Of a stretch of 64,000 nucleotides of DNA, positions 1 to 64,000 are shown piece by piece. Both the position numbers and the translations under genes were made by a program. The stretch's first letter is position 1, and each line of letters opens with the position of its first letter. The DNA is taken from NCBI GenBank assembly GCA_023717525.1, contig JAMQPK010000220.1, positions 1 through 64,000 on the forward strand, read 5' to 3'. The notes beneath the pieces were generated by a model. It saw only the letters and a program-made list of their open reading frames with translations. It was not told the origin of the DNA and did no database searches. The DNA is from Vicinamibacterales bacterium. GTDB lineage: Bacteria; Acidobacteriota; Vicinamibacteria; Vicinamibacterales; JAMQPK01.

Positions 1-141
1 ACCGACCTCGATGACGGCAATCTGAAGATGACGACCGATTTCAGGCGCGTCTACGCGACGGTCATCAAGGAATGGCTCGGCTACGATCACGCCGAGCTCA
101 TTCTCAAGGGCCAGTTTGCGCCCCTGGGCGCGTTCGCGTGA
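1..141 (+). CDS. C-terminal fragment of a DUF1501-type protein (5' truncated by window edge)
   Basis: Frame 1 translates to TDLDDGNLKMTTDFRRVYATVIKEWLGYDHAELILKGQFAPLGAFA*, resembling the DUF1501 C-terminus (TTDFRxVYATxIxxWLG). Confidence 0.7.
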   Translation, partial: TDLDDGNLKMTTDFRRVYATVIKEWLGYDHAELILKGQFAPLGAFA

Positions 142-156
142 GGATGGCGAGTCGCG

Positions 157-705
157 TCACTGTCGAAGTTCCCGGATCGCATCACACCAGAGCTGCAGCG
201 TGAGGTCGCTTCGCTCCGGTGGGCCCACCACGTAAGGTCGTACCTCCTTGGCATATCGCGCACGCAGCAATTCGAGATCGAGCGGAATGGCTACACCGAG
301 GTATTTGATATCTTCGAGGTCGACGTCGGAGTTGCGTCCCAGCTTCGTCAAGGCCAGGTCGTGAGGTTCAAGAACCATCAGGCGAAGCCTGGCAAATGAC
401 CCGGCAAAGACTTCGGTCGCCCGTTCTTCGTACTGGTACGGAAGGCTCGCGACGGTGACCATTTGCAGATACACGCGGTATTTCTTGTGGAGGGGACTCC
501 CTTCGCCAGCCTGCGCGAGCAGTGGTGCCTTTGCGTCGCTGGGCGCGACCTCGCAGAGATCGATGTCCGCCGTGGGTCGTGGCAACCCGTACGTCAGCAT
601 GATCGCAAATCCTTCCAGGCAATAGAGGGCGACCGGCGCCGGGATGGCTGCATCGATCTCCGCGAGAAAGAATCGCCACGGCTTACCGATCTCCTCACTC
701 GGCAT
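157..705 (-). CDS. DUF6036-like nucleotidyltransferase (AbiEii/toxin-like)
   Basis: LEGFAIMLTYGLPRPTADIDL resembles the G-[GF]-A...G..R.T.DID nucleotidyltransferase motif; overlaps the 3' end of an XRE regulator gene. Confidence 0.65.
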   Translation of the reverse strand: MPSEEIGKPWRFFLAEIDAAIPAPVALYCLEGFAIMLTYGLPRPTADIDLCEVAPSDAKAPLLAQAGEGSPLHKKYRVYLQMVTVASLPYQYEERATEVFAGSFARLRLMVLEPHDLALTKLGRNSDVDLEDIKYLGVAIPLDLELLRARYAKEVRPYVVGPPERSDLTLQLWCDAIRELRQ

Positions 706-1372
706 ATCGGAGCGTTTCGGCCGTCATGCTCGTGAGCAGATTCCAATGCGCTGCGACTGCCGATCGATGAACCTGAAAATACTGGCGCTCGGCCGGCGTG
801 AGTCCTCGAGCGAGTGAATCCACTTTAGCCAGACGGGCGTCCTCAAGCGTCTGTTCCCACTTGGCGAATGCCGCGACAGGTGCCGCGAGGCCACGCGTCT
901 GCGCCAGGTCGCGCGCGAGACTCACAAGGAATCCGAGGCGGTTCTGGAGGTTCTCGTGCTTGGCGCGGTCTACCAGCCACTGCCAATCGAGGTTGGGATA
1001 GTGGAGCAGAACCCAAGGCAGCGCTTCCGTCAGGCGAGGCTCCAGGTGGTCCTGTCGGAGAGCCATCAGGAGCAGAGTCGCCGGGTTCCTGCGGTGCTTA
1101 GCGTTCGAGAGGTACGCAAACGGCGGGTAGCCCAATGCGCCCAGGCTCGCGGCGAACGCCTGAGGACGCAAGGCGGTCTCGTCTGTGAGAGGAAGCGTGC
1201 TGGCGGAGATGGTCGTGTACCTCGCGAGTCGAGTCACGACACGCGGCGGAACCCGCCGACGGCCATTTTCCAACAGTGAGAGATACGGCTGCGACACCCC
1301 GAGCTTGGCCGTGGCCTGCTGCTGGGTCCACTGCAAGCGTTTGCGTGTCTCGCGAAGTTCTCGGCCAGTCAT
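695..1372 (-). CDS. XRE-family HTH transcriptional regulator (antitoxin-like)
   Basis: N-terminal HTH: LRETRKRLQWTQQQATAKLGVSQPYLSLLENGRRRVPP. Confidence 0.85.
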   Translation of the reverse strand: MTGRELRETRKRLQWTQQQATAKLGVSQPYLSLLENGRRRVPPRVVTRLARYTTISASTLPLTDETALRPQAFAASLGALGYPPFAYLSNAKHRRNPATLLLMALRQDHLEPRLTEALPWVLLHYPNLDWQWLVDRAKHENLQNRLGFLVSLARDLAQTRGLAAPVAAFAKWEQTLEDARLAKVDSLARGLTPAERQYFQVHRSAVAAHWNLLTSMTAETLRYAE

Positions 1373-1378
1373 TTTGTG

Positions 1379-1399
1379 ATATTACACTTGTTGTAATAT
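1379..1399. promoter_or_regulatory. Perfect inverted repeat ATATTACA-CTTGT-TGTAATAT, probable autoregulatory operator
   Basis: 8-bp perfect arms, 5-nt spacer, beginning 7 bp upstream of the XRE start codon (1372, minus strand). Confidence 0.65.
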
Positions 1400-1453
1400 T
1401 CAAGTCAATCCGGCAGGCGGACGATAGGCATCGAGTATGGAAAGATACCCCCC

Positions 1454-3229
1454 ATGTTCGTGGTGCTCCATTTGCTCCTCAGCGCAGCTGTTGCGACAGC
1501 CTTCGCGTCGCAGTTCGGGTACACCATGCGCCCGATCGCCGCGCACGTTCTGCTCGTTGCGGAATGGGATCTCGCCCTTGTGGCTCTGATGAGCGTGTTC
1601 AGAGCCCGGCGGACCTATCGCTTCCTGATGGCGGTCACGTGCACGTTGCAGGCCTATCTATATCTGCTGCACGCGGTCAGCAATATTTTCTGGGGCCGGA
1701 ACATGACCGGGCATCTGGTGCTCGCCTTTGGGCCGACGGTCTGGTCGGGACGAGAACCGTTTCCGGTGGGGGCGATCGGTATCTCCGTTTTCGCTCTTGT
1801 GACCTTCGCCTTGATGACGGCGATCGTCGTTTTTGGTGGCCGCGCGCTCGACAACAGCCTGTCGTACGGCTTCAGGCGATTCCATTACACGCGCACTCTC
1901 GCTGCTGGTCTCGCGATGGCCGCACTGTTTGGCGCGACCATTCGCTGGGGCATCGAGAGCCGGAATGCACCGCTTTGGAATCAGGAGTTGATCGCAAGTT
2001 TCTTCCGGCCTGACGGATTTGCGTTCGAGCCCACCCCCCGCCGGTACGCCGTCGCGGAGCGAGATGCCGTTCTGCGCGCAACGTATCCGCATCGGTCGCC
2101 GCCGGCCAGCCGCAAGCACGTCGTCCTCATCATTGTCGATTCGTTGCGAGCCGATCGCATGCAGGTGTACGGATATTCCCGGCCTACAACACCATTTCTC
2201 TCGCAGCTGGTCCAGAGCGGGCGCATGAAGAAAGTGGGTGCGGCATTCTCCACTTGTTCGGAATCGTTCTGCGGCATCACGAGCACGCTCGCAAGCCGCG
2301 AATTCCTCGACATCAGCGCACACACGTTCGATCTCCAGGATGTGCTGCGGGATACGGGATATCAGACACGGTTTCTGTTGTCGGGCAACCACAGTGCGTG
2401 GAACGGACTGCCGCAGTTTTACCGCGCGAGCGCCGGAACGTTCTTCGATGGATCGCAGACACGCCGTTACACGATGGACGACGACCGCCTCGTGCTGGAA
2501 GGGCTCGAACGGGTGCCCACTGCGTCAGAAGATCAGCCGACGTTTTTCTACGTGCACCTCATGTCGACGCACTATCTTGGCGTGCAGTTCCCGGAGTCGC
2601 ACGTGTTCACGCGCCCCGACGACTCGATAAGCCCTGGGCTCGAGCCATACAAGATCCTCGAGAAACTGAACAAGCCGGACCGCTACGACGACAAAGTCCT
2701 CCAGGCCGACGGCATCATTCAGCAGCTCTTCGCCGCGTTGGCCGCAAAGCACTATCTCGATGATGCGATGGTGATCGTCACAGCCGATCACGGGGAGGGA
2801 CTGGGCGAGCGCCACTGGGCGCACGGTTGGGATCTCTACAACGAGGATATCCGGATCCCGATGCTGCTGTACGACATGCCCAAGGTCGAGTATCCGGATC
2901 TGGCGTTCGCCGCGCAGGTGGACATTGCACCGACGATTCTCGACAGGCTCGGGCTACCGATTCCGGCTTCGTGGCAAGGGCAGTCGCTGCTGGCGCCGGC
3001 CCGCAAGCGCTTCACGTACCACCAGACCTACTTCCTGCCCAATCGTTTCGCTGTTCTCTATCGCGACGAACGGGCGTTGTTCAAGTTCATCGCGACGCCG
3101 CAGTACGGCAAGGAAGAGCTGTACGACCTGACCGTCGATCATGGCGAGGTTCACAACCTGGTGACCGAACAGCCTGCGCTCACTGAACTCCTGCGCAACA
3201 AGGTGCGAGCATATCGGCTCGAGGAATGA
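1454..3229 (+). CDS. Membrane-anchored alkaline phosphatase superfamily hydrolase/transferase (sulfatase / phosphoglycerol-transferase-like)
   Basis: N-terminal TM helices, then VVLIIVDSLRADRMQVYGYSRPTTPFLSQL, TADHGEGLGERHWAHGWDLYNEDIRIPML. Confidence 0.85.
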   Translation: MFVVLHLLLSAAVATAFASQFGYTMRPIAAHVLLVAEWDLALVALMSVFRARRTYRFLMAVTCTLQAYLYLLHAVSNIFWGRNMTGHLVLAFGPTVWSGREPFPVGAIGISVFALVTFALMTAIVVFGGRALDNSLSYGFRRFHYTRTLAAGLAMAALFGATIRWGIESRNAPLWNQELIASFFRPDGFAFEPTPRRYAVAERDAVLRATYPHRSPPASRKHVVLIIVDSLRADRMQVYGYSRPTTPFLSQLVQSGRMKKVGAAFSTCSESFCGITSTLASREFLDISAHTFDLQDVLRDTGYQTRFLLSGNHSAWNGLPQFYRASAGTFFDGSQTRRYTMDDDRLVLEGLERVPTASEDQPTFFYVHLMSTHYLGVQFPESHVFTRPDDSISPGLEPYKILEKLNKPDRYDDKVLQADGIIQQLFAALAAKHYLDDAMVIVTADHGEGLGERHWAHGWDLYNEDIRIPMLLYDMPKVEYPDLAFAAQVDIAPTILDRLGLPIPASWQGQSLLAPARKRFTYHQTYFLPNRFAVLYRDERALFKFIATPQYGKEELYDLTVDHGEVHNLVTEQPALTELLRNKVRAYRLEE

Positions 3230-3238
3230 GCGCGGATC

Positions 3239-3778
3239 TTGAGCGCTGACCTGTCGCATCGGCTCGCTGCGATGGCAGACCTCAGCGAACTGAGGACACT
3301 GATGGCGGCTTCCATCCGTGCGCTCCTCGGAGCGTACTTGGATGGGGCGCGCGTCGAAGCATCATTCGAATTCATGGGGGTCGATACTCAGCTTATCGAG
3401 GATGGAACCTATTTTGTGGTCGAGTGCGAGCATCGAATCGCAGGGTGTGGTGGTTGGAGCCGTCGCGCGACGCTCTTTGGTGGCGACCATTCGGAGGGCC
3501 GCGACGCGCGTCTCCTTGATCCCGCGACCGAGCCGGCTCGCGTGCGCGCCATGTACACACACCCGGACTTCACGAGGCTCGGGATTGGGCGACTCGTTCT
3601 TTCGTTGTGTGAGTCCGCTGCGGCGCGAGAGGGGTTTCGCTCGATGGAGCTGATGGCCACGGTTGCGGGCGAGCCGCTCTATGCGGCATGCGGCTTCTCG
3701 GTTCTCGAGCGGGTCGAGGTGCCCACATCGCAGGGTGTGACTGTCCCGGGCGCCCGCATGGCGAAGCTCATCTCGTGA
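3239..3778 (+). CDS. GNAT family N-acetyltransferase
   Basis: VRAMYTHPDFTRLGIGRLVLSLCESAAAREGFRSMELMATVAGEPLYAACGF. Confidence 0.85.
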   Translation: MSADLSHRLAAMADLSELRTLMAASIRALLGAYLDGARVEASFEFMGVDTQLIEDGTYFVVECEHRIAGCGGWSRRATLFGGDHSEGRDARLLDPATEPARVRAMYTHPDFTRLGIGRLVLSLCESAAAREGFRSMELMATVAGEPLYAACGFSVLERVEVPTSQGVTVPGARMAKLIS

Positions 3779-4443
3779 AGCGCTGGGAATTGCTCGGTGA
3801 AGCGCGGACACCGGACGGCAGTCTGATGGCGCTGATGCGGCGCGACCGCGAGCATGTGATTCTCGCCAACGGCAAGCCGCTGATGTCGAGCCTGATGCAC
3901 GGTTCGGAGGAGGCGCTCGCCACGGCCGCCTGCGAACGTGCTCGGACGCTTGTGCATCCGTGTGTGCTCGTCGGCGGTCTGGGGATGGGGTTCACGCTTC
4001 GCGCGGCACTCGATCTGCTTCCACCCGATGCCACCGTTGTCGTGGCCGAACTGCTGCCGGCTGTCGTGGAGTGGAATCGTGGTCCTCTCGCGCCTCTTGC
4101 CGGTGCACCGTTGAAGGACAGGCGAGTGCAGGTCGTCCCGGGCGACGTTGCCGCTGAGTTGCAGTCGAGCCAGAACCGGTTCGACGTCGCGCTGCTCGAC
4201 GTAGACAATGGGCCATCGGCATTCACCGAATCTGCCAACGCGTGGCTCTACACGGACCCAGGTCTTGTCGCTGCGCGAAAGGCCCTGAAGAAAAGCGGTG
4301 TGCTGGCCATCTGGTCGGCCCGGGACGATCGCAAGTTCGAGCAGCGCTTGCGCTACAACGGGTTTACAGTGGAAGTCACTCGCGTGCGCGCTCGCTTGAA
4401 GCGAGGCGGCCCGCGCCACACAATCTTTCTGGGGCACAAATAG
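3775..4443 (+). CDS. Spermidine synthase-like SAM-dependent enzyme
   Basis: GTG start at 3775 overlapping the GNAT stop; GGLGMGFTLRAALDLLPPDATVVVAELLPAVVEWNRG, DVALLDVDNGP. Confidence 0.8.
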   Translation: MKRWELLGEARTPDGSLMALMRRDREHVILANGKPLMSSLMHGSEEALATAACERARTLVHPCVLVGGLGMGFTLRAALDLLPPDATVVVAELLPAVVEWNRGPLAPLAGAPLKDRRVQVVPGDVAAELQSSQNRFDVALLDVDNGPSAFTESANAWLYTDPGLVAARKALKKSGVLAIWSARDDRKFEQRLRYNGFTVEVTRVRARLKRGGPRHTIFLGHK

Positions 4444-4449
4444 CGCGTC

Positions 4450-5418
4450 TCACACCAGATCCATCCGTTCGAACTCGCCCGCCATCGCAAACCGAATGTT
4501 CTGCAATGCCCGCTCCGCAATGCCGCGGTTGGATTCCACCGTGTTGCTGCCGACGTGCGGAGTCAGCACGACGTTCGGCAGCGATCGCAGGTCGCCGCTG
4601 CCTTCCGCCGGAACATAAGGCTCGCGTGCAAACACGTCGAGCGCAGCGCCTGCGATGCGACCCGCGGAAAGGGATTCGAAGAGGGCGGCTTCAACCACGA
4701 CAGCGCCTCGCGCGGTATTAATCAGCCAGGCGCGATCGCTCAGCAAGGCGAGCCGCTCGCGGTTGATGAACCCGATCGTATCTGGCCTGGCGGGCATGTG
4801 CAGGCTGACGAAATCCGCGCCGCGCACCGCGGCGGCAAAATCGTTCGTCACCAGCTCGAAATGGTCGAGGCCTTTCGGCGCTGGCGCATCCGGCCTGGTG
4901 CACCCCGTGACGTGCATCCCATAGCCGAGCGCGGCAATGCGGGCGACGGCGCGTCCAATCCCACCGCAACCGATCACCGCGAGCCGTTTGCCGTGTAAGT
5001 CATTTCCAGCGGCCGCATTCCACGTGCCGGTTTCCATGGCGCCCAGCGCGACAACCAGCCTTCTTGACGCGGCTGCGATGAGCAGCATCGTGTGCTCCGC
5101 AACCGACTGGTTTAGGACATCGGGTGTATTGGTGCAGAAGAGCCGTGCAGCCGTGGCCCTCGTCTTATCGATGCCGTCGTGGCCTACACCAAAGCGCGCG
5201 ATGACGCCACCGGCGGGCAGGGCGTCGTAGAGGGGCCCCGAGTAGTGACGTCCTCCGACGATGACGAATCGCGCCTGAAAATCGTGAATGGCTGCCGCGA
5301 GTGCGTGTTCATCAGAAGGGGCAGGCCGGCATTCCAGCCCCGTGGCCGCCAGGAAACAGTCTTCGCCCTTGCGGTACTCCGGTTCGGTTACCAGCACAGT
5401 CGGTTTTGAGTCCGGCAT
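4450..5418 (-). CDS. D-2-hydroxyacid / phosphoglycerate dehydrogenase-like protein
   Basis: GKRLAVIGCGGIGRAVARIAALGYGMHVTGC NAD-binding motif; INTARGAVVVEAAL; LTPHVGSNTVE. Confidence 0.9.
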   Translation of the reverse strand: MPDSKPTVLVTEPEYRKGEDCFLAATGLECRPAPSDEHALAAAIHDFQARFVIVGGRHYSGPLYDALPAGGVIARFGVGHDGIDKTRATAARLFCTNTPDVLNQSVAEHTMLLIAAASRRLVVALGAMETGTWNAAAGNDLHGKRLAVIGCGGIGRAVARIAALGYGMHVTGCTRPDAPAPKGLDHFELVTNDFAAAVRGADFVSLHMPARPDTIGFINRERLALLSDRAWLINTARGAVVVEAALFESLSAGRIAGAALDVFAREPYVPAEGSGDLRSLPNVVLTPHVGSNTVESNRGIAERALQNIRFAMAGEFERMDLV

Positions 5419-5477
5419 ATCGCTTCAGAATCTACCATTGACGTTGCGCTCCGCTGGCTCATATTCTGCCGCCACCA

Positions 5478-6716
5478 ATGCCAGTCCGCCGGAAGGTCCT
5501 CGCGATGACGATGGCGTTGGCGGCCATTACCTATCTCGATCGCGTTGCCATTGGGGTGACGCGGCCCTACATTGCGCGCGACCTCGACCTCACACCCACG
5601 CAAATGGGATACGTGTTCAGCGCGTTCTATCTGTCGTACGCGCTGTTCGAGATCCCCACGGGCTGGTGGGGAGACAAAGTCGGCCCGAGGAAGGTCCTCA
5701 CCCGCGTCGTCTGCTGGTGGTCGGTCTTCACCGTGCTGACGGGCTTCTCATTCAGCTATTGGTCGCTGTTGGGTATCCGTTTCCTGTTCGGAGCGGGCGA
5801 GGCTGGCGCGTGGCCGAATGTGGCGCGTACGTTTTCGCGCTGGTTCCCGCGTCGCGATCGCGGCACGGTGCAAGGCACATTCTTCATGGGCGCGCACCTC
5901 GCCGGCGGGCTCACGCCCCTGCTCGCGACAGCGTTGCTGGCGTACATGGATTGGCGGACGTTGTTCGGCGTCTTCGGATCGGTGGGGTTTCTTTGGGCGC
6001 TCGTGTGGTATCGATGGTTTCGTGACACACCAGCGGAGCATCCGGCCGTCAGTGCCGATGAGCGCGCGTTCATCGAGGACGGAATTGTCGTCGACCTTCG
6101 TCCGCTTGAAAAGACGCAATGGAAGAGCTTGCTGGCCAACCGCACGGTGGTCTGCCTCTGCCTGATGTACTTCACGCAGACGTTCGGCAATGCGTTCTAT
6201 GTCACCTGGTTGCCCACAACTCTGGCGTCGCGCGGCCTGTCGGTTAGGACGGCAGCAATCCTCTCCGGTTTGCCACTGACGCTGAGCGTGGTCGCCGATC
6301 TCGCGGGTGGCTTCACAACCGATGTGACGGCGAGACGGCTCGGCCTTCGCCTCGGCCGTATCATCGTCGGCGCGGGCGCGCTTACTGCGGCTGGCCTGTT
6401 TACGATTGCCGCCGCGGTAGCAGATTCCCCGGTTGTCGCTGCCGTGCTGATTGCTCTTGGAGGGGCGGCGTCGAACTTCCTGCTCGGGGCCGCGTGGAGC
6501 ACCTGCATCGACATCGGCCGCCGGCGTGCCGGCGCGGTAAGCGGTGCGATGAACACGTCGGGCCAGGTGGGGGCGATATTCAGCCCGATTCTCATCGCGT
6601 TCGTGGCGCAGCGATTTGCGAGTCCGAACGCTTCGCTGTATCTCACGGGCGTGCTGTTCCTGATGGGTGCTGTATGCTGGTTGTGGGTCGATCCCACCAA
6701 GCCTGTTTCCGACTGA
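5478..6716 (+). CDS. MFS transporter (anion:cation symporter-like)
   Basis: 12-TM pattern; YLDRVAIGVTRPYIARDLDLTPTQMGYVFSAFYLSYALFEIPTGWWGDKVGPRKVL. Confidence 0.9.
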   Translation: MPVRRKVLAMTMALAAITYLDRVAIGVTRPYIARDLDLTPTQMGYVFSAFYLSYALFEIPTGWWGDKVGPRKVLTRVVCWWSVFTVLTGFSFSYWSLLGIRFLFGAGEAGAWPNVARTFSRWFPRRDRGTVQGTFFMGAHLAGGLTPLLATALLAYMDWRTLFGVFGSVGFLWALVWYRWFRDTPAEHPAVSADERAFIEDGIVVDLRPLEKTQWKSLLANRTVVCLCLMYFTQTFGNAFYVTWLPTTLASRGLSVRTAAILSGLPLTLSVVADLAGGFTTDVTARRLGLRLGRIIVGAGALTAAGLFTIAAAVADSPVVAAVLIALGGAASNFLLGAAWSTCIDIGRRRAGAVSGAMNTSGQVGAIFSPILIAFVAQRFASPNASLYLTGVLFLMGAVCWLWVDPTKPVSD

Positions 6717-6749
6717 GTCGATGCTGTTCGATGTTGCAAAGAAGGCAAA

Positions 6750-7205
6750 ATGACAAATCTTGAATCAAGCTCTCCACTCCAGGACGAAACCGCGCTTCGC
6801 TGGAGCGCCCTCGAGCGCGAACGCGAACCCTGTATCGTCGTTTCCGAGCGTATGGAACTTGTGTACCTCAATGCAGCAGCCCGTCAGCTGGCGCCCGGCG
6901 TGTGGTTTGGCAAACGTTGTTTCGAAGTGCTTCCGAATGTCGATGAAAGCTGCGCATTGCACTGCCCGAAGATCCGCGCAGTTACTGAATCGCCAGACGT
7001 CGTCTACTGCGAGGAGACCATCGGAACGCGAGAGAGCGACCAACAGGGCTTCGGGGTTGGACTGATTCCGCTGGGACCAGGCGGCGACACCCCAGCTCGC
7101 GCCATTCTGCTGCTGCGGGCCAAGGATGGCAGCGACGACAGTGTGTTTCAGGGGCAACTGCTACAGGATGCGAAGAGCCTCGCGAAGCGAATTAGTTCGA
7201 CGTGA
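6750..7205 (+). CDS. Stand-alone PAS-domain protein
   Basis: PAS-like core EPCIVVSERMELVYLNAAARQL...GKRCFEVLPNVDESCALHCPKI. Confidence 0.65.
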   Translation: MTNLESSSPLQDETALRWSALEREREPCIVVSERMELVYLNAAARQLAPGVWFGKRCFEVLPNVDESCALHCPKIRAVTESPDVVYCEETIGTRESDQQGFGVGLIPLGPGGDTPARAILLLRAKDGSDDSVFQGQLLQDAKSLAKRISST

Positions 7206-8859
7206 TTCTCAGGTTGGTCGGTGGGCCGGGCGGGGTCGAGCCGCGCGGGACGACCAGGAGCGTCACACTTTGAGGTGGGAGTGACAGCGTCATGCCGCCG
7301 CCGCTCACGCTGACATCTGCTAGTCGCGTAATGCTGTTCGCCGCGGTCAACTGCCACACTTGTGCCGCGGCGCCACTCTGAAGATTTGCGATGTTGATGA
7401 CAGCGGTTGTGTTGGCTGACAGGTACTTGCAGACAATCATCACGGTGACGGCCCCGTCTAGTGACCGCTGCGCCGCGAAGGCGGAAACGTTGTCGGGGTT
7501 TGGTGTCGTCGCGGCGATGCTCGTCTCGCCAAACGTCGACTTGCTTCCGTCATAGTTTCGGTAGAGCTTCATGGCTTTATAGGTAGGCGTGCCCGTTGCA
7601 GGCGTCGTCCATCGCGCGGCCATGTCCAACCCTTCGCGTCCAAAGATTCCGAAGATGTCGGCCTGTGCCGTCGCGCCGTTGATGTGATTCTCCGCGCCCC
7701 AGTTGTATTCAGTGACACCCGTCTGCGTACCGGGGTAGTAGGTGTTCACCCAGTTCTTCAGACGTCGAACCAGCTGGACGCGATCGCCGATCCACGATTC
7801 GTCGACGTAGCCCGGATCCCACAGCGAACGCGTCGATCGATTGCGGCGCAGCTGCATCGCGCTCGAGACGTCGTCGCTGAACTCTCCACCCTGCGGATAG
7901 TAGTGGACCGTGAAAATGTCGAGGAGACGCGTTCCGGCCGTCGTGCTGGCCTGGCGCAATGCAGTGAGAAGCCAGGGCAGATAGTCGGCCCCGCCGTGAT
8001 TATTTCGATCCGGAAGATTGCCCCAACCGTTTGCGCCGCCGTACTGCTGATCGAAGCCGCTGAACAGATAGCCGCTCCAGCCCCACTCCTCGGGTCCGAC
8101 TACCGACGCAGATGGGTCGATCGCCTTGATCCTCCCCGCGTACTCGACCATCTTGTTCCTGACTTCATCCATCGTTGCACCAGTGGGATGCACGTCGCGA
8201 TGTGTGCTGTGCCAGATGCTTGGCTCGTTGTCGAGAATGTAGTAACGGAGGCCACCGCTTGCCTGAGTACCCCAGCGTGCAACAAGGTGTTGCACCCAGC
8301 CCTGCTGAAATAGCGAGGTTGACGGTACGTTGGCATCGTTCGGATCGTTTCCCGCGACGAACTGGCCGTTTGTGCGCACACCGTTTCCGGCGTCTGGAAA
8401 CCACTGCCAGTCGTTGCCGGTTTGCGCGCCGTATTTCGCAATGGAAAAGCCGGCCAGCTTTCCCCGATTGGGGCCTACCTTGGCGACCCAATCCACCAAC
8501 GGGATGGTCAACATTGGTTGCGCGCCGGCAGACCGTGCGTTCGCGATGAACGTGTCACCTCTCTCGCCTGCCGTGGCGCTGCTGTCGCCGATGCTCTGAA
8601 AGTACCAATCGTTGCCGCGATTGTCGGCATTCAACTGCCAGTTGTACCGCGTCGTGTTGTTGCCGCCGTTCCGGTTCAGCGGTGTATTCAGATCGTTCAG
8701 CTGCGCGGTCGTGGCATGCGCAACGCCGTAGACGTTTGGGTTGATCGCGTGGCGCCCAACCGCGGTGTCGACGTTGATGCTCACGCCCGGATTCTGGGCG
8801 TGAACCGGGCGTGCCCAGGCGAGCAGAATCAGAACGAGCAGGCCGTTGCGCGCACGCAT
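7192..8859 (-). CDS. Secreted glycoside hydrolase family 44 protein
   Basis: ATG at 8859 gives signal peptide MRARNGLLVLILLAWARPVHAQ. GH44-like NGGNNTTRYNWQLNADNRGNDWYFQS, YYILDNEPSIWHSTHRDVHP, GVTEYNWG. Confidence 0.88.
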   Translation of the reverse strand: MRARNGLLVLILLAWARPVHAQNPGVSINVDTAVGRHAINPNVYGVAHATTAQLNDLNTPLNRNGGNNTTRYNWQLNADNRGNDWYFQSIGDSSATAGERGDTFIANARSAGAQPMLTIPLVDWVAKVGPNRGKLAGFSIAKYGAQTGNDWQWFPDAGNGVRTNGQFVAGNDPNDANVPSTSLFQQGWVQHLVARWGTQASGGLRYYILDNEPSIWHSTHRDVHPTGATMDEVRNKMVEYAGRIKAIDPSASVVGPEEWGWSGYLFSGFDQQYGGANGWGNLPDRNNHGGADYLPWLLTALRQASTTAGTRLLDIFTVHYYPQGGEFSDDVSSAMQLRRNRSTRSLWDPGYVDESWIGDRVQLVRRLKNWVNTYYPGTQTGVTEYNWGAENHINGATAQADIFGIFGREGLDMAARWTTPATGTPTYKAMKLYRNYDGSKSTFGETSIAATTPNPDNVSAFAAQRSLDGAVTVMIVCKYLSANTTAVINIANLQSGAAAQVWQLTAANSITRLADVSVSGGGMTLSLPPQSVTLLVVPRGSTPPGPPTNLRITSN

Positions 8860-8875
8860 GCTTGCGCGGGTAGGA

Positions 8876-8890
8876 GGCACGATCCGTGCC
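8876..8890. promoter_or_regulatory. Inverted repeat GGCACG-ATC-CGTGCC upstream of the GH44 gene
   Basis: Perfect 6-bp arms, 3-nt spacer, 17 bp upstream of the preferred ATG. Confidence 0.35.
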
Positions 8891-8976
8891 GGTTCGAAGC
8901 TCGCGTCATCTTGCCGGGTCTTGAGGGCCGCAACGGACTTGCGGCATCGCGGAACGTCGCTGGATTTACAAAACCG

Positions 8977-11100
8977 TCAATTGCCAACTTCGAAAGGCAC
9001 TTGCTGAACGGCGGCCTGGTTGCCTGCGCGAGAGGCAGCCCTCACCATGAGCACGTACTTGCCGGCTGCGACGCCTTTCAGCGGAATTTCGACCTTGTAC
9101 CACTCGGCAGCGGCCCTGGTATTGGCCGGGATCGCCCGCTCCTCGTGTTTCTGGAACGCGACGCGATCATTGTCGGCGCTGCGAATCGTTGTTGTAACGT
9201 CAAAGGTATGTGCCAGACGCGACGAATTGTCATAGACCTGCCCGGCCACCACGATCGTGTCGCCCTGGCCGAACAATCGGATGGCCGTCGGCGGCGCCGC
9301 CAGCACATCGGTGAGCAGCGGATCGGGCCGCACCGTCATGATTCCGCCACTACGCGACGACGTCAGGATAAGGCCGCTCAGTGCGAAGGGTGCTTTCGTG
9401 TAGTCGGGCATTTCCAGATCGTAGGGGACTGTCCCGACACTCTTGCCGACCGAGTCGTGCGCACCCACGCGAATCTGGTAGCGCGAAGGGGGCAGATTCA
9501 GCCGTGCAAGAAGGCGCACGCCTCCGCGGCTGACGACAGCGTGGGCGTCGTCCCGCAAATTCAGACTGAATTTCTGCAGCTTCGAGTCGGCCAGCTTGCC
9601 CTGGTAGTCGACGGCGGTGATTGAGATCTCGATCTGGTCGTTGAACGTGTCACCTGTGTGCTCGAATTTCAGATCGGGCCCGTTGAGCTCCACCGCGAGC
9701 AGCACCGACCCTTTGCGGTCGTCACCTTTGAACGGCGCGGCGAACACGCGGATCGGTAGCGTGCCGACCGGCAGCGGGTTCTTCAACGCCTCGATCAATG
9801 CCGGTGACGCGCCGCCGGCCGCAGCCGCCTCGCGCGGTTTGGGCGCTGTTTTTGGATTCAGGGGCATGTAACCTTTGCGCGCCCTGACCTTCAATCCCGG
9901 ACGCGTGACGCGAACCTCGATCTTTCTGAACCTGCCTGGGGATCGGCTGGAGTCACTGTGATAACCGATCAGGTAGTACGTGCTGGTCTCCCGGGCAATG
10001 CGCGCGAGGGCGCCCGCAATGTCGTTGCTCCGTACGGCGGCCGTTCCACCCGTCTCGTCGGCCAGCGCAATGAGGCTTTCCTGGCTCAGCAACAGCTCGC
10101 GGCCGAATGCACCGGGGCCGACTTCCGCCACCTGCGGATCGCCGAGACTGCTCGTACTGGCGAGGATGTCGTCGCCGCCGCTTGCGAGCCCGCGAGGGTC
10201 GACGGCGTAGATGCTGACGTTGGCGCGCTGGGCCGCAGCGATGGCGTCGCGCGCGCGACTGAGCAGTGTGCCCGCCGATCGGTTATTGAACATGTCGTAG
10301 ATGTCGTAGTCGATGCCCTCGCTGAAGAGCAGCATCGCTTTACGGCGGCCCTGCAGGTCTGTCATCCAGCCGGCAAGATTCGTTATTAAGTCGAACATGC
10401 TGCGCGCATTCATCGCCCGCTCGGCTTCGGCTGGATCGGAGATGGGGTCGCGGCTCTGCGAGCTCGACGCGCTCGGATCAGTTGCATCACCTTGCGTGCT
10501 GCGATCGAGCAGGTGGATAGCCAGCCTTTCCGTTGCCGCCGAGGGAATCTTCTGTCCCATGAACCGATCGACGGCCTGCAGCAGCAGGCGGCGGTTGTTC
10601 GTCAGCTCCTGAGTCCCGTCCAGCCGTCCGCTCGCCTGCACGACTGCGGTGAGATCGTTGGGACCCACGTACTGTTCAATGAACCGCTTCGCTGCGTTGC
10701 GGACGACCGGTGTGCGGGTAAGGGTCGTGTGAAGGTCGTCCAGCACCAGCACGTACAAGCGTCCGTCGAACGTGCGTCTGGTGGACTGTACGTCGGGTTC
10801 GAAAGCGGCCGCCCTCGCAATCGCTGCCGGCGACGGGAGCGGAAGATCCACGAGTGCGAAGACCGACGGCACCTGCCGTTTGCCGTCCTCGTAGATTTCA
10901 AAGTCGCCTTTGGACAGGCTGGTCACGGGATTTCCGCGCTCGTCTGTCACCACCGCGTCGATTTCGACGAAATTCGCATCGGCCCGGAATGTGGCCAACG
11001 GGCTCTGCGGGTCTTCCGGCGGTGGCGGCTGCTGCGCGCGTCCAGCCGCAATCCAGACAGCAGAAAAGGCGACCGATACGATCAGTGCTTTGCGGAGCAT
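8977..11100 (-). CDS. VWFA-related Acidobacterial domain protein (TIGR03436-like)
   Basis: Signal peptide MLRKALIVSVAFSAVWIAAGRAQ; FRADANFVEIDAVVTDERGNPVTSLSKGDFEIYEDGKRQ; LYVLVLDDLHT; YYLIGYHSDSSRSPGRFRKIEVRVTRPGLKVRARKGY. ORF is open to 11238; 11100 preferred. Confidence 0.9.
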   Translation of the reverse strand: MLRKALIVSVAFSAVWIAAGRAQQPPPPEDPQSPLATFRADANFVEIDAVVTDERGNPVTSLSKGDFEIYEDGKRQVPSVFALVDLPLPSPAAIARAAAFEPDVQSTRRTFDGRLYVLVLDDLHTTLTRTPVVRNAAKRFIEQYVGPNDLTAVVQASGRLDGTQELTNNRRLLLQAVDRFMGQKIPSAATERLAIHLLDRSTQGDATDPSASSSQSRDPISDPAEAERAMNARSMFDLITNLAGWMTDLQGRRKAMLLFSEGIDYDIYDMFNNRSAGTLLSRARDAIAAAQRANVSIYAVDPRGLASGGDDILASTSSLGDPQVAEVGPGAFGRELLLSQESLIALADETGGTAAVRSNDIAGALARIARETSTYYLIGYHSDSSRSPGRFRKIEVRVTRPGLKVRARKGYMPLNPKTAPKPREAAAAGGASPALIEALKNPLPVGTLPIRVFAAPFKGDDRKGSVLLAVELNGPDLKFEHTGDTFNDQIEISITAVDYQGKLADSKLQKFSLNLRDDAHAVVSRGGVRLLARLNLPPSRYQIRVGAHDSVGKSVGTVPYDLEMPDYTKAPFALSGLILTSSRSGGIMTVRPDPLLTDVLAAPPTAIRLFGQGDTIVVAGQVYDNSSRLAHTFDVTTTIRSADNDRVAFQKHEERAIPANTRAAAEWYKVEIPLKGVAAGKYVLMVRAASRAGNQAAVQQVPFEVGN

Positions 11101-11149
11101 GTGTGGTCCTGAGCTCATCATAAGACATGTTTCGTGGTTTAATGCCGCC

Positions 11150-12277
11150 ATGTTCCTGCTGGCTTCACTTGTCGCAGTTTCGGCCGCGATTGCCGCAGAT
11201 CTGCCTGCCGGCCAGATAGTCGACCGAGTGACCTGCACGGCCGATCCCTCGCAGAGCTATGCGCTCTTCGTTCCGAGCAACTACACCCCATCGCGATTGT
11301 GGCCTGTGATTTTCGCGTTCGATCCGGGCGGGCGCGGACGCGTTCCCGTGGAACGGTATCAGGTCGCTGCCGAGCGTTACGGCTTCATCGTCGTCGGGTC
11401 CAACAACTCCCGCAATGGTTCGGCCGATATCGCCAGAATCCTTTCCGCCATGACCTCCGATGTCGAGACTCGCTTTGCCATCGACGCGAAGCGGGCGTAT
11501 ATGGCCGGCATGTCTGGCGGTGCTCGGGTGGCGCTCGGGGTGGCGATTGCCTCGAAGGACATTGCCGGCGTCATCGCTTCGAGTGCGGGATATCCCGACG
11601 GGCGTCTGCGGAAAACGCTGCCGTTCCCGGTGTTCGCCACCGCGGGAACGGAAGACTTCAACCACCTCGAAATGCGCCAGTTCGACCAGGCGCTGACCTC
11701 GGCTCACCATCTCGCGATTTTCAGGGGCGGCCACGTCTGGCTGTCGAGCGAGTTGGCGCTCGAGGCCGTGGAGTGGATGGAGCTGCAGGCGATGAAGACC
11801 GGCCGGAAGCCTCGCGACGATGGCGAGATCGATCGGTTGTTCGCCGCGCGTAAAGCCGCGATCGATGTGAGCAAGGTAGACAAGGAAACCTACCTGGCGT
11901 TGCTGGCCATCGCCGACGATTTCCAGGGACTTCGGGATGTGTCGGCTCTCGCGGCGCGGGCGACCGAGCTTGGGCGCGACAGGAACATTCGCGCGGCGAT
12001 AAAGAAGGATGCTGATGACGATCACCGTGAAGAAGCAATCCTGCGCGAAGTGACGGCGTCTGTGGCACGGCTCACCTCTGACGACAGGCTGGAAGCGCTT
12101 GCCTCGCTTCGACAGAAATGGAAGGAGCTATCGGCGCAGGCGAAGGACCCGGTCGACTCGGCGGAGCGGCAGCTGGCGCGGCGTGTGCTCGGGGCACTGA
12201 GTGCGGACGCGACGAAGGATCCGGAGTACTTGAAGATCATTGCGGAGTATCGACTGGGACGAGGAGGGGTGCAGTGA
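11150..12277 (+). CDS. Secreted alpha/beta-hydrolase-like protein (PHB depolymerase/esterase type)
   Basis: ATG at 11150 with signal peptide MFLLASLVAVSAAIA; YMAGMSGGARVALGVAI nucleophile elbow; LAIFRGGHVWLS. Confidence 0.75.
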   Translation: MFLLASLVAVSAAIAADLPAGQIVDRVTCTADPSQSYALFVPSNYTPSRLWPVIFAFDPGGRGRVPVERYQVAAERYGFIVVGSNNSRNGSADIARILSAMTSDVETRFAIDAKRAYMAGMSGGARVALGVAIASKDIAGVIASSAGYPDGRLRKTLPFPVFATAGTEDFNHLEMRQFDQALTSAHHLAIFRGGHVWLSSELALEAVEWMELQAMKTGRKPRDDGEIDRLFAARKAAIDVSKVDKETYLALLAIADDFQGLRDVSALAARATELGRDRNIRAAIKKDADDDHREEAILREVTASVARLTSDDRLEALASLRQKWKELSAQAKDPVDSAERQLARRVLGALSADATKDPEYLKIIAEYRLGRGGVQ

Positions 12278-13431
12278 CACGCGTCGTCGTTCTTGGTGCG
12301 GGTTTTGGCGGTCTCGAGCTGACGACGATACTGTCCGATGCTTTTGGCGATGCGATTGACATCGTCCTCATCGACAAGAGCGACGCGTTCGTCTTCGGGT
12401 TCGCGAAGCTCGATGTGATGTTCGGGCGGCGGATGCCTGCCGCCATTCGTCATCCTTATCGCGACATCGTCAAGCCCGGTGTGCGGTTTCTGCAATCAGC
12501 CGTGCGCTCCATCGATCCGTCGGCCCGGCGCGCCGTGACTGACGCCGGCACGTTCGACGCGGATGTCCTGGTAGTGGCGCTCGGCGCAGATCTTGATCCG
12601 GCGGCAACTCCCGGTCTCGTCGAGGGTGGCCACGAGTTTTACTCGGTGGCCGGAGCCGTAGCCCTGCGCGACGTGCTTCAACGATTCGAGCGGGGGCCGG
12701 CCATCATCGGCGTCACAGGGAAATCGTTCAAGTGCCCACCAGCTCCAAGCGAGACGGCGCTGCTGTTGCACGACTATCTCACCGAACGTGGACGCCGCGA
12801 GGCGACCGATATCGCAGTCGTGATGCCCTTCGGCACGCCCATTCCTCCGTCGCCCGACACGTCGCGAGCCATCCTTGCCGCCTTCGCGGAGCGCGGTATC
12901 AAGTTTGTGAAAGACAACCTCGTTCGGGCTCTCGATACGGGGCGAAAGGTGGCTGTGCTGAGCGATGGAACCGAGATGCCCTACGAGCTGTTTCTTGGTG
13001 TGCCCGTGCATCGTGTGCCGGCGGTCGTCGTCGAGTCGGGGCTCGCTGTCGATGCGTTTGGATGGGTGCCAGTCAACAAGAAGACACTGGAAACGAGTTT
13101 CCCTGGGGTATACGCCGTGGGCGACGTGAACGGCGTAGGCACGCCGAAGGCAGGTGTTTTCGCGGAGGGAGCGGCACGCGTTGTGGCGGCGGCCATCATC
13201 GCGCAGATCCGCGGAGGGGCGTCACCTGGGCCTTATAACGGGGCAGGTTCGTGCTACGTAGAGTTCGGCCATGACCAGGTAGGGCGTGTCGACGTGGATT
13301 TCTTGAGCGGTCCGAAACCCACAGGTACTTTTCAGGAGCCTTCAGCGGCGCTCGTCGCGGAGAAGCTTCACTTTGGATCGAGCCGGCTCCAGCGCTGGTT
13401 CGGGAACCTGCCGGCAGGGATGACTCGGTAA
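12274..13431 (+). CDS. NAD(P)/FAD-dependent oxidoreductase (sulfide:quinone reductase / NDH-2-like)
   Basis: GTG start at 12274 overlapping the previous stop; VVVLGAGFGGLELTTIL; GVYAVGDVNGVGTPKAGVFAEGAARVVA. Confidence 0.85.
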   Translation: MTRVVVLGAGFGGLELTTILSDAFGDAIDIVLIDKSDAFVFGFAKLDVMFGRRMPAAIRHPYRDIVKPGVRFLQSAVRSIDPSARRAVTDAGTFDADVLVVALGADLDPAATPGLVEGGHEFYSVAGAVALRDVLQRFERGPAIIGVTGKSFKCPPAPSETALLLHDYLTERGRREATDIAVVMPFGTPIPPSPDTSRAILAAFAERGIKFVKDNLVRALDTGRKVAVLSDGTEMPYELFLGVPVHRVPAVVVESGLAVDAFGWVPVNKKTLETSFPGVYAVGDVNGVGTPKAGVFAEGAARVVAAAIIAQIRGGASPGPYNGAGSCYVEFGHDQVGRVDVDFLSGPKPTGTFQEPSAALVAEKLHFGSSRLQRWFGNLPAGMTR

Positions 13432-13519
13432 AAAACACCCTCTCGCAGTCGAACAGCTCAAATACCCCGAAATAGCTGGCCTCGCGTTTGGCAAGGAAGT
13501 TGAAAACCCCGCCTCCGAG

Positions 13520-15778
13520 TTGAAGCTTAGCCTCCGGCTGATAGCGCTGCTCGTCGCAGGCATCACCACTGTGGTCATCGTGGCCGCGTGGAGCGAGGTG
13601 CGTGCCGAAGAGTTCGCGTTGCAGGTGGAGCTGCAGCAGCGCGCTGAAATCGTCGCCGATCGCCTTCGCGATGCCCTCGAACCAGCAATAACCTCTCAGT
13701 CTGGGAAACAGCTAGGGAGCCTCGTCGCGCGATTGGTCGCGCGCGAGAGGCTCAGCGGCCTGGTGGTTTACGACACCAACAAAGAGCCACTCGCCGCGAG
13801 CGGAGCAGTCAACGAGGCTCTGGGCAGGCACTTTGGTGTTGAAGCCGACTGTGCCGCAACTTTGCCAGGATGCGGCGAGTTCGTTTCCCTGGGTGGCCGG
13901 CCGGTGTATGCATTCACGACACCCCTGCATGGCGGCTTCAAAACGATCGGGATGCTGGCGGTGTTTCTCGACGCGAGCGCCATCAGCGCTACCTCTGGGC
14001 GCGTCTGGCGAAGCGCGGTGCTGTTCATCGTCCCTCAAGTGGCGCTGATCGCGCTGATTACGTACTTCGTCATGAGGTCAGCGGTGCTCTCGCCGATTGC
14101 ACGGACGGCGCGATGGATGAGAGATCTGCGATTTGGCCGCGCAGCACCCACCGAGGATTCAGGGAGAGGGGGTTTGCTCGACCCTATTGCGTCTGAGGCA
14201 GCCAGCCTTGTTCAAAGCCTTGTGTCGGCTCAAGCGAGCGCCGAGGCGGAGGCGCGGCTCCGTGAGGCGCACGACTCGCTTTGGACGCCCGACCGTTTGC
14301 GTGTCGGCATGCAGGAACGGTTGCGGGGCACGCGGCTGTTCGTCGTGTCCAACCGGGAGCCGTACGAGCACGTGCGCCGTGGAAGAGGCATCGAGACACT
14401 CGTTCCGGCCAGCGGTGTGGTGACGGCCCTCGAGCCCGTGTTGTGCGCGTGCGACGGCACGTGGGTGGCGCACGGCTCCGGCAACGCAGACCGCGAGGTC
14501 GTGGATCACCAGTCCCATCTGCGCGTGCCAGCCGATGATGCGCGCTACACGCTGCGTCGCGTCTGGCTTACTCCTGAAGAAGAAGAGGGCTACTACTTCG
14601 GGTTTGCGAATGAGGGGCTCTGGCCGTTGTGCCACATTGCGCATACGCGCCCGATTTTCCGCGTGGACGACTGGAACCAGTACCGGGAAGTGAATTTCAA
14701 GTTCGCGCAGGCCGTGCTCGAGGAAATGCAGAACGTCGAGCGGCCGATGCTTCTCGTCCAGGATTACCACCTCGCGTTGTTGCCGCGGCTTGTGAAAGAG
14801 GTACGGCCGGATGCCCGGGTGGCGATGTTCTGGCACATCCCCTGGCCGAATCCCGAGGCGTTCGAGATCTGCCCGTGGCAGCAGGAGTTGCTCGACGGCA
14901 TGCTTGGCGCGGACCTCGTCGGGTTCCACATTCAGGCGCACTGCCACAATTTCCTGGAGACCATCGACCGGTGCCTCGAATGCCGCGTCGAGTGGGAACG
15001 CTCGACCGTCCAGCGGCATCAGCATGCGACGGTCGTGCGGCCGTACCCGATCAGCGTGGCGTTTCCGGAGAGCACGCTAGATGAGCTCGATCGCTGGGCG
15101 GGCGCCCCAGGCCAGCCCGCCAGCCGACTGAAGTTCCAGACGGCTGCATTTCTCGGCGCCGGCGTCGACCGCGTCGACTACACAAAGGGCATCATCGAGC
15201 GTTTTCTGGGCATCGAGCGGTTTCTCGAGAAGTACCCGCAGTACCTCGAGATGTTCACATTCGTGCAAATTGGTGCGCCGAGCAGAACTCGAATCAGGCG
15301 GTATCGGGATTTCATGGCCGAAGTGCAGAACGAGGCCGATCGAATCAACCGCCGCTTCAGCACCAATGGGTGGCAGTGCATTCAGCTGCTCGGCAAGCAG
15401 CACACTCACAAGGAAATCACCGACTTGTATCGAGCGGCTCAATTGTGCCTGGTGACATCACTCCACGACGGGATGAATCTCGTGGCCAAGGAATTCGTCG
15501 CCAGCCGCGACGACGATGACGGCGTATTGATACTGAGCCAGTTCACGGGCGCAAGCCGTGAACTGCTCGACGCGTTGCGCGTCAACCCATACGACATCGA
15601 ACAGCTGGCCGAGTCGATCCGGATCGCGATCGAGATGCCACTCGAGGAGCGACAACGCCGGATGCGGCATATGCGTCGAACCGTCAAGGACCACAACGTG
15701 TATCGATGGGCCGCCGATCTCATCTCTGGGCTCGCGGAGATCCGGCTCGAGGTTCCGGATGTGACGGAGGTGCACTAG
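13520..15778 (+). CDS. otsA: Trehalose-6-phosphate synthase (GT20) fused to an N-terminal TM-periplasmic-TM/HAMP-like segment
   Basis: N-term LIALLVAGITTVVIVAAW...AVLFIVPQVALIALITYFVMRSAVLSPIARTARWMRDLRFGR; GT20 core LFVVSNREPYEHVRRG, LVQDYHLALLPRLVK, FWHIPWPNPEAFEICPW, GVDRVDYTKGIIERFLGIERFLEKYPQY, SLHDGMNLVAKEFVASR. TTG start. Confidence 0.92.
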   Translation: MKLSLRLIALLVAGITTVVIVAAWSEVRAEEFALQVELQQRAEIVADRLRDALEPAITSQSGKQLGSLVARLVARERLSGLVVYDTNKEPLAASGAVNEALGRHFGVEADCAATLPGCGEFVSLGGRPVYAFTTPLHGGFKTIGMLAVFLDASAISATSGRVWRSAVLFIVPQVALIALITYFVMRSAVLSPIARTARWMRDLRFGRAAPTEDSGRGGLLDPIASEAASLVQSLVSAQASAEAEARLREAHDSLWTPDRLRVGMQERLRGTRLFVVSNREPYEHVRRGRGIETLVPASGVVTALEPVLCACDGTWVAHGSGNADREVVDHQSHLRVPADDARYTLRRVWLTPEEEEGYYFGFANEGLWPLCHIAHTRPIFRVDDWNQYREVNFKFAQAVLEEMQNVERPMLLVQDYHLALLPRLVKEVRPDARVAMFWHIPWPNPEAFEICPWQQELLDGMLGADLVGFHIQAHCHNFLETIDRCLECRVEWERSTVQRHQHATVVRPYPISVAFPESTLDELDRWAGAPGQPASRLKFQTAAFLGAGVDRVDYTKGIIERFLGIERFLEKYPQYLEMFTFVQIGAPSRTRIRRYRDFMAEVQNEADRINRRFSTNGWQCIQLLGKQHTHKEITDLYRAAQLCLVTSLHDGMNLVAKEFVASRDDDDGVLILSQFTGASRELLDALRVNPYDIEQLAESIRIAIEMPLEERQRRMRHMRRTVKDHNVYRWAADLISGLAEIRLEVPDVTEVH

Positions 15779-15780
15779 TC

Positions 15781-16446
15781 GTGGCAGCCAACATCCGAGC
15801 GAAGCGTCCTTTCCGGTTTTCGACGGCGTCGTACATCACGCGCATCGACAACGAACGCGCGATGAACCTGGGTCAGCTGCGCGAGGGGCTGGCGCGATGC
15901 AGCGATGCGTCAGTCTTCTATCACACGTTTCAAAGCCTCGGACGCCACCACTTTCTCACCGAAGGGTTCTCCAACGATTTCGCGCAGTGGGTTCTGGCCG
16001 CCGTCAATCTTCCCGGGCTGGCAGAACAGCTTGGCGGGCTCGATATTCGAAACTACGTCGACCTCAGCACCCTTCGCAGCGATGCGCTGCGCATCATCGA
16101 TGAGTTTTGCCTCGCCCATCCGGACGATGAGAGGTCGCCCGCATTCGAGCCGTTCTACTTTCTGTCCAGCGTCGAGGTGCTGGTCCCTCTTGGCGTGGAG
16201 GCGTGGACCCTCGACGAATTTCGGTACTGGCTCGAGCGGGCCAGCCACACGTCGTTTCATTTTCATTTTCTGGTGTCACGACTCCGGTTGCATCTCCAAT
16301 CGAACGATTTTTCCGTGTGGTTCAAGGAGGAGCTCGGCCTCGAGCGGCTGGCACGCCTGACCGAACGCATCGATATCTGTACCGACACGCTCGAGGGTGG
16401 ACAGGCCAGACTCGTGGCCCTTATCGAACGGGAACTCGCCGCATGA
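15781..16446 (+). CDS. DUF5752 family protein
   Basis: GTG at 15781; VFYHTFQSLGRHHFLTEGFSNDFAQWVLAAVNLPGLAEQLGGLD, characteristic of the DUF5752 families seen next to trehalose/glycosyltransferase genes. Confidence 0.75.
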   Translation: MAANIRAKRPFRFSTASYITRIDNERAMNLGQLREGLARCSDASVFYHTFQSLGRHHFLTEGFSNDFAQWVLAAVNLPGLAEQLGGLDIRNYVDLSTLRSDALRIIDEFCLAHPDDERSPAFEPFYFLSSVEVLVPLGVEAWTLDEFRYWLERASHTSFHFHFLVSRLRLHLQSNDFSVWFKEELGLERLARLTERIDICTDTLEGGQARLVALIERELAA

Positions 16447-17672
16447 TCGCAACGACAGCGCCCCACCTCGTGTGCCTTGACGACTACGTCCCGATTCTCC
16501 GTGCGCAGGAGATCGACGATCTTCGTGCCCTCGCGAAGCGCCTTGCCGGGCGATCCGTCCAGATGGTCAATTCGACTGCCGTGGGCGGCGGCGTCGCCGA
16601 AATTCTGAACCGGCTCATCCCGCTGATGTCGGAGCTCGGCCTCGTTCCCCGATGGGATGTCATCACGGGGGGCGCCGACTTCTTCGAGATCACGAAGGCA
16701 TTTCACAACGCGCTGCATGGTGTGCCATTTGAGCCGCGCCCACATGATTTCGAGACGTTTCTCGCCTGCACCGAGCAGAATCGTCAACGCCTGCAGTTCG
16801 ACGCCGAGTTCACGGTCATCCACGACCCGCAACCAGTCGCGCTGATCGACGCCAGGCCACCGCGGTCTGGCCATTGGATCTGGCGCTGCCACATCGACCT
16901 TTCGCGACCGAACGAGGGTGTGTGGGAATTTCTCAGGCCGTTCGTCTGCAAGTACGATGGTGCGCTGTTTTCTTCGCCGGAATTTTCACAGCAGTTGCCG
17001 ATCCCGCAGTATCAGTTCTTTCCCTGCATCGATCCGCTATCGGACAAGAATCGCGAGGTCGAGGATGAAACCGTGCGCGAGGTCGTCGAACGTTTTGGCA
17101 TCGACCCCAAGCGCACGATCCTGACTCAGATCTCGCGCTTCGACAGGCTGAAGGACCCGATTGGCGTCCTCCGCGCGTACCAGATCGTCAAGCGATACGA
17201 CGATTGTCAGCTGGTGCTCGCCGGTGGCAGCGCCAGCGACGATCCGGAGGGTGGCGCCGTGCTGGCGGACGTGCGGGAAGCGGCTGGGAATGATCCAGAC
17301 GTCCACATCCTCGATCTGCCTCCGTCGAGCGCGCTCGAGATCAACGCGCTTCAGCGTGCGTCCACGATTGTCATTCAGAAGAGCCTGCGCGAAGGGTTTG
17401 GGTTGACCGTCACTGAAGCGCTGTGGAAGAAGAAGCCTGTTGTCGCGTCTGCCGTCGGGGGAATTCCGGCCCAGGTCATTCACAAGCACACAGGCTTGCT
17501 GACACACTCGGTCGAAGGCACGGCGTACCAGATCCGATTTCTACTGGCGAATCCGGCACTCGCGCAGCGGCTCGGGGAGCAGGGCCACGAACACGTTCGC
17601 GAGCACTTTCTCATTACGAGCAATGTGAGACGTTATCTGGCGTTGTTTCTCTTTCAGGCGCGGGAGAACTAG
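16443..17672 (+). CDS. treT: Trehalose glycosyltransferase synthase-like GT4 (TreT family)
   Basis: ATG 16443 overlaps the DUF5752 stop (ATGA). VNSTAVGGGVAEILNRLIPLMSELGL, FFEITKAFHNALHG, VIHDPQPVALI, WIWRCHIDLSRPN, CIDPLSDKN, SLREGFGLTVTEALWKKKPVVASAVGGI all closely match archaeal TreT motifs. Confidence 0.88.
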   Translation: MIATTAPHLVCLDDYVPILRAQEIDDLRALAKRLAGRSVQMVNSTAVGGGVAEILNRLIPLMSELGLVPRWDVITGGADFFEITKAFHNALHGVPFEPRPHDFETFLACTEQNRQRLQFDAEFTVIHDPQPVALIDARPPRSGHWIWRCHIDLSRPNEGVWEFLRPFVCKYDGALFSSPEFSQQLPIPQYQFFPCIDPLSDKNREVEDETVREVVERFGIDPKRTILTQISRFDRLKDPIGVLRAYQIVKRYDDCQLVLAGGSASDDPEGGAVLADVREAAGNDPDVHILDLPPSSALEINALQRASTIVIQKSLREGFGLTVTEALWKKKPVVASAVGGIPAQVIHKHTGLLTHSVEGTAYQIRFLLANPALAQRLGEQGHEHVREHFLITSNVRRYLALFLFQAREN

Positions 17673-18324
17673 GCTTGCCCATCAACAAGCGGTTCTTCGG
17701 CGTGATCTGGGGTGGAATGGCCTGCGTCCAGATTTGATATCCCTGTTGTGTCAGTCGCATCGCACGGACGATGTCTATCGCGACAGGACCGTCAACCCAT
17801 CCCGAGAGCCCGCCTGCATCGCCTGCGTCAAGGTCGTGACAGCACGGCAGTACCGCAACCCGCGCCGAAGCGGCGACAGCTCGATCGAGCACCAGGTCGG
17901 TAAGAGCTCCGCACGCATGGCTCGAAACGACGATGTCGGTCGGGAGAAGTTCGACGTCTTCGAGCGGACCTTCAACAAATGCAATACGCCCTGAAAGCCG
18001 CGGCCACGCAACGACGAGCGTTTCGTGCAGCCTGGCCGTCGAGACCGGCAGTTTCTTGTCGACGACGAGGGCGCTCGGCGACGAATCGTCCAGCAGGACC
18101 ATGATCTGGGCGAGCAGGCCGTGCCCTCCGGCCAGATCAATGATGCGCCCTCCGCGAAAGTGCCGTCGAACACGCCGCGCCATCTCCCAGGCTTCGTACA
18201 ACTCCTTGCGCGGCAAGCATCCAGCGTGGCAGACGGCGCGCGCCACGCGATGAAAAAGCGTGCCGCCGGGAAAGCGGCCGACGTCCCGATCGGTCAGGCG
18301 TCCGCGGGAGGCTGGTGAGAACAT
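17614..18324 (-). CDS. SAM-dependent methyltransferase-like protein
   Basis: [24 protein letters not shown] motif I-like; [19 protein letters not shown]; convergent overlap with treT 3' end. Confidence 0.6.
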
Positions 18325-18389
18325 GCATCACACAGTACACCTTGGAACCAGGATCGCGGTTGGCACGTATACAGGAGAGCGAGGTGACC

Positions 18390-18836
18390 ATGCCTGTCCG
18401 TCGACTCACTCGTCTCGGACCACAGGGTAAAATTGCCGGAGTTTGTGCGGGGCTTGCCGACTACTTCGAGACCGACGTCGTGCTTGTCCGCGCCGCGTGG
18501 CTGGTCTTGTCCATCGTGCCAGGCGCTGTCATTGGCGGTGTGCTCGCGTATGTGGCCGCATGGCTGGTGATGCCGGAGGCGACGGCGCTTCCGGCGGCCC
18601 CGCTCGGCCGGCGACTCACCCGGTCGGCGACCGACCAGAAGATCGCGGGCGTTTGTGGCGGCCTGGCCGAGTACTTTGGCATCGACGCCACGGCCGTCCG
18701 CCTCGTGTGGGCCATCCTGTCGATCCTCTTTGGGGCGGTCATTGGCGGTGTGATTGCTTACGCCGTTGCGTGGCTCATCATCCCAAGGCCGTCGGTTCAG
18801 GCGCTGCCGACTGCGGCTTCCGCATCTACTGTGTAG
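18390..18836 (+). CDS. Tandem PspC-domain protein
   Basis: Two PspC units: [40 protein letters not shown] and [43 protein letters not shown] 18390 with GGAGAGCGAGG upstream. Confidence 0.9.
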
Positions 18837-20325
18837 TCGCCTGGCGGGCGTCGAAGATGAGTGCGGACGCGCGGTCGCTGTAGTAGCGGGCGAACAGAAT
18901 TTCCGTCGCATGAAGCGTGCGCGTTCGCGCCTGCGCCTCGTCTGGATAGCCCTCGAGCAGTGAGATTGACGGATCGAGCGCGGGGGGATGCGCGAGGATC
19001 ACGAAGCGAAAGCCGGGACGGGACTTGTTCGCTTCGACGAACCTGGCGACGCGCGTTAGCAGCCGGGAGGCGGGTTCGTTGACCCGGCCTATCTGACTCG
19101 CCGTTGTCCGGCTCCCCGCCGCGTGCACCGCGATCGCGCCTGCCAGCGCCGTCCCTGCCACCCACCGCGTCGTGTTCGACAGCGCCTTCAGGTCGACGAG
19201 TGCATATGCTGCGATAGTCAGGAGGAGGGCCGGAAAGTACAAGTAGTAGCTCGCCCCCTTCATTTCCCCCAGCGGCCGCCCCAGCGCGATCACCGCCGCG
19301 TAGCTTCCCATCGAGACGGTGACCAGTACGAGAAGCGGCCATGTGCGCCGAATCTGCGCGCGTGTCACCGACATCGCAACGCCCACCAGCAGAATGCCTA
19401 GAAGCATCGCATCCAGCGCCACGGCCAGTGGAGGAGCGGCCCCAACGTCGAACGTTTTGCCGATGCGGTTGAATGCCGTTGTCGAGAATGTGACGGCCGA
19501 GGGCAGCGCAAGATTCGACATCCACGCCCACAATCCCAGGGCTGATGTCGTCGCCATCCCAAGGAAATTGCCCGGCTGATGTACTCCACCCTCATGCACG
19601 TACTGAAACCTTGAAACGACGGATGCATGGGGTATGTAGAGGATGACAAAGAGCCACACGGGAGTTGTCAGCCGCGCGAGCCGCGCGAGTGTCGGTTGCG
19701 CGCCGCGCCGCCGTTCGACCAGGAAAATCAGCCCGGCCGCAGTCAGCGCGATTGGCACCAGTACTTCGTAGAAAAGTCCGCCGGCCGTCATCGCGCAGAC
19801 AAAGAGGCCGGTCGCACGTCCGCGTTGACGCGATTGCACCTCGAGCGTCAGTTCGACGAACGCCAGAAGTCCGATCAGCAGGCAGACACATGCAAGGATG
19901 TACCCGCCGAGGTGGTTCCAGAGAACCAGTTCCAGCGGAGGCTTCAGGACGACGAACAGCAGCGCAGCGCCGAAAGCCGCGCCGGACGGCCGCACCGCCA
20001 TGAGGAGTCGATAGAGGAAGAAGCCGGCCGCGGCGTGTGCCGCCAGGTTCGCGGTATTCCACCACACGTGGTGATAGGAAAAGGCCGTGTTCTCGGCCGC
20101 CAGCCACAAGAAAAGGAGTGGACGAAACAGCGCCTCGTCGCCCTTCCAGTACCGGCGCGAGGCCGCATAGTCGTAGAATTGCGCGCCTCGCGTGAACGAC
20201 GTGTCTCCCTGCAGCTCGGCAAAATACCAGAGCTGATCGCCAGCGAAGACACGATTGAGTGCCGGGTGGAACACCACCCATACAGTGAGGCTTATCAGGA
20301 AGATCGCCGTGCCAGTGCGCTTCAT
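18826..20325 (-). CDS. Polytopic membrane protein (GT39/ArnT-like glycosyltransferase fold)
   Basis: Multiple TM helices; operon with a YfhO-like membrane protein and GT2. Confidence 0.65.
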
Positions 20326-22715
20326 ATCGTCGCAGCGAACATGGCTGTGGCGACTATCCAGAAGACGGCGTTCACGAACGTAATGAACGCAACGGTCGAA
20401 AACAGCGGAGATCCAAAGCGCATGCGGACAACATTCTCCCCCGAAGCGAGAGACACGGCTTTGTACGCAAGACTAGCTCGGTAGAGAGTCGTCGATCGTC
20501 CATTCACCGTGACGTGCCAGCCGGGATGCCAGACATCAGCGTACGCCATCCACGCGGGAGCGGGGCTCGTGACGGTCACCTGAATCGAGTTGGCGTCGAA
20601 GGCATCGACTCGGTAGCTCAGCGGCAGCGTGTCATCTTCCGACAACGGCCGCTGGTTGCTCCATGCGACGGGACGCCTGGCGCCGTTCGATTCATCGTTC
20701 GACGAACCGTCAATCACCAGCAGAAGGTTGCCGGCATACGATGGGTCGGCGAGCACGGCGGCGGTCTGGTTGAGCGAGCCGACGGCATAGGCATCGGCGA
20801 AAAAGCGAATCTTGTCTTCCGTAATGCCGGCGATTCTGCCCGACGCCGAATGATTCAGCGGAAACACGAGCGATGTCTGGTCGATGCCTGCCGGCAAGGT
20901 CGAACGGTCGTCGATGGGGAGGTGCCAGTAGGTGCGCAGGAGCTGATCGAAGGGCGCCAGCCACGAGTCGACCCTGAATGTCGAGCCCGGCTCGTCGGCG
21001 AAGAGGAACATGCTGTTCGTCCAGTACTGAGCACCTCTCGAAACACGCCCTTGCAGCTGCTGGCGCATCATCGGGCTGAAGGCGAGCACGGCGTTCAGTC
21101 GCGGATTGCTGCCGTCGAGCGTGGCGTTCTGGAGATCGCGATCCCGTCGCCTCGCGTACGGCATTGGAGCCGTCCGCACCACGGCACTGAGCTCGGCAGG
21201 GACGCGGTCGGTGCGCTCGATCAGCTGAGTGATCTTGAAATAGTAGACGTCTGCAGCGACGAAGACGAGGGCGACGCACAGCCCCGCGCGCCGCTTCCGC
21301 ATAAACGGGAGTAGCCCGAGGAGCACGGCGCCCGCTGCAGCGAGGATTGCGGCCGACTGCAGGCGACGGGCAACAAGGTTTGCGTTGTACGTATGGATTG
21401 GTCGATCGACTCCGGGATCCGACAGGGCGTCAACATACGGACCGATGGCTGTGTGGTTACGCGAGAGACCATACGCGAAGACTGAGACTCCCGCGAGCAG
21501 AGCCGCGGCAAGAAGGCCAGCCGCGACACGCTGACGCGAGGCGCGACCGCCTGCGTCGGCCCTCCAATCACATAACCATTGGAACCCGATACCTCCCACA
21601 AAACAGAGCATGACCTTCACGAGGGATGAAACGAGCCCGATGTGCCGGAAGTGATTCATTCCCGGCCATACATAGAACGCCATCGTTGACACCAACGTAC
21701 CGAGCGTGAACAGCAGCATGACCACCGCCACGACGACAAAGTGCATTTGTCGGCGTTCTGCGACGATCGCGCCCAGCAGCGCGAGGGGGAGGAGCAGGAT
21801 ACCGGCGTAGAGCGTCAGATCGAGCCAGGGAGAGATATTGAGGGCCAGGTCGGTCCATTTTCGAAGATCGGTGAGCCCCCCATAGCTCAGAAAGACGCTC
21901 AAGTCGGTCGATCCATCCGCGTGCCGGAACGGGCTGTAGGCGACAAGATCGCGGGTGCCGATCGTGAAGGACGCGTACACAATCGCAAAGGACAGCCCTC
22001 CGCCGCCCACAGCCGCAAGGGCTCGCCAGTTCCACGCGAGCCCGCGCAGTTGCCGCCAGACAAGTGAAGGGCTCGAGAGTGCGTAGGCCCCGAAGTACGC
22101 GGCGACGGCAAGGGATTGAACGGGGATCAGGTAGGGCAGGTTTCCCATCATCTGCGCTGCCAGCAGATTGGCAGCGAGGAAGAACGACGACCATCGCGCA
22201 CGCTCGAGGAACCGGTGGCCCAGCTCGATGACGAGAGGCAGCGCGAAGAACAGTTTGAAGTTCCAATATGGCTGGTCGAGGTAGACAGCGGATCCGACGA
22301 CGGTCATCGAGATGAAGAATACGGCGGGGAGACGGAAGAACCTCGTGGCCAGAAGCCAGGTGCCGACCAGAAGAACCATCTCGTCCACCAGCATGTTCAG
22401 GTGGTAGACGGCGACGAGATTCACGCTGCTGGGCACAACGCGTGTGTGAATGAGAGCGCTCTGGAGAAAGCTGCTCTGGATCCCGTACCAGAGGGTCGCC
22501 ACCGATCCATGCGTCAGGTAGGGCACCCACTGCGCGACTTCACGCGATTGGAGGGCGTTGTTCAGAAAGTAGTACTGAAGCGTGAAGTACTGAAAACCAT
22601 CATGAGCGACGGGCAGGCGGCGCTGCAGAAGTGCGATCCCGGTGTGCACGAGCTCTGCGGCCACGATCGCGGAAAACAGCAGCCGTGCCGGTCTTATCGC
22701 CAATAGTACATTTCG
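20322..22715 (-). CDS. Large polytopic membrane protein with C-terminal soluble domain (YfhO-like/GT-C)
   Basis: Hydrophobic helices from VLLAIRPARLLFSAIVAAEL onward; ends with WHPGWHVTVNGRSTTLYRASLAYKAVSLASGENVVRMRFGSP, typical of YfhO-like proteins. Start near 22715 inferred from the TM start. Confidence 0.75.
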   Translation of the reverse strand, partial: RNVLLAIRPARLLFSAIVAAELVHTGIALLQRRLPVAHDGFQYFTLQYYFLNNALQSREVAQWVPYLTHGSVATLWYGIQSSFLQSALIHTRVVPSSVNLVAVYHLNMLVDEMVLLVGTWLLATRFFRLPAVFFISMTVVGSAVYLDQPYWNFKLFFALPLVIELGHRFLERARWSSFFLAANLLAAQMMGNLPYLIPVQSLAVAAYFGAYALSSPSLVWRQLRGLAWNWRALAAVGGGGLSFAIVYASFTIGTRDLVAYSPFRHADGSTDLSVFLSYGGLTDLRKWTDLALNISPWLDLTLYAGILLLPLALLGAIVAERRQMHFVVVAVVMLLFTLGTLVSTMAFYVWPGMNHFRHIGLVSSLVKVMLCFVGGIGFQWLCDWRADAGGRASRQRVAAGLLAAALLAGVSVFAYGLSRNHTAIGPYVDALSDPGVDRPIHTYNANLVARRLQSAAILAAAGAVLLGLLPFMRKRRAGLCVALVFVAADVYYFKITQLIERTDRVPAELSAVVRTAPMPYARRRDRDLQNATLDGSNPRLNAVLAFSPMMRQQLQGRVSRGAQYWTNSMFLFADEPGSTFRVDSWLAPFDQLLRTYWHLPIDDRSTLPAGIDQTSLVFPLNHSASGRIAGITEDKIRFFADAYAVGSLNQTAAVLADPSYAGNLLLVIDGSSNDESNGARRPVAWSNQRPLSEDDTLPLSYRVDAFDANSIQVTVTSPAPAWMAYADVWHPGWHVTVNGRSTTLYRASLAYKAVSLASGENVVRMRFGSPLFSTVAFITFVNAVFWIVATAMFAATI

Positions 22716-23413
22716 CGGAACACCTGCAGCAGGTACGCGGCACCCCAACGGAACATCTGCAGTTTGCGCGTGCCGCCCATCCGGGCAGGCTCGGACACCG
22801 GGATCTCGGAAACGTTGAGACGCTTTTTCGCACACCGGATCGAAAGCAGCGGTTCGATGCCGATGACGGTGCCGCAAATGGTTTCCGGCGCGTAGCTGCT
22901 TTCCTTGTCAAGATCGAGCTGACCGAAGAGCGACGTCCTGTAGGCTCGATAGATTCCCATCGCATCGGTGTAGCGCCCGCCATGGCACAGGTTAATCAGC
23001 GTTGTGAACATCCAGTTGCCGAAGCCCGTCAGCAGGTCGTCGTCTTCGCTCCTGGCGGGAGGGAGATAGCGCGACGCGATGACCATATCCCTGCCACTGG
23101 CGACAGCTCCGACGAGATCGTGAAGGGCCTCAGCAGGGCAGTTCCCATCGGGGCTGAAGGTCACCACGAACTCTCCACGAATTTTCGGCCAGGCTTCGAT
23201 GTACGCGTGGCGAATGCCTTTGCGGTGCTGCACGTAGGTTTCCACGCCTTGTGTCCGTGCGAACTCGACGCTGCCGTCGCGCGAGCCACCGTCGACGAGC
23301 AAGATCTGGTCGAAGCCCTTCGAACACAGATCGGGCAGCATCGCGCGAAGCCCATCGATTTCGTTCAGGACCGGCAGGAACAACGTGACAGACGGTATCA
23401 AGCTGCGGAGCAT
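22694..23413 (-). CDS. Glycosyltransferase family 2 (dolichol-phosphate mannosyltransferase-like)
   Basis: LFLPVLNEIDGLRAMLPDL, ILLVDGGSRDGSVEFA, SPDGNCPAEALHDLVG, VIASRY. ORF open to 23458. Confidence 0.9.
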   Translation of the reverse strand: MLRSLIPSVTLFLPVLNEIDGLRAMLPDLCSKGFDQILLVDGGSRDGSVEFARTQGVETYVQHRKGIRHAYIEAWPKIRGEFVVTFSPDGNCPAEALHDLVGAVASGRDMVIASRYLPPARSEDDDLLTGFGNWMFTTLINLCHGGRYTDAMGIYRAYRTSLFGQLDLDKESSYAPETICGTVIGIEPLLSIRCAKKRLNVSEIPVSEPARMGGTRKLQMFRWGAAYLLQVFREMYYWR

Positions 23414-23568
23414 ACGGCATCGATGGCGCCGTAAATGAGAAAAGACTGTGAAACCCAATCACCTTTCGACTGGTTGCAAAAAGTCGGGCTTCCGGTTACC
23501 GTTGGCATCGGGTCCGAAAGTGCCCAAAAGTGGCCAGATTATGGAGAAGTTCTCCCAGGGAGCAGCGT

Positions 23569-24207
23569 ATGAAGATCGTGAACACTCCGTGGATCGTCTT
23601 GGGCGCACTAGTGGCGGCAATCACGCTTGCGGTGGGGTTGCCCGCGCAGGCGCAGTCGACTGCGCCGAGCGCGACCGACAAGCTGACGATTTCCGGCTGG
23701 GCGCTGAACATGAGCAACACTGCAACAGGCGCCAATCAGACGATTCGGATTAACATCGACGGCTGGTCGAATCCGACGCAGCGCCAGCACTTGATCGATA
23801 CCTTCCTCGAGAAGAAACAGGATGGGCTGCTTCGCGAGCTCGAGAAGCAGCCTGAGGTTGGACGGTTCAACTTCCCCGGGTACATGGGCCCAGATCCAGA
23901 CAACATCATGCGGCTTGGTACGGACATCCGCTATGCCATGAATTTTCCTGGCCAGGATGGCGGCCGCCGCATTGTGATCATTACTCCCCGCGTGATCGGC
24001 TTTCGCGAGACGGTCAATCAGCCACGCCGATCCGACTATCCCTTCACGCTGTTCGAAATGCGGTTCGACAAGGCCGGCAAGGGTGAGGGCAAGATGGCTT
24101 ACATGACGCAAATCCTGTTCAACAAGAAGACGAACTCGATCGAGCTCGAGAACTACTCGAGTGAGCCGGTCCGGCTGAACAATCTAGTTTTGGAAGTGAA
24201 GAAGTAG
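23569..24207 (+). CDS. Secreted protein of unknown function
   Basis: Signal peptide MKIVNTPWIVLGALVAAITLAVGLPAQAQ; followed directly by a DUF4136-like gene. Confidence 0.7.
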   Translation: MKIVNTPWIVLGALVAAITLAVGLPAQAQSTAPSATDKLTISGWALNMSNTATGANQTIRINIDGWSNPTQRQHLIDTFLEKKQDGLLRELEKQPEVGRFNFPGYMGPDPDNIMRLGTDIRYAMNFPGQDGGRRIVIITPRVIGFRETVNQPRRSDYPFTLFEMRFDKAGKGEGKMAYMTQILFNKKTNSIELENYSSEPVRLNNLVLEVKK

Positions 24208-24792
24208 ATGACCATCCAACCCAGCCGTGGCCTCATCGTCCTTGCGATCGCCGCCGGCGTCATCGCCGCCGTTCAGTCCGGCACCGCGGCCGTCAAGACG
24301 CGCGCCGATTTCGACAAGGCCTTCGACTTCCGGCAGATGCACACCTACGGATGGTCCGAGAAACCCGGATACGTCATGGTCGCGCGCACGCCACAGGACG
24401 ACCCCGAGGCCATCCAGAAGGTGGCCGAGCCGTACATTCTGGACGCGGTGAAAGCGGAATTACCGGGACGAGGTCTCACAGCGGCAACGGCGGCACCAGA
24501 TTTGACGGTCACCTACTATCTGTTGCTGACCATTGGTGATTCTTCGCAGACGATGGGCCAGTTCCTTCCTCCTGTCGCTCAATGGGGCATACCGCCGTTC
24601 GCGCCTTCCACCACCTGGATAAAGGTGATCCCGATGGGCTCACTTGTGCTCGACTTGATCTCAAAAGGGCAGGTGGTCTGGAGAGGCGTCGGTGAAGCCG
24701 AGATCAAAGCGGATCTGAACCTGGACAAGCGCGCAGCGCTTGTCCGGGAAGCCGTGCGAGAAATTCTGAAGCGCTATCCGCCCAAGAAATAG
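24208..24792 (+). CDS. DUF4136-like envelope protein
   Basis: ADFDKAFDFRQMHTYGWSEK...LPGRGLTAATAAPDLTVTYYL; starts one base after the previous stop. Confidence 0.8.
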   Translation: MTIQPSRGLIVLAIAAGVIAAVQSGTAAVKTRADFDKAFDFRQMHTYGWSEKPGYVMVARTPQDDPEAIQKVAEPYILDAVKAELPGRGLTAATAAPDLTVTYYLLLTIGDSSQTMGQFLPPVAQWGIPPFAPSTTWIKVIPMGSLVLDLISKGQVVWRGVGEAEIKADLNLDKRAALVREAVREILKRYPPKK

Positions 24793-25563
24793 CTAGTGTG
24801 CGGTGAGCTTGCGCTGGAGGTCGATCATCGCCTGCTGACTGACCCTGGTGAATCCCGCGGTTGGGCGGTCGAGATCGACAATCGTAAACAACACCACTGA
24901 AAACGAAACGGCCAGGGCCAGCTCGATGTTGAACTGGCGCGTGCCGCTCAACCCGATCTGGGCGCCCATCATCAGCATCCCGATCATCAGCAGCGTGTAG
25001 AGCGCGACCCAGATGGCAGGGGGGACCCGGTAACGGAGACCGACTGTCACCCGTCTCACGCTCACGTCGATCACGTCGTTCACCGACTGAATGAAGAGCC
25101 CGATCGTAAACGAGCCAGGATCCCGCTGCCCGGCCTCCTGCGCCAGGGCCCATATCTGTTCGTGTATCGTCTCGGAAGTGTGAAGCGCGTCAGCGATGTC
25201 AATCTCGCCGCTGACGGCCTTCAGGCGGAGGATGGTGTAGTCGCGAAGCAGGTCGCGCGAACGAGAACGGGACGGTTCGGTCAGGAAGCCGGCGCGAAGC
25301 CAGGCGACGTCGATGGCGTTTGCCTCCTCAACGACGAGGTTCTTTCTGGTTTCGTGGCGGGCCGCGGCGTTGCTGAACGTGAACGCCAGCATGAACGCGA
25401 GCAACCCCATGGTTGCGCCCACCATCGCGCTGGATACTTCGAGCTTGCCGTGTCCCCTGAGAAGCCGTCGCTTTCCGACGCGGATGCCGATCTCGAGGGC
25501 GACCAGGACCAGACCGAGCGTTGCCAGAAATGCAATCCAGAGTGGAATACTGTCGATGGACAT
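24793..25563 (-). CDS. Four-TM bestrophin-like/DUF4239-type membrane protein
   Basis: AMVGATMGLLAFMLAFTFSNAAARHETRKNLVVEEANAIDVAWLRAGFL; two C-terminal TM helices; start at 25563 preferred. Confidence 0.7.
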   Translation of the reverse strand: MSIDSIPLWIAFLATLGLVLVALEIGIRVGKRRLLRGHGKLEVSSAMVGATMGLLAFMLAFTFSNAAARHETRKNLVVEEANAIDVAWLRAGFLTEPSRSRSRDLLRDYTILRLKAVSGEIDIADALHTSETIHEQIWALAQEAGQRDPGSFTIGLFIQSVNDVIDVSVRRVTVGLRYRVPPAIWVALYTLLMIGMLMMGAQIGLSGTRQFNIELALAVSFSVVLFTIVDLDRPTAGFTRVSQQAMIDLQRKLTAH

Positions 25564-25603
25564 GGTGAGGCGGATTATGATGTATGCAGAAGGCAGCGTC
25601 GAC

Positions 25604-26227
25604 ATGAAACCCACACTCTGTTTTGCTCTGGCCGCACTCGTCGCCTCGGCGACCGTCATCGCCGCACCCAAGTTCACATCCGTCTGGAAAACCCCGACCG
25701 CGTACGAAGTCAGCCTTCTCGGCAAGAAGGTTGCGGCGCTGATCATCACCCAGGACGATTCGCTGCGCGTGGCGGGCGAAGAGGCGCTGGCGCAGGAGCT
25801 GACAAAGCGAGGGCTTCAAGGCGTGGCCACCTATCGCTTCGTCCCGAAGGAAGAGACCACCGTCGCCGAGAGAGCGAAGGGGTGGTTCGAGCGGGCAGGA
25901 GTGGAAGGTGTGCTGGCAATGCGGCCCGTCAGCATGGAGAAGACGACCGCGTACACGCCCGGCACTTGGGTGAGCCCTTCCTATGGGACGCTGTGGGGCT
26001 ACTACGGCTATGGATGGGGCACGATGTACATCCCCGGATCGTCGAGCAAGGAGACCACCGTGGTGGTCGAGACGACGATCTACAGCGTTCCGCGTAATTC
26101 GCTGCTATGGGCTGCTGTCAGCGAGACCAAGGACCCGAAGACGCTGGCCAAGTTCATTCAGGATCTGGTCGGTGCCTCCGTGAAGGAACTCCAACGGCAG
26201 GGGCTTGCCCGCCAGATCAAGAAGTAG
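25604..26227 (+). CDS. Secreted envelope protein of unknown function
   Basis: Signal peptide MKPTLCFALAALVASATVIAA; Gly/Tyr-rich segment PSYGTLWGYYGYGWGTMYIPGSS. Confidence 0.7.
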   Translation: MKPTLCFALAALVASATVIAAPKFTSVWKTPTAYEVSLLGKKVAALIITQDDSLRVAGEEALAQELTKRGLQGVATYRFVPKEETTVAERAKGWFERAGVEGVLAMRPVSMEKTTAYTPGTWVSPSYGTLWGYYGYGWGTMYIPGSSSKETTVVVETTIYSVPRNSLLWAAVSETKDPKTLAKFIQDLVGASVKELQRQGLARQIKK

Positions 26228-26242
26228 ATATAGTCTTCGATC

Positions 26243-26761
26243 ATGAAGATCATCGGGTTCATCCTCGTTTCCCTCACACTGTCTTCGCTCGCCTTTGCCC
26301 AGCAAGGCGCCGCAGTCGGCAAGGTGGAGACCAAGTCTGACGCCAAGGCGAATTTTGCCGCGTTCCACACCTACAGCTGGACGCCCGGGTTGCATGCCGA
26401 TACCCCAGAGGTGCACAAGATGATTGTTGCGGCCTGCGAAGCTGAAATGACCAAACTGGGATTCAAGAGTGTGACGACCGGCGCCGACACGACTCTGGCC
26501 TATTACACGGTGAGAAGTACAGAGGTGGATCTGAAGGCATTGGACAAGCTCGACAAGCAGGGGCTCAGCGGCGACGCCGCGACGAAGACGCTTGGACGGC
26601 TAGTCGTCGTGATGCGCACCGGTGCCACATCCCCTCAGCAAGTGTGGTCGGCCAGCACGCGGGAGTTCGTCGACCAGGATCCGGCGAAGATGAATGAGAT
26701 CGTCCGGTCCGTGGCCGCGCGACTGTTCGAAACCTATCCGGGACGGAAGGCTGCGCGCTAG
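26243..26761 (+). CDS. DUF4136-like envelope protein
   Basis: SDAKANFAAFHTYSWTPGLHADTPEVHKMIVAACEAEMTKLGFKSVTTGADTTLAYYTV. Confidence 0.8.
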   Translation: MKIIGFILVSLTLSSLAFAQQGAAVGKVETKSDAKANFAAFHTYSWTPGLHADTPEVHKMIVAACEAEMTKLGFKSVTTGADTTLAYYTVRSTEVDLKALDKLDKQGLSGDAATKTLGRLVVVMRTGATSPQQVWSASTREFVDQDPAKMNEIVRSVAARLFETYPGRKAAR

Positions 26762-27528
26762 AAGCGGAAGCGGACGCCCACGATGAACGGTATCGTCCAC
26801 CGCGAGCTCTTGTCGTTGATGGTTTCCAGGCCTGTGCCTGCGAGGCCATCGACCTCGGACATGCCACCGACGCGGCGAAGGCCGATCTGGCCAAATGCTT
26901 CCATCCGCTTTCCCGTCTTGACGAGCAGCCCCACGTTTCCGCCGAATGTGAAAGCAGCGGTCCGATCGTAGAAGTCGGTGGCATTGCCTGATAAATTGGC
27001 AGCCGGTGCCACAAGGACGACGTCGGTCTCGTCGACGAACGCTATGCCCAAGCTGCCTTCGACGTACGAGCGCACGTTCGGCGTCACGACCCTGTAGCGT
27101 CGCAGCCCGACATCAAGTCCGAAACTCTGGTAGTCGGCGTATTGTCCGTAAAGCCTCGACGCGCCGATCTCGCCCATTGGCGTGAGATCGGCGTCAAGTG
27201 ACTGAAATGTGAACGTGGCTACCGCCTCCAGCGTGTCGTTGAGCATGTAGCCGCCGCCAAACCTCAGGTTCAGACCTGTTCCGTAAACGTCCTCGTACTT
27301 GTTCTTCGTGATGACCACGGCCTGATTGTTGATGCGGCCGATTCCACTTGAATTGATGTTGCCGCTGATGCTGTTGTCCCACCCGATGCCGACCTCTGCG
27401 CTCCAGCGTCCGTCGGTCTCGGGCGTGGCTGGCGCGGGTGGCGTGGCGGGCTGCGCCTGTGCGGGCGAGCTTCCGCACAAGAACATGGCGATCATCATTG
27501 CAGCAGCGACGTGTTTCCAATTGATCAA
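26758..27528 (-). CDS. Outer-membrane beta-barrel protein
   Basis: Signal peptide; GRWSAEVGIGWDNSISGNI...; ends in aromatic ...IPFIVGVRFRF. Confidence 0.75.
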   Translation of the reverse strand: MINWKHVAAAMMIAMFLCGSSPAQAQPATPPAPATPETDGRWSAEVGIGWDNSISGNINSSGIGRINNQAVVITKNKYEDVYGTGLNLRFGGGYMLNDTLEAVATFTFQSLDADLTPMGEIGASRLYGQYADYQSFGLDVGLRRYRVVTPNVRSYVEGSLGIAFVDETDVVLVAPAANLSGNATDFYDRTAAFTFGGNVGLLVKTGKRMEAFGQIGLRRVGGMSEVDGLAGTGLETINDKSSRWTIPFIVGVRFRF

Positions 27529-27539
27529 ATTGAGGCTCC

Positions 27540-29099
27540 TTATTTGAGTTCCGCTTTCGCCGCATTCCGGTTCTCCATCTGTTCGACCGCGAGCTTGTAT
27601 GCGACGTAGTACTTGTAGATGTTGCTGACGTAGGTGACGGTCTCGCGCCCGATCCGCTCTGAGGCTATGCGCTCGACGTTGCCGAACCAGAGGTTAGGAT
27701 TGAGGCCCCGTTTCTCCGTCTCACGCCGGAGCTGCCTGATGCGCCCAGGCCCGGCGTTGTAAGACGCAAACGTCATCAAGCCCTTGTTGAGGTCATCCAT
27801 CGGCTCATCTTTGAAATACTGGTCCATCATGAACCGCATGTACTTCACGCCGGCGTTGATGTTGGGTTCCACCTTGGTGATATCGCCGACGTTCAGCTCC
27901 TTGCCCGTTGCCGGCATGACCTGCATCATGCCGATCGCGCCAACGGGGCTCTTGGCGTTCTGGTCCAACGTGGACTCCTGATAACCCTGCGCCGCCATCA
28001 ACAGGTAGTCGATCTTGTACTGGGCGCTGTACTTCTTGAACAGCGCAATCACGGCCTGGAATTTCTTGCGCTCGGCCTCCGACGTCGCGTTCTTTGCGTA
28101 CTTGACGTTCTCGAGATATCGACGTTCGATGGTGTTCCGGAACGCGTCGCCTTCGCTGTGCTTCCGGACCCACGAATTGACGGCCTCGCGAAGCTTTGGG
28201 TTGTCCTTGCGCATCGCGACGGCGAGGCTCCCACCTGACCGCACGACCATCTCGCGATGCACGCTCAGGTTCTTGAATACCTGGCTCCAGAACTCGGCCA
28301 GATAGTCGTCAACGACGGTCGCACTCACGAGGCCGGCGTTGACCATCTCGAGCAGATCCTCGTCTTCGAGAACTGCCGGCGCTTCTTTTAGAACCACTGC
28401 CGGCTTGCCACGCGCCTTCAGTTGCTCGTTCAGCTTGACGAGGCTCTCGTAGTAGACGCTTGCCTTACGGACAAACACCTCTTGTCCGGCGAGATCGTCC
28501 AGGCTGGACATCGACGGCGCCCCTGGTCCGGTAACGACCAGTTCGCTGACGTTCTTACGGGTGGGCTCCGAGAAAGCTACGAGCGCCTCTCGCTCGGGCG
28601 TCACGGTTACCATCGCCGCGACCATGTCGACCTTGCCGCTCGTCAGGGCGGTATAAAGCATGTCGCGCGGCAAAGGTACGAACACGACGTGCACCTTCAG
28701 GTTGCCAGTTTTGGCCTTTGCGTTCAGCTCGTCCTCGAATAGCTTCCCCGACTCGTACGCCAACCCGCGCTGCTGCCCCTCGTCGATGAAGTAGTGTGTG
28801 CGATTGAAGGTGACAGCGACGCGAATGAAGCGATGCTTCATCATCTCGTCGAGGTCGCCGGTGAGCGGCTTGTCCATCAGCGAGCGCATGTCTTCCGGCA
28901 GGGCGTCGTACGGTGACGTCGCCTCGGGAAGGGGTGCGTCGGCTGCCGCTGACGTGTTCGTGACCGGAGATGCGCCCGCCGCCGGAGGTGTGTCCGTCGC
29001 CGGCGTGGTGCTGTTCTGGCCGGAGCAAGCCATGGCCGTTGTGGCAGCAAGCAAGGCGATAGCGGTCCGAATCGCGTGAATTCTTGAAATTGACATCAA
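27540..29099 (-). CDS. mltF: MltF-like lipoprotein: SBP_bac_3 domain plus SLT lytic transglycosylase
   Basis: Lipobox AMAC; solute-binding-like region; MAAQGYQESTLDQNAKSPVGAIGMMQVMPATGKEL and FASYNAGPGRIRQLR SLT motifs. Confidence 0.9.
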   Translation of the reverse strand: MMSISRIHAIRTAIALLAATTAMACSGQNSTTPATDTPPAAGASPVTNTSAAADAPLPEATSPYDALPEDMRSLMDKPLTGDLDEMMKHRFIRVAVTFNRTHYFIDEGQQRGLAYESGKLFEDELNAKAKTGNLKVHVVFVPLPRDMLYTALTSGKVDMVAAMVTVTPEREALVAFSEPTRKNVSELVVTGPGAPSMSSLDDLAGQEVFVRKASVYYESLVKLNEQLKARGKPAVVLKEAPAVLEDEDLLEMVNAGLVSATVVDDYLAEFWSQVFKNLSVHREMVVRSGGSLAVAMRKDNPKLREAVNSWVRKHSEGDAFRNTIERRYLENVKYAKNATSEAERKKFQAVIALFKKYSAQYKIDYLLMAAQGYQESTLDQNAKSPVGAIGMMQVMPATGKELNVGDITKVEPNINAGVKYMRFMMDQYFKDEPMDDLNKGLMTFASYNAGPGRIRQLRRETEKRGLNPNLWFGNVERIASERIGRETVTYVSNIYKYYVAYKLAVEQMENRNAAKAELK

Positions 29100-29108
29100 T
29101 TGAGGATT

Positions 29109-30383
29109 TTACCACCAGGGCGCGAAATAGGCGGGCAGTCCTTTTTTCGTGGCGTGAAGAATCTGGACGATGGCGAGGCGATCGCTCTCGGAGAGTCGCG
29201 CGTATTTCTGCTCTCCGTCCCTGCCGCTGAGCACCTGCCACATTCTCGCGTAGATCGCTTCGCGCGCTTGTGCCGGCAGCCCGTCGAAGACGGGAGAGTA
29301 GATCATGTAGCTGCAGGGGTACTTCAGCAGGCGGCGCTCGAGGTCAAGCTGTCGCAGCGAACGCCGCTCTCCGTCGAACGGCCCTTCCGCGGTGAATCGC
29401 TCGGCAAAGCCAGATGTGCCGGCAATCTTGCCTGGCAATGGCGCTTCGTCAATGAACAACAGGTAATCCACGATCTCTGCGACGGCTGTTTCTACAGAGA
29501 AATGTCGAGCTCCCTTCGCCGGTTGTCTGTCGTACGCCGCGGCTCGCATTTCCCATCCCAACCGTGTCAGCAGATTCGTGATGTGGAGCTGGTGTTCCAG
29601 GACCATCAACGCGACGATGTCGCTGTACGGAGACAGGTAAGCGGCTGTATCGAATCTTCCGCTCAGCGTTTCGAGATCTGGTTGGGGCTCTGCCGTCGGC
29701 GCCGCCGCCCTGGTCGAGAACGTGTTGCCGAGGTGCGGGAGGCCCGAGGTGCGGCCTGTAACGTACCAGCCTCCCCAGCGCTCGGCGAACGGGCTGCGAT
29801 GATCGGTGGCCAGATTTCTGGTCCAGGGCATCGCCGCTCCGTCTGCGCCGGTCGGCATGCTTCGCACCAGCATGCCGGGAACCCCGTTGGTATACAAAGA
29901 ATGATGGCAGCGCAGGCACGCCAGCGTCCGCCGGAACGAGGGTTTTTCCGATCGACGTTGATCGAGCTCGTAGAACATGGTGCCCTGGACCGGATCCTGC
30001 GTCGCGATCTCGAGGACGAAGCCGCCACGCAGCCAGCTGACTGCCGTGGAGTCGTTGAAATAGATCGCTCGAGGATTTTGCGGGCTGATCATCGCCAGCT
30101 GCGTGCTGGTCTTCGAAAACACGGCAATCTGCGAGTCGATCGGAATATCCATCGCTTTGAGCAGAGCCGGTAGATAGCCGTGCCGCTCGTCGAACGCCAG
30201 CTGCAGACTGCCGTTTTGAATCCGGCTACTCAGCCCGGCGACGGCATCGTGCGTGGGGCGCGTTGAGTACTGGATGGCAGGGTGGGCGAGCTGCTCGAAG
30301 CTCGAATCCCCCAGTTGCCCATAGGCCACACCGGCGAGGATCGACAGTCCCAGGGCGCCGACAAGGCACAGGGAGCCACGCAT
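29109..30383 (-). CDS. Secreted protein with a single CXXCH heme-binding motif, unknown function
   Basis: Signal peptide MRGSLCLVGALGLSILAGVAYGQ; TLACLRCHHSLYTNGVPGMLVRSMPTGADG. Confidence 0.7.
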   Translation of the reverse strand: MRGSLCLVGALGLSILAGVAYGQLGDSSFEQLAHPAIQYSTRPTHDAVAGLSSRIQNGSLQLAFDERHGYLPALLKAMDIPIDSQIAVFSKTSTQLAMISPQNPRAIYFNDSTAVSWLRGGFVLEIATQDPVQGTMFYELDQRRSEKPSFRRTLACLRCHHSLYTNGVPGMLVRSMPTGADGAAMPWTRNLATDHRSPFAERWGGWYVTGRTSGLPHLGNTFSTRAAAPTAEPQPDLETLSGRFDTAAYLSPYSDIVALMVLEHQLHITNLLTRLGWEMRAAAYDRQPAKGARHFSVETAVAEIVDYLLFIDEAPLPGKIAGTSGFAERFTAEGPFDGERRSLRQLDLERRLLKYPCSYMIYSPVFDGLPAQAREAIYARMWQVLSGRDGEQKYARLSESDRLAIVQILHATKKGLPAYFAPWW

Positions 30384-30395
30384 CAGGGTTCAGCG

Positions 30396-30412
30396 AGGCA
30401 TTATAGATGCCT
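30396..30412 (-). promoter_or_regulatory. Putative promoter -10 (TATAAT on minus strand) within inverted repeat AGGCAT-TATAG-ATGCCT
   Basis: Perfect 6-bp arms around TATAAT just upstream of the 30383 start codon. Confidence 0.35.
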
Positions 30413-30445
30413 GGAGCCCGTCGCCAGAAGGAATCGCCCGAGCAG

Positions 30446-31264
30446 TCAGCGAGCGGTCTTGGCGAACGTCTGCCAGTCCGCCGCGCTGTGGACGACGAGC
30501 GAAGAGGTGACGTATTCGACCTTCCTGGGGGAATCTGGGGCGTGGACCGTTGCGGGCTCCGCAATCTTATGGATGAGCGACAGCAGTTGCGCGCTCGCCC
30601 TGAGAAAGCGGCGGTCTGCGGCGCTCAGGGCCCTGGCTGATCTGAAATCAAAACCAAAGAACCGGGCTGCGTTCGGCGTCTCGCGAAACACCGCGAGGGA
30701 GGCGGGTCCTATGGACAGGGAGGGGAACAAGCGAACCAGTTGAGTTTTGACCTGCCTTGACACGACGGAGGCCGGCTGACCCCGCCGCAACTCCGACAGG
30801 ACCCACGCCAGCAGCTCGGTGAAACCGTGCGAGCCGTGGCTCGTCGCCTGGCTATTGCGCAGGAACGACTCGAGCGTGGCCACGAGCGGATCCACTGGCG
30901 GCGTCAGTTCGACCGCGAGCGCGCCTGGCAACTTGAGCTCACGATCGAACGCGCCGGCCGCGTGGTAACGCACGCCATTTTTCAGATGGGAGACGTAGCA
31001 TCTCAGCAGTTGAAACGGCACGTCGATCCGCTCGGCTGAGGTGAATAGCTCGAGCGTGATGCGAGATTCGGGAAGCAGCTGAAACGGCATTTCGAGCAGG
31101 GCGCCGCCGGACGAGAGGTCGACGAGTGAAATGGCCGGGCGTTCGGGAATGCGGATGAGCGTTTGCTCTGGCAGCTCCGAAGAGGGGATGCGACGGTGCG
31201 CCCTGCGATTGGACGCGTCTTGAGCTGACTCCACTATATGTTCGTCCTGGGCAGTCCTTCGCAA
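30446..31264 (-). CDS. PilZ domain-containing protein
   Basis: NRRAHRRIPSSELP...ISLVDLSSGGALLEMPFQLLPESRITLELF resembles the RxxxR...D/NxSxxG PilZ signature. Confidence 0.7.
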   Translation of the reverse strand: MRRTAQDEHIVESAQDASNRRAHRRIPSSELPEQTLIRIPERPAISLVDLSSGGALLEMPFQLLPESRITLELFTSAERIDVPFQLLRCYVSHLKNGVRYHAAGAFDRELKLPGALAVELTPPVDPLVATLESFLRNSQATSHGSHGFTELLAWVLSELRRGQPASVVSRQVKTQLVRLFPSLSIGPASLAVFRETPNAARFFGFDFRSARALSAADRRFLRASAQLLSLIHKIAEPATVHAPDSPRKVEYVTSSLVVHSAADWQTFAKTAR

Positions 31265-31460
31265 TTTGGACGCCGCCCGTCACTGGAATGTGCCAGTCGA
31301 GCATCTCCAACAACGACAGTGGGTTACGGCGCAGCTTCGTTTCCGCTGCGCCTGCCGTGTCCCATATCAAGAACAAGAAATTACGATGTTGTCAGTCGGC
31401 GGGCAGACAGGAAGCATTCTGCCGAAGCTGAACGAGGAGGAGGGCTGCCCGCCTGAGCGT

Positions 31461-32651
31461 CTAGGCCGCCGTGCCGCCGCCCTTCATGCCCGCGTTGAAA
31501 CGCTCCAGCAGCCCGAGCACGTATGTGGCTCGCTCCGTACGCTCCGGACCCAGCACATAGATCTCGTGGGCGATGGCCTTCAGAAGCGCAATCGCCAGCG
31601 TCAGCCGCGAGATGTCCCACACGGCATTCGGATCGCTCATCACCTGCAGAAGAATTCTGAGGAACGACTCCGCTACAGCCGGATGCTTCTTGCCCAGTTC
31701 TCGAAGCTGATGGGCGCGTTCGGTGTCGTTAATCCCCTGGTCCGCGAGAAGGATGTCCAGGGCCCGCACGGCACACGCGCCTCCACCAGTGAGAAACGCC
31801 ATTCGCAGGCATCCGTCGGCCTCGTCGAGAACCGCGCGGAGCGAAGGCGCAATGTGCTGGTCGAGCGTCAAAAAGCGCGGCAGACGTGGTGTGTCTGTTC
31901 CGGTTCCCACGAGTTCCTGAGCAGTCGGCATGGCGTCTTCCTCTGGTTCTGGCCCGTTAGTGAGTAGGGTTTCTACCGGCGCCTGTTCGCCGGGTTCATC
32001 GAGTTCTTCGGGTTCTTCAGGTTCCTCCATCGGGAGCCGCTCCAGCAGACGCTCGATATGCTCGAGACGCACGCCGGTGTCCTGCTCCGTGGCAAACCCG
32101 CCGCCTTCGGCAAAAAAGTTGCCTTCGTTGCGCACGTCGGCCAGCCGCTCCAGACACGCGGCCACTTCGTCGGCAAACGTTGCCGCGACGCTGTCGCCCG
32201 TCTGCCTGGCGGCGCCGACTTTCTTCAGGCCCAGCGACCCGAAGGTGCGCTTCTTCGGGGCCGGCGCCTGGTCGTCGCCGAATCGCGGAATCGACAACAG
32301 CTGCAAATGCGACGCATCGACGCCGAGCACTCGCAGGTGCTCCAGGAACCGGTCCTCGGTGCGAGGAGGCAAGAGCGGGCTGACGAGCACCAGATCGGGA
32401 ATCGCATTCACCAAAGCCTTCAGTGCGGCCTCGGTGGAATTCACGACCACCAGCTTCCCGGAAATTCGGCCGTCGAGGGCCTGCTCCAGGATTGCCGCCT
32501 GCTTGGCGTCGGGCTCGACTGCGAGCACGCAGAACGTGGGCGCTGTGTCGTCTAGTTGCACGTCTTGGCGATTGGCTGCTAACGAATTCATGTCTGATTC
32601 CGACGTGTCGCCGGTGTCTGCAACACTCGAAGGAGGCAATTTCGATACCAA
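31461..32651 (-). CDS. Receiver-like (degenerate response regulator) protein with acidic linker and C-terminal helical domain
   Basis: FCVLAVEPDAKQAAILEQALDG...IPDLVLVSPLLPPRTEDRFLEHLR receiver-like fold; MEEPEEPEELDEPGEQ linker. Confidence 0.55.
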   Translation of the reverse strand: MVSKLPPSSVADTGDTSESDMNSLAANRQDVQLDDTAPTFCVLAVEPDAKQAAILEQALDGRISGKLVVVNSTEAALKALVNAIPDLVLVSPLLPPRTEDRFLEHLRVLGVDASHLQLLSIPRFGDDQAPAPKKRTFGSLGLKKVGAARQTGDSVAATFADEVAACLERLADVRNEGNFFAEGGGFATEQDTGVRLEHIERLLERLPMEEPEEPEELDEPGEQAPVETLLTNGPEPEEDAMPTAQELVGTGTDTPRLPRFLTLDQHIAPSLRAVLDEADGCLRMAFLTGGGACAVRALDILLADQGINDTERAHQLRELGKKHPAVAESFLRILLQVMSDPNAVWDISRLTLAIALLKAIAHEIYVLGPERTERATYVLGLLERFNAGMKGGGTAA

Positions 32652-32708
32652 CCAATACTCTCTTTGTGAGATATCGGCCGCGCGCTAAGTATTCTTGAAT
32701 GCTCGACT

Positions 32709-32736
32709 TGACGATGAACGATCGACGATCGGCGAT
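32709..32736. repeat. Heptameric tandem repeat (SGACSAW type): TGACGAT GAACGAT CGACGAT CGGCGAT
   Basis: Four consecutive 7-nt units in the divergent intergenic region 32652-32924. Confidence 0.6.
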
Positions 32737-32924
32737 CGTCGCTGCCCTCGCGCACCGACGCTTTCGAATTTCAACTCACCTATTTGTAATTGGCGAAATC
32801 ATTCTCACAATTTCAACCGTTCATGTATCGGTTCTGAAATCGCACGCACTGAACAAGTTGCGAGAATGTCCGCGCCGGCGGCCGACGGTCTCGGAACGGC
32901 ACATATTCCGCATATCCGCGAGGC

Positions 32925-35015
32925 ATGTCTCCACAGCCAGCTCCCGCTAGCGCCCCCGGGATCCTTCTTCCCGCCTTCGAAGACGGTCTCGGACGACGCT
33001 ATCGTCCCGGCACACGCAGTTCCGAGACGCCGCCTGAAATTCTGTGCTTTCGCCACGAGCTGACTGATGTGCCCTCGTTTGAATTCTCGCTGCGCGAGCG
33101 CGTGGCGCGTCTTGCGGAATTCAGGCACCCCTATTTCGCCCGCATTCGCAAAGTCGATCGGCTGAGCGACGAACGCGGCACCGTGGCGCTGATGTCGGAC
33201 TGCGCGCCGGGCACGCGACTCGTCGAAATTCTGGCGGCGGTCGAGCGGAGCGGTCCTGTTCTGAGCCTCGACGCCGCGCTCTCGCTCGTGCGGCAGCTGT
33301 CGTCGGCGTTGACGCTCTTGCACGATCACACGCAGGTGTCCCACGGCGCTGTCGCGGTGGAGCGTCTCATCATCACGCCGAATGCGCGCCTCTTCGTCGT
33401 CGAGCATGTGATCGGCGCGGCACTCGAGCAACTGCGGTACTCGCGCGAGCGCTACTGGAACGAACTCCGTGTGGCGCTGCCGATGTCCGTGGGTCTGCCG
33501 CATTTCGACCAGCGTGCCGATCTGGCGCAGCTGGGCACGGTGGCGCTCTCGCTCATCCTCGGACGCCGCCTCGCGGACGACGAGTACCCAGGCGGTATCG
33601 AGGATCTCATCGCCAGCGCCAGCGCGCGGGCGGCGGATGGCTCGCGCGAGCAATTGCCCACGGAGCTGCGTGACTGGCTCAGGCGGACGCTTCAGCTGGA
33701 CACGCGTCATTCGTACACGACACTCGCGGCTGCACAGACCGCACTCGAGCAGATGCTCTCGGCAGAGGGCAGATTCAACGCCGACGTCAGCGCGGTCGAG
33801 GAGTTTCTGACGGCGTATCAGGCTTCGCCGAAGCCCGCCGGGTCATCGATGCCCGTCGAACAGCCAGTCGCGAAGCCGAGTGTGGCGACTGTCCCGAGCG
33901 TGATGAGGATCGAGCCGCCAAGCAGTGCGTTTAGTCCCGTTACCCAGATTGAAGAGGATGACGAGGAAGAAGAGGACGCAACCGCGGCGGACGACGAAAC
34001 GGACAGCAACGATGCGAGTGAGTGGCAGCCCGCCGCCTCGCGCAGAATGATGGCTGCCGGTTTCGTCCGCTACAAGTGGGTCGCGCTCGGGCTGGTTATC
34101 GCACTGGCAGCCGGTGGCGCAGTGTTCGGCGCGCGTCGCATGTTCTCGGCGGCGCCCGTGGTGCCCACTGGCGCCATCACCATCGACACGAGCCCGACGG
34201 CGGGGCAGGTTGAAGTGGACGGTGTCGCTCGCGGCACGACGCCGCTGCGGCTCTCGTTGCCGGCCGGCGCCCATGTCCTGACGGTTCGCGGCGAAGGCAA
34301 GCCCCGGGTAATTCCCATCACGATCAAAGCCGATACCGAAATATCTCAGTACGTCGAGTTGCCCGCCGCGGCAGCCGCAACCGGTCAGGTGCAGATTCGC
34401 TCGGAGCCCAGCGGTGCGCGCGTGACCGTCGATGGAATTTCACACGGGATCACTCCTCTGACGGTCGCGGAGCTTGCCCCAGGCGAGCACACCGTGAAAG
34501 TCGACAGCGACGTCGCTACGGTCACTCAGGCCGTCGTGATCGAGGCCGGGATTACGGCGTCGCTGGTGGTGCCGATGTCGGCCACGCAGGTTGGTCCGGC
34601 ATCGGGTTGGGTGTCAATTTCCGCTCCGTTTGCGATGGATCTGTATGAACAAGGACGGATGCTCGGCAACAGCGGCATCGATCGCATCATGATGGCCGCC
34701 GGGAAGCACGACATCGAAATCTCGAACGAACCGCTCGGTTTCCGCGAGATGCGCACCGTGCAGGTGACGCCGGGCAAACTGACGGTCATCAGCGTGACGC
34801 TGCCAAAGGGCACGTTGTCACTGAACGCTGTCCCCTGGGCAAACGTGGTGATCGATGGAGAAAGCGTCGGGGAGACGCCAATCGGGAACCTGTCGCTTCC
34901 GATCGGACCACACGAAGTCGTGTTTAGAAATCCGCAACTTGGAGAGCAGCGACGCGTGATCGTCGTCAACGCGACCTCGCCGGTGCGCTTCAGTATCGAC
35001 ATGGCGAAAAAATGA
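32925..35015 (+). CDS. Pseudokinase-like domain + TM + PEGA-repeat protein
   Basis: Kinase-like HPYFARIRKVDRLSDERGTVALMSDCAPGTRLVEIL...LVRQLSSALTLLHDHTQVSHGAVAVERLIITPNARLFVVEHV without HRD/DFG; TM WVALGLVIALAAGGAVFGA; PEGA-like TSPTAGQVEVDGVARGTTPLRLSLPAGAHVL, SEPSGARVTVDGISHGITPLTVAELAPGEHTV, ANVVIDGESVGETPIGNLSLPIGPHEV. Confidence 0.85.
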   Translation: MSPQPAPASAPGILLPAFEDGLGRRYRPGTRSSETPPEILCFRHELTDVPSFEFSLRERVARLAEFRHPYFARIRKVDRLSDERGTVALMSDCAPGTRLVEILAAVERSGPVLSLDAALSLVRQLSSALTLLHDHTQVSHGAVAVERLIITPNARLFVVEHVIGAALEQLRYSRERYWNELRVALPMSVGLPHFDQRADLAQLGTVALSLILGRRLADDEYPGGIEDLIASASARAADGSREQLPTELRDWLRRTLQLDTRHSYTTLAAAQTALEQMLSAEGRFNADVSAVEEFLTAYQASPKPAGSSMPVEQPVAKPSVATVPSVMRIEPPSSAFSPVTQIEEDDEEEEDATAADDETDSNDASEWQPAASRRMMAAGFVRYKWVALGLVIALAAGGAVFGARRMFSAAPVVPTGAITIDTSPTAGQVEVDGVARGTTPLRLSLPAGAHVLTVRGEGKPRVIPITIKADTEISQYVELPAAAAATGQVQIRSEPSGARVTVDGISHGITPLTVAELAPGEHTVKVDSDVATVTQAVVIEAGITASLVVPMSATQVGPASGWVSISAPFAMDLYEQGRMLGNSGIDRIMMAAGKHDIEISNEPLGFREMRTVQVTPGKLTVISVTLPKGTLSLNAVPWANVVIDGESVGETPIGNLSLPIGPHEVVFRNPQLGEQRRVIVVNATSPVRFSIDMAKK

Positions 35016-35923
35016 AGACCACAATCATTCGTTCGGCCGTTCTCGCCGCTGTGCTTCTCGCAGGACTGTTGATGCCCCGGGGCGCATCCGCCCAGGACAG
35101 CATCGCGGTGGCGCGAGACCTCTATGCATCGGCGGCGTATGAGGACGCGCTGGCCGTCCTCAGCAGAATCGACCCGAGCGCCCGTCCAGATCGCCTCGCG
35201 GTGAATCAGTACAAGTCGTTCTGTCTTGTTGCACTAAGGCGCACGGCGGAGGCCGAGCAGGCGATCGAGGCCGTGCTTTCGGACGAGCCTTCGTATAACC
35301 CCTCGGTCAGCGACGCATCGCCTCGGCTGCTCTCGATGTTTGCCAGCGTTCGGCAGCGTGTCCTGCCGTCGATTGCGCAGCAGCGCTACGCCCATGCGAA
35401 GGCCGCCTTCGATCGCGGGGAATTTGCCGTAGCCGCGGCCGAGTTCGACCAGGTGCTGAAGGTTCTCGAAGATGTCGATCTTGCCGAAGCTGCCCGGCGC
35501 CCGCCGTTGTCTGATATTCGCACCCTGACGGTCGGGTTTCGCGACCTGAGCGCCCGTGCGGCAGCCCCGCCGCCTCCTCCTGCGGCTCCGCCCGTTGAAG
35601 TGCCCGTGGCTCCGCCCCCGGCTGTCGCGGTTCCCTTGCGCGTCTACAACACGGGCGAATTGAATGTCATGCCACCGGCCATCCTTCGTCAGGATCTGCC
35701 GTCCCTGCCCCGCGATGTCGTCTTTCGCGGACAAGGCGTGCTCGAAGTCGTCATCAACGAAGCCGGCCTGGTTGAATCGGCCACGATGAGGACGCCGATT
35801 GATCCGCGCTACGACCGCCTGGTTTTGGCGGCAACGAGAAACTGGAAGTACGAGCCCGCCACCGTCGTCGGAAAGCCGGTGAAGTTTCGAAAAATCATCG
35901 GCGTGAGGACAAAATCAGACTAG
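35012..35923 (+). CDS. Secreted protein with TonB C-terminal domain
   Basis: PPAILRQDLPSLPRDVVFRGQGVLEVVINEAGLVESATMRTPIDPRYDRLVLAATRNWKYEPATVVGKPVKFRKII; Pro-rich linker; 4-bp overlap (ATGA) with the upstream gene. Confidence 0.85.
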   Translation: MKTTIIRSAVLAAVLLAGLLMPRGASAQDSIAVARDLYASAAYEDALAVLSRIDPSARPDRLAVNQYKSFCLVALRRTAEAEQAIEAVLSDEPSYNPSVSDASPRLLSMFASVRQRVLPSIAQQRYAHAKAAFDRGEFAVAAAEFDQVLKVLEDVDLAEAARRPPLSDIRTLTVGFRDLSARAAAPPPPPAAPPVEVPVAPPPAVAVPLRVYNTGELNVMPPAILRQDLPSLPRDVVFRGQGVLEVVINEAGLVESATMRTPIDPRYDRLVLAATRNWKYEPATVVGKPVKFRKIIGVRTKSD

Positions 35924-37242
35924 GCGAGCCGTTTCCAGAGGTGGTGGATCGGAAATCCCGCCGCGGCGATCGCCAGGCCGTAGAGCGGCGAGTAGTTGCC
36001 GACCGCAATCTCGCCCCAGAGGATCGCGGCTAGCCCGATCGCTGTTCCTACGACGAAGCAGAGCGGCACCCACGGATAAGCTGGGGTTCTGTACGGTCTT
36101 GCCGCATCCGGCATCGTGCGTCGCAGTACGAAAACCGCCGCCACCGCCGCAATGAGCGCTGTCCATTCGACCACCACGAAGAACGTCGTCAGCGTGTCGA
36201 AGTCTCTCAGCACAAAGATCATGGCGATCGCCGCGGTGCCCTGAACCAGCAGCGCCGCCCAGGGCGTGGCCCAGCGGGGATGTACGTTTCCCAGAAACGA
36301 AAACGTCAAGCCATCACGGGCCATCGCATAGGCGACACGTGGCTTGGCGAGAAAGCCACCATTCAGTGCACCGAACACGCTCGTCATGATGGCAAGCAGG
36401 ATGAGCGTCCCGCTGAACGGGCCGGCGATCGACGTCATCACCGTGCGCGCGATGGCTTCCTTCTGCTGCGCCATCACATCGACCGGCATCATGTAGAAGT
36501 AGGCCAGGTTGGCGCCTATATAGAGCGTGACGATCGCCAGCATCCCGGCGATGATGATCCGTTTCATCAGCCGCTCAGGAGCGATGACCTCTCCGGCGAT
36601 CATGCTGACGGCGATCCAGCCGTCGTAGGTGAAGATCACCGAAGCCATTGCGCGGCCGAGGCCTTCACCCTGCACGGGCCCACCGGTGATCAGGTTGGAC
36701 GCGCTGCCGTGTCCCAGCAGAAATGCCCCACCGATAATCGCCACGAGCGCGGTCACCTTGATCGCCGTGCACACACTGCCGACCGCGGCACCCACCTGAG
36801 CGCCGAGCAGATTGACGACCGTCAGCGTGACGAGGGCGGTGATGGCAATGCCCTGGACAGCGAACGGTCCCGGGCTGGTACCAAGCAGGTTCAGCAGAAA
36901 TTCTGCGAAAACAATCGAGAGCGCGGCAGCGTTGGCTGGGGTCGTCACGACGACGTAGAGCCAGCCGAAGACGAACGCGGCCGCGTCGCCATAGGCCTCG
37001 CGGAGGAAAACGTAGACACCGCCGGGACGCGGCAATAGCGAACTGAGCTCTGCCACTGTAAGCGCGCCGCAGGTGCTAATCAGCCCAAAGGCCGTCCATA
37101 GGCCCATGATGACGAGCGGGTTCGGAACGAGGCCCGCAATGGTGGGAGGTTTACGGAAGATACCGCTGCCTATCGTGATGCCGACGATAAGGGCCGTTCC
37201 GCCCCAGAACCCGATGACTCTCCGGAGGTCTGTTCCCGTCAT
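35920..37242 (-). CDS. APC family amino acid permease
   Basis: RRVIGFWGGTALIVGITIGSGIFRKPPTIAGLVPNPLVIMGLWTAFGLISTCGALTVAELSSLLPRPGGVYVFLREAYG; start at 37242 preferred. Confidence 0.92.
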   Translation of the reverse strand: MTGTDLRRVIGFWGGTALIVGITIGSGIFRKPPTIAGLVPNPLVIMGLWTAFGLISTCGALTVAELSSLLPRPGGVYVFLREAYGDAAAFVFGWLYVVVTTPANAAALSIVFAEFLLNLLGTSPGPFAVQGIAITALVTLTVVNLLGAQVGAAVGSVCTAIKVTALVAIIGGAFLLGHGSASNLITGGPVQGEGLGRAMASVIFTYDGWIAVSMIAGEVIAPERLMKRIIIAGMLAIVTLYIGANLAYFYMMPVDVMAQQKEAIARTVMTSIAGPFSGTLILLAIMTSVFGALNGGFLAKPRVAYAMARDGLTFSFLGNVHPRWATPWAALLVQGTAAIAMIFVLRDFDTLTTFFVVVEWTALIAAVAAVFVLRRTMPDAARPYRTPAYPWVPLCFVVGTAIGLAAILWGEIAVGNYSPLYGLAIAAAGFPIHHLWKRLA

Positions 37243-37283
37243 GAAATTGGAGTATATTCGCGCCTCAAACCAAGGAGGGCCTC

Positions 37284-38846
37284 GTGAGCGAGCGATCACT
37301 CAGCCGCCGCGACCTGCTTCGCGGAGGAAGGGACGTGGGCGGCCTGCTGGCGTTGTCTGCGCTGCCACTCGAAGCGGCTCAGACGGCTCTTCGCAGTGCG
37401 CCAGACGTTTACCAGTCGATCGGCGTCCGGCCGCTCATAAACGCCCGCGGCACGTTCACGATCATCAGCGGCTCGCTCATGCTGCCCGAGGTCCGCGCCG
37501 CCATGGACGCGGCCGCGAAACACTACGTGCACCTGGACGAACTGGCGGAAGCGGTCGGCGCTCGGCTCGCCGTGCTCACGAAGGCCGAATGGGGCCTCGT
37601 GACGGCAGGCTGCAGCGCGGGCCTGACGCTTGCCACGGCCGCCTGTGTCGCCGGCGGCAACCCCGACCTCCACATCCGCGTACCGAATCTGGCGGGCTTC
37701 CCCAGGGACGAAGTCATCATCCCGAAGCATTCCCGCAACGTGTACGACGCGGCCCTGCGAACAGTCGGGGTCCGTGTGATCGAGGTCGAGACCGTTGCCG
37801 AGCTCGAGTCGGCGCTCGGCCCGCGCACCGCGATGATCTACATCATGGCGAGCCCGCGCGTCGACGCGAGTCCGCTCAACTTGAAGGCGATGGCTGCGAT
37901 CGCGCAATCGAGAGGAGTCCCGATTCTCGTCGACGCGGCGGCGGAAGTTCTGACGATCCCCAACGTGCACCTCCAGAATGGCGCGTCGCTCGTGGGTTAC
38001 AGCGGCGGCAAGTGCTTGCGCGGCCCGCAGACCGCTGGTTTGCTGCTCGGCCGAAAGGATCTCGTGAAGGCCGCATGGGTTCACAGCGCCCCGCATCACG
38101 GGCCCGGCCGTGCGCTGAAAGTCGGAAAAGAGGAAGCCATCGGGATGCTGATGGCCGTCGAGATGTGGGTCAAGCGGGATCACGACGCGGAATGGAAGCA
38201 GTGGACGTCAATGCTCGACCACGTTGACGGCCGCATGCGTCAAATTGCCGGCGTGACGACGGTGGTCAGCCAGCCGAATGGTCTTTCCAATCGGACACCG
38301 TCGCTGCGGGTGCTCTGGGATCCCGCGGTCCGCGGACTCACGAGCGATGCCGTCGTGCGCACGCTGCTCGAGACCGAACCTCGAATCGCAACGGCTGGAA
38401 CACGGCAGGACAAGCTGAGCGGAGTGTCCATCACGCCCTACATGATGTCCCCTGGAGACGAGAAGATCGTCGCCGATCGTTTGGCTGCCGTGCTCTCGGC
38501 GGGCCGGCCTTCTAGCGTGTCTGCCCGATCGTCGGCGCCGGTCGCCGATGTTACCGGCCGATGGGACGTGCGCATCGACTACGCGGCAGCTCGATCGACG
38601 CACACCCTCTACTTACGGCAGCGTGGCAGCGACATCGATGGCTCCCACCAGGGCGAGTTCATCACCCGCGACGTGTCGGGCACGATCGACGGCGACGCCA
38701 TCCGGCTCCGCAGCGCATTCAGCGAGGAGCACGGCGATGCGATTACGTTCGTCTTTACGGGAAAATTGACTGGCAGCGCGATGTCCGGGGCGCTGGACAT
38801 GGGCGAGTATCTCGGCGCCACGTGGACGGCCACGCGACGGGGATGA
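37284..38846 (+). CDS. Tat-exported SelA-like PLP-dependent enzyme with extra C-terminal beta-domain
   Basis: Tat motif SRRDLLRGG; INARGTFTIISGSLMLPEVRAAMDAAAKHYVHLDEL, VTAGCSAGLTLATAACVAG, VDAAAEVLT, GYSGGKCLRGPQTAGLLLGRKDL; C-terminal VTGRWDVRIDYAAARSTHTLYLRQRGSDIDGSHQGEF. Confidence 0.88.
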   Translation: MSERSLSRRDLLRGGRDVGGLLALSALPLEAAQTALRSAPDVYQSIGVRPLINARGTFTIISGSLMLPEVRAAMDAAAKHYVHLDELAEAVGARLAVLTKAEWGLVTAGCSAGLTLATAACVAGGNPDLHIRVPNLAGFPRDEVIIPKHSRNVYDAALRTVGVRVIEVETVAELESALGPRTAMIYIMASPRVDASPLNLKAMAAIAQSRGVPILVDAAAEVLTIPNVHLQNGASLVGYSGGKCLRGPQTAGLLLGRKDLVKAAWVHSAPHHGPGRALKVGKEEAIGMLMAVEMWVKRDHDAEWKQWTSMLDHVDGRMRQIAGVTTVVSQPNGLSNRTPSLRVLWDPAVRGLTSDAVVRTLLETEPRIATAGTRQDKLSGVSITPYMMSPGDEKIVADRLAAVLSAGRPSSVSARSSAPVADVTGRWDVRIDYAAARSTHTLYLRQRGSDIDGSHQGEFITRDVSGTIDGDAIRLRSAFSEEHGDAITFVFTGKLTGSAMSGALDMGEYLGATWTATRRG

Positions 38847-40099
38847 TCGTCGATCGTCGATCGTCCATCGTCCATCGTCGATCGTCCATCGTCGTGGTGA
38901 TCGGCATGCTTGCGCTTGCCGCAACGCTGCCGGCGGCAGCGCCGAAGTACGACCTTGTACTGCGCGGCGGACATGTGATCGACCCGCGCAACGGGATCAG
39001 CGGCATCCGCGATGTCGCGGTGGCTGGCCGGACAATCGCCAGTGTGGCGGCCAGCATCAGCCCCGCCGATGCGTCGAAGGTGATTGATGTCTCGGGTTTG
39101 TATGTGGTCCCCGGCCTGGTCGACATCCACACGCACGTCTATGCCGGGACGGGGGAGAAGGATTCCTACGCCGGCGACCTCAGCGTTTACCCGGACACGT
39201 TTGCGCTGCGTTCGGGTGTCACAACCGTTGCCGATGCCGGTAGTTCTGGCTGGCGGAACTTCGAAGACTTCAAACAGCGCATCATTGATCGCTCGACGAC
39301 GCGCGTCCTGGCGTTTCTCAACATCGTCGGCCAGGGAATGCGCGGCGGCAAGTTCGAGCAGGATCTCGGCGACATGATGGTGCAACCGGCTGCCGATATG
39401 GCTCGGCGGTATCCTGGCGTCATCATCGGCATCAAGACCGCGCACTACTCAGGGCCGGAGTGGACGCCGGTCGACCACGCTGTCGAGGCCGGCACCCTTG
39501 CCGGTGTTCCCGTGATGGTCGATTTCGGCGCGAACAAGCCCGAGCGTCCGGTTGCCGATCTGTTGACGATGAAACTGCGGCCTGGCGACATCTATACTCA
39601 TGTGTTTTCGGGATTACGCGGCGAGCTCGACGGCGCGGGACGCCTCAACCCGGGGCTGGCTGCGGGGCGGAAACGCGGTGTGCTGTTTGATTTGGGGCAC
39701 GGTGCTCGAAGCTTCAGGTGGGACGTTGCCCAGGCGGCCATGAAGGAACAGTTTCTGCCGGACACGATTTCCACGGACCTGCATCTGGAGAGCATGAACG
39801 GCGCAATGAAGGACGTGTTGAACGTGATGAGCAAGTGTCTCGTGCTCGGGCTGACGGTCGATCAGATCGTGCAGCGCGCGACCTGGAACGCCGCGCGCGC
39901 GATCAAGCAGGACGGTCTGGGGCACTTGTCCCCTGGCGCCGGCGCCGACATCGCGGTGCTCCGATTGGAACGCGGAAGCGTCGGGTTGCCCGATGCGTAC
40001 GGCAGCAGGCTCGAAGGGGCTGGGCGCTTTCTGAACGAGCTGACGGTACGGGATGGGAAGATTGTCTACGATCTCAACGGCATTGCCATCAGGAGGTGA
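38843..40099 (+). CDS. Amidohydrolase/deacetylase family metallohydrolase (probably exported)
   Basis: YDLVLRGGHVIDPRNGISGIRDVAVAGRTIASV, VVPGLVDIHTHVYAG, STDLHLESMNGAMKDV. ATG 38843 overlaps the PLP enzyme stop (ATGA); N-term hydrophobic SSIVVVIGMLALAATLPAAA. Confidence 0.85.
   Translation: MIVDRRSSIVHRRSSIVVVIGMLALAATLPAAAPKYDLVLRGGHVIDPRNGISGIRDVAVAGRTIASVAASISPADASKVIDVSGLYVVPGLVDIHTHVYAGTGEKDSYAGDLSVYPDTFALRSGVTTVADAGSSGWRNFEDFKQRIIDRSTTRVLAFLNIVGQGMRGGKFEQDLGDMMVQPAADMARRYPGVIIGIKTAHYSGPEWTPVDHAVEAGTLAGVPVMVDFGANKPERPVADLLTMKLRPGDIYTHVFSGLRGELDGAGRLNPGLAAGRKRGVLFDLGHGARSFRWDVAQAAMKEQFLPDTISTDLHLESMNGAMKDVLNVMSKCLVLGLTVDQIVQRATWNAARAIKQDGLGHLSPGAGADIAVLRLERGSVGLPDAYGSRLEGAGRFLNELTVRDGKIVYDLNGIAIRR
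38846..38894. repeat. Heptameric tandem repeat, 7 units: ATCGTCG ATCGTCG ATCGTCC ATCGTCC ATCGTCG ATCGTCC ATCGTCG
   Basis: Seven contiguous 7-nt units read directly from sequence at a CDS junction. Confidence 0.95.
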
Positions 40100-40100
40100 C

Positions 40101-40571
40101 ATGAAGAAGTCGAATCGACGAAAGTTCCTCGCGCAGACGTCTGCGGTTGCCGCGGCTGTTGCGCTGCCCTCACGGGCTCAGGCGCAGGCGCGTCCCGCGG
40201 GCGCCCCAGCGAAAAAAGTTCATTGGAGCGGCGGCAAGCCACCTGCGAAGACGCCGTTGTTCAGCGGTGTCGTGTCGTACGGCAACCTTGTGTTCGTGTC
40301 CGGCATCGGCGCGCATTTCGAAGGAGACATCAAGGCGCACACCAAGCATGTGCTCGACGAGATTCAAAAGGCGCTGGAGTCGGTCGGATCATCAATGGAA
40401 AAAGTGTTGAAGGTGAATGTGTACCTGAACGACTTGAAGGACTACGCGGGGATGAACGAGATGTTCCTGGGCCGCTTCGGCCCCGAGCCTGGCGTCCGGA
40501 CGACGATCGCGGCAGCCGGCGGAATACCCGGAAACTCCCTCGTCGAGATCGATTGCATCGCATGCCTCTGA
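40101..40571 (+). CDS. Tat-exported RidA/YjgF family protein
   Basis: MKKSNRRKFLAQTSAVAAAVALPSRAQA Tat signal; LFSGVVSYGNLVFVSGIGAHFEGDIKAHTKHVLDEIQKALESVGSSMEKVLKVNVYLNDLKDYAGMNEMF...VRTTIAAAGGIPGNSLVEIDCIA. Confidence 0.92.
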   Translation: MKKSNRRKFLAQTSAVAAAVALPSRAQAQARPAGAPAKKVHWSGGKPPAKTPLFSGVVSYGNLVFVSGIGAHFEGDIKAHTKHVLDEIQKALESVGSSMEKVLKVNVYLNDLKDYAGMNEMFLGRFGPEPGVRTTIAAAGGIPGNSLVEIDCIACL

Positions 40572-41029
40572 TCGAGCCAGGGAAAAAAGCACCGGCCTTC
40601 GCGCTGAAGGATCAGCGGGGCAAAACCCGCAAGCTCGCCGACTATGCAGGGCGACCGGTGATTCTGTACTTCTATCCGAAGGACGACACGCCAGGCTGCA
40701 CGAAGCAGGCTTGCGCGTTTCAAGACAATCTGCCGCGATTCAAGGCGAGCAAGGCCGCGGTGCTTGGTGTGAGCATCCTCGACGAAGCCAGCAAAGCGCG
40801 GTTCGCCGAGAAGTACAAACTATCGTTCCCGCTACTGGCCGACGACGATCACGCCGTGGCGGAGAAGTACGGCGTCTGGCAGCAAAAATCGCTGTACGGC
40901 CGCTCGTTCATGGGCAACGTACGAACGACGTATCTGATTGGCGGCGATGGAAAAATTGCGAAACGCTGGGACAAGGTGAAAGTTGACGGCCACGCAGACG
41001 AGGTGCTCGAGGCCGTCAACGCGATCTAG
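40562..41029 (+). CDS. bcp: Thioredoxin-dependent peroxiredoxin (Bcp family)
   Basis: PGKKAPAFALKDQRGKTRKLADYAGRPVILYFYPKDDTPGCTKQACAFQD. Confidence 0.93.
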   Translation: MPLIEPGKKAPAFALKDQRGKTRKLADYAGRPVILYFYPKDDTPGCTKQACAFQDNLPRFKASKAAVLGVSILDEASKARFAEKYKLSFPLLADDDHAVAEKYGVWQQKSLYGRSFMGNVRTTYLIGGDGKIAKRWDKVKVDGHADEVLEAVNAI

Positions 41030-41032
41030 GTC

Positions 41033-41224
41033 TTACTCGATGACGATCTTTGCGACGGCGGGCAGGCGGTCGACCTTGCCTGCCACGATTTCCATCTGAG
41101 CGAGCGTCGTTTTCTTGTGATCGCCGGCGACGCGCGGGATGCAGCCGCGCACGAGCTGCTGGGTTCTCAGGACGGCAATAGAGACGAATTCGAACGCATT
41201 GGACGTCGCCGATCTATTGATCAC
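41033..41224 (-). CDS. rpoZ: DNA-directed RNA polymerase omega subunit
   Basis: SNAFEFVSIAVLRTQQLVRGCIPRVAGDHKKTTLAQMEIVAGKV resembles Rpb6/omega. Confidence 0.78.
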   Translation of the reverse strand: MINRSATSNAFEFVSIAVLRTQQLVRGCIPRVAGDHKKTTLAQMEIVAGKVDRLPAVAKIVIE

Positions 41225-41353
41225 TGATGGCTCCCTATCTTGGCTTCAATGAGGGCTGGAACCTGGCCCGGGCGAGACCGGGGATTGAGGGCAGAGCTCA
41301 GGAAAGCGAGTAAGACTCAAGTATACTTCGATATCCCGAGACGGAGCAGCATC

Positions 41354-42364
41354 ATGAAGACGCGAACGACACCGTACGCCTGGGCCGTCGCCTGCACGGT
41401 TGCAGCCACCCTTGCCGCCGTGTCGAGCGGGTTGTCTTCGCAGGGGCTCCAAGGCCCGAATCCCGACACGTCGTACCACCTTGGCCCCGATTCGCTCCCA
41501 CAGGACGGTGTGCCAAAAGGGGAAATTCGCGGCCCGTTCAGCCTGTCCAGCCAGGCGTATCCGGGAACGCAGCATACGTATTGGGTCTACGTCCCGGCGC
41601 AGTATCGATCTTCCGTGCCGGCGAGCCTGATGATTTTTCAGGACGGGCAGGCGTTCAAGAACCCGGACGGAAATCTTCGCGCGCACAACGTGATGGACAA
41701 CCTGATTTACCGGCGCGAGATACCAGTGATGATCGGCGTGTTCATCAATCCCGGCCGCCGGCCCGACCAGCCGGAGCCCACGCCGCAGAACTGGGGCGAT
41801 CGCGACACCAACCGTCCGACCGAATACAACACGCTCGATGACAAGTATGCGCGGGTCATTGTCGATGAGCTCATGCCCGTGCTGCATAAGGACTTCAACA
41901 TCTCGAACGATCCGGAGCGTCACGGCATCGGAGGCGCCAGCTCTGGCGCCATCGCCGCGTTTACGGTCGCGTGGCAGCGTCCCAACGATTTTCGCAAAGT
42001 GCTGAGCATCGTCGGCAGCTTCGTGAATCTGCGCGGTGGCCACGCGTATGCCGACATCGTCCAGGAGAGCGAGAAGAAGCCCATCCGGATCTATTTGCAG
42101 GACGGCCGGAACGACAATCGAGGTACGGGGCGCGGCGGCGAGTACGACGAGACACGCGACTGGTTCCTTCAGAACGTGCGCCTCATGAAGGCGCTGACCG
42201 GCAAGGGCTACGACGTGAACTACTCGTGGGGACTGAATCGCCACGACCAGGCGATGGGCGGTGCTATTCTGCCGGACATGATGCGCTGGTTGTGGCGCGA
42301 TCATCCGGTTTCTGTGGATGCGAACGACGCTGTCGAGCGGTCGTTCAATGAACCTGGCAAATAA
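41354..42364 (+). CDS. Secreted enterochelin esterase-like alpha/beta hydrolase
   Basis: [25 protein letters not shown] signal; [50 protein letters not shown]. Confidence 0.85.
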
Positions 42365-42379
42365 CGAACGGGAGAACTT

Positions 42380-44443
42380 ATGTCGCGTCGAACACTAGGT
42401 GTGATGCTGCCGGCGATTCTGCTTGGGTGCCTGTTTATTCGTCCATCGACGCCTGTATCGGGACAGAGTGGTGTGACGGGCGGCGAATGGCCCCATTGGG
42501 GCGGCGACCATGGGAACACCAAGTACTCGCCGCTCGATCAGATCAATCGCGACAACGTGAAAAATCTGCGGATCGCCTGGCGCTGGAAATCCGAAAACTA
42601 CGGAGCGCGGCCGCAGAACAACATGGAAGCCACGCCGCTGATGATCGGCGGCGTGCTCTACACGACCGCCGGTGTCCGCCCCAACGTCGTCGCTATCGAC
42701 GGCGCGACGGGCGAAACGCTCTGGAGCTATCGCATCGATGAAGGGGAGCGCGGCGACATCGCGCCGCGAAGCGTCTCTCGCGGCGTCGAATACTGGACCG
42801 ATGGAAAGCAGTCGCGCATCATTCTGGTGACGCGCGGCTATCGTCTGGTGTCGCTCGATGCAAAGACCGGTTTGCCCGATCCCGCGTTCGGGCGAGGCGG
42901 CGTGGTCGACTTGTACGAGGATTTCGATCAGCCCGCGCCGAAAAATGGCGTCATCAGCTCCACCTCTCCAGCCGTCGTCGTCAGAAACGTGGTCATCATG
43001 GGCGCCGCGATGGTCGGGGGCACGGCGCCGCGATCGAAGGAAAACACGAAAGGCTACATTCGTGGCTTCGACGTGCGCACGGGCAAGCGTTTGTGGACGT
43101 TCCACACCGTTCCGAATCCCGGGGAATTCGGCAACGATACCTGGCTGAACGATTCGTGGGCGTACACGGGGAACACGGCTGTCTGGTCGCCGTTCTCGGC
43201 CGACGACGATCTTGGTTACGTCTATCTTCCTGTCGAATCGGCAACGGGCGATTTCTACGGTGGACACCGACCTGGGAATAACCTTTTTGCGGGCAGCCTT
43301 GTGTGTCTGGATGCGCGGACCGGGAAGCGCATCTGGCATCAGCAGCTCGTGCACCACGACATCTGGGACTACGACCTGGCGTCGCCGCCGACGCTCATCA
43401 ACATTACCGTCAACGGCAAGCCGATTCGTGCCGTCGCGCAGACGACCAAGTGGGGCTATCTGTTTGCCTTCGATCGCGTGAACGGCACGCCGGTGTGGCC
43501 GATTGAAGAGCGCCGCGTGGAGGCAGGCACGGTTCCGAGCGAATGGTACTCGCCTACCCAGCCGCACCCAACCAAGCCGGCACCTTACGATCGTCAAGGG
43601 GTGAGCGAACAGGATCTCATCGACTTCACACCAGAACTGAACGCTGAAGCACGCGCGATCATCAAGGAATACAAGATCGGCCCGCTCTTCACGCCGCCAA
43701 TCGTCGGAGGCACCGATGGATTGCGGGGAACGCTGCAGATTCCGGCGGCGCAAGGTGCAGCGCTATGGCAAGGCGCAGCGTGGGATCCGGAAACCAACAT
43801 GCTGTACGTGCCGTCTGTTACCAACATGACCAACAACGCCTTGCAGCCTGGCACCGGACGCTCGGACATGAACTTCATTGGCGGTGGCGGCGGTGGCGGC
43901 GGACGGGGCGCACCTCCACCAGAAGAAGGCGCCGGCGGCGCACGCCGCGGCGGCGGCGGTGGCCGTGGCGGCGCGGCACCCACTCTCGGTCCTGGTGTTG
44001 GCCGTGGTCCCTGGGGTATCGGTCCGCAGGGCCTTCCGCTCGTAAAGCCACCCTACGGAAGAATCACGGCGTACAACATGAACACGGGTGATATCGCGTG
44101 GCAGGTTGCCAACGGCGACACCTACGAGTGGATCAAGACGCACCCAGCCCTCAAAGGGTTGACTATTCCGCGCACCGGGCGCGCCGACGAAGGCGGCATC
44201 GTCGTGACCAAGACGCTGGCCTTTGCCGGGCAAGGCTGCGGGCTGTTCCGAGGCGGCGGCGGCGGCGGCAACATGTTCGTCGCCTACGACAAGGCGACGG
44301 GTGCTGTTGTGCACGAAATGCCGCTGCCGGCCAACACGTGCGGGAATCCGATGACCTACATGGTGAACGGGAAGCAGTACCTCGCCGTGTCGATCGGCGC
44401 TCAGAACTTTCCCGCGGAGGTCATCGCGCTGACGCTTCCGTAG
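42380..44443 (+). CDS. PQQ-dependent (quinoprotein) dehydrogenase
   Basis: Signal peptide; EWPHWGGDHGNTKYSPLDQINRDNVKNLRIAWRW; DARTGKRIWHQQLVHHDIWDYDLASPPTLINI; GAVVHEMPLPANTCGNPMTYMVNGKQYLAVSIG. Confidence 0.93.
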   Translation: MSRRTLGVMLPAILLGCLFIRPSTPVSGQSGVTGGEWPHWGGDHGNTKYSPLDQINRDNVKNLRIAWRWKSENYGARPQNNMEATPLMIGGVLYTTAGVRPNVVAIDGATGETLWSYRIDEGERGDIAPRSVSRGVEYWTDGKQSRIILVTRGYRLVSLDAKTGLPDPAFGRGGVVDLYEDFDQPAPKNGVISSTSPAVVVRNVVIMGAAMVGGTAPRSKENTKGYIRGFDVRTGKRLWTFHTVPNPGEFGNDTWLNDSWAYTGNTAVWSPFSADDDLGYVYLPVESATGDFYGGHRPGNNLFAGSLVCLDARTGKRIWHQQLVHHDIWDYDLASPPTLINITVNGKPIRAVAQTTKWGYLFAFDRVNGTPVWPIEERRVEAGTVPSEWYSPTQPHPTKPAPYDRQGVSEQDLIDFTPELNAEARAIIKEYKIGPLFTPPIVGGTDGLRGTLQIPAAQGAALWQGAAWDPETNMLYVPSVTNMTNNALQPGTGRSDMNFIGGGGGGGGRGAPPPEEGAGGARRGGGGGRGGAAPTLGPGVGRGPWGIGPQGLPLVKPPYGRITAYNMNTGDIAWQVANGDTYEWIKTHPALKGLTIPRTGRADEGGIVVTKTLAFAGQGCGLFRGGGGGGNMFVAYDKATGAVVHEMPLPANTCGNPMTYMVNGKQYLAVSIGAQNFPAEVIALTLP

Positions 44444-44460
44444 GTCGCGTGAACGCTGTC

Positions 44461-45996
44461 TCAGCCTGCCGGTTCGAGGTCGGTGGAGAAGACTGTCTCG
44501 CCGGCGAGGTTGACCAGGCGTACGGTCATCACACGTGTTGCGGCGCTGATGCGGACGAGACCAAAAAACTGCAGTCCTCCCAATGGGCCGGGATATGAGG
44601 GTAGGCCGGCTGGTACTCCATTGAAGCGGACTTCCGGGCCGAAGGTGTTATCGAGCGCCGCAGGCGCACCGGTTCCTGCATGGATAGGTCCGGCGACAAA
44701 TTCCCAGAACGGCAGGAAATCCTTGAACTGCGCGCGCTCCGGGTCGTAGTGATGCGCGGCGGCGTAATGGACGTCGGCAGTGACCCACACGACGTTCCTG
44801 ATCTGGCGCTGTCGAATGAAGCGCAGAAGGTCGGCGACTTCCAACTCGCGCCCCAGAGGCTCTCCGTTTCCGTTGGCGAACGCCTCGAAGTTGTCGCCGT
44901 CTCGTACGATCAGCCCGATCGGCAGATCGCTGGCGATCACTTTCCACGCCGCCTTCGACGAGGCCAGGCGGCCCTTCAGCCACTCGATCTGAGCCGGACC
45001 TGCGAGCTGCGACTCAGCGGTTCGCGTCGCCTGTCGATTTGTCGTGTTGGGCCCCCGGTAGGTCCGGAGATCGAGCGTGAAGACATCGAGCAGCGGCCCG
45101 TACGGACACTGGCGAAAGATCGGAGGTCGGTCGCCTGGTTCCAGGCGAATGGGCACATGTTCGAGGAACGCGCGCCTCGCGTTCGAGCTCAGTGCCGCAA
45201 CGCTCTTGATTGTGTACCGGTCGTCGCCTTCGAGGGTCTGCTGCGGGTACCAGTTATTGCGGACTTCGTGATCGTCCCACAGCGCTATCTGGGGTACCTC
45301 CGCATTGAATCGACGAACGTGCTCGTCGAGCAGGTTATAGAGGTGGTTTCCGCGGAACTCGTCGAGCGTTTCGGCAACCTTCGACTTCGCGGGCGTGACG
45401 ACGTTCTTCCAGATGCCGCCATCCGGCAGCCGCACCTCTTCCACCAGCGGCCCATCCGCATAGACTGTGTCGCCGCAATGAATGAAGAAGTCCGGTTGCG
45501 CGCGCCGCATCGTCTCGAACATCTTCAAGCCGCCCCACTGGAGATTGATGCCCCAGCCCTGACCGACAGTGTCTGCCGCCCACGCGAAGCTGAGGTCGCC
45601 CGGCCGCGCCGGCGCAGAAAGAAAACTGCCCTGTGAGGGCAGGCTCTGATTGCGCGAATCGCGAAGATCCTCGAAACGAACGCGGTAGAAGATCCGCTGG
45701 CCTGACGGAAGGCCTGAAAGGTCGATCCGGGCCGTGAAGCCCGATTCTGCGCGAGCCACCGAACCGGCCGCTCGCTGAATGTTCTGGAATGACTCGGTCG
45801 TCGACCACTCGACCAGCATTCGGGAGGCTCGATCGCTGCGGCTCCAGACGATTGCGCGGTTGCCGGTGACGTCACCGGCGGCTGTGCCGTAGCTGATTGA
45901 GGGTCGTGAGGATTCCTGGCGGAGCACAGCAGGGGCAAATGCAAATGCCCCTGCTGCACGTGTTGTCGTCGAAAGAAAACGGCGCCTGCCGATCAA
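44461..45996 (-). CDS. phoD: Tat-exported PhoD-like alkaline phosphatase
   Basis: GRRRFLSTTTRAAGAFAFAPAV; SYGTAAGDVTGNRAIVWSRSDRASRMLVEWS; FFIHCGDTVYAD; ALWDDHEVRNNWYPQQ; NVVWVTADVHYAAAHHYDP. TTG start. Confidence 0.93.
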   Translation of the reverse strand: MIGRRRFLSTTTRAAGAFAFAPAVLRQESSRPSISYGTAAGDVTGNRAIVWSRSDRASRMLVEWSTTESFQNIQRAAGSVARAESGFTARIDLSGLPSGQRIFYRVRFEDLRDSRNQSLPSQGSFLSAPARPGDLSFAWAADTVGQGWGINLQWGGLKMFETMRRAQPDFFIHCGDTVYADGPLVEEVRLPDGGIWKNVVTPAKSKVAETLDEFRGNHLYNLLDEHVRRFNAEVPQIALWDDHEVRNNWYPQQTLEGDDRYTIKSVAALSSNARRAFLEHVPIRLEPGDRPPIFRQCPYGPLLDVFTLDLRTYRGPNTTNRQATRTAESQLAGPAQIEWLKGRLASSKAAWKVIASDLPIGLIVRDGDNFEAFANGNGEPLGRELEVADLLRFIRQRQIRNVVWVTADVHYAAAHHYDPERAQFKDFLPFWEFVAGPIHAGTGAPAALDNTFGPEVRFNGVPAGLPSYPGPLGGLQFFGLVRISAATRVMTVRLVNLAGETVFSTDLEPAG

Positions 45997-45998
45997 CG

Positions 45999-46075
45999 CT
46001 GGTCCTTGGTCCTTCGTCCTTCGTCCTTGGTCCCGACGATGGACGATGGGCCATCGACGATGGACGATGGACGGC
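45999..46075. repeat. Compound heptameric tandem repeat: 5 units TTSGTCC type, then 6 units SGACGAT type
   Basis: CTGGTCC TTGGTCC TTCGTCC TTCGTCC TTGGTCC / CGACGAT GGACGAT GGGCCAT CGACGAT GGACGAT GGACGGC, between two minus-strand CDSs. Confidence 0.92.
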
Positions 46076-46082
46076 CGTCAGC

Positions 46083-47153
46083 TTAGTTCGTCGGTTTCGC
46101 CGCCCAGGGGCCGACTTCCGGCTTGCCCTGCGTGTTGGCCAGCGGACCGAGCTCGCCCTGCACACCACGCGTGATTGCGGCCGTTTCGCTGGCGTTCTGG
46201 AAGCAGGTGAAGTCCGGCCGGTCGCGCCATGCGAACGGACCGCAGAGACGCTTGCCTGCGCCGATGGCGGCGTCGTGCACGATATTGATGATGCGCTCGT
46301 AGTCGGGCGTGCCCTGTGCGTACCCAGAGAAGTTGCCCAGGTCGCCGCTTGCGGCGAAGAGCGCCGTCACGCCGGGGATCTTCGCAATCTCATGCGCATT
46401 CTTCACGCCTTCGAGCGTCTCGATCATCAGAATGAGCACGATATTGTCGTTGATCGTCTGGCGATAGCCACCGGGGACGCCGCCGAACATCGCGGGATCG
46501 AACGCCTGCCCGCCGCCGTTGCTGCGACGGCCGAGAGGCGGGAAGTAGGTCCAGTTGCGCGCGGCCGTGGCTTCTTCAACTGTGTCAACCGTGGGCACGA
46601 CGACTACCAGCGCGCCGGCATCGACCGCGTGCTGGATTTCTTTTTCGTCGGTGTACGCGACGCGTGTGCCAGGCACCGCTTTCGCGTGCGGGCAGGTGCG
46701 CCACAAACGTGCGGCTGCCGACCAGTCACGATTGTCGTGCTGCATCTCGGTCCAGATGAAGTCGTAGCCGGCGTTGGCCATCGCGCAGTAGGTGCTCGCG
46801 TCGGTCGCGCCGAAGACCGTGCCGCCCGTCACCTTCTGGCCCGCCATCATCTTCAGCTTGACCGGGTTCCAGATCTTGGAGCCCGCCGGTGGAGCGAAGG
46901 CTGAACCGTACTTCCAGGCATCCGAATTGAACGGACCGGTATTCTGGGCGCCAGCCGGCGGAGTCTGTTTGGCGTTGCTGTCCTTGCCCGCGGGGGCGGC
47001 GAGCGGAAACTGCATCTTCCCGGCATCCGGGTTATTGGCGTAGGGGTCGGCGCCAGCCGGGCCACCCTGTCGCGCCGGAGCCTGTCCCTGTGCGCTGAAC
47101 GTGGCGATTCCTAACGCTGTGACGGCCGTCACAGCAAAAAGCAGACGTTTCAC
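46083..47153 (-). CDS. Exported HpcH/HpaI aldolase (citrate lyase-like TIM barrel)
   Basis: GTG at 47153 with AAGGAGG upstream; signal peptide KRLLFAVTAVTALGIATFSAQGQ; VFGATDASTYCAMANAGYDFIWTEMQHD, ALVVVVPTVDTVEEA, LILMIETLEGVKNAHEIAKIPGVTALFAASGDLG. Confidence 0.9.
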   Translation of the reverse strand: MKRLLFAVTAVTALGIATFSAQGQAPARQGGPAGADPYANNPDAGKMQFPLAAPAGKDSNAKQTPPAGAQNTGPFNSDAWKYGSAFAPPAGSKIWNPVKLKMMAGQKVTGGTVFGATDASTYCAMANAGYDFIWTEMQHDNRDWSAAARLWRTCPHAKAVPGTRVAYTDEKEIQHAVDAGALVVVVPTVDTVEEATAARNWTYFPPLGRRSNGGGQAFDPAMFGGVPGGYRQTINDNIVLILMIETLEGVKNAHEIAKIPGVTALFAASGDLGNFSGYAQGTPDYERIINIVHDAAIGAGKRLCGPFAWRDRPDFTCFQNASETAAITRGVQGELGPLANTQGKPEVGPWAAKPTN

Positions 47154-47230
47154 TTCAAACCTCCTTATGAGTGCGACTGTTCGCAGAGGGAGAATATGCA
47201 CCCGTACGTCCCCTGAGGGCAAGCGTTACC

Positions 47231-47566
47231 TTACGGTTGTGCGTCGAAGAATTTCAGGGCCATCGTGCCGTGTGTCGTGGCTGCACCGGCACGCAACGCG
47301 GCGGCGAGCAGCGCCGATTCGACGAGCTCTTCGCGCGTCGCGCCGGCCGCCTTGGCCGCTTTTGAATGGGCCTCGATGCAGTACGGGCACATCTGGGCGC
47401 ATGCGACCGCGACCGCGATCAGCTCTCGATACTTTCTGGGGATGGCGCCGTCGGTTCGCGCCGTGATTTTTTCGAGATTCAACCACGCCTCGTAGTCGGC
47501 AGGGGCGAGTTTCCTCATTTCTCTGAGAAGACGAATGTCAGCTGGATCGTGAAAGTGGTCGCTCAA
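47231..47566 (-). CDS. Carboxymuconolactone decarboxylase/AhpD-like protein
   Basis: IPRKYRELIAVAVACAQMCPYCIEAHSKAAKAAGATREELVESALLAAALRAGAATTH (CPYCIEAH). Confidence 0.9.
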   Translation of the reverse strand: MSDHFHDPADIRLLREMRKLAPADYEAWLNLEKITARTDGAIPRKYRELIAVAVACAQMCPYCIEAHSKAAKAAGATREELVESALLAAALRAGAATTHGTMALKFFDAQP

Positions 47567-47620
47567 ATGAAGGCCTCCGGGCAGAGGATACCAATCTACT
47601 GCGGAAGACGCACGATGAAG

Positions 47621-47648
47621 TTAGTTATTGGTCGTCAGTCGTTGGTCG
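47621..47648. repeat. Heptameric tandem repeat: TTAGTTA TTGGTCG TCAGTCG TTGGTCG
   Basis: Four 7-nt-spaced units, 33 bp upstream of the four-helix-bundle gene. Confidence 0.65.
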
Positions 47649-47680
47649 TGCGCGGGCAGGGTTCTTGCCGTGCTCTCGAC

Positions 47681-48064
47681 ATGATCGCAAAGACTCTCAT
47701 CGATTTACAGGTCTATCAGAAAGCGCTCGTCGGATCGTTCGCAGTTTCTGCACTCTTGAAGCACCCCCAGCTGCGCAAAGACCGCAAACTGAGCGAACAA
47801 CTTGGCGCAGCCGCCGATTCGGTGTGCAGCAACATCGCCGAAGGGTTCGCACAGCAGTCCGACCGGAAATTCACGCTCTATCTCTTTGTTGCACGAGGAT
47901 CGGCCAACGAGGTACGCGCGCATCTGGCTGTGGCCCGCAACCGAGACCATATCACCGCCGAGGAACTTTCAGAACTGAGCCGTACCTACGACGAGATCGG
48001 GCGGATGTTGACGCGCTTCATCCAGTATCTGCGCCGGTCGGATCGCCGGGAGCAGGCAAAGTAG
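47681..48064 (+). CDS. Four-helix-bundle protein (S23/IVP family, Avd-related fold)
   Basis: LIDLQVYQKALVGSFAVSALLKHPQLRKDRKLSEQLGAAADSVCSNIAEGFAQQSDRKFTLYLFVARGSANEVRAHLAVARNRDHITAEELSEL. Confidence 0.88.
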   Translation: MIAKTLIDLQVYQKALVGSFAVSALLKHPQLRKDRKLSEQLGAAADSVCSNIAEGFAQQSDRKFTLYLFVARGSANEVRAHLAVARNRDHITAEELSELSRTYDEIGRMLTRFIQYLRRSDRREQAK

Positions 48065-48068
48065 GTTC

Positions 48069-48089
48069 TTGGTCCTTTGTCCCCGGTCT
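48069..48089. repeat. Heptameric repeat remnant: TTGGTCC TTTGTCC CCGGTCT
   Basis: Three 7-nt units starting 5 bp after the four-helix-bundle stop. Confidence 0.5.
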
Positions 48090-48157
48090 CAGCCGGCCCG
48101 CCGCCAACGCCGGGTTCTTCATGCGGCCTGACTGTTGTGACGGATACAATCTCCCGG

Positions 48158-50131
48158 ATGCCGGCACTCACGGTAGTGGTCGTCGTCTACAACATTCCGC
48201 GCGAGGCGCCACGGACGCTCTTCTCGTTGTCGGCTGACTACCAGCGGGACATCGATCCCGAAGAATACGAAATCATCGTCGTCGATAACGGTTCGAGTCC
48301 ACCCTTCGATCCGAGGGTCCTCGATGGACTGCAGGGTAACTTTCGTCTGCTCAGAATTGACGATGCACCCGCGTCACCGGCTCACGCTGCGAATCGCGGT
48401 CTGGCGGCGGCGCGGGGTGCGGTGGTCGGCCTGTTGATCGACGGAGCCCGTCTCGTCACTCCTGGTCTGTTGCACTACGCGTTGCTCGGGGCGAACAGTC
48501 ATCCGAAGGCGGTCGTTGCCAGCCTTGGCTGGTATCTCGGTGGCGACCTGCAGGGAGCTGCCGCGGAAGCCGGCTACAACCAGGCGCGCGAAGACGCGTT
48601 GCTGTCGTCGATCGACTGGCCGACGGACGGATATCGTCTGTTCGACATCGGAACCCTCGACGAATCCTCGGTCGACGGCTGGATGGCACCGATTTCCGAA
48701 ACCAATACGTTATTCATGCGTCGCCAGTTGTGGGATCTCCTGGGGGGGTTGGACGAGCGTTTCGACGCCGCGGGGGGTGGTTTGGTCAACCTCGATATCT
48801 ACCGCCGGGCCTTGCAGCTCGACGGAGCGGACCCGGTCGTCCTCCTCGGAGAAGCGTCGTTCCATCAACTGCATGGGGGGGTCTCGACGAATGCGGGCCA
48901 GTCCCAGCAGCTCGATAACTGGGATCGCTGGCATTCGCAGTACCGACAACTCCGCAGCGTCGACTGGACCTGGGTGCCCCGGCGGAGCCCTGCAACGCTG
49001 ATCGGCAGGCTTCCGGCGGAGGCGATGTCGCGATTCGTCCACTCGGCCATCAGCCCGGTACGTGCGGACGTTCACCCGCTTGGGCCAGCGTTCGATCAGG
49101 GCACCTGGTCGCCGACACCGGTGGCCCGGCCGGCCGACCCAGTCACCGCCGGCCTTGTCGATCTCGCGCATATGGAGCTCAGGCGCGGTCGACCGGGTGC
49201 GGCCGGAGCCGTAGCCCGATTCGCTCGCCATCGCGATCCCGACAATCACGAGTTACGGCGCCTCATGTCCCTGACCGCCAATCACGTCCGCTTCGAGCCG
49301 GATGACGCACATCGGGCCGTGGCCTTGGCGCGTGCGCATCAGATCGTCGGTGACCTGGCCGGCGCGACTGCTCATTTCAGGAAAGCGCTCGACCGTCAAC
49401 CAGGCTTGGTCGACGCGCACGTCGGACTGTCTGAGCTGCGGATGCCGGCGGAGCATTATCTGGTTTGGTTGCAGCGGCTGTACGACCTGTTGGCGCCCGC
49501 CACAGCCCTCGAGATTGGGATCTACCACGGGCAGTCGCTCGCGCTGCATCGTCCACCGACCGTGGTAATCGGCGTCGACCCCCAGCCATTGGTAGCTCAG
49601 CCGCTCCAGACCGAGACGCACATCTTTACGCAGACGAGCGATGCCTTCTTCGCGAGCCAGCGGCTCGACGCGTTGCTCGGTGGACGCCCGCTCTCGGTGG
49701 GGTTCATCGACGGACTACACCTCTTCGAACAAGCGCTGCGGGACTTCATGAATCTCGAAGCCCATTGCGGACCAGAATCCACGATTCTTATTCACGACAC
49801 GGTTCCGCTGGACGAACCGACGCAGCGTCGCGAAATGGACACGGTGTTCCACACCGGCGACGTCTGGCGCACCGTCTTGTGCCTCAGGAAGTATCGACCC
49901 GGCCTGCAAATGTTCACCATCGCGACGCCGCCCACCGGCCTCACGGTCGTGACCGGTTTGGATCCGAGCTCGCGACTCCTGGAAGCGCACTATGATGAGT
50001 ATGTGAACGAGTTTCTTTCCATTCCATTCGTCGCCATCGAGAACGATCTGAGCCGTGCGCTTAACGTGGTAGCGGCCGATCTTCCCTCCGTCGAACGCCT
50101 ACTCGGCGAGCGGCGGTCTACCAGGTCGTGA
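48158..50131 (+). CDS. GT2 glycosyltransferase with C-terminal TPR-like and SAM methyltransferase domains
   Basis: LTVVVVVYNIPREAPRTLFSLS...YEIIVVDNGSSPPFDPRVL; TPR-like AVALARAHQIVGDLAGATAHFRKALDRQPGLVDAH; ATALEIGIYHGQSLALHRPPTVVIGVDPQP...VGFIDGLHLFEQALRDFMNLEAH. Confidence 0.85.
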   Translation: MPALTVVVVVYNIPREAPRTLFSLSADYQRDIDPEEYEIIVVDNGSSPPFDPRVLDGLQGNFRLLRIDDAPASPAHAANRGLAAARGAVVGLLIDGARLVTPGLLHYALLGANSHPKAVVASLGWYLGGDLQGAAAEAGYNQAREDALLSSIDWPTDGYRLFDIGTLDESSVDGWMAPISETNTLFMRRQLWDLLGGLDERFDAAGGGLVNLDIYRRALQLDGADPVVLLGEASFHQLHGGVSTNAGQSQQLDNWDRWHSQYRQLRSVDWTWVPRRSPATLIGRLPAEAMSRFVHSAISPVRADVHPLGPAFDQGTWSPTPVARPADPVTAGLVDLAHMELRRGRPGAAGAVARFARHRDPDNHELRRLMSLTANHVRFEPDDAHRAVALARAHQIVGDLAGATAHFRKALDRQPGLVDAHVGLSELRMPAEHYLVWLQRLYDLLAPATALEIGIYHGQSLALHRPPTVVIGVDPQPLVAQPLQTETHIFTQTSDAFFASQRLDALLGGRPLSVGFIDGLHLFEQALRDFMNLEAHCGPESTILIHDTVPLDEPTQRREMDTVFHTGDVWRTVLCLRKYRPGLQMFTIATPPTGLTVVTGLDPSSRLLEAHYDEYVNEFLSIPFVAIENDLSRALNVVAADLPSVERLLGERRSTRS

Positions 50132-50135
50132 CACC

Positions 50136-50825
50136 ATGATTCGCCAGGGTTCATACGTTGTCGATCGAGACCAGGCCGCTTTGTCGTCAGGGGATACCGA
50201 GGCCGTCGATCGATTTCACGAGCTTTATTACCAACGCTGGGTTAACCAGTCCGACACTATCAACCTGAGCTGGTTCGGATACCGGCTGCTGAAGTGCCCG
50301 ATGGACATGTGGATGTATCAGGAACTGCTGGTACGCACGCGGCCGGACTTCGTAGTGGAGGCGGGTACTTATCTGGGGGGCAGTGCGCTGTATCTGGCGA
50401 CCATCCTCGACCAGCTCGGGCACGGACGGGTCATTACGATCGACATCACTCCACAACCCGATCGCCCGGTCCATCCGCGCATCGACTATGTTCTCGGGTC
50501 GAGCATCGATCCGGCGGTGGTGCAGGGCGTGTTCGGATCGGTTGCCGGGCGGCGCGCCATGGTCATTCTGGATTCCGATCACACCGAAGACCACGTTCAC
50601 GCGGAGATGACCGCATATAGCCCGCTCGTGCACGTTGGCGACTACATGATCGTTGAGGACACCAACGTCAATGGCCACCCGGCATGGCCGGCGTTCGGGC
50701 CTGGTCCGATGGAGGCCGTAGACCGATTCCTATCGCAGCGGCAAGATTTCGAGGTGGACTCGCGCTGCGAGCGCTTCCTGATGACGCTGAACCCGCGTGG
50801 GTACCTGCGGCGCTGCGCGAGCTGA
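50136..50825 (+). CDS. CmcI-like 'cephalosporin hydroxylase' family methyltransferase
   Basis: WFGYRLLKCPMDMWMYQELLVRTRPDFVVEAGTYLGGSALYLATILDQLGHGRVITIDI; VILDSDHTEDHVHAEMTAYSPLVHVGDYMIVEDTNVNGHP. Confidence 0.9.
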   Translation: MIRQGSYVVDRDQAALSSGDTEAVDRFHELYYQRWVNQSDTINLSWFGYRLLKCPMDMWMYQELLVRTRPDFVVEAGTYLGGSALYLATILDQLGHGRVITIDITPQPDRPVHPRIDYVLGSSIDPAVVQGVFGSVAGRRAMVILDSDHTEDHVHAEMTAYSPLVHVGDYMIVEDTNVNGHPAWPAFGPGPMEAVDRFLSQRQDFEVDSRCERFLMTLNPRGYLRRCAS

Positions 50826-50832
50826 TACCGAC

Positions 50833-51609
50833 ATGCTCGCTGAATCGCCGCTGGCTACGTTGTATCTGGACCTCCTCGAACAGACACTCACCGGGGCCAT
50901 CCTGCAGGACACCGGTGTTCTCCCGGCCTTCCTTTCAACGACAGTCGTCGCATCAGTCGGCTATGACCGCGAAAGGAGGAGCAAGGGCAGGGACTGGCCG
51001 ACTCACGCGCACACGATGATCGGCCTGGAGCGGCTCAGGAGCCTGCGGCACCTCGTGGCGGAGGTCCTCGAAAATGGAACGTCAGGGGACCTCCTCGAAG
51101 CCGGAGTCTGGCGGGGCGGTGCCAGCATCTATATGCGCGCGCTGCTGGCCGCGCATGGTGTGAATGATCGTCGTGTCTGGGTTGTCGACTCGTTTGCCGG
51201 GTTACCGCCGCCAAACGAAAAGGATTTTCCCGCGGACCGCGGCGATCGACTTCATGAGATTGGTTACCTGGCCGTGCCGCTGGAGGAAGTGAAACAAAAT
51301 TTCCAGAAATACGGCATGCTGGATTCCCAGGTTGAGTTCGTGTCTGGCTGGTTCAAAGATACCCTTCCAACCATACCGGTCTCTCAACTCGCGATTCTTC
51401 GCCTCGACGGCGACATGTATGAGTCCACGACGCAGTGCCTACGGTCGCTCTATGGTCGCGTCTCTATTGGCGGATTTGTCATCATCGACGATTTCGGCCT
51501 CCCCCCCTGTCGTCAGGCGGTTGAAGACTTTCGGGAGCAGAACGGAATCGTTGATCCGTTGATCGACATTGACGGTATGGCGGTTTTCTGGCAACGAGCA
51601 GGACCTTGA
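50833..51609 (+). CDS. TylF/MycF-type O-methyltransferase
   Basis: MIGLERLRSLRHLVAEVLENGTSGDLLEAGVWRGGASIYMRALLAAHGVNDRRVWVVDSFAGLPPP; ILRLDGDMYESTTQCLRSLYGRVSIGGFVIIDDFG. Confidence 0.93.
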   Translation: MLAESPLATLYLDLLEQTLTGAILQDTGVLPAFLSTTVVASVGYDRERRSKGRDWPTHAHTMIGLERLRSLRHLVAEVLENGTSGDLLEAGVWRGGASIYMRALLAAHGVNDRRVWVVDSFAGLPPPNEKDFPADRGDRLHEIGYLAVPLEEVKQNFQKYGMLDSQVEFVSGWFKDTLPTIPVSQLAILRLDGDMYESTTQCLRSLYGRVSIGGFVIIDDFGLPPCRQAVEDFREQNGIVDPLIDIDGMAVFWQRAGP

Positions 51610-51662
51610 GTTGATCCTTCATTCCCGCTTAGTGACAAAACCAGCCTGTCGTCACGATCTTC

Positions 51663-51692
51663 TATAATCAACAGCGAACGGTTATCAGGAGG
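51663..51692 (+). promoter_or_regulatory. Putative -10 (TATAAT) and Shine-Dalgarno AGGAGG for the 51702 gene
   Basis: Exact TATAAT at 51663-51668 and AGGAGG at 51687-51692; no convincing -35. Confidence 0.4.
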
Positions 51693-51701
51693 TAAGACGG
51701 G

Positions 51702-52502
51702 ATGAGCGAGTCACTCGAGGTGGGCGCGAACGAGTCGGCACTGATTCCGCCGAAAGAAATGCTGTACGACGGCAGCTCCTCGCCAGCGGAGTTCGTGCTG
51801 TACGGCGACCACTTCTGCCAGCACTTCCTCATAGCACGAGCTCATATGACGCCCTCGGCGGCCGTTCTCGATGTAGGTTGTGGCAACGGCTCGGTGTCGC
51901 GGGCGTTGACGCAGGTGCTCACACCTGCCGGACAGTATGAAGGCGTTGACGTGAACGGGGCGAGCATCTCCTGGCTGCAGGAGCGCTACCGAGGCTTTCC
52001 GAACTTCCACTTCAGCCACGCCGACGTGTACAACAAAATGTACAACCCCGGCGGGCGGCTGACCGCGGGCGACTACCGATTTCCTTTTGCTGATTCGGCC
52101 TTCGACCTTGTGCTGCTGAAGTCGGTCTTCACGCACATGATGCCCGTCGACGTGCGCAAGTACATCCATGAAATCGACCGGGTCTTGAAGCCCGGTGGCC
52201 GGGCGGTCATCACGTACTTCCTGTTGAACGACGAGTCGCGGCTATTCATTGCGCGTGGACAGGACGTCCATCACTTGACGCATGAGTACGAGCGAGACCC
52301 GCTGTGCCGAATCGCGAATCCCGTGGTCCCAGAGGTGGTGGTCGCACACGACGAAGCGAGAATTCGCGGCTACCAGTCCGAGGTCGGCTGGAGCACGCTG
52401 GAAATCGCCTACGGAAACTGGAGCGGCCGAAGCTCGTTCCTCGGGCATCAGGATCTCATCATCTCGGCGAAGGAACCGAAAATCCCGGCGCCGCAGCGCT
52501 AG
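51702..52502 (+). CDS. Class I SAM-dependent methyltransferase
   Basis: AAVLDVGCGNGSVSRALTQVLTPAGQYEGVDVN; FDLVLLKSVFTHMMPVDVRKYIHEIDRVLKPGGRAVITYFL. Confidence 0.93.
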   Translation: MSESLEVGANESALIPPKEMLYDGSSSPAEFVLYGDHFCQHFLIARAHMTPSAAVLDVGCGNGSVSRALTQVLTPAGQYEGVDVNGASISWLQERYRGFPNFHFSHADVYNKMYNPGGRLTAGDYRFPFADSAFDLVLLKSVFTHMMPVDVRKYIHEIDRVLKPGGRAVITYFLLNDESRLFIARGQDVHHLTHEYERDPLCRIANPVVPEVVVAHDEARIRGYQSEVGWSTLEIAYGNWSGRSSFLGHQDLIISAKEPKIPAPQR

Positions 52503-52529
52503 CCGGCCCACGCCCTTCTGTTCCGCGCA

Positions 52530-54176
52530 ATGCCAGAAATCCTCTACTCGTGTGTTGTCGACGCCTCTCCTGTGCTCTACCACCAGACGATGGTATGGGC
52601 ATGGACGGCGATCCATCTGGCAGGCATTGACCCGTCACAACTCGTCGTCCACCTGGTTGTCGGCAGTGACGACCGGTTGCGGCGCGACCTCGCGCGGATC
52701 GGTGTGCGCTGTATTCCCGTGCAACCGTTTGCCAAAGGCACTCCAAGCTGCAACAAGCTGGTCCAGCTCGACAGCGAAGCACTGCTCTCCCATCCGCGTG
52801 TCGTGCTGAGCGATTGCGACATCGCGTGGATCGCGCCTGTCGACGGGCACCTGTTCGGCGGGCAGCCACGAGCGAAGGTCGTCGACCTCGCGAATCCGCC
52901 GCTTGAACTACTGGAGCCGCTGTTTCTTGAGGCGGGCTTTCCGGATGCCGCAACGAGCATCACCTCGATTGGCAACCAGGCGACGTTGCACAACAATTGC
53001 AATGGCGGCTTGTACCTGCTGTCCGGTGGCTGGCTGCGCAGACTGCAGGAACCGTGGAAGCGCTGGCTGGATTGGGTCGAGGCGCGAGCCGTGCAACTCG
53101 GCCCTTACAGCGTGCACATGTTTCAGGTGTCCTTTGCGCTGGCGATGGAAGAGCTCGGGGCTCGAGTCGAGCACCTTCCACTCGAATACAACTTCCCGAC
53201 GCACACAAACCGAACGGCGGAGTGTTCCGTTGAAAGCGATATTCGCGCATTGCATTTCCATCGGGCGTACGACACGTCCGGCCTGCTGTTGCCAACCGGC
53301 GTCGCGCGCGTCGACAAGGCAGTTACCGCGGTGAACACCTTTCTCTGGCCGCGCTTCGCCGGCGCGTGGTGGATGAACGGGCCCGAGCTGGTCACGAGGG
53401 AATCGGTGCACGGACGATTCCGGACCCGACGGTATGACCATGTTACGCAACAGCTGGAGACCTACGGCGCACACACTCGGAATGAGCTGGCCATGGTTCT
53501 CGCGTTCCTGCGGCCCGGTGATCAGGTCATCGATGTCGGGGCACACATCGGCACGTTCACCGTGCCGTTCGCTCGCGCGGTCGGGCCAGAGGGGCGCGTG
53601 GTCTCGGTCGAGCCGGGCATCGATGCGTTCGACTTGCTGCTCGAGAACCTGGCGCTCAACGGCGTGCTGGAACGCGTTCGGGCCGAATGTGCCCTGGTAT
53701 GCGAACATCCAGGCGCCTATCGCGCGGCGGAAACGGCTGACCACACCAGCGCCACGTACTACGTAAGCACGGAGGGTGTCCCCTCGCTGGAGTGCCTGCA
53801 GTTGGATTCGCTTGCGGCGAATCTGGATAGTCACCGCCCTCTGCGGCTCATCAAGATCGACGTTGAAGGCATGGAGTTGTCGGTCCTGCGTTCTGCGGAG
53901 GCGCTCATCACGGAACATCGACCGGTACTCTACGTCGAGGTCGTTTCCGAACAATTGCTGCGCGGAGGCTCGACGGTCGCGGAACTCGAGGCTTTCCTGG
54001 TGGATCGCCACTATGGGTTCTTCCGCAACATTGGTGAGCGGAACTCGACAAACGATCGCTACGAGATCTTGCGGATTGCCACGCTCGACGAAGGCGGGCC
54101 CTTCTTCGACTGTCTGGCGATTCCCCTGGAGCGCTTGAGCGAGGAACCCGCGCTCCTCTCGTCGTCGAGCCGGTAG
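52530..54176 (+). CDS. Glycosyltransferase-like domain fused to FkbM-family methyltransferase
   Basis: N-term GT-A-like HPRVVLSDCDIAWIAPVDGHLF; C-term FLRPGDQVIDVGAHIGTFTVPFARAVGPEGRVVSVEPGIDAFDLLLENLALNG...LRLIKIDVEGMELSVLRSAEALI. Confidence 0.85.
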   Translation: MPEILYSCVVDASPVLYHQTMVWAWTAIHLAGIDPSQLVVHLVVGSDDRLRRDLARIGVRCIPVQPFAKGTPSCNKLVQLDSEALLSHPRVVLSDCDIAWIAPVDGHLFGGQPRAKVVDLANPPLELLEPLFLEAGFPDAATSITSIGNQATLHNNCNGGLYLLSGGWLRRLQEPWKRWLDWVEARAVQLGPYSVHMFQVSFALAMEELGARVEHLPLEYNFPTHTNRTAECSVESDIRALHFHRAYDTSGLLLPTGVARVDKAVTAVNTFLWPRFAGAWWMNGPELVTRESVHGRFRTRRYDHVTQQLETYGAHTRNELAMVLAFLRPGDQVIDVGAHIGTFTVPFARAVGPEGRVVSVEPGIDAFDLLLENLALNGVLERVRAECALVCEHPGAYRAAETADHTSATYYVSTEGVPSLECLQLDSLAANLDSHRPLRLIKIDVEGMELSVLRSAEALITEHRPVLYVEVVSEQLLRGGSTVAELEAFLVDRHYGFFRNIGERNSTNDRYEILRIATLDEGGPFFDCLAIPLERLSEEPALLSSSSR

Positions 54177-54177
54177 A

Positions 54178-55290
54178 CTATTGAGGTGTGACCGTGATTG
54201 CCATCCCATCGCGAAGGTTCGAGATCCCTTGAGTGATGATCAACTCTCCGGGCTTCAGTCCTGACACGATCTCGACATGTTCAGTGTCGACCAGTCCGGT
54301 CACGATTGGCCGCCTCCGCGCAACGTTCCCGGCAGCAATGAATACCGCAGCGCCGTTCTTCTCATCGCGGGTGACGGCGATGGGCGGCACGAGCGGTACA
54401 TTCAAGCGCTGCTCCGCGTCGATCTCCACGGCGACCTGAGTACCCGGTGCGAGATCGGTCGGCGACTCGAACCCGAGCACGACGGGAATCATCGTCGCGC
54501 CAGGTTCGGCATCGGGCCGGATCGTCACCCGCAGGAGTTCGGTCGTCCCTCGCCCCTCCGCGACGATGCGAGCCTGCGCGCCGGACGCGAACCGCTTCGC
54601 ATCTGCGATCGCGACGTTTGCGGTCACCTGAACCTGCTTCGGATCGAGGATTCGCAGGATGGCGTCGGTTTCGCCCACGCCGACGGTATCGCCAGGATTG
54701 TGAAGACGTCCCGACACGATGCCGTTGAACGGCGAGAGAAGCGTCGTGTTCCGGCCTTGTGCTTCGGTCGTGCTCTGGGCCGCGCGCGCCTGGGCGAGCT
54801 CTGTTTCTGCTTCATTCGCGTCGCGATCGGCGGCTTCGACTTCCATCCTCGACGCGGCGCCTCGCTCCATGAGCCCGTGAAGGCGCTCTTGCACCGTTTT
54901 GGTGTTCTTTGCCCGCAGCTCGGCTGCGTGCACCGTCGCGGCGCCAGCAGACGACTCGGCGCGAAGCGATGGAAATTCGAATCGCACCAGTAACTCGCCG
55001 CTCTTGACTGGATCGCCGACGTTCTTCGTGATTTCGGCAATTCGCGCGATTTGAGGCGCAACGAAGGCGACCTCCGCCCCTGGAAGCGTCGTTACTTGAC
55101 CGGTCGCGCTGACGACGCCGCGGATGCTGCCAAGCTGAACGCGCTCGGCAATCACCGGAACGGCGATGTCGGATTCAGGGTCTTCTGTGTTCTGGCGTGT
55201 GCAACCGGACATCGCCGCGCACACGAGCAGTGCGACAGGCGTCAGCGCGACTGAGCGCGTGATCTCCGGCATCGGCGCCCAGAATCGCAC
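54178..55290 (-). CDS. RND efflux periplasmic adaptor (HlyD/MFP family) lipoprotein
   Basis: VCAAMSGCTRQ lipobox; GVVSATGQVTTLPGAEVAFVAPQIARIAEITKNVGDPVKSGELLVRF; GIVSGRLHNPGDTVGVGETDAILRILDP. Confidence 0.9.
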   Translation of the reverse strand: MRFWAPMPEITRSVALTPVALLVCAAMSGCTRQNTEDPESDIAVPVIAERVQLGSIRGVVSATGQVTTLPGAEVAFVAPQIARIAEITKNVGDPVKSGELLVRFEFPSLRAESSAGAATVHAAELRAKNTKTVQERLHGLMERGAASRMEVEAADRDANEAETELAQARAAQSTTEAQGRNTTLLSPFNGIVSGRLHNPGDTVGVGETDAILRILDPKQVQVTANVAIADAKRFASGAQARIVAEGRGTTELLRVTIRPDAEPGATMIPVVLGFESPTDLAPGTQVAVEIDAEQRLNVPLVPPIAVTRDEKNGAAVFIAAGNVARRRPIVTGLVDTEHVEIVSGLKPGELIITQGISNLRDGMAITVTPQ

Positions 55291-55299
55291 GAAACTGGG

Positions 55300-55728
55300 T
55301 TAGCGCGCCAGGTTGGGATGCTGAGTGGCCGCGACTTGCCGCTGGGGTTTGATGAGCTGGTTGAGTTTCGTGAACACGCGTTCATAGCCTTCCTGCTTGT
55401 AAAGGATATGCGCGCGGTTGCGGCTGATGATCTCGAGGTCGCGCTCGGCGAGATTGGCAAGGCCTGTCAGGACAATCACCGTCAGATTCGCGAAACGTTC
55501 TTCAAGGCGCATCAGCTCGAGCACCTCGAGCCCCGATCGATTGTCGTCGAGCGCGATGTCGAGAATCATCGCGTCGAGTCGGCCTTCCGATTCCTTCAGG
55601 CGCTTGAATGCCGTGTCCGGGTCGGAGGCCATTTGCACCTCGAAACCGTACATCGTGAAGAAATCCTCCAGCATGTTACGCACGGTCAGCGCGTCCTCGA
55701 CGATCAGCACCTTCCGCATCGGGGCCAT
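55300..55728 (-). CDS. Single-domain response regulator
   Basis: KVLIVEDALTVRNMLEDFFTMYGFEVQMASDPDTAFKRL...DAMILDIALDDNRSGLEVLELMRL...VIVLTGLA. Confidence 0.9.
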   Translation of the reverse strand: MAPMRKVLIVEDALTVRNMLEDFFTMYGFEVQMASDPDTAFKRLKESEGRLDAMILDIALDDNRSGLEVLELMRLEERFANLTVIVLTGLANLAERDLEIISRNRAHILYKQEGYERVFTKLNQLIKPQRQVAATQHPNLAR

Positions 55729-55740
55729 TGAGCCCGTTTC

Positions 55741-55813
55741 TACAAGTTGAATGCCAGCTGGATTACTGGTGCTTTCCTGTGCAGCGGTGCGAAAGTGTCC
55801 CGGCGTGGGACAC
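55741..55813 (-). promoter_or_regulatory. Putative sigma-54-like promoter (TGGCATTCAACTTGTA) with upstream inverted repeat GTGTCCC-N5-GGGACAC
   Basis: On minus strand, -24/-12-like element at 55741-55756; perfect 7-bp inverted repeat at 55795-55813, upstream of the response regulator gene. Confidence 0.45.
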
Positions 55814-55833
55814 GGCGTTGCCAGTTTTGTCCG

Positions 55834-57102
55834 TCAGCGGAAGTCTCTATAAATGACGTGTCCATCAGGCTGGATGACACCGATCCAGGGCGAGGCGAGG
55901 TCGATGCGGCCGCCAAGAATTTCGTAAATGAACTGTGGGTTGCTCGTCGGCGGCAGGCTGAACTGAGTTCTGACGGCTCGCATGGGCCGCGCTTGCCGCA
56001 CAAGCTCGCGCGATCCATCGACGAGCGCCCCGTACTCCGGCATGCGGACCAGCGTGCCCGCAAAACGCGTTCGCGCCGGGACGATCGCAACGGCTCCGGC
56101 CAGGAGCGCAATGCCGGCCGCCCGGGCAACCGCAGGTGGCCGCAACGCCGTCGCACTGAGAGTCAGAGTGAGAACCACAGCGGGCATCAACGAAAGGTAG
56201 TAATAGCGATCGAGAAAGTCGCCCACGTAAAACGCGTATCCAATGACCGCCGCGATCTGCGGCAGCAGCGTCACCGATAGCAGCGGCAGGTCGTGCCGAA
56301 ACCTGCTCGCCACGATGGCTGCGCTCAACACTATCAGCCAGACGGACCACGGTGCCCGCCACGGAGAAACAAGGATGAAGGTGAACGCCTCCTTGTAGCC
56401 TGCCACGCTGTTGGCCAACTGCAGCGGCTGACGGCCAGAGACGATCTCTCCGATGCTGTCGGCGACTTCAGACATGCCGCTGTCGGCGAATCGCGTCGAT
56501 ACCTGATGGACGGCGTGGGGAATCTGGAGGAGCGAGACGACGACCGCGATGATGGCGGCGTTGAGTCGAAGCGTCGCCCAATCGCGTCTGCTGAACGGGC
56601 CGGCGAGGAGAGCAGCAAAGACACCGATCGCCACGAACACTGCGCCTGTGTATGCCTGAACTGCGCACCAGACGATGGCCGTCGTCAACGCGATTCGCGA
56701 TGGCGATCGTTCCGGCCACTTCAATATGACTAGAGCTGTCGCGATTTTTGCCAACGCAGAACCCACCATGGGGTTCCACACGAGCGCCGACAGGCTCAGG
56801 TCCAGGGACGCGGTCGCAAGCAGGACGATCGTCGCCAGTCCGAGCCAGATCGACCTGGTTCGCTGCCAGACGGCGGCAAGCAGGATCGTGTCGGCCATCG
56901 ACTGCAGAATCGCCTGACCGATGCCGCCCGCGTGCGGCAGATTCTGGAACCAGGGCCCGACGGTCACGCGAATCAACCAGAGAATCCAGTAGAACGCGGG
57001 GCCGATGGTGTAGCCGCCGACGTGCGTCGGTGGGCCGACCAATGGGAGTTCGCTGAAGGGGCCAAGCGCGATTCCCCAGTCGCGAATCTGATCTTCCAGC
57101 AA
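55834..57102 (-). CDS. Polytopic membrane protein (GT39-like)
   Basis: About 10 predicted hydrophobic helices; GGYTIGPAFYWILWLIRVTVGPWFQNLPHAGG. Confidence 0.7.
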   Translation of the reverse strand: MLEDQIRDWGIALGPFSELPLVGPPTHVGGYTIGPAFYWILWLIRVTVGPWFQNLPHAGGIGQAILQSMADTILLAAVWQRTRSIWLGLATIVLLATASLDLSLSALVWNPMVGSALAKIATALVILKWPERSPSRIALTTAIVWCAVQAYTGAVFVAIGVFAALLAGPFSRRDWATLRLNAAIIAVVVSLLQIPHAVHQVSTRFADSGMSEVADSIGEIVSGRQPLQLANSVAGYKEAFTFILVSPWRAPWSVWLIVLSAAIVASRFRHDLPLLSVTLLPQIAAVIGYAFYVGDFLDRYYYLSLMPAVVLTLTLSATALRPPAVARAAGIALLAGAVAIVPARTRFAGTLVRMPEYGALVDGSRELVRQARPMRAVRTQFSLPPTSNPQFIYEILGGRIDLASPWIGVIQPDGHVIYRDFR

Positions 57103-57231
57103 CCAGAAGTGGCTGCCGATGTCCCAGACGCGGATCGTCAGCGTGAGCGCAAATGTGAGGGCGAGCGTTGCTGCGGGCTTGAAGGCGAAGATTCGCGATT
57201 ATAGCGTTAGAATCGTGGCCAGGAGTCGCCG

Positions 57232-57696
57232 ATGCCGGTTACAAACGCAGTGCTGGGACCGAACGTCAAGATCGCTCTACCCGAGCTCGTCAATATTTAC
57301 GGTTGCACCATAGGCAGCGACACGAAAATAGGGCCGTTCGTCGAAATCCAGAAGAACGCGTTCATTGGAGCGCGCTGCAAAATTTCGTCGCACTCCTTTA
57401 TCTGCGAGGGCGTGACGATCGAGGACGAAGTGTTTGTCGGCCACGGCGTCATGTTCATCAACGATCGCAAGCCGCGGGCCACAGCCGACGGAGCGTTGCA
57501 GCAGGAAAGCGACTGGACGGTGATTCCCACGCGAGTAGGCTTTGGCGCCTCGCTCGGGACCGGTTCGGTCATCATGTGCGGCGTGACGATTGGGGCTCGC
57601 GCGATCATCGGGGCCGGCGCCGTGGTCACCCGCGATGTGAAGGAAGATGCCATGGTCGCCGGAGTGCCCGCGCGCGCGTTGATCGCGCGAGAGTAG
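57232..57696 (+). CDS. Left-handed beta-helix acyltransferase (WbbJ/WlbB-like)
   Basis: Hexapeptide repeats: LVNIYGCTIGSDTKIGPFVEIQKNAFIGARCKISSHSFICEGVTIEDEVFVGHGVMFINDRKP...GSVIMCGVTIGARAIIGAGAVVTRDV. Confidence 0.93.
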   Translation: MPVTNAVLGPNVKIALPELVNIYGCTIGSDTKIGPFVEIQKNAFIGARCKISSHSFICEGVTIEDEVFVGHGVMFINDRKPRATADGALQQESDWTVIPTRVGFGASLGTGSVIMCGVTIGARAIIGAGAVVTRDVKEDAMVAGVPARALIARE

Positions 57697-57702
57697 CAGG
57701 GC

Positions 57703-58713
57703 CTAGGAGCCGCGGAGTCCGAAGTCGAATTTCTTCTCGCTCCGCTTCTGCCGAATCCAATTCTTTTCCATAGCCTGCCAGAGGACATTCGCCGGCGTGA
57801 TTCGGCCGTTCTGCACCGCGGCGCGCTTGCGAAGAACCGACGGCGTCCCCTTCAGCGCAGCCCATTTTCCCTTCAGATAGGGGCCGAGCAGGCCCACAGA
57901 GGCGTACTTCAGCAGTGCCGCCGCGTCATACGCCATGTGGCTTGGAAAGGACCTCAGCAAGAGGCTTGAAGGCGTGTTCTTCAAGTACGTCCATTCGAGA
58001 TTCCGCTGTCCGTAAAACACGGCCGTCGCGCTGGTCTTTCTAAGCGTACCGCTACCCGCGTGGTGAACGATCGCGTTCGCCACATACACGCATCGGTGAC
58101 CACGCAGCCTGGCGCGATATGAGAGATCGACGTCTTCATAGACCATGAAGAAGTCCTCGTCGAATCCGTCGAGGCCGGCGAAGACGTCCCGCCGAATCAT
58201 GCAGGCCGCTCCGCAGGCACCAAAGACGTCACCCGACGCGTCACCGAGCGAAAACCCTGCTCCGTGGAATCGTTTGAAGGCTCCTCCCGCACGCAGGTAT
58301 CCATCGCCCGCGCTGTCGATGATCGAAGGATCGTGCAGATAGACGATCCTGGATGTTGTCAGCGCTACGCCAGAATCCTCGAGAAGCGGCTTCTTCAAGG
58401 CGTCCAACCAGCCCGGCTGCGGCACGGTGTCGTTGTTGAGGAACGCCAGGCAGCGACCCCTTGCGATCCGGGCACCCGCGTTGTTGCCAGCAGCGAATCC
58501 GAGGTTGCTGTCGAGAGACAACACGTGGACGCCGGGAAATCGTTCGCGGACCAGGTCGAGCGAACCGTCCGTAGAGGCGTTGTCGACGAGGATTAGTTCT
58601 CCATGAGCGCCAAGCTGGCTTTGTGTCGCCGCGAGGCAAGGCTCGAGCCACTGACGGCCGTTGAAGTTGAGGACGATCACCGAAACGTCGACGGTGCTCG
58701 AGTGGGAACTCAT
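57703..58713 (-). CDS. Glycosyltransferase family 2 (rhamnosyltransferase-like)
   Basis: VSVIVLNFNGRQWLEPCLAATQSQ...LILVDNASTDGSLDLVRERFPGVHVLSLDSNLGFAAGNNAGARIARGRCLAFLNNDTVPQPGWLDAL. Confidence 0.95.
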   Translation of the reverse strand: MSSHSSTVDVSVIVLNFNGRQWLEPCLAATQSQLGAHGELILVDNASTDGSLDLVRERFPGVHVLSLDSNLGFAAGNNAGARIARGRCLAFLNNDTVPQPGWLDALKKPLLEDSGVALTTSRIVYLHDPSIIDSAGDGYLRAGGAFKRFHGAGFSLGDASGDVFGACGAACMIRRDVFAGLDGFDEDFFMVYEDVDLSYRARLRGHRCVYVANAIVHHAGSGTLRKTSATAVFYGQRNLEWTYLKNTPSSLLLRSFPSHMAYDAAALLKYASVGLLGPYLKGKWAALKGTPSVLRKRAAVQNGRITPANVLWQAMEKNWIRQKRSEKKFDFGLRGS

Positions 58714-59801
58714 CGACTCGCTATCGCCCGGTACGCATCAAGGGTCAGGGCCGCGGTTCTGTCCCACGTGTAGTCCATCGCTCTGCGCCGGCCTGCCTCG
58801 CGCAGCCGGTTCGCGAGATCCGCATCTTCGATCAGCCGTACGATACCAGCAGCCATCTCCATTTCGTCGTCTGGGCTCACGAGGATACCCGCATCGCCCA
58901 CGACTTCGGGAATGGCGCTCGCTCGTGCGGCGAGCACCGGAGCGCCACACGCCATTGCCTCGAGCAGGGGTAGTCCGAAACCTTCATATCGCGATGGATA
59001 CGCGAACACGGCGGCGCTGCAATACAGATCCGCAAGAGTACGATCGTCGGTCGCATCTGCGAAGTGAACCTGAACATTCGCGCCGCGTGCCTCCTCCTCG
59101 AGTTTTGCGCGTTCGCCTCGGTCTACCCCTGCCAGAACCAGCATGGGGCCGACGCGACTCGGCGATAGCGCCGGAAGCCGGCCCAGGGCACGTACCAGCA
59201 TCAGGAGATTTCGACGCGGGTGAAGGTCGCCGACGTGAAGCACATACGGAGCCGTTATCCCCGGAGGGAGTTGACGCGGTGTTGCCCCTGCGAACGGCGT
59301 TCCCACGCCGAGGGGAACAACTCTAATTCGCTGCGCGTCAACGCCGTAGGCGGCCGAGATCTCGCTTCGAGAGAACTCGGAGTCCGTGATGATGAGGTCT
59401 GCCGCATGAGCGCTCCGGCGATAGAACCAGCGCCGCAGCGGGTCGCGGCGGTACGGGTACCACTCTGGATGGCGCTCGTAACTGACGTCATGAATGGTCA
59501 GGACAAGAGGATGCACGCCGCGAAGCGGGGCAGTGTAGGCAGGCGAGTGGAACACGTCGAGCCGTTCGCGTCGAACCGCGCGCGGGAGATCCACGAGGCA
59601 CCAGCCGAGATTCGTTGGTGCGATCTGTCTGACGGGTCGACGTTCGGCGGCGGACGGCAGGGCTGCGGCTTCCGGCGAGCCGAAGACCACAAGCTCGTTA
59701 CTCGGACGTACGCGGGCGAGGGCGTTCAGCAGCTCGGAGGCATATCGTCGCACTCCGCCCGCTGGAGATCCCAAGCTTCGCCCATCGAATCCGATTCGCA
59801 T
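58710..59801 (-). CDS. Glycosyltransferase family 4
   Basis: FDGRSLGSPAGGVRRYASELLNAL; VLHVGDLHPRRNLLMLVRALGRL; FAYPSRYEGFGLPLLEAMACGAPVLAARASAIPEVVGDAG. Confidence 0.95.
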   Translation of the reverse strand: MRIGFDGRSLGSPAGGVRRYASELLNALARVRPSNELVVFGSPEAAALPSAAERRPVRQIAPTNLGWCLVDLPRAVRRERLDVFHSPAYTAPLRGVHPLVLTIHDVSYERHPEWYPYRRDPLRRWFYRRSAHAADLIITDSEFSRSEISAAYGVDAQRIRVVPLGVGTPFAGATPRQLPPGITAPYVLHVGDLHPRRNLLMLVRALGRLPALSPSRVGPMLVLAGVDRGERAKLEEEARGANVQVHFADATDDRTLADLYCSAAVFAYPSRYEGFGLPLLEAMACGAPVLAARASAIPEVVGDAGILVSPDDEMEMAAGIVRLIEDADLANRLREAGRRRAMDYTWDRTAALTLDAYRAIASR

Positions 59802-59832
59802 CGCGCAGAACGCAGGGACATTCTACGGCCTG

Positions 59833-61689
59833 CTAGTGCACTATCCGAACATTCGGCGGCGCGATTGGCGGTTGCTGACCTATGAGGACCGGCCAACGGG
59901 CATACGTGCCGTTGCCGTTTTGACCGTCGGTGATCACTGCGTAGATGTAGTACTCGCCGAGAGGCACGACCGGAATGTTGTTCCAGACAAACGAGCCTGC
60001 CGATGTGGGGGCGCTCCCAATCGGGGTTGTTCCGCTTGTCGGATTGCGATCGGTGTCGTAGTACAGATTGACCGTTCCGTTGCTTTCGCTCGCGGTCCAC
60101 TGGAACGTGTACGTACCGCCGGAGTTGAGCCGCTCGAGGGCGGCAAGCTTGATGCGCTTCAGGAAGAAGGTGACTGCGCCGCTGTACTCGTGCGGGTCGA
60201 ACCGGAATCGGTCGATGCCGCCCATGCCGCCCGGCACCCAGCCAAGCTGAGACGGCGAGCTCGCTTCGATTGGGAGAACGGCACGGTCAGACATGTCCAG
60301 GCTGACCTTGTCCAGAACGCTCACGCCGAGGCGCGAATTGAAAATGATGTCGTCCGTCACCGTATAGTTGATGCCGCCAGCTGCCCGCCACGCGATTCGT
60401 GCGATGGAGCCGTTGTTGACGTTGCGCGCCGCATTGGGGATGCCGAACTCGACGGTCAGAATGCGATAGCGGAGCGGATCGATGCGCGTGGCGTCGCCGC
60501 GCGATGAAAGGGGTTGAAGGATCGGATCCCCTACGAGCCCGGGCTGAGCAGGGGCGCTGATGGCAGAGAAAACAGACACGCTTCCCAGCGACGTACCGGC
60601 CGGCGTTTCGGCAACAATCGGTGTAATCGAGGGCGGTGCGCAAGAAGGCGGCAGGCAGAGTCCAAAATAATCATCGACATCCGAGAGCGCATTCATATCC
60701 CACGCGTTACCAAGTTGCGCTGTCGCGAAGTCGTCGGCGCTTCCTTCGTCTGAAGGCAACGTGAAGGACATCGTAGGAGTGGCGTTGACCAGGTAGGCAG
60801 TCCCCGGCCTGGTAAACGCACCGGACGTGCCGGCCGCCCGCGCGAGTACTTGGTAGCTGCCGGGCGCCAGGGCCCCAGCGTAGAAGTTGTACCCGGCGCC
60901 GGAACCACTAACTAGGCATCCGGCCGAGTTGCCGTTAGCCGCGGAAGAAATGTTCTTCGCAAGGACTGTTTCGTTTCCGTTGGTGGTCGTGTCGGTGTCG
61001 AGGTAGAGATCGATGGCGCCGGAGAAACCGGTCCAGGTCGCCTTCCGGCAGAGGTTAGTGTCGATGTTGACCAGTCGAATCCAGTCGATCTGAATATTGA
61101 GTGTCGTGTTGTATGACGGATGAAATCGTAACGAGCGAATCAGGCCTCCCCACGAAATCGGGCCAGTCTGTTTTCCGAGCGCCTGGAGGTCGACAAGATA
61201 GGTTCGCCATCCAGCGGTCAGGTTGATGATGTTGCTGCTGCTATCGGTGAGGTCCCAGAGATTGTCGCGATTCCAGGTCAATACGCTCTGCGAAGGGCCG
61301 CTCATATTCACGCGAATCGCAAGGAACCTGTAGAAGTCCGCGTCGATGGGATAGTTGGCGCCGGTCTTTCCCAGCCGCGCGGCGTAGGGGTTCCCAGTCT
61401 CGAGCAGAAAGACGTTCGGGCTGACAGCCGTCGTTGCCGAGAAGATGCCGCTCGCGAACGAGACGTTGCTCAGTTCCGGTAAGGGGTTATCTGAGCCGTT
61501 CAGGAACCAGCCGAAATCCGTACGCTCGTTCATGTCCCAGGGGTCCTGGAACGTTCGAGCGGCGAAGTCCTCTGCCGACGCAACGCTGGCGGATCCGCCG
61601 AGGGTTACGGTCTGTGCGAGCAGATCGACGGAAGTACACAGAAATGCGCACACAAAGAGCGCCGGGGCCGCCAGGGAGTACTTCTTCAT
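59833..61689 (-). CDS. Large secreted/surface protein with internally duplicated module
   Basis: Signal peptide MKKYSLAAPALFVCAFLCTSVDLLAQ; SAEDFAARTFQDPWDMNERTDFGWF and SADDFATAQLGNAWDMNALSDVDDYFG; IDLYLDTDTTTNGNETVLAKNI and VNLYYDTDRNPTSGTTPIGSAP. Confidence 0.75.
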   Translation of the reverse strand: MKKYSLAAPALFVCAFLCTSVDLLAQTVTLGGSASVASAEDFAARTFQDPWDMNERTDFGWFLNGSDNPLPELSNVSFASGIFSATTAVSPNVFLLETGNPYAARLGKTGANYPIDADFYRFLAIRVNMSGPSQSVLTWNRDNLWDLTDSSSNIINLTAGWRTYLVDLQALGKQTGPISWGGLIRSLRFHPSYNTTLNIQIDWIRLVNIDTNLCRKATWTGFSGAIDLYLDTDTTTNGNETVLAKNISSAANGNSAGCLVSGSGAGYNFYAGALAPGSYQVLARAAGTSGAFTRPGTAYLVNATPTMSFTLPSDEGSADDFATAQLGNAWDMNALSDVDDYFGLCLPPSCAPPSITPIVAETPAGTSLGSVSVFSAISAPAQPGLVGDPILQPLSSRGDATRIDPLRYRILTVEFGIPNAARNVNNGSIARIAWRAAGGINYTVTDDIIFNSRLGVSVLDKVSLDMSDRAVLPIEASSPSQLGWVPGGMGGIDRFRFDPHEYSGAVTFFLKRIKLAALERLNSGGTYTFQWTASESNGTVNLYYDTDRNPTSGTTPIGSAPTSAGSFVWNNIPVVPLGEYYIYAVITDGQNGNGTYARWPVLIGQQPPIAPPNVRIVH

Positions 61690-61786
61690 GAGTCCTCTAT
61701 CCTGGTGTATGCAGGGTTCGATCCAAGCTGTGCCCACCGACATGGACAGGAGTTCTGCGCTGCTGTAGCCTGAAGCACGCGTTGTA

Positions 61787-63049
61787 ATGCGGTACACGTT
61801 GATTACATTTCTTGCCTGTCCAGCGTGCTCTGGGCAGCTGGCGACGATTGTCGTCACGGAGCGGCAGGCAGCCATACCGGTCCGTCACAGGCTCCTGCCG
61901 AATGTGGTTGCTCCGGAGGGCGCCGTCGTCGCTCCGCTGAACCCCGCTTCCGCGAGGACGCCTCTCGGTGCCGTTCTGTCTCGACACGCCGCGAATCCCG
62001 CACCACCCGAGCGAGACTACGCGGTCGAGGTCGAGACAGGAATCCTGGCGTGCGTCTCGTGCGGGCGTTGGTTTCCCATTCGCGGTTTTCTACCGGAGCT
62101 GTTGCCCGACCATCTCCGCGATCGCGACGACGATCGGCGATTCTTCGACGAATGCGCGCGTCAGCTTCCCACGGAGCTCGTCGAGGCGCTTAGAGCGGCC
62201 GCCCCCAGTGCCGGGTCGACGGAACTCGATCGAGGCGAGGGCTACAAGCGCGCGGAGATCACGATTCGCAGCAAAGTAGACAATCCCTACTTTTTTTCGC
62301 CCGGCTATTCTTCTCCTTTCAACCCGCACGCGACTGAGCACACGCTCTACCTCATCAAGCTATTCGGCGCGGCGGTCCCGTTGTTGGAACTCAAAGTCGG
62401 CGATGTGTTGCTCGATAGCGGCTGCGGGTACTCCTGGACGACGGAATGGCTGTACAGGGCCGGCGTAGAGACAGTCGGTGTCGACATCTGCCGGACTTAC
62501 CTCGAAATCGGGATCGAGCGCATGGGCGCCAACCGGCCGCATCTCGTGGTGGCCGACGTCGAGAACCTGCCGATTCGCGCCGCATCGATGGATGCCGTCC
62601 TGGCGTTCGAAAGCGCGCATCACATTCCCGATCGCAAGAAAGCCATGGCAGGATTCGGCCGTGTCCTCAAGCCGGCGGGCCGCATGGTCCTGGCCGAACC
62701 TGGAGCGACGCACGAACACGCGCAGGTCTCGGTGGATGTGATGAGCAAGTACGGGATCCTCGAGAAGGGCATGGAGCTCGAAGACGTGCGGGACTATGTC
62801 GCTGGCACCGAGATGGGAAAGCCGGAGCAGATATTTCTGCTGCGCGCGTCGGACCGCGAGATTGGGCGGACGATCGATCACGCATTCGTTCACACGCATT
62901 CCGCGGTCGAGGGTAACTTGTTTCGCATTTCCAAGACCGAAAGCCTGCTCGAGACCGTCAGCGCCGCCTGGCGCGAACCTCGCCGCGTCGTGTGGCCGAA
63001 GTTGAAGCGCTACGCCAAGACGGCGCTCGTCAGACTCGGTTTGGAATGA
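61787..63049 (+). CDS. SAM methyltransferase with N-terminal Trm112/zinc-ribbon-like segment
   Basis: LITFLACPACSGQL...ILACVSCGRWFPIRGFLPELLPD; GDVLLDSGCGYSWTTEWLYRAGVETVGVDICRTYLEIG; HHIPDRKKAMAGFGRVLKPAGRMVLAEPGA. Confidence 0.85.
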   Translation: MRYTLITFLACPACSGQLATIVVTERQAAIPVRHRLLPNVVAPEGAVVAPLNPASARTPLGAVLSRHAANPAPPERDYAVEVETGILACVSCGRWFPIRGFLPELLPDHLRDRDDDRRFFDECARQLPTELVEALRAAAPSAGSTELDRGEGYKRAEITIRSKVDNPYFFSPGYSSPFNPHATEHTLYLIKLFGAAVPLLELKVGDVLLDSGCGYSWTTEWLYRAGVETVGVDICRTYLEIGIERMGANRPHLVVADVENLPIRAASMDAVLAFESAHHIPDRKKAMAGFGRVLKPAGRMVLAEPGATHEHAQVSVDVMSKYGILEKGMELEDVRDYVAGTEMGKPEQIFLLRASDREIGRTIDHAFVHTHSAVEGNLFRISKTESLLETVSAAWREPRRVVWPKLKRYAKTALVRLGLE

Positions 63050-64000
63050 CGCGCGTTCTTGTCGCGTTTGCGGCGGCTTTCGCCACTGTGGCGATTGTCA
63101 CGCCGTTTCTGAAGCGGCTGGCCGTCAGGCTCCAACTCGTCGCCCGTCCAATCGAGCAGCGCTGGCATCGAGCGCCTGTGCCGCTCCTGGGCGGCGTCGC
63201 CATCTTTGCGGGCTTTGCATCTTCGGCCCTGATGACGGCCCGTTCGCCGTCTCTGACACCCGTCTTCGCGGGCAGCGCTGCGATGTTCGCCCTCGGCGCG
63301 GCTGACGACCTCTGGCGTTTCCGGCCTGGAACAAAATTCCTCCTGCAGATCGCCATCGCGTCGGCACTCGTCGCTGTGCTTCCGCGGCCAGTCTTGACAG
63401 GGTTTGTCGCCATCGACGCGCTGATCGCCATCACCTGGCTGGTCGGCATCACGAACGCTTTTAACCTGCTCGATAACGTCGACGGATTAGCCGCCGGTGT
63501 CGCGACGATCGCAGGCGGCTTCCTGGTGCTGACGCTGTGGCCTGTTGCGTCGGTTCCCGTGGTCTGCGCGCTGGCAGCGTTCGCAGGGGCGACGGCGGGT
63601 TTTCTCGTTTACAATTTTCATCCGGCTTCGATTTTCATGGGAGACAGCGGCAGCCTCTTTCTGGGATTCTTTCTGTCGGCCATTGGCCTGCTTGTCTTGC
63701 CGCTGCAGAGTTTCGGAGCCCCTTACGCCGCCGTTTCCGTATTGATTCTCCTGGTACCGATCTTCGATACGACGTTTGTCACGCTGACGCGTGTGATGGC
63801 CGGTCGCAGCCCGATCGCTGGAGGACGCGACCACACGTCGCACAGGTTGATCGCGCTCGGCATCAGCGAGCGCCGCGCGGTGGTCGTGCACTATGTCCTG
63901 ACGGCGGTCGGCGGACTGATTGCGCTCGGGGTCCTCCACGCACGACCCGGCGGTGTCGGCATTGCCTTGGGATTGTTTGTCATAGTCCTGGCCGCCCTGG
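63046..64000 (+). CDS. MraY/WecA-family undecaprenyl-phosphate glycosyl-1-phosphate transferase (3' truncated by window edge)
   Basis: ATG 63046 overlaps the upstream stop. My translation: MTRVLVAFAAAFATVAIVTPFLKRLAVRLQLV...HRAPVPLLGGVAIF...ALGAADDLWRFRPGTKFLLQI...ITNAFNLLDNVDGLAAG...IFMGDSGSLFLGF. Confidence 0.93.
   Translation, partial: MTRVLVAFAAAFATVAIVTPFLKRLAVRLQLVARPIEQRWHRAPVPLLGGVAIFAGFASSALMTARSPSLTPVFAGSAAMFALGAADDLWRFRPGTKFLLQIAIASALVAVLPRPVLTGFVAIDALIAITWLVGITNAFNLLDNVDGLAAGVATIAGGFLVLTLWPVASVPVVCALAAFAGATAGFLVYNFHPASIFMGDSGSLFLGFFLSAIGLLVLPLQSFGAPYAAVSVLILLVPIFDTTFVTLTRVMAGRSPIAGGRDHTSHRLIALGISERRAVVVHYVLTAVGGLIALGVLHARPGGVGIALGLFVIVLAAL

Follow-up and report, generated by a model that had tools for sequence, protein, structure and literature searches.

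We find that positions 13520-17672 of the window (the whole stretch of 64,000 nucleotides analysed here) carry, on the forward strand, an operon whose first product joins a receptor-like N-terminal module to a GT20 trehalose-6-phosphate (T6P) synthase, and whose second and third products are a DUF5752 protein and TreT. The parts are known ones, their combination is new, and we found no description of the design in the papers searched. It is probable, in our judgement, that it serves as an osmotic or envelope-stress trehalose operon, in which a receptor-type OtsA (sensor-OtsA) is gated at the envelope and the DUF5752 protein, of the OrfY family, links membrane tension to TreT. Trehalose synthesis is mostly known to be controlled through transcription and allostery; if sensor-OtsA is a receptor-built enzyme, it would let soil and groundwater bacteria respond to drying or salt at once, and at the membrane. 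In S. acidocaldarius, trehalose routes are induced by salt stress (PMC7688234). The genes, and the predicted parts of the first of them, are as follows.

13520..15778, + strand: sensor-OtsA, 752 aa, N-terminal receptor module and GT20 trehalose-6-phosphate synthase (PF00982 at residues 272-739; full-length relatives).
13532..13588, + strand: predicted TM1, residues 5-23 (hydropathy 2.44; a long helix begins there in the AF2 model).
13592..14014, + strand: predicted extracytoplasmic sCache/PAS-like sensor domain, about residues 25-165 (AF2 topology; sCache_3_2 in relatives).
14018..14074, + strand: predicted TM2, residues 167-185 (hydropathy 2.41).
14075..14275, + strand: HAMP-like linker and coiled coil, residues 186-252 (profile comparison with histidine kinases; AF2 helices; HAMP Pfam match in 3 of 77 relatives).
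14333..15736, + strand: GT20 catalytic domain, residues 272-739 (alignment with E. coli OtsA; Foldseek to 5jio and others).
15781..16446, + strand: DUF5752/OrfY-family protein, 221 aa, two tandem repeats of about 100 aa (PF19027; 4cso by Foldseek and profile; internal repeat by hhalign).
16443..17672, + strand: predicted TreT, GT4 trehalose glycosyltransferring synthase, 409 aa (PF21269; 6zj4, 2x6q).

The tight coupling of the three genes described in the first-pass annotation agrees with the coordinates: the stop codon of sensor-OtsA at 15776-15778 is followed by a 2-nt gap and the GTG start of DUF5752 at 15781, and the ATG of TreT at 16443 overlaps the DUF5752 stop by 4 bp (ATGA). The TTG start codon of sensor-OtsA fits as well, because its relatives open with MKLSLRLI or MRLSLR at the same residue. 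No sigma-70-type promoter for the operon was found in the stretch scanned.

The first-pass annotation had read the segment preceding OtsA as a TM, an extracytoplasmic domain, a second TM and a HAMP-like segment, the layout of a receptor input module. Hydropathy and the AF2 model agree with that layout but not with the proposed domain length of about 110 aa, since the two hydrophobic segments, which are predicted TM helices flanking the extracytoplasmic domain, enclose about 140 residues. In the model the domain consists of a helix, two strands, a helix and three strands in a PAS/Cache-like arrangement, and the long TM/HAMP helices span residues 153-204 and 221-252, with the HAMP-like coil running from TM2 to about residue 252. 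The Pfam HAMP and Cache models gave no match on the window's own sensor-OtsA, and the evidence for both in this copy comes from its relatives, from profile comparison and from the structure model. Among 77 relatives, sCache_3_2 was matched in 16 (best E=1.1e-8) and dCache matches also occur. When the N-terminal module of these relatives was compared with histidine kinases containing HAMP, HisKA and HATPase domains, the two aligned over 260 columns (hhalign probability 99.8, E=1.3e-27), HAMP-like segment to HAMP. On these grounds the sensor domain is assigned to the Cache/PDC fold as a prediction, and the results support the N-terminus being a receptor input module homologous to those of histidine kinases. 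The Cache/HAMP kinases L135, L136 and L139 share this input module with sensor-OtsA; the output differs, being a sugar-biosynthesis enzyme rather than a kinase, cyclase or methyl-accepting domain. The sensor domain evolves fast, and the cue may therefore vary from one homologue to another. The HAMP signature is weak, and it is shortened in one group (L033, L034, L117-L119).

A mis-assembled or chance fusion, which the first-pass annotation had named as a possible weakness, was rejected, because fusion and gene order are both found again in other phyla: the N-module HMM detects the module in all of the 80 top-ranking relatives, which come from over ten phyla and two of which are non-MAG records (Edaphobacter aggregans and Niastella soli), and one full-length relative is 64% identical. 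Within the phylum, the same HMM matches in about 31 of 297 genomes. The module might serve only to anchor OtsA at the membrane, as a degenerate kinase input module holding it near a channel, an exporter or TreT with no gating of catalysis. One TM helix would suffice for anchoring, and what is kept across phyla is two TMs, the fold of the sensor, the HAMP-like coil and a linker with invariant W255 and L260; we regard this reading as rather unlikely, despite the few Pfam HAMP matches (3/77), the weak HAMP signature, shortened in the group named above, and the existence of close OtsA relatives without the module (L006-L010).

PF00982 covers residues 272-739 with E=5.6e-114, from profile position 2 to 472 of 473, and alignment with E. 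coli OtsA indicates that the acceptor-, donor- and catalytic-site residues are conserved, among them those contacting G6P and NDP-glucose (residue roles from PMC6879718). These active-site residues are conserved whether or not a member has OtsB, and by sequence the OtsA active site of the window protein is intact. Catalytic domain, fold and substrate-contact residues are thus common to sensor-OtsA and the OtsA proteins of E. coli and M. thermoresistibile, from which it differs by the extension of about 265 residues (TM-Cache-TM-HAMP-like) and by its RDGMN motif, in which a conserved His replaces the Arg that corresponds to the allosteric Arg384 of mycobacteria (PMC6879718). Since it scores 417.5 bits with the NCBIfam OtsA equivalog model TIGR02400, below the cut-off of 564.85, we file it as GT20/OtsA-like: by sequence, a divergent subfamily and not an equivalog of TIGR02400. 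This low score and the Arg-to-His replacement could mean that the GT20 domain makes another glucosyl phosphate, such as glucosylglycerol-phosphate, and that OtsB is dispensable for that reason. We consider this very improbable, because the residues that contact G6P in the OtsA of E. coli and Mycobacterium are retained, with or without OtsB, and the usual neighbour of sensor-OtsA is OtsB; the score with the glucosylglycerol-phosphate synthase model (290) also lies below its cut-off (569).

The gene order sensor-OtsA, (OtsB), OrfY/DUF5752, TreT is, judged from the loci compared, conserved over many phyla. Complete operons most often read sensor-OtsA > OtsB > DUF5752 > TreT, as in 21 loci; ten have OtsA > DUF5752 > TreT, as in the window, and six contain all four genes reordered. 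The window operon is, on this comparison, a recurrent OtsB-less variant. The earlier remark that no OtsB is seen in the window was borne out and extends to the whole genome assembly (about 95% complete), where neither PF02358 nor a profile built from the OtsB proteins of sister operons, which scores about 1e-90 on controls, gave a match; a hidden OtsB elsewhere in this genome was accordingly rejected. A Cof-type HAD protein was likewise dismissed as a substitute phosphatase, PF08282 giving only short partial matches inside open frames of about 850 aa. TreY and TreS were absent from the genome above cut-off. OtsB was found nowhere in nine of the ten genomes with the window-type operon, and its presence or absence changed at least six times independently on the tree. 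We rejected the idea that OtsB is lost strictly where DUF5752 and TreT adjoin, as 8 of 18 genomes with a solitary sensor-OtsA are also without it; four of these eight are small Patescibacteria MAGs.

The repeated absence of OtsB beside an intact OtsA raises the question of the fate of T6P, which poisons M. tuberculosis when it accumulates for lack of OtsB2 (PMC5148154). Sensor-OtsA might serve mainly to produce T6P as an osmotic second messenger whose target would be DUF5752, TreT or something else, with TreT making the bulk of the trehalose. In Arthrobacter, T6P acts as a signal in morphogenesis (PMC5685639), and the genome-wide lack of OtsB, with its repeated changes on the tree, would fit such a role. 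Receptor-type architecture is, moreover, typical of second-messenger enzymes. Against this, most operons place OtsB beside sensor-OtsA, as expected for plain biosynthesis, an unrelated phosphatase could stand in for OtsB, and the toxicity in M. tuberculosis argues against T6P build-up; we hold this reading to be improbable.

Returning to an envelope-gated trehalose operon, the third gene supports the assignment made in the first-pass annotation of a second trehalose-forming enzyme, of the TreT type. It matches PF21269 (E=2.6e-50), contains both the TreT_GT1 N-domain and Glycos_transf_1, and resembles over its full length, including the EGFGLTVTE motif, the solved TreT structures of the Thermoproteales type (6zj4, E=1.6e-120) and of P. 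horikoshii (2x6q, E=1.9e-98). It differs from Thermococcales TreT in falling below the cut-off of the corresponding NCBIfam model (362.8 against 775), and a distant TreT homologue in S. acidocaldarius can be a TPS instead (PMC7688234). These similarities support its prediction as a trehalose glycosyltransferring synthase.

DUF5752 had been put forward as a possible missing catalytic partner, a suggestion that we judge wrong or outdated. The window protein (PF19027, E=1.5e-46) matches OrfY of Thermoproteus tenax (PDB 4cso) both by Foldseek (E=1.1e-16, TM 0.87) and by profile (E=1.1e-47), and we place it in the OrfY family by sequence and fold; its two repeats align with each other at E=8.6e-25 (hhalign). 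It is not a simple replacement for OtsB, because the two coexist in more than 20 operons; the solved fold, moreover, is non-HAD. It goes with TreT: the co-occurrence check suggested earlier revealed that the DUF5752 gene lies directly upstream of TreT in 33/33 loci, and TreT is present in 31/31 genomes with DUF5752 as against 9/266 others (Fisher p=2.5e-34). In three loci (L165, L170, L199) an MscS-type mechanosensitive channel and DUF5752, in this order, form one fusion protein, and separate MscS genes adjoin the operon in L163, L176 and L107; the window's own operon has none. DUF5752 thus appears tied to TreT and MscS channels rather than to OtsA. Whereas OrfY shares its family and fold, the bacterial members seen sit in TreT operons, and the MscS fusions with the constant TreT pairing provide a functional lead for this Pfam family. 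Searches of open-licence papers for DUF5752, for OtsA with a HAMP or sensor domain and for OrfY of T. tenax yielded nothing relevant.

From these elements we infer how catalysis may be gated, what the cue may be and what may become of T6P in the window operon. The extracytoplasmic domain of sensor-OtsA would read an envelope cue (a ligand, osmolarity or membrane tension), and the signal would cross TM2 and the HAMP-like coil to alter the dimer arrangement or the opening of the GT20 domains, so that T6P would be produced at the membrane when needed. The DUF5752 gene always lies ahead of TreT and in three loci is joined to an MscS channel; on these grounds OrfY/DUF5752 may be a non-enzymatic, cytoplasmic, turgor-responsive regulator or adaptor of TreT. 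In the OtsB-less variant trehalose would come mainly from TreT, and the T6P made by sensor-OtsA would be dephosphorylated by another phosphatase or act as a regulatory metabolite. A bolder reading, which we think less likely than not, is that a sugar-biosynthesis enzyme is here the direct output of a transmembrane Cache/HAMP receptor, an envelope cue giving T6P in one step without a kinase or transcription, that OrfY/DUF5752 couples mechanosensitive channels to TreT, and that T6P is a signal rather than an intermediate in OtsB-less lineages. Sensor-OtsA would offer a direct test of how a Cache/HAMP module can drive a glycosyltransferase.

The msc-gt-tpsp operon of T. tenax offers a precedent, by likeness in gene content only: it brings together a GT20 synthase, a GT4 protein and an MscS-type protein, and there the GT20 synthase becomes activated on forming a complex with the GT4 protein (PMC3634074). 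That GT4 protein is described as PimA-like and not as TreT, the OtsA is fused to OtsB, and neither a receptor module nor DUF5752 is described there (PMC3634074).

The PDB depositors of 4cso labelled OrfY a transcription factor, a label under which DUF5752 would regulate genes instead of acting as an adaptor. A CASP10 target paper is said to contain the description of OrfY.

The three trehalose genes described in the first-pass annotation as tightly coupled were confirmed in layout and by Pfam:

13520 to a stop ending at 15778, + strand: sensor-OtsA, TTG start, GT20
GTG at 15781, + strand: DUF5752, 2 nt after the sensor-OtsA stop
start overlapping the DUF5752 stop by 4 bp, + strand: TreT (TreT_GT1 and Glycos_transf_1)

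The TTG start is supported by the relatives of sensor-OtsA, whose MKLSLRLI-like N-terminal sequences begin at the same residue. The proposed TreT-type enzyme was corroborated by solved TreT structures, which align with it across its full length. Beyond the operon, some 0.6 kb further downstream, 18315-18833 (+ strand) encodes an envelope-stress type protein with two tandem PspC domains (PF04024, E=9.9e-41).

Residues 5-23 and 167-185 of sensor-OtsA are strongly hydrophobic and flank a stretch of ~140 residues. Pfam placed no sensor model on the window's own copy; in the module alignment, sCache_3_2 was matched in 16 of 77 sequences (best 1.1e-8), dCache_3 in 9/77 and HAMP in 3/77. Comparison of the fusion alignment with 297 genomes of the phylum, Acidobacteriota, also retrieved ~500-aa proteins, via residues 1-240 only. 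Three of the four tested proved to be histidine kinases (HAMP, HisKA, HATPase); for the fourth, Pfam returned no match. The kinases, at three related loci, are:

L135:389-1897, histidine kinase with the input module
L136:1973-3481, histidine kinase with the input module
L139:2074-3651, histidine kinase with the input module

Profile-profile alignment of the module with these three kinases (probability 99.8, E=1.3e-27, 260 columns) extends through TM2 and HAMP, and the module is thus common to kinases and a metabolic enzyme. In the AlphaFold prediction (mean pLDDT 82.5), the first helix is long and is followed by a Cache-like sheet (two strands, helix, three strands); TM2 is a helix that continues into a coil, and after a further coil helix comes the GT20 domain, with Foldseek confirming OtsA. 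The membrane-receptor architecture initially proposed therefore holds by hydrophobicity, kinase match and predicted fold, though not by a Pfam sensor model on the window copy. The module may gate trehalose synthesis in response to a cue.

The same fusion was found in relatives, with full-length copies in about 31/297 genomes of the phylum, a count that includes a few incomplete copies or copies divided between reading frames. Among named genomes, 80 loci were recovered, and an HMM detected the module in every one; being the best 80 among at least 582 relatives, they form a selected sample and give no rate. They belong to Acidobacteriota, Elusimicrobiota, Nitrospirota, Omnitrophota, Methylomirabilota, Rokubacteria, Bacteroidota, Verrucomicrobiota, Gemmatimonadota, Thermodesulfobacteriota, Edwardsbacteria and Patescibacteria, and on the tree, close OtsA relatives that lack the module group apart. 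OtsA of the receptor type, encoded in a trehalose operon, is real, conserved and widespread. The order is sensor-OtsA, OtsB, DUF5752, TreT in 21/80 loci and that of the window, without OtsB, in 10/80; DUF5752–TreT stands in front in 4/80, and OtsB is last in 2/80. Retention of gene order between phyla argues that the operon is a functional unit. In Patescibacteria (Daviesbacteria, Levybacteria), a ~378-aa GT4-like gene follows sensor-OtsA in place of OtsB/TreT, and OtsB was not found in these two genomes:

L204:10148-11284, GT4-like gene
L209:10212-11345, GT4-like gene

The absence of OtsB from the window was borne out and extends to the whole genome (95% complete), where neither Pfam nor a subfamily profile detected it and TreY and TreS gave nothing above cut-off. 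OtsB is likewise absent genome-wide from 9 of the 10 genomes with the window-type operon, and present in all comparison genomes (three controls with operonic OtsB and the nearest relative, L142). Gaps in metagenome-assembled genomes may account for single cases but hardly for all. To explain the OtsB-less state on the GT20 tree, 9 changes are required, of which no fewer than 6 fall on starred branches; OtsB-less members retain the catalytic and acceptor-site residues of OtsA. Since accumulation of trehalose-6-phosphate is toxic in M. tuberculosis without OtsB2 and tolerated by fungal mutants (PMC5148154), the involvement of a different phosphatase, or a role of this product as a signal, must be considered.

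Among described systems, the T. tenax msc-gt-tpsp operon comes nearest and is similar in kind of gene content; there, a GT4 protein forms a complex with the GT20 enzyme and thereby activates it (PMC3634074). The receptor module, TreT and DUF5752 lie outside that description. In S. acidocaldarius, salt induces trehalose routes; the same organism serves as a caution that TreT-like enzymes can differ in acceptor (PMC7688234). Arthrobacter OtsA has been called, in another sense, an osmotic sensor (PMC5685639). The open-licence literature yielded no description of a Cache/HAMP-OtsA fusion; the parts are known, and their combination is apparently undescribed. The analysis shows homology, gene order and conservation, whereas gating, its cue, the role of DUF5752 and the fate of trehalose-6-phosphate are inferred.

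DUF5752 belongs to the OrfY family, as it matches T. tenax 4cso, deposited as 'ORFY PROTEIN, TRANSCRIPTION FACTOR', by Foldseek (TM 0.87, E=1.1e-16) and by profile (E=1.1e-47). It consists of two units repeated in tandem, which hhalign matches to each other (99.6, E=8.6e-25). TreT is present in 31/31 genomes with full-length DUF5752 (297 genomes; Fisher p=2.5e-34) and, by coordinates, directly downstream on the same strand in 33/33 DUF5752 loci. At three loci, two in Nitrospirota, a single gene directly upstream of TreT encodes the TM helices and beta-domain of an MscS channel followed by DUF5752:

L165:5267-6643, MscS–DUF5752 fusion
L170:5281-6654, MscS–DUF5752 fusion
L199:8762-10150, MscS–DUF5752 fusion

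A separate MscS gene adjoins the operon at three further loci (L163, L176, L107). These fusions and neighbours, with the TreT pairing, tie the family to osmotic control and TreT, and DUF5752 of the window might act there. Open frames of ~1000 aa in L140 (1209-4217, + strand) and about 35 other genomes contain partial DUF5752 matches, mostly to a single half-unit; in the one frame tested, the match is flanked by a response-receiver domain and a PPDK_N domain. Such a half-unit may represent the single precursor that was duplicated to give OrfY.
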